This document shows positions 1-25,953 of a DNA stretch of 25,953 nucleotides, piece by piece. How positions within the stretch are numbered: position 1 is the stretch's first letter; each line of letters opens with the position of its first letter. The DNA is taken from IMG/VR virus record IMGVR_UViG_3300002835_008928, positions 1-25,953 of that record; one strand, given 5' to 3'. Under the pieces are notes generated by a model. That model had not been told where the DNA came from. It searched no databases and was given only the letters and a program-made list of their open reading frames with translations. Both the position numbers and the translations under genes were made by a program. The DNA is from a virus.

Positions 1-1718
1 CCATTGATGGACTCCACGAAGTTGGTAGGAAGCGGTCCAGTTGCTCCGGTGTTTCCTTGAGGGCCTGTTGGTCCCGTTGGTCCCGTTGGTCCCTGAGAAC
101 CAGTTGCTCCAGTTGCTCCGGTGTTTCCTTGAGGGCCTGTTGGTCCCGTTGGCCCTGTTGGGCCTGCTACTGTCGAAGCAGCACCCGTTGGTCCTTGTGG
201 TCCAGTGTTTCCTTGAGGACCTGTCGCACCAGTATTTCCTTGAGGTCCTGTTGCACCCAAGCCTGTGGGAACTGTTGGTTGAATCCATTGAGTGGAATTT
301 CCATCATTGATATAAACAAATTCGATACCAGTATCAGAATCCATCCACCGTTGACCGGCTACAAGTTCTTCACTTTCTGGCTGTGTGCTTTGATAATAAT
401 AAGTTAAACCACCACCACCGCCACCACCTCCAGTGCTAGAAATTGTAACTACTCCAGTTCCAGAACTTGGTGACAGAGTAATTCCTGCACCAGCAATAAT
501 TTGTTCTACGCCGGTAAAAGGACTGCCACCACCCGAAATATTAATTTCTACATTTTTTCTTTTCTTAGTAACTGTTACACCAGTTCCAGTAAAAATTAAA
601 TCGTTTACAGATTTAATTATTCTGGTATCTTGTCCACCCTGTCTGGTAATAATTCCAACTGCACCACCACCGGGAACTGCTAATCTTCCAAGTTGCTGAA
701 CTAATTCATCTATATTAGTTCCTTTAAATTTGTCCATCAACTTTGTTACATGATTTTCATCCAACGATATAACATTATCTTCAAGTACTAATGGATATTC
801 GACATTTACAATTGAAGTTTCACCCGGAGGTCCTGGATTTCCTTGGGGTCCAGGTGGACCAATTTCTCCACGATCACCTTTGTCACCTTTTGGTCCTTGT
901 CTTCCTGGAAGACCCATTGGACCTTCTTTTCCATCTTTTCCAGGTTCTCCTTGAGGGCCCTGTTCGCCTTGTGGGCCAACTTCACCTTGTGGGCCTTGGA
1001 TTCCCTGTGGCCCCTGTGGTCCAGCTGGGCCCTGTAAACCTTTAATACCAATAGGACCTCGTTCACCTCTGGGCCCCGGTTCTCCTTGTGGGCCTTGTTC
1101 TCCTTGTGGTCCTATTGGTCCTCTTGGGCCTTGAGGGCCAATTAAACCTCTGGGACCAGCTGGACCTTGTTCGCCCTTTGGTCCCCGTAATCCTTGAACT
1201 TGAATATTTGTTACATCACTATTTTCTTGTAATTGTACTTTTTCAGTAAAAACTGGAGAATTTAGTATTGTTTTTGGAGAATATTCTTCCAACAAATTTT
1301 TAATTTGTGTGGAATTTCCATAAATTTTATAAACTTTATTGGTGCCTTTTTGAATAAAATGATGTTCAGTGATACCAATTCCCAATTGAATTTTTTCATC
1401 ATAATCGGTGGTATCTATTTCTTTCAATATTTCATTTGGAGAAAATGAACTAAAATGCTTTTTAACCTTAAATTGTTTACCAATAACTTGTTCATAAACT
1501 TTTGAAGGTGTAAAAAGATCTTTAATTTTTGTTGAGTTTCCCTCTAGAAGATACTCTTCGCCATCTGGACTTCTTAGATGAAGTTGCGTGATACCAGAAC
1601 CAACTTTGATTTTCTTTGGGTTTGTTGTGGATTCTACAATATAATACTCACACCCCATCAGCAGTTCTGGGTGCTGTTTTGCCAATTTTAGAGATGTTTT
1701 GTTCTTTCCGAAGAACAT
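1..1718 (-). CDS. Collagen-like tail fibre protein, C-terminus beyond window
   Basis: The minus-strand frame is open from an ATG at 1718 to the left edge: 572 complete codons with no stop, so the gene is partial at its 3' end. Residues 1-175 form a non-collagenous head that begins [20 protein letters not shown]. Residues 176-301 are 42 unbroken Gly-X-Y triplets rich in charged residues (GEQ, GEP, GDK, GER). Next comes a beta-type region with a Gly run of eight residues, then residues 488-563 with 24 Thr-rich triplets (GPT, GAT, GNT) broken once by STVA. Collagen-like triple helices are common in phage side-tail fibres, where they act as trimeric shafts; adhesin and shaft roles are inferred here. 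No clear Shine-Dalgarno precedes the ATG, which starts 13 bases after the stop of the upstream fibre gene. The family is otherwise not recognised. Confidence 0.85.
30..257 (-). repeat. Thr-rich Gly-X-Y collagen block of the first fibre
   Basis: The block holds 24 Gly-X-Y triplets made mostly of GPT, GAT, GNT, GPQ and GSQ, interrupted once after nine triplets by Ser-Thr-Val-Ala. Charged residues are absent. This composition resembles the GPT-type collagen of Bacillus BclA exosporium protein, whose threonines are known to be O-glycosylated. Glycosylation here is only an inference. Confidence 0.85.
36..152. repeat. 45-bp perfect direct repeat, 72-bp period
   Basis: Bases 36-80 and 108-152 are identical over 45 positions, with mismatches at both flanks. 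The 72-bp offset equals 24 codons or eight collagen triplets, so gain or loss of one unit keeps the frame and the triple-helix register. Confidence 0.85.
816..1193 (-). repeat. Charged Gly-X-Y collagen block of the first fibre
   Basis: The block is 42 uninterrupted Gly-X-Y triplets. They include [27 protein letters not shown] and GPP, so acidic and basic residues alternate as in animal-type collagens. This differs sharply from the uncharged Thr-rich block nearer the C-terminus of the same protein. Confidence 0.9.
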
Positions 1719-1727
1719 TAGTTTAAA

Positions 1728-1735
1728 TTATTTAG
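1728..1735 (-). promoter_or_regulatory. CTAAATAA late-promoter-like motif, doubtful
   Basis: Read on the minus strand, CTAAATAA overlaps the stop codon of the 735-residue fibre gene. It resembles the T4-type late -10 element (TATAAATA) and its CTAAATA variant. A late start about six bases downstream would leave almost no leader before the ATG at 1718, so it may be chance in AT-rich spacer. Confidence 0.2.
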
Positions 1736-3939
1736 AATGGCTGTATTCCTCCACCACCATCTGTGCCACCTGAAGTTGCTCCACTCAATTTTATAGCCCA
1801 ACCATTAATCCAAAAAGTATTGACAAAATAATCACTCCAATTTAGATTTTTAAATGTTCCAGATTGAGCTCCAACATTTGTACCTTGTTTAATAACAAAT
1901 TGATTGCCGGAAACATCATTTACAAAACCAAAATAAGTAAGTGAAGTTCCAATCGAACCACTGCTATCCAAATCATACAATAGTTCATTATAAATTAAAA
2001 ATGTTCCACTTCCAAGAGTATATCCTTGTGCACCACCCAAAGAATCTCCACGAAGAGACCAAGAAGTAATTCCTCCTATTCCAGATCCAGAAACTGGAAG
2101 AGGCATAGAAATTGTATTTGGTTTAGCCAAAGTCCAACCACCATTACGCATTGCTATAATATCAGCAGTAACACCGAGAGGTCTTAGATCAGGAATAAAT
2201 GTTGATCCACCTCCACCACCAGAAACAGTTGAACTTATTGTAAATGTTGCACCACAGGCTCCAGTTATAGTAGAAAAGGTTATACCTGTTCCTGCACAAA
2301 GACCAATAATACCGGTAAAACCAGCTATGCTAATAACATAATTTGTTGGCATTGGCCCGGTGGGCCCTGTCGCTCCTGTAGCTCCGGTGTTTCCTTGAAT
2401 GCCTTGGATGCCTTGTATGCCTTGGGCACCAGTTCCTCCAGTGGCGCCAGTGGCTCCTGTAGCACCAAAGCCTCCAATTGTTCCAATTACAAGAGTATTG
2501 CCGACTGAACTAATTGTAATATATTGACTTCCAGAAATTCCAACAGTTCCAGTTAAACCATTTATAGTAGAAATTCCAGTAACATTTCCAACAGAACCAT
2601 TAAAACTCAATACACCGCTATTTGAAAGAGTAACGGCATTAGAATCACCACCTAAAGCCAATCCACCTGGAGAAACTACAGAAATAGATCTAACACCAGT
2701 ATTTGTTATGGTTACGTTTCCAGTAGAACCAGATAAAGTAATACCTAACCCAGCAACTATTCCAGTAACTCCAGTATTTGTTATGGTTACAGTTCCCGTT
2801 GCTCCTGATACAAAAATACCACTTCCAGCCACAGCTGCAGAAACACCTTGAATTGCTCCTGTTTTTCCGTTATAAAATGTTACAATATTTGGTGCTGAAA
2901 TATTTCCACTAAAAGTTGCACCAGAAGCAGATATTCCTCTTGAAGCAGAAAGTAAGCCTGAAAAGGAAGCGGTTGTACCTACAATGCTACTTTCAACAAA
3001 TGTTGAAGTTTTATTTATATCATTTAATGCTAAATACGATCCAGATACATTTCCAAGTTGAACTGAAGTTGAGGTTAAAATAATCTGATTATCATCATCA
3101 TCAACCAAAAGAAAAGTTCCATCCCCACCACCACTATACTCACCTATCGTGGTAACAGAATTCGTCACATCATTTACGTAAATTATATTATTTGTCGAAT
3201 TAATTTGTGCAGTAGTTACTATAGAAGAGCTTATTCCATTTGTAAAATTTTGTATTGGGCCAAATGTATTTGTAATGCCTGTCGTTACTCCACTAACAGC
3301 TCCCGTTAGTCCATTAAAACTTATTACATAAGTTGTTGGTGTTGGTCCCGTTGGACCTGTATTTCCTTGTGGGCCCTGTATTCCTTGAGGGCCTGCCTGA
3401 CCAATTGGGCCAGCCAAGTTTACATCCCAGTTATTCCAGCTTCCAGAACCAGTAACACCAGAGACAGAAACATTTAAAGTTACACCAGAATAAGTTATCA
3501 CCTGAGCATTAAAGTAATTTGTCAGTCCGCTTGCAACTAAAATATCTTGAACTTTTGTATAGGCTAAACCAGATTCAACTGTTAGTTGTACAGTATTTCC
3601 TATGGTTAAAGTTGATAAGTTTACAGAGGTGTTTGAACTAGTTGCAAAAATATCACCAGGTAAACCGGTAGCACCCGTAGGTCCGGTAGCTCCAGTTGTT
3701 CCTGGAGCACCGGTTGCACCTGTTGGACCTGTTGGACCGGTAGGGCCAGTTGGTCCGGTTGAGCCAGTTGAACCAGTATTTCCCCGTGGTCCCGTAGCAC
3801 CTGTATTCCCTTGCGGACCAGTTCCACCGCCCCCACCAACACCACCTCCCGGTGTAACTTCAACCCTTGCTAAAGCATTGGTATTTACCGTAACATTTAT
3901 TACTGGAATTTCTGTGCTGGAAGAAATAATATCTGCCAC
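1732..3939 (-). CDS. Collagen-like / beta-repeat tail fibre protein, 735 aa
   Basis: The start is GTG at 3939, chosen because GAGG lies seven bases upstream, inside the end of the preceding gene. Collagen-type segments occur at residues 41-94 (18 triplets, Thr-rich), about 177-200 (8 triplets) and about 492-530 (13 triplets). Between them lie Ser/Thr/Gly-rich stretches with a recurring pattern like AGxGI(T/F)xSGxTGxVTITNTG, probably beta-helix or beta-sandwich modules. The last 160 residues are non-repetitive, aromatic-rich (two Trp-containing NW/INGW motifs) and end in a Gly run, suggesting a folded tip domain that may bind receptor; that role is inferred. Its neighbours are another collagen fibre downstream and a small beta-rich protein upstream. 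Specific homologues are not recognised. Confidence 0.85.
2350..2466 (-). repeat. Third collagen block of the 735-aa fibre
   Basis: Thirteen Gly-X-Y triplets are present: GAT three times, GGT, GAQ, GIQ three times, GNT, GAT twice, GPT and GPM. The GIQ triplets form a small tandem run that shows in the DNA as ccttg-atgcc-like repeats. Confidence 0.8.
3340..3411 (-). repeat. Second collagen block of the 735-aa fibre
   Basis: Eight Gly-X-Y triplets ([24 protein letters not shown]) sit between two beta-type modules. They look like a short triple-helical spacer between folded domains. Confidence 0.8.
3658..3819 (-). repeat. First collagen block of the 735-aa fibre
   Basis: Eighteen Gly-X-Y triplets (residues 41-94) consist mainly of GPT, GAT, GNT and GST. 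They are preceded by a Gly-rich hinge. The block has no acidic residue and a single Arg. Confidence 0.85.
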
Positions 3940-3941
3940 AA

Positions 3942-4337
3942 TTATGCCTCAGTTACATCAGGAAGAACGTTAATTTTTCCTCTTAAAAGAGTATCTACGC
4001 CAGCATTATTCGGCTTAGTTGCTTGAATGTCGTAAAAAGCTCCAGAATATTGAGGAAAGTTTACAGTATAAGCCGAACCAACACAAACATTGCAAATGCC
4101 TCCAGTAGCAGTAGCAGAAAGACCCCCTGTAATCCCATCAAGCGTATAAAGAGTACTTCCAGATGTCACATGGAGACTTGTAGAAAATAAAGTTGCACCC
4201 GGAATATAAGATTTACGAACTTGAAAATTAAGAGTTACGCCAGTAAGATTGTAGGTGGCTCCAGTAGAATCCTGTAAAGCCATCTGCCATCTTAAGGTAT
4301 CGCCCTTAACTATTGTCGGATCAAAGGTATCTGCCAT
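3942..4337 (-). CDS. Small beta-rich tail/baseplate-associated protein, 131 aa
   Basis: The start is ATG at 4337 with GGAG six bases upstream; a TTG four codons earlier overlaps that ribosome site and was rejected. The N-terminus ([21 protein letters not shown]) and the following alternation of short polar and hydrophobic stretches suggest an all-beta fold. The first half resembles, by eye, the N-terminal sandwich of phage baseplate/upper-fibre proteins (BppU-like), but this is not certain. It has no signal peptide or membrane segment. It ends two bases before the GTG of the 735-residue fibre and shares its transcript, so a role as fibre adaptor, attachment or assembly partner is likely by context only. 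Confidence 0.7.
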
Positions 4338-4347
4338 TCTTTTCTCC

Positions 4348-4380
4348 AAAAATAATAGCCTTGGTTAGAGGCTATTATTT
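4348..4380 (-). terminator. Perfect 11-bp hairpin with T-run: terminator and/or leader hairpin
   Basis: AAATAATAGCC (4350-4360) pairs perfectly with GGCTATTATTT (4370-4380) around a nine-base loop. Read on the minus strand the 3' arm ends in TATTATTTTT, so it fits a Rho-independent terminator for the regA/glycosyltransferase transcript. The GGAG of the next gene starts immediately after it. If transcription also starts at the CTAAATATA element just upstream, the same hairpin would form at the 5' end of the fibre mRNA. Confidence 0.65.
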
Positions 4381-4387
4381 GTTCAAC

Positions 4388-4396
4388 TATATTTAG
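4388..4396 (-). promoter_or_regulatory. Late-promoter-like CTAAATATA upstream of fibre genes
   Basis: CTAAATATA on the minus strand lies in the gap between the glycosyltransferase and the structural genes. It resembles the T4 late -10 element TATAAATA and the CTAAATA variant seen in T4-like cyanophages. A start about six bases downstream gives a leader of roughly 46 bases before the ATG at 4337. Structural genes are expected to be late, and gp55 is encoded in this window. Confidence 0.5.
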
Positions 4397-4411
4397 GTCA
4401 AAGAAAGATTA

Positions 4412-5629
4412 TCAAAGTTTGACAGTTTTGGCTTCCGGACTCATTGTTAATGTAGTTTTATTCGCAGCTTTTTCTAATTTTGCTGAAAGTTCTTGTTGTT
4501 GCTGCAAATACTGTTGTTGCATCTTTTGCATAGTATCTACATAAATTTTGTGATTTTTTGCAACTCTTTCTCTGTGTTCTTGAGGAAGATGTGGTTCCTT
4601 CAACAATTTTTCACATGCCATCAAACCAACTTGTGGTCTGCCAGCATAGAATGCGGTAGTTGCAATTTCATCATAAATTCCCCAGAGATAGTTTGCTCTG
4701 TCTATAAAGAGGATGTCTTGCTCTGGCATTGGAATAGTTAGACCCAATGAAGCAATCAAGAATGCGTTTCTTGGTCTGTCATACTTTCTGTAAATGCAGG
4801 AAAGATGGTATAATGGTTCTACTCTTTGTGGAGCAACTTCATAAGCAATCATAAACGCATCAGCTATTTGTTCTACTGGCTTACCCAAGAATTCTCTGCA
4901 CATGCCAACGCGCATCCATGAAAAGAATACCTCTTCTGGCCAAGAACCGAGTTTGATTCTCTTCATGTATTCTTCTTCAGCAATTTCATACATTCTTGAG
5001 TCAAATGCAGATTGTGCAGCATAGAATTGCTTGCGTGGTTGATTTGGATCTTTGTCCAAATACTTCTTTAAAGTTTCATAATCTTTCTTGTACTTTTCAG
5101 TGTCATTTGCAAAGGATCTTGCACGGCAACCTTCTGTACGGACTTCCCATGCATAATCACCCTCTAACTTCTTTACATTCATTGGCTGTTCGCAGATTGC
5201 ATATTCGTGAAGAGGCTCTTCATACCACCATTTCTTCTTGCCAAGATTGAATAATTGTGCTCTCAACCAACGATATTCACCTCTTTGAATTTGTACAACA
5301 TAACCATCCAGTTCGTCATCAAACTTATCAACGGGGAGAGTTCCAGTGATAAAGTCATCGGCATCAATCATAATAGCCCATTGTGTTTTGCCCATGCAAA
5401 GCTCTAGAGCTTTTGATCTATTTGTACCGAAATCAGACCATTCATGGTCATGGATTTCACCTGGAATTCCCTTTTCATCAAAGAACTTTTTGATGATTTC
5501 CTTAGTGTTATCCGTAGATCCAGTATCACAGATAACATAGTAATTAATAAATGGTGCGACTGAGGCCAAGCATCGTTCGATATTTGGTGCCTCGTTTTTA
5601 ACGATCATTGCGAGAGTCAATTTGTGCAT
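4412..5629 (-). CDS. Family 2 glycosyltransferase with helical (TPR-like) C-terminus
   Basis: The protein has 405 residues. The ATG at 5629 is preferred over the ATG at 5635 because AAGGA lies at good spacing only from the inner start. The N-terminal GT-A domain shows LAMIVKNE near the start, CDTGSTDNT at about residues 35-43 and IDADD, the DxD metal/nucleotide-sugar site, at about residue 90. The rest is helical, with TPR-like repeats and a Gln-rich coiled stretch near the C-terminus (QQQYLQQQQ). Such soluble glycosyltransferases with helical tails are found in T4-like cyanophages. The acceptor is unknown. Its position, directly downstream of regA and directly upstream of collagen-type fibres, makes fibre or host-surface glycosylation reasonable guesses. 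Donor sugar cannot be deduced. Confidence 0.85.
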   Translation of the reverse strand: MHKLTLAMIVKNEAPNIERCLASVAPFINYYVICDTGSTDNTKEIIKKFFDEKGIPGEIHDHEWSDFGTNRSKALELCMGKTQWAIMIDADDFITGTLPVDKFDDELDGYVVQIQRGEYRWLRAQLFNLGKKKWWYEEPLHEYAICEQPMNVKKLEGDYAWEVRTEGCRARSFANDTEKYKKDYETLKKYLDKDPNQPRKQFYAAQSAFDSRMYEIAEEEYMKRIKLGSWPEEVFFSWMRVGMCREFLGKPVEQIADAFMIAYEVAPQRVEPLYHLSCIYRKYDRPRNAFLIASLGLTIPMPEQDILFIDRANYLWGIYDEIATTAFYAGRPQVGLMACEKLLKEPHLPQEHRERVAKNHKIYVDTMQKMQQQYLQQQQELSAKLEKAANKTTLTMSPEAKTVKL

Positions 5630-5637
5630 ATTCATCC

Positions 5638-6063
5638 TTACGAATTAAAGAATTTTCTCAATGAGCCAGTATTAAACTTTGGTACCAGCTCCCAATTTTG
5701 TTTTTCACTATGTTTAATAATTTTTAAGCCACTTATTGGCATTGCATCTTCAATTTTGGTTTTTTCTAAAACTTCTAGTAGTTCCCACTCCTCTAAAAGT
5801 TTTATAATTGCATTTCGGCGTTTAAGATCTTCTTCAGATACATTTGAAGGAAGACCATCAAGAGCAAATAATTCTTTGAAGTGTGCGATTACATAAACAC
5901 CATTTTTATGAACTAAATGGCAAGATTGGTACAGTATCTTTTTTCCTTTTGGGGATACACCAATGCGAGATAAAGTTTCTCGCACAACCATAAAATCTTC
6001 TTCATCAAAGAGTTTTACTTGAACACCCACACCATTAAATTCATTCTTAGAAATACTAGACAT
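5638..6063 (-). CDS. regA: RegA translational repressor
   Basis: The protein has 141 residues from ATG 6063, which has AAGGA six bases upstream; a TTG two codons earlier was rejected. It matches T4 RegA along its length by eye: VRETLSRIG, KILYQSCHLVHK, GVYVIAHFKELFALDG, RRNAIIKLLEEW and the ending NWELVPKF. T4 RegA (122 residues) binds ribosome-binding regions of early phage mRNAs, including its own and clamp-loader messages, and blocks initiation. This version has a longer N-terminus and a C-terminal extension (NTGSLRKFFNS). It follows gene 62 by 15 bases, the same order as in T4 (45-44-62-regA). DNA polymerase gene 43, next in T4, is replaced here by a glycosyltransferase. Confidence 0.95.
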   Translation of the reverse strand: MSSISKNEFNGVGVQVKLFDEEDFMVVRETLSRIGVSPKGKKILYQSCHLVHKNGVYVIAHFKELFALDGLPSNVSEEDLKRRNAIIKLLEEWELLEVLEKTKIEDAMPISGLKIIKHSEKQNWELVPKFNTGSLRKFFNS

Positions 6064-6078
6064 ACACAATCCTTAAAA

Positions 6079-6459
6079 TTATCGGGTTCCACCTTTGTCA
6101 AGGAACTTTTTTATTTCTTCCAAGTCCTTGTGACCCAATATATTTAGTACTTCTCTAGACTTCTGTTCTGAGTATCCAAAAGCAGCCTTAATTAATTCGA
6201 TATTTTCCTCGGTTTCTTTACGCAGCCAAGGTGAATATCTCTTCTTTTTACGCACGCCAATGCGATAAAAATCAAACTGACTCTTTCGGTCCAACCAAGG
6301 AGCGCAGTTCATTTCATTTGCATAAAAAATAGTATCCGCAAAATAAGATAAACATCGATTGACAACAAACGCCGGATACAACTTTACAGCATCCTCATCC
6401 TTATCTAATAAGGGAGTTTTATCGTGATTAATGCTGGAAAGAAAGTCTTTTAGTTTCAT
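6079..6459 (-). CDS. gp62: Clamp loader small subunit gp62
   Basis: This 126-residue protein fits gp62 of T4-like phages by size, position and sequence features: PAFVVNRCLSYFADTIFYANEMN near residues 30-52, followed by a basic KKKRYSPW segment. gp62 is the single non-ATPase subunit that joins four gp44 subunits to load the gp45 clamp onto primer-template DNA. T4 gp62 is longer (187 residues); short versions are usual in marine relatives. Its ATG overlaps the gp44 stop codon (ATGA), which implies translational coupling and helps set subunit stoichiometry. Confidence 0.93.
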   Translation of the reverse strand: MKLKDFLSSINHDKTPLLDKDEDAVKLYPAFVVNRCLSYFADTIFYANEMNCAPWLDRKSQFDFYRIGVRKKKRYSPWLRKETEENIELIKAAFGYSEQKSREVLNILGHKDLEEIKKFLDKGGTR

Positions 6460-7403
6460 CAGTTAAACTCGCATTCCATCATGATTTCTACAATCAATGC
6501 CATCGTATTGATTTCTTGGTCTGCCGCAAAAGCAGACTTGTATTGGTAGTTTGCAATTATTAAAATTGCCTGTGGAATAGAACTGTTCTTTAGGGCCGTA
6601 TAAAGTTCAGTATAAAGCTTTTTAAAGAAATCCGCTGTATTGAGATCCAAGTTTTGGACTACCCACTTACGACAAGATGCAAAATCCTTTTGCTTCATAA
6701 AGGATAACAATTCTTTGTAAGACTCTGCACTGCCTTGTGCTAGAATACCTACATCAATCTTTCCAGAAGAAGAATAACGTTGGAGTTCGTTGATGATTCT
6801 ACGAATATCTGGAAAATGCTTTTTAATAAGATTTACCAATACACTCTTCTCGTATGGAACATTTTCAGCTGTAAGAATATCCTCAATTCGTTTGAGAATA
6901 TTAGCAGCAACCTGTGCCTTTTCTGAATTTGGCACAGTAAAATCAAGGCCAGTACATCTAGAATGCAAAGGATCAATGATTCTATCCTTGTAATTGCAAG
7001 TCATAATAAACCTGCAATTTTTGGCAAATTCTTCTATGGCTCCACGAAGGGCAGGCTGAATAGATTGCGCATTTGCATAATCAAACTCATCAAGAATAAC
7101 TACTTTGAGATTATTGTTCAGAGATATGGTAGAGCAGTAACTGCGAATTTTAGTTCGCAGTGTATCAATACCATTCTCTTCCGAACAGTTGATGAGCATA
7201 CAATCTGCTCCGATGTCGTTGGCGATTGCTCTAGCGACAGTTGTCTTTCCTGTGCCAGCCTTCCCATAAAACATCATGTTGGGAATACTCCCATCCTTGG
7301 CCATTCCATTTAGGACATTTCCAAGATCAACAGGAAGAATGCAATTTGATAGCGTCTTTGGGCGGTACTTTTCCACCCAAAGTAGATTTGATAGGTTGGA
7401 CAC
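6459..7403 (-). CDS. gp44: Clamp loader large subunit gp44 (AAA+ ATPase)
   Basis: I chose GTG at 7403, one base after the gp45 stop, with AGAGGAT upstream. This gives 314 residues, close to T4 gp44 (319). A longer reading from TTG 7442 would overlap gp45 by 38 bases. Residues 9-16 (WVEKYRPK) are typical of clamp-loader ATPases. Walker A is GKAGTGKT at 47-54, Walker B is VVILDE with DEFD at 105-108, sensor 1 lies near T135, and the SRC arginine-finger motif is at 148-150. It uses ATP to open and load gp45 with gp62. The C-terminal third is a helical collar domain. Confidence 0.97.
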   Translation of the reverse strand: MSNLSNLLWVEKYRPKTLSNCILPVDLGNVLNGMAKDGSIPNMMFYGKAGTGKTTVARAIANDIGADCMLINCSEENGIDTLRTKIRSYCSTISLNNNLKVVILDEFDYANAQSIQPALRGAIEEFAKNCRFIMTCNYKDRIIDPLHSRCTGLDFTVPNSEKAQVAANILKRIEDILTAENVPYEKSVLVNLIKKHFPDIRRIINELQRYSSSGKIDVGILAQGSAESYKELLSFMKQKDFASCRKWVVQNLDLNTADFFKKLYTELYTALKNSSIPQAILIIANYQYKSAFAADQEINTMALIVEIMMECEFN

Positions 7404-7404
7404 T

Positions 7405-8076
7405 TTATCCTCGCTTGATTGCGATGTAGTACGAAAGATCAAAAGACTTGTGTGTAAACTTTGAAATGATTGAGTCCGTAAGTTCTACACCATAAGAACC
7501 GGGAATAAATTTGATTTCTGAGACATTAATTGTCCCGTCAAAATCCTTACCGCTATAATTGTCGTCAACAACAATTTCAAAGTTGTCACTTGAAGGCTTG
7601 CTAGCATCGTCAACCATAATCTTTAGAATTCCATCTTTACCAATGATACGAAGATCAGAAACCTGAAGAATGCTTGATGCCTTAAGAATTTCGGCAAGAT
7701 CCTGTTCTTCAAGATCAAAGGAAACAGAGATCTTTGGAATCTTTACATCCTTTGTCGGTACAGTCAATAGTGATGGTTCGGCATAGTAATAAGTTACGCT
7801 AGAACGACCGTTGGAGATAACAACGTGAGTGTCGTTAAACTCTAGGTCTGGGTTGGTAAACATGCTTACAATTCCAAGAAATCTATTAAGATCCCAAATT
7901 GGAACTTCTACATCAAATGTTTCTTCTACCTTTGCTTCTGCGTAGATGTTTCTACCAACAGACATCGTTTTCAACGTATTACCCGGATGGATAAGAATGT
8001 TAGAATTGATGGCAGCGAAGTTTTTTAGAATGTTATAGGTTTCTTTAGATAAACGCATTTTGGTCACAGTTGTCAT
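7405..8076 (-). CDS. gp45: Sliding clamp gp45
   Basis: The protein has 223 residues from ATG 8076, with AAGGA six bases upstream; T4 gp45 has 228. The opening RLSKETYNILKNFAAINSNI closely parallels T4 gp45, and PIWDLNRFLGIVSMF matches its first-domain DLNGFLGILSL segment. gp45 trimers encircle DNA as processivity factor for the polymerase and, with gp55, as the mobile activator of late transcription. It follows the small basic gene by 17 bases and is coupled to gp44. An internal ATG six codons in would give the T4-like N-terminus but has no comparable ribosome site. Confidence 0.96.
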   Translation of the reverse strand: MTTVTKMRLSKETYNILKNFAAINSNILIHPGNTLKTMSVGRNIYAEAKVEETFDVEVPIWDLNRFLGIVSMFTNPDLEFNDTHVVISNGRSSVTYYYAEPSLLTVPTKDVKIPKISVSFDLEEQDLAEILKASSILQVSDLRIIGKDGILKIMVDDASKPSSDNFEIVVDDNYSGKDFDGTINVSEIKFIPGSYGVELTDSIISKFTHKSFDLSYYIAIKRG

Positions 8077-8093
8077 ATAAATCCTTATGTAAA

Positions 8094-8246
8094 TTAATCA
8101 AAATCTTTGCGATACACAGAGTCATTCAATTGCTGTTTTTGAGCATGGCGATTACCACGCTTGTTTCTGTTTTGTTGCTTCTTTCCAAACTTAGATGGCT
8201 TGTTCTTACCACGATTAGTAAACTTCTCAAAACTGTCGTTATTCAT
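8094..8246 (-). CDS. Very basic 50-residue protein between genes 45 and 46
   Basis: The ATG at 8246 has GGAG upstream (13-base spacing, rather long). The peptide is dominated by Lys, Arg, Asn and Gln, with segments such as NRGKNKPSKFGKKQQNRNKR and an acidic-flanked end (NDSVYRKDFD). It has no hydrophobic core, so it is probably disordered and nucleic-acid binding; this is inferred from composition. T4 keeps rpbA, 45.1 and 45.2 at this location, but I see no similarity to RpbA. It sits immediately after a TATAAATA late-type promoter and 17 bases before gp45. A longer reading upstream would overlap gp46 and lacks support. Confidence 0.7.
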   Translation of the reverse strand: MNNDSFEKFTNRGKNKPSKFGKKQQNRNKRGNRHAQKQQLNDSVYRKDFD

Positions 8247-8283
8247 ATTCTTATTATATCTCCAAAAAACTACTTGTCCAATA

Positions 8284-8291
8284 TATTTATA
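8284..8291 (-). promoter_or_regulatory. TATAAATA late-type promoter upstream of the 45-44-62-regA operon
   Basis: A perfect match to the T4 late -10 consensus TATAAATA is read on the minus strand and overlaps the gp46 stop codon. A start about six bases downstream gives a leader of about 32 bases to the ATG at 8246. It would let the clamp, clamp loader and RegA be transcribed apart from gp46. Confidence 0.5.
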
Positions 8292-10008
8292 TTTGTGTTT
8301 TGATCTTTGAAAAATTATTTTTCTTTTCAAATTGTAAAGATTGATCAAACTTATCTACTAATTGATCTGCCTTGTGACTGATAATAAATATCGAACATTT
8401 ATTCTTCATTTTATTTAAGATTTTTAAGAATGATTCTGTTCCTGCTGCGTCAAGTGAAGAGTCAAGAATCTCATCAAAGATGAGAAGATTGCAGTTCAAA
8501 CTATTCTTCATCTTTGCAATTTCACGCCATGTCAGCAATATGGCAAGGTCGATGCGTTGTTTCTCTCCCTCAGAGAAAGAGGAATATGAGAATGCATCTC
8601 TGTATCGTGACTTGATTGTTTCTTTAAATTCTTCATCGATTGTGAAGTCAACATAGAGATTAAGTTTTCCAAGGAACTTGTTGACGAGTCCATTGATGAT
8701 GGGAACATAATGTTTGATAATGCGACTTTTGAGACCGCTATCTTTGAGAATATCGTAAACCACATCATGGTGAATCTGGTCTGAAATGTAACTTTCAAGT
8801 TTCTTTGAAATTTCATCTTTTTTATCTTCCGATTCTTTCAGGCTTGCTATTAAACTTGTTAAATTGTTAGAAGCTTCCTTTTCTTTCTTATCTTTCTCCA
8901 AAATTTTGTTATTGGATTCAAAATGACCAATTTTATAACTGAGGGCATTTATATCGTTGGCCAGAACCTGAAGCTCTTCATTTAAAGCCTCATAATCGTG
9001 TTTAAACGCCTCCAGTTGCGTTTGTTTTGTCTGGGCGACTCTCAGGGCGTTTTCGCACTCCTCGGCCTTAGAATGCTTCTCTTTTTTATGTTTGTTTCTT
9101 TGCTCTTCGGGTAAATTTTGACCACAGCACTTACATACTGCATTATCTTCCAGAGACTTAAGTTCTTCTAAAATAGTATGTTTGACGGTCTCTAATTTTA
9201 CAAGCATTGCCGGAACATCTTTTAGCCCATCAATTTTTTTCTTCAAAGAAGCCAAATCTTTTGACTTTTTGGTATGTAAGTTTACATCATTGTCTTTTTG
9301 GGCAATAAGTTTTACAATTTCTTCTTTATTAAAGACAATTTTATCTTCAATATTTTTGATATCATCTGCGTTATGAGTTTTTACTTGCTGAATAAATTCT
9401 TTATGCGATTTGATTTTTTCATGTGCTATTCCAAGCAAACTTTGTTGTTCTGCAATAGAAACTTTAAGAGAACCAAGTTGGCCCTTAACATAAAGATTCA
9501 TGTCGGCCAAAATATCAAGTTCAAGCAATCCTTCAATAATCTTTCTCCGTTCAGCTGGAGTAAGTTGCATGAAAGGAATAAAGTTTGATTTACCTAGAAT
9601 TACTACCTGTTTAAACGCGGAGTAATCAAACCCCAAGATTTGCTCTTCAAACATCTCTTGGTAATCTTTTGATTTTGCATTTTGATCTATAAGTTTATCG
9701 TCTTTATAAATCTCAAAAATCTTTGGTGACAACCCACGCCGTACTAGATAGTGACTGTTTGATTTATTGAACTCTATCTCAACAATACAATTTTTTCCAT
9801 TTACCGTATTTACGAGTTGAGGAATATTAATGGGCCTGAATGGTTTTCCAAACAATCCAAAGCACAGCGAATCAAGCAATGCAAATGATTTGCCGTGACC
9901 ATTGGTTCCAGTGACCAATGTGGTTTTTCTTGTGTTTAGATTGATTTCTGAAAAATTAGTTCCAAAAGAACCAAAGTTTTTAAATCGAACAGATAAAAAT
10001 TCTATCAC
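8287..10008 (-). CDS. gp46: Recombination endonuclease subunit gp46 (Rad50/SbcC-like ATPase)
   Basis: The protein has 573 residues (T4 gp46 560). It starts at GTG 10008, which overlaps the gp47 stop (GTGA) and has AAGGA upstream. Walker A is GTNGHGKS at residues 34-41. Long coiled-coil arms flank a zinc-hook CxxC (within VCKCCGQN) near residue 295. The ABC signature FSEGEKQRIDLA lies near residue 478 and Walker B LLIFDEILDSS near 508. With gp47 it forms the Mre11-Rad50-type complex that resects DNA ends for recombination-dependent replication and aids host DNA breakdown. Confidence 0.96.
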   Translation of the reverse strand: MIEFLSVRFKNFGSFGTNFSEINLNTRKTTLVTGTNGHGKSFALLDSLCFGLFGKPFRPINIPQLVNTVNGKNCIVEIEFNKSNSHYLVRRGLSPKIFEIYKDDKLIDQNAKSKDYQEMFEEQILGFDYSAFKQVVILGKSNFIPFMQLTPAERRKIIEGLLELDILADMNLYVKGQLGSLKVSIAEQQSLLGIAHEKIKSHKEFIQQVKTHNADDIKNIEDKIVFNKEEIVKLIAQKDNDVNLHTKKSKDLASLKKKIDGLKDVPAMLVKLETVKHTILEELKSLEDNAVCKCCGQNLPEEQRNKHKKEKHSKAEECENALRVAQTKQTQLEAFKHDYEALNEELQVLANDINALSYKIGHFESNNKILEKDKKEKEASNNLTSLIASLKESEDKKDEISKKLESYISDQIHHDVVYDILKDSGLKSRIIKHYVPIINGLVNKFLGKLNLYVDFTIDEEFKETIKSRYRDAFSYSSFSEGEKQRIDLAILLTWREIAKMKNSLNCNLLIFDEILDSSLDAAGTESFLKILNKMKNKCSIFIISHKADQLVDKFDQSLQFEKKNNFSKIKTQI

Positions 10009-11051
10009 TCTTCGTCCTTTGACAGTGCAGTATTATATGCCTCGTCCACGATCTTTGCAAGTTTATTCTTGTCGATTGTCTTATCGTTGATTGTTTCCAG
10101 CTCTTCGTGCAACAATTGCAGAGTATCTTTATGAACATCTACTGCTACAAGTTCGGGGTTGGTTGAAACCTCTTCAGTTACTGCCAATTCTGCCACGCCC
10201 GCTTCATAGAATTTGTCAAGGTATTTTTCAAAAGCAGGAGCCTTAGTGCGCTTCTTGACAAAAATCTTGACATAACAATCTTTAAATAACGAATGGTCCA
10301 CGGTTTCGGTGGAGTCCTCATTATAATCAAGCGTGTAGAATAACTTTTTTGTATTTTTAACAAATGATAATGTACGATTGCTGAAGTCAAAGACATGGAA
10401 GCCCTTTTCTTCCCAAACGTCCGAGAAAGCCATCTGATACTGCGTACCCAAGTAATGTATGTTATCACGACTAGACTTGATGTGATAATGCCCAGTAAGA
10501 ACATACTCAAATTTATCAAAGTGTTTGGGTTCATATCCTTGCTCCACAAATACGCCACGGATACTTTGAAAACCATAAAGTTCTAGATGGCCAAGCAACA
10601 AAGAACATGTAGTCTCTGATATAAATTGTGCTGCGTATTCCTCGTTTTCCGGATTTATCCATGGAACTAAAGCCACACAGCAATCGCTCAATTTTATTTC
10701 TGTTGGCTCTGAATAAATTTCCCAATTTGTATATTGGGATATAAGTTCATCTAAAGAATTTACTTTATTGTTATTGCGGTAATATGTATCGTGGTTACCG
10801 CAGATTGCAATACATTTTATACCCATATCACGAAGAGGCTCAAAAAATCTTTGGCGAACCTGGTTGAGTGTCTTAAAGTTTACATACTTTCTACGATCAA
10901 ATACATCCCCCAAATGAAAGATGGTCTTTATATTGTTTTCTTTGAGATATGGAAACAACTGCTCCTCAAAGAAAGAAAGAAAGTATTCAAGAACGATTGG
11001 AGAATCGGCTTTATACCCGAAGTGGGTATCGTTAAGTATTACTGCTTTCAT
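10005..11051 (-). CDS. gp47: Recombination endonuclease subunit gp47 (Mre11/SbcD-like)
   Basis: The protein has 348 residues, close to T4 gp47 (339). Metallophosphoesterase motifs appear in order: D8-x-H10 in NDTHFG, GDVFDRR near residue 50, GNHD near residue 86, and GHYH in the second half of the catalytic domain. These residues bind the two metal ions of the nuclease. The C-terminal 100 residues form the capping and gp46-binding region. Its ATG overlaps the gp55 stop codon (ATGA), and its stop overlaps the gp46 start, so 55-47-46 form a translationally coupled set. Confidence 0.96.
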   Translation of the reverse strand: MKAVILNDTHFGYKADSPIVLEYFLSFFEEQLFPYLKENNIKTIFHLGDVFDRRKYVNFKTLNQVRQRFFEPLRDMGIKCIAICGNHDTYYRNNNKVNSLDELISQYTNWEIYSEPTEIKLSDCCVALVPWINPENEEYAAQFISETTCSLLLGHLELYGFQSIRGVFVEQGYEPKHFDKFEYVLTGHYHIKSSRDNIHYLGTQYQMAFSDVWEEKGFHVFDFSNRTLSFVKNTKKLFYTLDYNEDSTETVDHSLFKDCYVKIFVKKRTKAPAFEKYLDKFYEAGVAELAVTEEVSTNPELVAVDVHKDTLQLLHEELETINDKTIDKNKLAKIVDEAYNTALSKDEE

Positions 11052-11620
11052 ATATCAAGCGTATCTTTTTTTGATTTTCTTTTCTTCTTCGTTTTTATCT
11101 TTTGTTTAGGGCTAAACAATGTGTCGAAGCGTTCCATATCGGAATCTGTCAAACCAAAGAAATCTCTTCTTCCTATATCAATACCAGCAAATTTTTCATT
11201 GAACCAATTATGAAAATCTTTGTCGTTTTGTTGTTCTGCAAATTTATATTGTGTATATTTTTCTTTCTTTTCTCGGTTTATAATACGAACAAAAGAAAAC
11301 CAGCAAATCTGAGTCAAGTATCCGAATGGACTTGTAGATTTGTTGGGATCAAAATTATCAATGTAAGTTATGCAGTTTAATACTGCATCTGATACCATCT
11401 CTTCGCGATATGGATAATTTGCAAAGTTTGGTCTATACGATAATCTTGAGGCTATCTTTAATATACATTCACCAATGAAATCAGGTAACTTAGGTTGTTT
11501 TCTTCCTGCATTCTCTGCTTCATCGCATTTTTTACGATATTCTACTAAAGCATCATATAGTGCTTGATTACTTACGTAATCATCATCAGATGCTTTCTTT
11601 TTCTTTTTTGGCTTTTTCAC
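11048..11620 (-). CDS. gp55: Late transcription sigma factor gp55
   Basis: The protein has 190 residues (T4 gp55 185). The only usable start is GTG 11620, because a stop lies four codons upstream in frame; no clear ribosome site is visible. Residues about 60-118 (NYPYREEMVSDAVLNCI, FDPNKSTSPFGYLTQICWFSF) resemble sigma region 2 as in T4-like gp55. gp55 replaces the host sigma factor, recognises the TATAAATA-type late -10 element, and binds the gp45 clamp through its C-terminus, where DMERFDTLF is a plausible contact. Both ends are unusually basic (KKPKKKKK and KTKKKRKSKK). It is the first core gene after the glycan block. Confidence 0.93.
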   Translation of the reverse strand: MKKPKKKKKASDDDYVSNQALYDALVEYRKKCDEAENAGRKQPKLPDFIGECILKIASRLSYRPNFANYPYREEMVSDAVLNCITYIDNFDPNKSTSPFGYLTQICWFSFVRIINREKKEKYTQYKFAEQQNDKDFHNWFNEKFAGIDIGRRDFFGLTDSDMERFDTLFSPKQKIKTKKKRKSKKDTLDI

Positions 11621-11670
11621 AGACTTATATTAACTCACAAAACCAATAAATCAAGTTTTTTATCAATTAA

Positions 11671-12912
11671 TTACAGCAAATACATATTAAAATTTTCTGG
11701 GGGCTGTTCCAATTCTTTTATATTTTTTAATTTAATATTTAATTCTTTAAATTGTGGATTGTTTTTTTCTATTTCTAAAAAGAAATTCCAAGCTAAAACT
11801 ATTATAATATCTGGTTTATTAATTGAAATAATATCTTTTGAGTAAATTGGAATATTTATACCAGGTATAATTTTATTATGTTTTAATTTATTATCTTCTA
11901 CCACATAGTCTATTATTTTATTATCAATTTGATAAAAATTTAATGCGGTTGTAGCTTTTGCCGGGGCACCATAACCAACTAATTTATATCCATCTTTTTT
12001 TAAAGTTACTATATTCTGTGATATATTATGTTTAACTCTTTTGATTCTTTCCCCGAAACTTCTGTAAGCGTCAAACGATGTAAATCCTTCGTTTATTTCT
12101 TTTTGTATAAAATTTGATACCGAAGAAGAAATATATTTTGGTTTATTTTGAACATAAACTCTAATCGAACCTCCGTGTGTTGGTATGTGTTCGACATCTA
12201 CCACAGTATATCCATGTTTATTGAAAAAATATGATAAAGATGACACGCTCCAATAACTTACATGTTCGTGGTAAATATTATCAAAAGTAAGATCCTTTAC
12301 GGTATCATAAACATATTGAACTTCAACAACAAAAGTACCATCTTCTTTTAATAATTTAAACACACCTTTAACGATATTATCAATATCAGGTGAATGTGCA
12401 AAAACATTCGATGCTGTCACCAAATCCACTTTTCCTAATTTCTGTAATATCTTTTCTGCTACATCTTCATTAAAATAAGCTTGCATTACATCAATGCCTT
12501 TGCTTTCAACTATAGGAATAATATTACTAGCTGGGTCAACACCAAATACCTTTATACCCATTTCTTTAAATGGAATTAATGCTATTCCATCATTGCAGCC
12601 AATATCCAAAACGCATGAATCCGAGGTTAATTTAAAACGCTCTGCATATTTTTGTGCTGCTTCTCTAAAATGATTTTGAAAACTTTTAGTAGTAGATGAT
12701 GTATATAAATACGTATCAAAAAGTTTATTAGAAGGAACAGAATAAGATAACTGACAATAATGACAATTATTGCAATATAAAACTTCTAAAGGATATAATT
12801 CTGCTGTTTCTTGATTATCATTCAATAAATTATTGGCTAAAGGGGACTTGCCCAAATCAATAACACTTTTTAAGTTTTTGTTGCCACAGCAACGACACGA
12901 AGATTCTATCAT
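11671..12912 (-). CDS. Zinc-containing SAM-dependent sugar C-methyltransferase
   Basis: The protein has 413 residues. ATG 12912 is preferred because AAAAAGGA lies at good spacing; an in-frame ATG nine codons upstream overlaps the previous gene. It has the three-part layout of TDP-keto-sugar 3-C-methyltransferases (NovU/TylC3 type): a zinc site C6-x2-C9 and C47-x2-C50, a SAM-binding fold with VLDIGCNDG at 101-109, a HEHVSYWS motif in the middle, and a C-terminal domain with GYGAPAKATTAL. The family methylates a carbon next to a keto group on nucleotide sugars and so makes branched sugars. The exact substrate is unknown. It is the last gene of the glycan block. Confidence 0.9.
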   Translation of the reverse strand: MIESSCRCCGNKNLKSVIDLGKSPLANNLLNDNQETAELYPLEVLYCNNCHYCQLSYSVPSNKLFDTYLYTSSTTKSFQNHFREAAQKYAERFKLTSDSCVLDIGCNDGIALIPFKEMGIKVFGVDPASNIIPIVESKGIDVMQAYFNEDVAEKILQKLGKVDLVTASNVFAHSPDIDNIVKGVFKLLKEDGTFVVEVQYVYDTVKDLTFDNIYHEHVSYWSVSSLSYFFNKHGYTVVDVEHIPTHGGSIRVYVQNKPKYISSSVSNFIQKEINEGFTSFDAYRSFGERIKRVKHNISQNIVTLKKDGYKLVGYGAPAKATTALNFYQIDNKIIDYVVEDNKLKHNKIIPGINIPIYSKDIISINKPDIIIVLAWNFFLEIEKNNPQFKELNIKLKNIKELEQPPENFNMYLL

Positions 12913-12913
12913 A

Positions 12914-13816
12914 TTATTTCCTTTTTGTTCTCCTGACATTTATAACAATTTTATCATAATTGTCAATTATATCATTGTATATTGTGTTAACGCTATCATT
13001 AAATTTAAAATTATAATCTGTTTCAAAAAGTTTATTTGAACAATTAAAACTATAATTTGTAGTAATTTTATTTTCTATTATTAATTCGCAACCTGTTAAT
13101 TTTTTTATTTTTTCCCCAAATTCAATAATTTTTAAATTAATTGATGTGAGATTGTAAATTTTATTTTTAAAGTTTTCTTGATTAATTAAAACTTCTATAG
13201 ATCTACACAAATCATTTAATCCAAGAACAGAACGCATATTATTTGGATTTGAAATATTAATTTTTTTATTAAAAGTGGCATTGACAGCAATTGAATTTAA
13301 TAAATTTTCAAATCTAAAATTTTTAGAAAAACCACCAACAGAACCAAATCTCAAACCTATTAATTTTTTTTCTGGATATAAATATGCTATTTGTTCATTG
13401 CATAGTTTAGTATAATCATAAAAATTCACGGGCTGATTTAATTTATAATTTTCATCTACTAATTCATCGTTATGTCCATATATTGCAGCACTACTGCTAT
13501 ATAAAAGCGTTTGATTGTGGTTTAATTTTTCTATTAATTTTATATATTTTACTACATTGTTTTCAAATGGATCTGTTAAACTTTCTTCGCACATCGATAC
13601 TGTGGAATGACCAGCCAGTAAAATAATATGCGTGTAATTTGATAAAAATTTTTCTGATAAATTATCAAAATCCTCTACAATAGTTTCTGGATATAAATTT
13701 TTATACCAACAAGAATCTACATTTGTAACTTGATATTTTTTTTCAAGTAAATAATCGTATAATCTAGATCCAATATATCCATTACCACCAATCAATAATA
13801 TTTTTTTATTTTTCAT
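12914..13816 (-). CDS. NAD(P)-dependent sugar epimerase/dehydratase (SDR family)
   Basis: The protein has 300 residues. The nucleotide-binding motif GGNGYIG lies at 10-16, the serine motif YSSSAAIYG at 106-114 and the catalytic Y133-x3-K137 in the order expected for extended SDR enzymes acting on nucleotide sugars. The C-terminal part is diverged, so substrate (epimerase, dehydratase or reductase) cannot be named. Its stop is one base before the ATG of the C-methyltransferase, which fits a keto-sugar intermediate passing between the two enzymes; that link is inferred. Confidence 0.88.
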   Translation of the reverse strand: MKNKKILLIGGNGYIGSRLYDYLLEKKYQVTNVDSCWYKNLYPETIVEDFDNLSEKFLSNYTHIILLAGHSTVSMCEESLTDPFENNVVKYIKLIEKLNHNQTLLYSSSAAIYGHNDELVDENYKLNQPVNFYDYTKLCNEQIAYLYPEKKLIGLRFGSVGGFSKNFRFENLLNSIAVNATFNKKINISNPNNMRSVLGLNDLCRSIEVLINQENFKNKIYNLTSINLKIIEFGEKIKKLTGCELIIENKITTNYSFNCSNKLFETDYNFKFNDSVNTIYNDIIDNYDKIVINVRRTKRK

Positions 13817-14253
13817 TAAAAATCACACTTATAAAAAAGAGGATAATCTGTGCAAATACCAAAACACCGAATACTCTTTATATTTATATTAGTTTTATCA
13901 GACAAAACACATATTCCGTATCTATTTACATAACCGGGAAAACACCAAGGTATACCTTTACTTGTTAAAGTGTAATTATCTGTTTGGTGCCAAAAATAAT
14001 GCAAATTATCTGCTTTCATTTGTTCCATTGCATTTATATTCTTGGCATGAAACCATCCCGGCAAAGAATAAAGAAATTCTAAAGATACTTTATACGAAGG
14101 ATTATCGTGACCTAAAAAATATTGACCGTCTATCACCCAAACATCAACTTCTACATCAAATCCATTTTCTACAGCTTTGATTAAATAATTTGGTTGATTT
14201 TCAAATGCAGGATTTGAACCATTTAAATTACCTCTATGTGCTATTATTTTCAT
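13816..14253 (-). CDS. Short GDPD-like phosphodiesterase, 145 aa
   Basis: The N-terminus IIAHRGN (H6-R7-G8), ExD in VEVDVW (E36, D38) and GHD near residue 49 match the catalytic positions of glycerophosphodiester phosphodiesterases. Those enzymes are usually about 240 residues or more with a full TIM barrel, and this one ends after 145, so the second half of the barrel is missing or much reduced. The frame is intact and coupled at both ends, so it does not look decayed. It might cleave or handle a phosphodiester decoration (for example glycerol phosphate) on the glycan; the substrate is not known. Confidence 0.75.
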   Translation of the reverse strand: MKIIAHRGNLNGSNPAFENQPNYLIKAVENGFDVEVDVWVIDGQYFLGHDNPSYKVSLEFLYSLPGWFHAKNINAMEQMKADNLHYFWHQTDNYTLTSKGIPWCFPGYVNRYGICVLSDKTNINIKSIRCFGICTDYPLFYKCDF

Positions 14254-14963
14254 AAAGATTGTAAATATAAATTTAAATCTTCTGGAGTTCCTATCCCATT
14301 CATTTTTTGAACAAAGAAAGGAATAAGCTTTTTATTTTGCTGGATGAATTCATTATACACTGGTGCTATATAAAATTCATTATTTACTCTAATATTTTTA
14401 CGAATCATGTTTTCGGCAGAAGAAACAAATTCCGATCCCTTTCTATACCAATAAATTCCACAAGTTGCAATATCAGATATTGGTTTTTTTTCTGCTACTT
14501 CACAAATTATTTTTTCATTATTTAATTTGACAAATGACCATTTTGAATCTGTTGCATTAAAACAAAAAATAATTCCGTCTACAGAAGTAAATTTTTTTAA
14601 ATATTCAAAGTTTTCTTTTTTATATTCAATATGCTGATCCGAGTTTGCTATAAGTAAATCATCATCATTGTTTATTAATTCTTTAGCCAGTAATGCTGTG
14701 CATGCGGCACCTTCAGTTAATTTATCTACAGCAATTATTGTGCTTTTATTGTTTGTAATTTTGTTTAGTAAAGTTTCAATACTTGGATATTTTTTTAAAT
14801 GTTCTTTTCTTACTAAAAAAATGTATTGTCCATCAAACATCAGATTTTCAACAACCCGTTGTATCATGGGCTTTCCATTTACATCAATTAATGGTTTTGG
14901 TAATTCGTAACCTTGCTTTTGAAATCTGCTTCCTTCTCCTGCCATCGGTATTAAAATTTTCAT
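14250..14963 (-). CDS. Sugar-1-phosphate nucleotidyltransferase
   Basis: The protein has 237 residues. The signature MAGEGSRF followed by LPKPLIDVNGKPMI near the N-terminus is the nucleotide-binding and catalytic region of the NTP_transferase family (GlmU/RfbA/HddC type). ANSDQHI near residue 105 supplies the metal-binding aspartate. It joins an NTP and a sugar-1-phosphate to give an NDP-sugar. Base and sugar specificity cannot be read. It could be the activating enzyme for the heptose-like sugar made by genes at the other end of the block, or for a second sugar. Both ends overlap neighbours by ATGA. Confidence 0.9.
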   Translation of the reverse strand: MKILIPMAGEGSRFQKQGYELPKPLIDVNGKPMIQRVVENLMFDGQYIFLVRKEHLKKYPSIETLLNKITNNKSTIIAVDKLTEGAACTALLAKELINNDDDLLIANSDQHIEYKKENFEYLKKFTSVDGIIFCFNATDSKWSFVKLNNEKIICEVAEKKPISDIATCGIYWYRKGSEFVSSAENMIRKNIRVNNEFYIAPVYNEFIQQNKKLIPFFVQKMNGIGTPEDLNLYLQSL

Positions 14964-15574
14964 AAGCTATTTACTCGTAAATTATAATTGTTTAATGTAA
15001 CTTCGGTTGGGTCTTTTACAATCCATAGATATTTACACACCGAATTTTTAGCTGCTTTTATGCCAGTATTTGAATCTTCTACACACATTACCATATCAGG
15101 AGAAACACATAATTTGTGGACAGCATAATTATAACAGTCCGGAAAAGGTTTATTATTTTCAACATTTTCATTTGTTACCAGCAAATCAATATAAGGAAGC
15201 AAATTACTAACTTCAAGCATTTTACTTGCTGTTATTTTTATAGAATTTGTAACGCATCCTATTTTTATATTTTGTTTTTTTAAATACTCTAATAAAATTA
15301 TTTTTTCATTATCTTGTTTTGTTGATTTTGAAATAATTTCAAGTGTTTTTTCTTGTTTTAATTTCCACACTTTATCTTGATCATTTTGGTTTAAACCAAG
15401 CATATTTAATTTAATTTTAGTTGGCAATCCATTATATTTTGATAAATGGTCTTTTCTTGAAATTTTAAAACCAACTACTTCTTGTAAACTTTCATTCAAT
15501 GCTTCATAATGCCATTCACAAGCGTCTACTAATACTCCATCTAAATCAAATAAAATTGCTTGCAAAAAAATCAT
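14960..15574 (-). CDS. HAD-family sugar phosphatase / phosphoglucomutase-like
   Basis: The protein has 204 residues. Motif I is FDLDGVLVDA (D10, D12), followed by a small helical cap, then VTNS (motif II), a lysine in NKPFPD and CVEDSNTG (motif IV). The cap type and the acid pair fit the beta-phosphoglucomutase branch of the HAD superfamily, whose members are either mutases moving phosphate between C6 and C1 or simple phosphatases. Next to a sugar nucleotidyltransferase, a role in supplying or trimming a sugar phosphate is likely. Confidence 0.87.
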   Translation of the reverse strand: MIFLQAILFDLDGVLVDACEWHYEALNESLQEVVGFKISRKDHLSKYNGLPTKIKLNMLGLNQNDQDKVWKLKQEKTLEIISKSTKQDNEKIILLEYLKKQNIKIGCVTNSIKITASKMLEVSNLLPYIDLLVTNENVENNKPFPDCYNYAVHKLCVSPDMVMCVEDSNTGIKAAKNSVCKYLWIVKDPTEVTLNNYNLRVNSL

Positions 15575-16215
15575 GGTGAATGAGGAAGATAATAATATTC
15601 ATTGCCGTGGCCAAGTTGATCGATTGGATTTATTATATTGATATTATCATAACTAATATGTTTAGATAATTGGTGTATAGTTCCATGCAGTCCGTTTCTT
15701 TCTCCGGAATGGAATAATTCACCTATTGATTGTGAAAATATTTGAATGTATTTTTTGGGAAACGCATAAAAATTATCACATGTATAATTTAAATGATTGC
15801 ATCCCTTTTCTTTAAAAAGCACATTCATTTTTTCAAAATTATATGGCAATTCTTTCATGTTTTTAGAGAATAGAATATCAAAGCGGGTACTAATAATAAA
15901 ATCAAGATCTTCGTCTATTAATTGTAATAATGATTCCGAATATGTTTGCTGCATAAACGAAGAACCAAAATCTTTTAAAAAGTATTTTGTTGGCTGGTAC
16001 ATTTCTAATAATTTATCCATATATTCATGTGGATAAGTTGTTAAATAAACACTAACATCATGTTCTTTTTTAAATGGTTCTATTAGATTTGTATTAATAT
16101 TTGGAGGGCAACAATCAAATTTTCTAACTCTGCCTAATCTTCCAACTCTATCTCTAGAGTTTGCCTTTTCTTCATCTAAATGAGATATTCCTACTATAGA
16201 TATTCCAATTTTCAT
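15571..16215 (-). CDS. Putative glycosyltransferase, family not recognised
   Basis: The protein has 214 residues. It starts MKIGISIVGISHL, typical of a Rossmann-like beta strand, and carries STRFDILFS at 109-117. RxD followed by hydrophobic residues is often seen in place of the DxD nucleotide-sugar site of small GT-A proteins from polysaccharide loci. It has no membrane segment. Five genes encoded on either side also act on sugars. The call rests on this motif and on context, so the protein may instead be another sugar-modifying enzyme. Confidence 0.5.
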   Translation of the reverse strand: MKIGISIVGISHLDEEKANSRDRVGRLGRVRKFDCCPPNINTNLIEPFKKEHDVSVYLTTYPHEYMDKLLEMYQPTKYFLKDFGSSFMQQTYSESLLQLIDEDLDFIISTRFDILFSKNMKELPYNFEKMNVLFKEKGCNHLNYTCDNFYAFPKKYIQIFSQSIGELFHSGERNGLHGTIHQLSKHISYDNINIINPIDQLGHGNEYYYLPHSP

Positions 16216-16760
16216 TTGTGTCCTTCAATTAAACTAATATGTACATATACATCATCTTGTTTATTTAGATTAAGTTGAAAAATATATCCTCTTTCTTTTA
16301 AATAGTCTCTACTCAACTTTTTTCTTTCTTCTCCACCTTTTCTATATTCATCTGTTTCAAACGTTATGACATTAAATGTGTATAAATCAAATGGTATTTT
16401 GTATAAACATTCTAATGTTATAGAAGGTGGCTCTAAATCTAAAGATAAGTAATCTATTGTTTTAGGTAAATTAAAATCTTTAAATAATTTTAAATAATCC
16501 AAAGAAAGAGCATCATTTAATACGTGTTTAGTTTTTGGTCTCAATTCTTCCCAAGAACCTGTAGAATCTTTAGCATCTAAAATATCGATTCCTATTCCAT
16601 ACCAATCAAAATACTTTTCCATAATATAAGAATTACTAAAACGAATAGGTTCAGCACACCCTATATCCACAAATGTACCTGATTTTTTAAAATCCAGTAA
16701 TTGTAAAACTATACCATCTTGAAAAATCTGCGATTTAGATTCTATTTTAGATGTTAACAT
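16212..16760 (-). CDS. FkbM-type SAM-dependent methyltransferase
   Basis: The protein has 182 residues. SQIFQDGIV and GTFVDIGCAEPIRFSNSYIME near residues 9-48 give the N-terminal motif of FkbM-like methyltransferases, with DLEPPSITLECL around residue 115 as the later conserved block. The fold is soluble. FkbM-family enzymes commonly O-methylate sugars in polysaccharide and glycoprotein loci. It overlaps the following methyltransferase gene by 14 bases, consistent with a two-enzyme modification pair. Confidence 0.85.
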   Translation of the reverse strand: MLTSKIESKSQIFQDGIVLQLLDFKKSGTFVDIGCAEPIRFSNSYIMEKYFDWYGIGIDILDAKDSTGSWEELRPKTKHVLNDALSLDYLKLFKDFNLPKTIDYLSLDLEPPSITLECLYKIPFDLYTFNVITFETDEYRKGGEERKKLSRDYLKERGYIFQLNLNKQDDVYVHISLIEGHK

Positions 16761-17355
16761 TTTTATTTTTAAAAGCTAAACCTTTACTAACATAATGACT
16801 TACATATGCTGGGCAGTATGTTTTCCAATCTTGATCAGCAATTTTTTTTGTTTCTTCTGTTAATACTGGATCATATTCTAGATTAAAATTTTTAAATTTA
16901 TCTATCCAATAAGAAGCTGGTTGACAATTTACATGATTCCATCCACCTTGACCCGGTGTTGCGTGTGTTATAAAAATTAATTTAGCTTTACAAAAATCTT
17001 TAATAAAATTGTCAGCATATTTTTCTTCTACGTGTTCTACAAATTCACAAGACCAACATAAATCAAATGTTTTGTTTATATTACTTTCACCATCACAATA
17101 ATCGTGGTGTTTTATAAATTGTTTTATTTTACTATTTTCTATACAATACGGATGACCTTCTATTCCTTGTACACTGCATCCGTTGTCATAGAAAAATTTT
17201 GTAGAAATGCCCATTCCACAACCAACATCTAAAATACTTTTAATTTGAAATTTATCTATTAAATATTTCCATAAAAATGGATGATAAGTTGCTAAATCAC
17301 CTGTATTTTCAGTTGTAGAAAATCCACCTAAATGATTTAAATTTTTTGTTGTCAT
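16747..17355 (-). CDS. Class I SAM-dependent methyltransferase
   Basis: The protein has 202 residues. SAM motif I, SILDVGCGMG, lies near residue 40, and FDLCWSCEFVEHVEE near residue 95 is the post-motif region typical of small-molecule methyltransferases. ITHATPGQGGWNHVN further on resembles the loop seen in glycan-locus members. Substrate unknown; O-methylation of a sugar is the contextual guess. Confidence 0.85.
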   Translation of the reverse strand: MTTKNLNHLGGFSTTENTGDLATYHPFLWKYLIDKFQIKSILDVGCGMGISTKFFYDNGCSVQGIEGHPYCIENSKIKQFIKHHDYCDGESNINKTFDLCWSCEFVEHVEEKYADNFIKDFCKAKLIFITHATPGQGGWNHVNCQPASYWIDKFKNFNLEYDPVLTEETKKIADQDWKTYCPAYVSHYVSKGLAFKNKNVNI

Positions 17356-17978
17356 ATTTTTAACACATTCCTTACTTTAGAATTATCATGTTCATGCCAA
17401 AGACCATAATTATCTATATGTCTTTCTTGATGGCCTTTTCTTTCAATAGTTTTGATATTTGTATAAGTTGAATTTATACAATCAGTCAAATAATGTTCGT
17501 GTACTATATTTCTATCATTATTTGGGTCATATAATTTTTGCCATCCTTTAAATATATTCTTATCTGGTTTTAATACAAAAAAATCTCCAGTATAACATAT
17601 TCTTCCGATATGATATATCGGTGAAACTAATGCATCAAAATTTTCTAAAAATGATTCTTTTAATTTAGTATCATCTACAATATAACAATCAGGCTGGCAA
17701 AATAAAACTTTTTCATAATCTCTGAACATTTCAAATAAATCAGATTCAGCAGCAACCTGACCTAATGAATAGCCTGCATTTTTATTAGTAATGCTAATGT
17801 AAGTTTTTGTTTCAAACTTACAAACATTTTCTAATTGGGATATAGAAAAATTTTTATTATTTGAAGAAACATATACTTCAAAATTATTTTTTAAAAAATC
17901 ACTTCTATTAAAAAATAACGATGAATAATATAATTCATCTAAATGTCGATGCGAGTGATAAAAAAGTAAATATTTCAT
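17352..17978 (-). CDS. Putative GT-A-like glycosyltransferase (DUF5672-like)
   Basis: The protein has 208 residues. KVLFCQPDCYIV at 90-101 looks like the DxD-equivalent strand of GT-A enzymes. SPIYHIGRICYTGDFFVLK, about 30 residues later, resembles the conserved GNGGFSLR-type region of capsule-locus glycosyltransferases with a DUF5672 domain. The match is by eye and weak. It stands between two methyltransferase genes, overlapping one by ATGA and separated from the other by four bases. Confidence 0.55.
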   Translation of the reverse strand: MKYLLFYHSHRHLDELYYSSLFFNRSDFLKNNFEVYVSSNNKNFSISQLENVCKFETKTYISITNKNAGYSLGQVAAESDLFEMFRDYEKVLFCQPDCYIVDDTKLKESFLENFDALVSPIYHIGRICYTGDFFVLKPDKNIFKGWQKLYDPNNDRNIVHEHYLTDCINSTYTNIKTIERKGHQERHIDNYGLWHEHDNSKVRNVLKI

Positions 17979-17982
17979 AATT

Positions 17983-18615
17983 TTATAATATCATACTTGT
18001 AAATGTAATACACGTTTTGGGGTCACTAACATCATTCCTTAAAAAAGTTTTAAATCTATATTCAAAAAAACTTAGTCCGTTTTGTTTAAATATTTCAATC
18101 CATTTTTCTAATGAAAATAACGAAACATGATTGCCGGATGAACATTGTGTTTTTGCAATACTTCCGCAAAATAAACCATCTTTTTCTAGATGATTTTTTA
18201 TATTTGTCAAAAATATTCCTAATTTATCTTCTGAAATATGTTCTAATACTTCCCATGATTGAATATAATCAAATTTTATTTGTTTATCGTTGATTTGTAT
18301 TTTATATGGTTTAGCTGCATCACACAAAAATAAATTTTTATTCTTGTAAATATTCCAATTATTTTTTCCAGCTCCACTAAGAGCGTGACTACTTCCTTCT
18401 AAACCTATTGCAATATCACCAGAAGAAAAATGATCTATTATCAATTGCCCGCCTGCGCAGCCAATATCTAATACTTTTAATTGTTTATTATTAAAATAGT
18501 TTTTAACTTCTTTCAAATACTCCGGATTGGTTGTATTGTCCCTAACACAACCATATGGATTTATATGGTCAAGACTATCTTCAGCAATAGGAAAATCAGT
18601 TTGAACTGTTAGCAT
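17983..18615 (-). CDS. Class I SAM-dependent methyltransferase
   Basis: The protein has 210 residues. LKVLDIGCAGGQLI at about 46-59 is SAM motif I, IGLEGSS is the acidic motif II, and FDYIQSWEVLEHISED near residue 115 is motif III of the UbiG/Methyltransf_23-like group. It belongs to the same broad family as the methyltransferase two genes downstream but is not a recent duplicate by eye. Its 3' end follows the putative glycosyltransferase start by four bases. Substrate unknown. Confidence 0.87.
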   Translation of the reverse strand: MLTVQTDFPIAEDSLDHINPYGCVRDNTTNPEYLKEVKNYFNNKQLKVLDIGCAGGQLIIDHFSSGDIAIGLEGSSHALSGAGKNNWNIYKNKNLFLCDAAKPYKIQINDKQIKFDYIQSWEVLEHISEDKLGIFLTNIKNHLEKDGLFCGSIAKTQCSSGNHVSLFSLEKWIEIFKQNGLSFFEYRFKTFLRNDVSDPKTCITFTSMIL

Positions 18616-19390
18616 AAGAAAAATACCTTTCTATATAATTTTGATTTTTATAATAATTTTCTAATTCTTCTTTGTTTGAATTGATTAAAGTTTTATGTAA
18701 TTTATATATTTCTGAAATTTCTTTTGGTTCTTTTAATGTTGATGGTGGATGTTCTTGATGAAAGACAATTCCTCTAAACCACGCCACTTTATATCCTAAT
18801 TTTATAAATCTAATGCCTCTTTCTTCGTCTTCTGGGCACCAGTGTTTATAATTTTCGTTCTCCATAAACCCTGAAATATATGATTTTGTTTTAAAGAATT
18901 GAACATGACCAAAACGACAAAAATCTACAATTGTTTCTTCTATATTGATGTCATCTAGATTTAAAGTATTTTTAAATACTTCATAGGATTGCATCCCATT
19001 TTTTAATTTTCTTTGATCAAATTGTTCAAAACCATATGGATATATTAAATCATAATTATCATTTAAAATTAGTTTATTTGCTAAACTTATTGATTCTTTT
19101 GGAAGCAAAACATCTGCGTCATAATTCACCGTTATATCTGTTTTGATATCAAATAACATTTCATTAATCAATTTTGTTCTATGGAATTCATCGGGAGAAG
19201 ATTTTTTAAAAATATATTTAATTCTCTCTTGTTTTAAAAGAGGAGAAAACAATTTACGTTCGGAGTCAGATTCTGTTATTACTATATTTGAATCAGTATT
19301 TTTTAAAAGATAATTTAAACTTACTAAAATATTGTTTAATCTTTCAGTAGAATCTATTTTAAGTGGTATTATAAAAGTGGAATTACACAT
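18596..19390 (-). CDS. GT-A glycosyltransferase (chondroitin-polymerase/GT2-like)
   Basis: The protein has 264 residues. STFIIPLKIDSTERLNNIL at the N-terminus and VNYDADVLLP with D91-A92-D93 give the nucleotide-sugar site. CPEDEERGIRFIKLGYKVAW in the second half is the conserved WxxEDxE-type acceptor/catalytic region of family 2 and galactosyltransferase-C proteins. It is soluble, with no transmembrane helix. It probably adds one sugar during assembly of the repeat unit. The gene overlaps the next by 20 bases. Confidence 0.85.
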   Translation of the reverse strand: MCNSTFIIPLKIDSTERLNNILVSLNYLLKNTDSNIVITESDSERKLFSPLLKQERIKYIFKKSSPDEFHRTKLINEMLFDIKTDITVNYDADVLLPKESISLANKLILNDNYDLIYPYGFEQFDQRKLKNGMQSYEVFKNTLNLDDINIEETIVDFCRFGHVQFFKTKSYISGFMENENYKHWCPEDEERGIRFIKLGYKVAWFRGIVFHQEHPPSTLKEPKEISEIYKLHKTLINSNKEELENYYKNQNYIERYFSYANSSN

Positions 19391-20369
19391 ATAATTTTTT
19401 TAAATGATTTAAATATTCGCGAACTGTAACTGATATTTCAAATTGTTCTTTATAATAATCAATTATATCGTTTCTGTATTTTTCATTTTCTTCATTTATT
19501 CTATTAATTTCATTAATAAAATCAAGAGTATTTATTTCATTTTTATAAATTTTTACAAATGGTTTATTTTCATCTATATTTAGTGCAGCTCTATCAGATA
19601 TGACTAAACTACAACCTGATGCTAAAGCTTCTTTTACAACTAAAACATCTCCTTCAAATGAAGATAATAATATCACTGAAGAATAATTACTCATATTCTC
19701 TACTACTTGCTGTCTAGCCCATGTACCCAAATAATTTGTTTTTCCAATATTATGTGGAATAAATCTTGGATCTTCTAGATGTCCAACAAAATCCATTTCT
19801 ATAGAATTTGCAAAATTATGTTGTAAAAAAAATTGATTTTTTCTTGGTTCTATTTTTCCTATTACTAATGATCTTTTATTTCCTTTATCTTTTCTGTATG
19901 GTTCAAACATGTAATTTGGTATTCCACATCTACATATTCCAGTTTTTAACTTTGGATTTATTAATAGTGCATTATTATTAGATATTTCTGCCTGACCAAA
20001 GTATGCATCAATATTATTAAAAAGATTTGAATAATGTGTCTGTACTGTATCATTCCATAAATCTGTAAAAGGATGAAATGGTGAATGCGAAGTGGCAACT
20101 AGTATATAATTTTTGTTTTGATTTAGAATTGGTGCAAATTGGTCATCGTGTAGATGCACTATCGAATCTTCTCTAGAAATAATATCATCTACAATTTTTT
20201 TATAATTTATTCTATCATTTATTAAAATAAATTTTTGATTTATTTTTTGAAATTCTTCAGTAATCCAAGACAATGTATTTTCTATACCACCCCAACCATT
20301 ATTTCCTGGAACTGGTATTGGTAAATTGCCCGGAGCTACTACTATAATATTTTTATTTATTGTGTTCAT
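19383..20369 (-). CDS. GT4-type (GT-B fold) glycosyltransferase
   Basis: The protein has 328 residues. The N-terminal half has a glycine-rich donor/acceptor loop PVPGNNGWGGIEN and HLHDDQF. The C-terminal half has GKIEPRKNQ and an EX7E motif in SSFEGDVLVVKEALASGCS, all characteristic of GT4 retaining enzymes. It is somewhat short for the family (often 350-400). Donor sugar is unknown. Confidence 0.9.
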   Translation of the reverse strand: MNTINKNIIVVAPGNLPIPVPGNNGWGGIENTLSWITEEFQKINQKFILINDRINYKKIVDDIISREDSIVHLHDDQFAPILNQNKNYILVATSHSPFHPFTDLWNDTVQTHYSNLFNNIDAYFGQAEISNNNALLINPKLKTGICRCGIPNYMFEPYRKDKGNKRSLVIGKIEPRKNQFFLQHNFANSIEMDFVGHLEDPRFIPHNIGKTNYLGTWARQQVVENMSNYSSVILLSSFEGDVLVVKEALASGCSLVISDRAALNIDENKPFVKIYKNEINTLDFINEINRINEENEKYRNDIIDYYKEQFEISVTVREYLNHLKKLYV

Positions 20370-21153
20370 TGTAAAATTTTAACAGTATTTGTTTTAAAGT
20401 ATTAGAAAGATACCTGTTTTCTTTTTCTGCAATAAAAAAATTATCAACAATGGCATCTATTTTTTTATTATAGAAGTGTTTGTCTAATAATTTTAAATCA
20501 TTTGGTTTTTCTACAGTACATAAATTTATAATACCATCAGGATTAAATATAGTATATGGGAACGTGCTACCCCAATAAATTGGTATGGTGCAAGTTAAAA
20601 AACAATCAAGTAATTTTTCAGAAAAATAATTATCGGTATTATCATTTTCTATTGATATCGAATAATAATAATCCACCAATCCTTGTTCTTTATTTTCAAT
20701 CTGATTAAATCCGCGACCATAAACATCAACAAAATTTTTAACAGTTTCTAAAACTGATAAACGTAATCTGTGTCCTGCAACTGCACTATTATTTGATGAT
20801 ATCATGCTAATCATTTTTGTTTTTTTTGGTAAAAATGATTTATTTTTTATCCATGTAATATTAGAAGGATGAATATATTCAACATATGGTAAATGTAATA
20901 ACTCTTTTATACATGTATAAACTTTATTATATTTTAAGCTGCATTCTTCTGTTTTAACAAATTGTAAAATATTCCTTAATTCTAAAATTGCTGGGCTTTC
21001 TTGTAAAATTAAACAATTTATTTTTTTTCTATTATTAGAGATGCAATTTAGGTCAATATGCATATCCATATTTTTAAATTCTGGATATTCATTTGTTATT
21101 TGGTTTACTGTAGTAGACCAATCATCTGTGTCACAATAAACAGATAAACTCAT
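20353..21153 (-). CDS. GT10-like (alpha-1,3-fucosyltransferase-type) glycosyltransferase
   Basis: The protein has 266 residues. ATG 21153 has a very strong GGGAGG site five bases away; the TTG four codons earlier lies within that site and was rejected. The C-terminal half holds the family 10 core: YYYSISIEND, then SEKLLDCFLTCTIPIYWGS and PDGIINL. This region binds GDP-fucose in known members. The N-terminal acceptor domain is poorly conserved. The gene is coupled to a GT11 gene by ATGA. The donor need not be fucose, as no GDP-fucose synthesis genes are visible. Confidence 0.85.
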   Translation of the reverse strand: MSLSVYCDTDDWSTTVNQITNEYPEFKNMDMHIDLNCISNNRKKINCLILQESPAILELRNILQFVKTEECSLKYNKVYTCIKELLHLPYVEYIHPSNITWIKNKSFLPKKTKMISMISSNNSAVAGHRLRLSVLETVKNFVDVYGRGFNQIENKEQGLVDYYYSISIENDNTDNYFSEKLLDCFLTCTIPIYWGSTFPYTIFNPDGIINLCTVEKPNDLKLLDKHFYNKKIDAIVDNFFIAEKENRYLSNTLKQILLKFYNEHNK

Positions 21154-21941
21154 ATTACCTCCCAATTCTCACAATAAATATCATTCCAATTTTTAGGAGC
21201 ATTTGGATTAGTTCCATACCATTTGGCGGGAGCTATTACTTTTTTACTATTTGCTAACCAAGCACCCCACCAGCTAAAAGAACTATTTGCAATAATATGA
21301 TAATCACATAACGACATGAAGCATAAATCTTCGTAATTATTCAATCCATCAAAAGTATAAAATTTTTTATTAATTTTTTGTAATAAGGAAGACGCTTTGT
21401 TTAAATCATCACTAAACAAAATAATATTGCAATTATCCGGCAATAAAGATAAACCATTTAGATAATATTCTGGACCACACCTGGGATAAACGTCTGGAAA
21501 TTTTTCATAATCTCCAAATCTCATGTGAATTGAGATTAATGGATTATTTATTTTTTGTTTTTTATTTGATATTTTTTCTTTAATTTCTTTTTTAAAAGTA
21601 AATTCTTTAATCAATTCATTTTTATATTTTTTAAAATACTTTTCAGTTTGGAAATAACCAAACAAATCTGAATTATCTTTTATTTCAAAAAAAGAAGAAT
21701 CAAACATATTATCTAATTCTTGTATCTGGCAGCTTGGAGTAAAATTACTACAATCCTTTGCACTTATATTTTCAAAACAATCCAATAATCCCAGCTTTTG
21801 GTAATCGTCATTATTTTCTTTGTATTTAAAAGGTATACCAAATTCATAATTATTTTCTTTTGCTATAGCATAAAGCGTAGCATATTGAAACATTTGATTG
21901 CCGAGCCTACCTCTGAGACCTAGATAACGATATGTAATCAC
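21150..21941 (-). CDS. GT11-like (alpha-1,2-fucosyltransferase-type) glycosyltransferase
   Basis: The protein has 263 residues, starting at GTG 21941, which overlaps the previous stop (GTGA). GRLGNQMFQYA at 11-21 is the family 11 N-terminal signature. SIHMRFGDY near residue 135 is the GDP-binding HxRxGD motif, and SSFSWWGAWL near residue 220 is the C-terminal motif. Known members transfer fucose alpha-1,2 to galactose in LPS and capsule. It is paired with the GT10-like enzyme, so the two may build a branched or Lewis-like end structure; this is inference. Confidence 0.92.
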   Translation of the reverse strand: MITYRYLGLRGRLGNQMFQYATLYAIAKENNYEFGIPFKYKENNDDYQKLGLLDCFENISAKDCSNFTPSCQIQELDNMFDSSFFEIKDNSDLFGYFQTEKYFKKYKNELIKEFTFKKEIKEKISNKKQKINNPLISIHMRFGDYEKFPDVYPRCGPEYYLNGLSLLPDNCNIILFSDDLNKASSLLQKINKKFYTFDGLNNYEDLCFMSLCDYHIIANSSFSWWGAWLANSKKVIAPAKWYGTNPNAPKNWNDIYCENWEVI

Positions 21942-22837
21942 TGTGTTTTAACCCAATCTAAAATATGTACAGAAGGTGACCACCCAGTTATTTTACAAAA
22001 TTTTTTATAAGAAGACAAAGTATTTTTTGCTTCTCCTTTTCTTTCTGGTATGTGGACAATATTAGAATCTATTGCTAGTGCTAGGTCTTTTATTTTTACC
22101 GAAGCACCATAACCAATGTTAAATACACCAGCGTTATTTAAAGAATTTTTACTTGACCATAAATGCATACAAGCAATATTAGCAGAAACTACGTCTTTTA
22201 CATAAATAAAATCTCTAGTTTGTAAACCATCTCCAACTATAGTAAGAGGTTCATTATTTGATTTTTGTCGGAAAAAAATTCCAGTTACTAATGCATATTG
22301 GCCTGTGGTTGGTGCTCTCTCACCAAAAACATTAAAATATCTTAAAATACAAGATTTAATCCCATACAATAAATTATAGTTTTTTAATAATAATTCTCCA
22401 CAATATTTTGTTGAAGCATATGGGTTTAAACAATCATCTCTTATCTCTTCTGTGGTTGGCAATTCTTCTGTGAGACCGTATATGGAAGAGGTAGAAGAAA
22501 AAACTAAACCTTCAATTTTATTTTCTTTGCACGCTTCAAGAACATTTAATGTTCCTCCCACGTTTACGTCAACTGCTCTTGTTGGATTTTCTATAGCATT
22601 TTGGAGACGAGATTCTGCTGCAAGGTGAAAACAAAAATTACAACCTCGGGATATTTCTTTCAAGAGCTTTCCATCACAAATGCTAAATTTATGATAAGTA
22701 GCTTTATCATTGTAATAAAAATTTTCATTATTGGCAGAGCAATCATCGACAACAATAACTTCATGTTGCAAATTCACCAAAGCATCTACTAAATGACTTC
22801 CAATAAATCCACACCCACCTGTCACCAATATTTTCAT
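21938..22837 (-). CDS. NAD-dependent nucleotide-sugar epimerase (GalE/WbpP-like SDR)
   Basis: The protein has 299 residues. GGCGFIG at 7-13 binds NAD, FSSTSSIYG near residue 115 and YASTK near residue 140 give the Ser and Tyr-Lys catalytic residues, and RYFNVFGER followed by GDGLQTRDFIYVKDV is the nucleotide-sugar-binding region typical of UDP-glucose or UDP-GlcNAc 4-epimerases. dTDP-glucose dehydratase and GDP-mannose enzymes are less likely by these motifs. It supplies a modified sugar donor to the glycosyltransferases nearby. Confidence 0.92.
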   Translation of the reverse strand: MKILVTGGCGFIGSHLVDALVNLQHEVIVVDDCSANNENFYYNDKATYHKFSICDGKLLKEISRGCNFCFHLAAESRLQNAIENPTRAVDVNVGGTLNVLEACKENKIEGLVFSSTSSIYGLTEELPTTEEIRDDCLNPYASTKYCGELLLKNYNLLYGIKSCILRYFNVFGERAPTTGQYALVTGIFFRQKSNNEPLTIVGDGLQTRDFIYVKDVVSANIACMHLWSSKNSLNNAGVFNIGYGASVKIKDLALAIDSNIVHIPERKGEAKNTLSSYKKFCKITGWSPSVHILDWVKTQ

Positions 22838-23562
22838 TTTATAAACTCCAAATATGATTCACTAATTTTTTTCTTCAAATCCGTGGTCGAATAACCATGA
22901 TCTCTATCAGTATATATAATCTTTATTGGAAGATAATCGGCGGTATAATGTTTATTTTTATAATCATCTCCCAAAAATCTTACATCGTAATTTCCAACTT
23001 CTAAAAATACTGCAAGATCTGATTCACTTTCGTAAGAAATAACAGAATCAATATATTTTATTGAATAAAGAATTTCTATTCTTTCCTGTAAAGAGTGAAT
23101 AGGCTTCATTTTATTTCTTTCAGATGATGGATTATCATGCAGTAATACTGTTAAATGATCACAGTGCTCTTTGCAAAACTTAAACAAACGACAATATCCT
23201 GGATGTATTAAATCAAATGCTCCTGCCACCACTCCATAAATTCCACAATTATTTTTTCTCCAGTCTACAGCATTTATTGCTTTATCATCAACAACTATAT
23301 CGTATGTTGGTTTTTTATTCATGATAAGTTCATGATATTTTAAATTCCATTCTTTTAACTGTTTTTTTGTAAGTTCGGTCCAATCTATCCCAGAACTTGA
23401 TCCTCTACCAGTAAAAATTAAAATCTTATTTCCGGCAGAATATAATTCATTAACTTTGTTAATTGCACGCGTTAAAGGTTTAGCAGTGGCATAATTGCCA
23501 TCAATTGCCTTTGTGCAAAGAGTTTCATCTAAATCAAAGCAATATATTTTTTTATTTATCAT
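22834..23562 (-). CDS. Fusion: HAD sugar phosphatase + cytidylyltransferase-like domain
   Basis: The protein has 242 residues. Residues 1-103 form a capless HAD phosphatase of the EcbF/BcbF capsule type: FDLDETL with D10 and D12, FTGRG at 50-54, DDKAIN at 92-97. Residues 107-242 form a CTP_transf_like domain: GAFDLIHPG at 114-122, and STT at 225-227 in place of the ISTT motif. The linker is only a few residues. The usual HxGH reads HPGY, so the second histidine is Tyr123. Phosphatase plus nucleotidyltransferase are successive steps in making NDP-heptose and similar sugars, so the fusion could carry out both. The isomerase and kinase lie just upstream, all coupled by ATGA overlaps. Confidence 0.88.
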   Translation of the reverse strand: MINKKIYCFDLDETLCTKAIDGNYATAKPLTRAINKVNELYSAGNKILIFTGRGSSSGIDWTELTKKQLKEWNLKYHELIMNKKPTYDIVVDDKAINAVDWRKNNCGIYGVVAGAFDLIHPGYCRLFKFCKEHCDHLTVLLHDNPSSERNKMKPIHSLQERIEILYSIKYIDSVISYESESDLAVFLEVGNYDVRFLGDDYKNKHYTADYLPIKIIYTDRDHGYSTTDLKKKISESYLEFIK

Positions 23563-24068
23563 ATAACTGAATGTAAAATAATTTCATGAACACATTCTAC
23601 CACACCATAATCAGTAGAATCGACCCAAAAATCTAATAAAGCATGTTCAGAATATGTATTTCTTAAAGAATTATTTGCATCAAAACCAGTAAGAATAATA
23701 TACTCTATATTATTTTCAAAACAATATTTGGCACAATTTAAAATATTTTTAGAATTACCAGATGAACTGATTAAAATTACCAAACTATTTGTTGTAGAAA
23801 ATTCTGAAAGATATTGAGAAAACGCATTCTCGTATCCATAGTCATTTGCATAACAGGTAAGCCTAGCACCATCTGTAAATGCAATTGATTTTTTCTTTAA
23901 TGCTTTCGTATAATCTTCTGCCATGTGAGCAGATATTGCATTGCTTCCACCATTACCTAAAATTATAATTTCTGAACTATTCCCGATCACAACCTTTTTT
24001 AAATAATCCAAATGAGTAGTATTTAAATTTTGCAATGCACTGTTGATTTGTGATATAAATTTATTCAT
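23559..24068 (-). CDS. gmhA: GmhA-like sugar phosphate isomerase (SIS domain)
   Basis: The protein has 169 residues (E. coli GmhA 192). LGNGGSNA at 37-44 and ISSSGNSKN at 100-108 bind the sugar phosphate. H48 and H166 match the catalytic histidines of GmhA, but the residues equivalent to E65 and Q172 read D52 and E158 in my hand alignment. GmhA turns sedoheptulose-7-phosphate into D-glycero-D-manno-heptose-7-phosphate. The next gene upstream is an HddA-like kinase, which supports a heptose role. The altered residues leave room for a different substrate. Confidence 0.85.
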   Translation of the reverse strand: MNKFISQINSALQNLNTTHLDYLKKVVIGNSSEIIILGNGGSNAISAHMAEDYTKALKKKSIAFTDGARLTCYANDYGYENAFSQYLSEFSTTNSLVILISSSGNSKNILNCAKYCFENNIEYIILTGFDANNSLRNTYSEHALLDFWVDSTDYGVVECVHEIILHSVI

Positions 24069-25003
24069 AAAACTTGTTCTACTCCTCTATGACTTAAATT
24101 AACTTTTACAAATTTTTGATTTATTCCCGAATAATTCTTATCAAAGAAACATAAGAAAAAACCACCATTTCCGGCTCCACACAATTTATGCGCAATACAT
24201 CCATTTAAAGATGATAGGTAGTTATCTATTTCTTTTAGGCTTTCATCTTCTAAAACATTCTTTGATGTTCTTTTCTTTTCTTCCCAGCCATCTTTGATAA
24301 GTTTTAAAAATTTATCAAATTTTCCATTTAATAACATGTCTTCAGATTCGTCTACCAATGGATTGAATGTATCTATTTCTGGAACACTTACGCTTTTTAA
24401 TACAGAAGTAGAATTTCTAGTAATACCAGTAAAAAATAAATATGGCGTGTAATAATCAAAAAATGATGTTGGTAAAAATGTATACTTTGGTAAACCACTT
24501 GACGTAAATTCTATTTTTTTGAATCCGCCGATAGCACAACCAAATATATCTTGTTGTCCCAATAATGGATTTATAAGTTTTTCTAAAAAATGAGCCTTGG
24601 CTGCGCACTCAATATCAGAAATATTTTGTTCACGTAAAAGTGATATAGCTTTTATAAGAGAACAAGAATATGAAGAAGAAACAGCCAATCCAGAGCCATG
24701 AGAAAAAACATCACTTGTCATATGAACTGAGCACGGATGTACACGCTCTTTTTCAAAAAATAATTTTACTAAATCGTTTTTTATTTCTTGAATAGAATTT
24801 ACTTCTTCTCTTGATGAATAATTTACTATGTATTTTTGATCTAAACTGTTACGACCTAATAAATCTTTATACAAAGAAACGTAAGTGTATATTGTTGGGG
24901 TAAAAGATATGACAGATCCTTTTTTGTGCTTATCGATATAAGCATCCAAATCACTAGATCCACCAACTAAAGAAATTCGAACAGGACAACGAACTGTAAT
25001 CAT
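24065..25003 (-). CDS. hddA: GHMP kinase, heptose-7-phosphate 1-kinase (HddA-like)
   Basis: The protein has 312 residues. VRCPVRISLVGGSSDL near the N-terminus, GSGLAVSSS at 103-111 (the ATP phosphate loop of GHMP kinases) and LCGAGNGGFF near residue 280 are the three GHMP motifs. Among GHMP kinases the opening and the GAGNGGFF ending are typical of HddA, which phosphorylates D-glycero-alpha-D-manno-heptose-7-phosphate at C1 on the GDP-heptose path. Fucose and galacturonate kinases of the same family remain possible. It is coupled to the isomerase downstream by ATGA. Confidence 0.85.
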   Translation of the reverse strand: MITVRCPVRISLVGGSSDLDAYIDKHKKGSVISFTPTIYTYVSLYKDLLGRNSLDQKYIVNYSSREEVNSIQEIKNDLVKLFFEKERVHPCSVHMTSDVFSHGSGLAVSSSYSCSLIKAISLLREQNISDIECAAKAHFLEKLINPLLGQQDIFGCAIGGFKKIEFTSSGLPKYTFLPTSFFDYYTPYLFFTGITRNSTSVLKSVSVPEIDTFNPLVDESEDMLLNGKFDKFLKLIKDGWEEKKRTSKNVLEDESLKEIDNYLSSLNGCIAHKLCGAGNGGFFLCFFDKNYSGINQKFVKVNLSHRGVEQVL

Positions 25004-25650
25004 ATTTTTATAAACTCATCTGGGAACATGCTATTTTTATTTTCTAATGGCCTAGCAGTAATAAATTCCCATTTATTATTGCTATTACGTTCATCGGCTT
25101 GAACAAAATATGGTTTCTTTGGAGCCAAAACTTTAAAATGTTGTAATATACTCGCCACACCAATATCAACAGGTTTTTGATATTGGTAAACAAATAATTT
25201 TGTAACTTCGGCAACCGCCTTTTTAAATTTTTCAGAAAGATACAAAACTGCGTGTGTACTTAATACATTACCTATACGGAAAAAAGTATCATTATAATTT
25301 TTTGTCATATAATATGGATTCCCAGATGATGTTCCAACGTAAACAGAATCTATATCATTTGGAACTTCTAATATTGGATTAAAATCTTTAGTTATTTTAG
25401 CATCATCCTCTAAAATTAAAAGAGGTATATCATTATATGTTTCTAAAATTTTTACATGAGACATACCGCAGCCAAACCCATACCAATTACTTGGGGGGGA
25501 TGGTTCTATTTTATCTGGGGTCAAACCAGAAAAACGAATGTGGTTTTTAAAACCATATTCGTTAAACTGATTTATCATTTTTTCGGCATTACCTGTATCT
25601 TTATCAAGATTAATCCACACAACAGGAATTTCACGAAGATCTATAATCAT
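25000..25650 (-). CDS. GT25-type LPS glycosyltransferase
   Basis: The protein has 216 residues. It starts at ATG 25650, with GAGG six bases upstream, the clearest ribosome site in the block. VVWINLDKDTGNA at 10-22, GCGMSH at 60-65 and LLILEDDA at 77-84 (E81-D82-D83) follow the order of family 25 enzymes such as LgtB/LpsA, which add galactose or glucose to LPS. It is the first gene of the glycan block, next to a late-type promoter, so it should head the transcript. Confidence 0.85.
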   Translation of the reverse strand: MIIDLREIPVVWINLDKDTGNAEKMINQFNEYGFKNHIRFSGLTPDKIEPSPPSNWYGFGCGMSHVKILETYNDIPLLILEDDAKITKDFNPILEVPNDIDSVYVGTSSGNPYYMTKNYNDTFFRIGNVLSTHAVLYLSEKFKKAVAEVTKLFVYQYQKPVDIGVASILQHFKVLAPKKPYFVQADERNSNNKWEFITARPLENKNSMFPDEFIKI

Positions 25651-25693
25651 ATAACCTCACAATCAATATACTTTTAATTATTCTATTGTCAAG

Positions 25694-25701
25694 ATATTTA
25701 G
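25694..25701 (-). promoter_or_regulatory. Late-promoter-like CTAAATAT heading the glycan operon
   Basis: CTAAATAT on the minus strand lies in the divergent spacer 44 bases upstream of the GT25 start. It shares eight bases with the element upstream of the fibre genes (4388-4396). A start about six bases downstream leaves a leader of about 38 bases. No other gap of useful size exists until 11670, so it may drive all 19 genes. Confidence 0.5.
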
Positions 25702-25729
25702 TTGACTTTTTGAGAACCCAAAGTACATT
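25702..25729 (+). promoter_or_regulatory. Possible sigma-70-like promoter for uvsY
   Basis: TTGACT (25702-25707) and TACATT (25724-25729) are 16 bases apart on the plus strand, a fair host-type -35/-10 pair. The start would fall next to the uvsY ATG at 25736, so the message would be nearly leaderless. The -10 is weak. Confidence 0.3.
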
Positions 25730-25735
25730 AGCCAA

Positions 25736-25953
25736 ATGGATCTTGAAGAACTAAAGAATCATATAACAAAAGACTCTCAAGTAGACTCTACAGAACTAGG
25801 ATCTGAGGCCATTAGAATTCCACAGATACATGGAAAGTATCTAAATCTCCTTTCTGATTTTAAATTACTTCTGACAAAATATCAGAATGAATATGCTATT
25901 CAAAGATTGCGTAAATGGAAGATTTATACAGGTAAAGCCTCCCAAGAAGAATT
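25736..25953 (+). CDS. uvsY: UvsY recombination mediator, N-terminal 72 codons
   Basis: The frame opens at ATG 25736 and runs off the right edge without a stop. It begins MDLEELKNHITKDSQVDSTE, followed by IPQIHGKYLNLLSDFK and WKIYTGKASQEE, in line with UvsY of marine T4-like phages (T4 UvsY 137 residues). UvsY loads UvsX recombinase onto gp32-coated single-stranded DNA. It is the only plus-strand gene seen, divergent from the glycan block. No Shine-Dalgarno is visible in the 20 bases before the ATG. Confidence 0.87.
   Translation, partial: MDLEELKNHITKDSQVDSTELGSEAIRIPQIHGKYLNLLSDFKLLLTKYQNEYAIQRLRKWKIYTGKASQEE

Follow-up and report, generated by a model that had tools for sequence, protein, structure and literature searches.

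HldE (RfaE) carries two steps of NDP-heptose synthesis on one chain, in which a PfkB kinase is joined to a C-terminal HIGH-type nucleotidyltransferase (NTase), and the HxGH motif of the E. coli enzyme reads HAGH. A survey by Tang et al. (Science 2024, as described in PMC11461863 and PMC11573728), which included viruses, dealt with heptose NTases (HENases), which work in a four-step isomerase-kinase-phosphatase-NTase relay. The architectures given there are mono-domain, kinase/NTase and isomerase/kinase/NTase, with no phosphatase/NTase protein among them, and viruses were reported to lack the phosphatase. The beta anomer is the substrate of the HIGH-type heptose NTases characterised so far (PMC11573728), while Campylobacter HddA yields heptose alpha-1,7-bisphosphate (PMC10680097). 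GmhB, the heptose-1,7-bisphosphate 7-phosphatase, is a HAD-fold protein of 191 aa encoded by a separate gene. TagD (PDB 1coz) has an intact HxGH, carries no HAD domain and belongs to a teichoic-acid context. AfhF of phage HY126 (PDB 9iqw), a D-arabinose 1,5-diphosphate phosphatase according to the title of its entry, has a pentose substrate and is encoded by a separate gene in DNA-modification phages, with a GT-A-type pyrophosphorylase as its partner in related phages. For Synechococcus phage SynMITS9220M01, the genome paper mentions only a kinase, an isomerase and an epimerase (PMC7378029). We found no prior description of a phosphatase/NTase fusion in the literature.

The window, i.e., the whole stretch of viral DNA analysed here (25,953 nt; Table 1), contains a region at about 5.6-11.6 kb that reads as T4-like replication genes, among which the protein encoded at 8287-10008 showed a 42% match to gp46 of cyanophage S-ShM2. 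The minus strand from about 11.7 to 25.7 kb is a glycan island, which encodes glycosyltransferases of the GT10, GT11 and GT25 types as well as methyltransferases and sugar-nucleotide enzymes. One of its genes (11671-12939, minus strand) encodes a nucleotide-sugar-type C-methyltransferase with Methyltransf_13/23/14 domains, a hint that the phage glycan may include sugars with branches or methyl groups. The window also holds a gene (1732-3939, minus strand) for a 735-aa collagen-like protein with a GPTGPT repeat, which is probably a tail or fibre protein. No Rfam or tRNA feature was found in the 25,953 bases. The first-pass annotation had described the gene in question as one two-domain chain with almost no linker, and both statements agree with our results. 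The gene is a single frame on the minus strand, and AlphaFold2 (55 homologs; mean pLDDT 90.4, pTM 0.69) predicted two domains, in which a helix at residues 98-105 is followed by a strand at 109-114, leaving a linker of about 3-4 residues.

Table 1. Features of the window discussed in the text.
Feature	Position	Strand	Evidence
Source window, 25,953 nt	IMGVR_UViG_3300002835_008928, positions 1 to 25,953		Virus record
Fusion gene (242 aa) for HAD phosphatase and cytidylyltransferase-like domains	22834..23562	-	Single ORF, ATG to stop; domain profiles; AlphaFold2; homologs
HAD phosphatase domain, residues 1-104	23251..23562	-	PHROG 1238 and PDB 9iqw matches
Cytidylyltransferase-like domain, residues ~107-242	22837..23244	-	PF01467; TagD 1coz and HldC 5xf2 structural matches
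HPGY (residues 120-123) replacing HxGH	23194..23205	-	Aligned rows; NTase tree
RDHGYSTT (residues 220-227), cytidylyltransferase-type RxxGxSTT signature	22882..22905	-	Signature of PMC6060094
GmhA-like SIS-domain isomerase, 169 aa	23559..24068	-	4-base overlap with fusion gene; NCBIfam gmhA
HddA-like GHMP kinase, 312 aa	24065..25003	-	4-base overlap with isomerase gene; NCBIfam HddA
SDR epimerase, 299 aa	21938..22837	-	4-base overlap with fusion gene; Pfam Epimerase

The N-terminal half matched PHROG 1238 over residues 3-104 (E 2e-25), NCBIfam HAD-SF-IIIA (E 6e-5) and, over residues 7-101, the closest solved HAD, AfhF (E 6.5e-11 with the single sequence and 5.6e-23 with a family profile). The complete HAD superfamily motif set (DxD, Thr, Lys, DD) is present, and D10, D12, T51, K84, D92 and D93 were invariant in 62 of 62 aligned rows (60 distinct). 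The domain had been called EcbF/BcbF-type. The HAD phosphatase part of this name was borne out, but the family label is only approximate, as EcbF-BcbF (TIGR01689) gave E 0.004 and 17.1 bits, far under its curated cut-off of 162. GmhB, whose step the HAD domain would carry out, aligned with the HAD half at 20.8 bits over 39 residues only and is the larger protein. With AfhF the fusion shares a homologous HAD domain, a proposed sugar bisphosphate chemistry and a setting in a phage nucleotide-sugar operon. A tree of the HAD domains, built on about 100 columns and with very long branches, did not recover the branching.

EcbF-like HADs were found in non-heptose settings as well, i.e., NeuB/NeuA-like clusters and a choline-kinase-like fusion, and therefore the HAD family alone is no proof of heptose. 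In an Agathobaculum phage (L004:1314-2411), an EcbF-like HAD and a choline-kinase-like domain share one ORF, which a cytidylyltransferase-like gene adjoins. In two cyanobacteria (G173 and G314), one protein combines a HAD with a GmhA-like SIS domain, next to a gene that looks NeuB-like by eye, and G173 encodes a further HAD joined to a domain that looks NeuA-like by eye (L218:7237-8157, L219:5723-6622 and L218:837-1901). The HAD-GmhA fusions of the two cyanobacteria (L107, L108) were considered as additional linkage but were not counted as heptose evidence because NeuB-like genes, and in G173 also a NeuA-like one, adjoin them. From these cyanobacterial fusions, the HAD looks like a phosphatase module that may be mixed and matched with different partners. 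On four viral contigs (L074:4013-5172, L076, L086 and L088), a 281-aa protein joins an RpiB/LacAB-type isomerase to a HIGH NTase with HSGH, and an EcbF-like HAD gene lies directly 5' of it, with a gap of about 10 bases or an overlap. Small HADs annotated as phosphoheptose isomerase in many T4-like and cyanophage records (PHROG 1238; L003:7086-7430; L136:3971-4357) are AfhF-related HAD proteins and not SIS isomerases.

The C-terminal half belongs to the cytidylyltransferase-like (HIGH) superfamily, both by its Pfam score (CTP_transf_like, PF01467; residues 112-204, E 7.6e-11, 42.8 bits against a gathering threshold of 21) and by its Rossmann-type fold. By structural re-alignment, with a list that barely tested the HAD half, the NTase half superimposed on TagD with Z 18.1 (125 residues, rmsd 2.0, 30% identity) and on Burkholderia HldC (5xf2) with Z 15.8. 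The RfaE2 profile gave E 4e-13 and 49.4 bits, under its cut-off of 181.5, and no PfkB kinase is present. An RxxGxSTT-type signature has been described for cytidylyltransferases (PMC6060094). RDHGYSTT of the window protein keeps R, G, S, T and T of the RTEG(I/V)ST(S/T) form found in GCT/CCT/ECT, with TE replaced by DH, and R220 and H222 occurred in 61 of 61 rows reaching those positions. This signature is shared with TagD, the closest fold, and from these two features CTP is favoured as the nucleotide. In contrast to the HENases, the STTR5 motif (F/L)XXGRSTT is absent, the residue at motif position 5 being Tyr and not Arg.

As TagD is the best match by profile and by structure, and the region 14250-15574 of the window encodes another sugar nucleotidyltransferase together with a HAD_2 protein, the C-terminal domain might be a TagD-like CTP:glycerol-3-phosphate (or polyol-phosphate) cytidylyltransferase, with a housekeeping role for the HAD and heptose activation by the NTP_transferase at 14250-14963. 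We consider this very unlikely. The score with the TagD equivalog (TIGR01518) was 60 bits, far below the cut-off of 165.4, the fused gene lies within a heptose gene set as described below, the NTase is fused to a heptose-type kinase or isomerase elsewhere, and homologs of the proteins starting at 14250 and 14960 were missing from nearly all fusion loci within a flank of a few kb. The genes at 14250-14963 and 14960-15574 (minus strand) are an adjacent pair for a GT-A NTP_transferase and a HAD_2 (beta-phosphoglucomutase-like) protein, and on another contig a single 455-aa ORF (L066:7305-8669) unites homologs of both, an unrelated second phosphatase-nucleotidyltransferase fusion.

Instead of an intact HxGH, the window protein has HPGY, the second His being Tyr123, as the first-pass annotation had pointed out with the remark that activity may differ or be lost. 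H120 was found in 62 of 62 aligned rows, and position 123 was Y in 57 and H in 5 of them. The NTase tree, built from 133 domains, showed a single H/Y change at this position, and the HPGY clade comprised 64 rows (SH-aLRT 94). Both domains are under purifying selection, with pN of about 0.14-0.29 against pS of 0.60-0.85 between the window and seven relatives. Because HPGY is conserved through one clade and the domain is maintained, Tyr123 is regarded as a fixed lineage trait and not as decay. Eukaryotic tyrosyl-tRNA synthetases, whose HIGH motif has the form HxxY, are active and provide a precedent. On the other hand, the C. ammoniagenes FAD synthetase is inactive when the second His of HxGH is replaced by Ala or Asp (PMC3509593), and by analogy the NTase domain could be catalytically dead, so that only the phosphatase would act and the C-terminal part would serve as a scaffold or a sugar-phosphate-binding module. 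There is little likelihood of this, as the single origin and retention of HPGY, the selection on the domain and the invariance of the other signature residues all argue against a loss of activity, although an altered activity is possible. In addition, the cyanobacterial copy at L106:1498-2238 (minus strand) has lost Thr, Lys and DD of the HAD motifs but kept its HPGY NTase half intact, and HPGY domains without a fused HAD exist, either fused to a kinase or an isomerase or standing alone. A further nucleotidyltransferase domain, with HAGH, is fused to a UDP-glucose/GDP-mannose dehydrogenase-type protein on a viral contig (L178:2206-3414).

In the window, the genes follow one another in the order HddA-like GHMP kinase, GmhA-like isomerase, fusion and SDR epimerase (Table 1). 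Among the matches listed, same-strand HddA-like, GmhA-like and epimerase genes were present at 59 of the 62 fusion loci with enough flank, and at these 59 loci an isomerase, a kinase, a phosphatase and an NTase, the set expected of an NDP-heptose module, occur together; the isomerase gene was directly upstream of the fusion in 54 of the 62. The isomerase matched NCBIfam gmhA (1.3e-18), and 13 of its 15 PDB matches were phosphoheptose isomerases, the two weakest being DiaA; no arabinose-5-phosphate isomerase model was among its hits. The kinase matched NCBIfam HddA (8.7e-22), with the heptose kinases 3k85 and 4n3o as the best PDB matches. The epimerase matched Pfam Epimerase (3.7e-54) and the profiles of GalE (1e-45) and ADP-heptose 6-epimerase (3e-32).

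The HPGY NTase domain also occurs with other members of this gene set. A 595-kb phage (LR756511; L005) has it fused to an HddA-like kinase (458 aa), and on a Pacearchaeota MAG contig (L095) its fusion partner is a GmhA-like isomerase (310 aa). Each of these fusions rests on one contig, since scans with single queries gave no further HddA-NTase or GmhA-NTase fusions. In Prochlorococcus phage P-SSM2, an NTase, a PfkB kinase and a HAD are three separate neighbouring genes. One contig (L094) holds both a PfkB set and the HddA module, which suggests that the two have different products.

The relationship to AfhF raises the alternative that the sugar activated by the module is not a heptose but a pentose (D-arabinose, for instance) or some other phosphorylated sugar, which might serve DNA hypermodification, with four steps that follow the pattern of the arabinose pathway in RB69-like phages. 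Operons of the order isomerase-NTase-HAD contain the AfhF relatives of RB69-like and Acinetobacter phages, and the RB69-like operon adjoins a gene annotated as thymidylate synthase. This alternative is unlikely, as the isomerase matches GmhA/phosphoheptose isomerases and not arabinose-5-phosphate isomerases, the kinase matches heptose kinases, the NTase is HIGH-type whereas a sugar pyrophosphorylase is annotated in the arabinose phages, and the module is also found in a polysaccharide-type island of Prochlorococcus.

The first survey of homologs gave at least 73 fused ORFs (at least 61 distinct), open and without internal stops, and the final tally was at least 76 distinct fused proteins; the homolog counts are lower bounds. 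A stop or frameshift error separating two genes, which had been named as a result that would overturn the fusion, is excluded by these distinct open homologs, and an assembly frameshift or stop-loss artefact was rejected on the same grounds. Scans of viral contigs gave full-length fusions that were identical to the window protein, 75% and 62% identical, and down to 43% identical among the matches listed. The fused homologs are mostly on viral contigs, with additional copies in cyanophage SynMITS9220M01 and on a few bacterial contigs. The SynMITS9220M01 protein (SynMITS9220M01_206, QJT70212.1) has the same fusion and gene order and is 47% identical over 96%, but was deposited as a hypothetical protein. 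Another protein of this phage, annotated as phosphatase (L002:1257-2411), is an NTP_transferase fused to a LacAB_rpiB isomerase.

A survey of bacteria had also been proposed, and it showed that the fusion is present in few cellular genomes and is rare. Among 386 genomes from the cyanobacterial phylum, 2 carried it, the seed being one of the two; it was found in 1 of 296 genomes of the phylum of an Acidimicrobiaceae MAG, which was the seed itself, and in 0 of 398, 0 of 395 and 0 of 279 genomes of three further phyla. One Prochlorococcus copy (L091) lies in surroundings that by eye look like a host polysaccharide island, with sugar transferase-type and cobalamin-type genes, and had no near match among the phage records. 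Five fused proteins with H[AS]GH form their own group (support 99) and fell among stand-alone NTases on a quick tree. This placement would fit repeated independent HAD-NTase fusion, but a single clade of these proteins with the HPGY group was not rejected (p-AU 0.76), so that one fusion event or more than one may lie behind the family.

We propose, with a probability of about 0.72, that the fusion is a heptose-1,7-bisphosphate 7-phosphatase joined to a heptose-1-phosphate NTase and covers the last two steps of a phage nucleotide-heptose pathway. The first-pass annotation had likewise read a phosphatase followed by a HIGH-superfamily NTase in a heptose-type pathway, and the four-gene context makes the predicted heptose role much stronger than could be known at that time. 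The GmhA-like isomerase would convert sedoheptulose 7-phosphate to heptose 7-phosphate, and the HddA-like kinase would phosphorylate C1. The HAD domain would then strip the 7-phosphate with Asp10 as the nucleophile, and the C-terminal domain, to which the intermediate may be channelled, would couple a nucleotide, most probably CMP derived from CTP, to heptose 1-phosphate. In the final step the NDP-heptose would be modified by the epimerase, and the product may supply the glycosyltransferases encoded beside the module for LPS, O-antigen or virion glycans. As HddA makes the alpha-1,7-bisphosphate, the product would be an NDP-alpha-heptose. The points against the proposed heptose function are this alpha product in view of the beta-using HIGH-type NTases, the HPGY motif, the presence of EcbF-like HADs in non-heptose settings, and the decay of the HAD motifs in the L106 copy.

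Two known enzyme types are newly joined in this protein, and its function is strongly suggested by gene context. As in HldE, one chain with a C-terminal HIGH-type NTase would serve two NDP-heptose steps. The fusion differs from HldE, as had been noticed at the outset, in having a HAD phosphatase in place of the PfkB kinase, and also in having HPGY and RxxGxSTT and in working beside an HddA-like GHMP kinase. Since the heptose NTases described in PMC11461863 and PMC11573728 have the three architectures given above, phosphatase/NTase represents, relative to these papers, a new architecture in a known type of pathway. The natural HxGY variant offers a setting to test the weight of the second histidine of HxGH. 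Our results also suggest a phosphatase function for the small HADs that many phage records label as phosphoheptose isomerase. The fusion is a candidate for the phosphatase step that the survey of Tang et al. was reported not to have found in viruses, and it is predicted that phages can hold the whole four-step heptose route as one compact operon. More tentatively, and with some doubt on our side, the module may represent a third activated-heptose route, from the HddA-type alpha-1,7-bisphosphate to CDP-alpha-heptose by a small HAD and a HIGH-type HxGY NTase. If true, this route would combine the kinase of the alpha (GDP) route with the nucleotidyltransferase type of the beta (ADP) route, in a variant active site, and would provide the viral phosphatase missing from the published survey.
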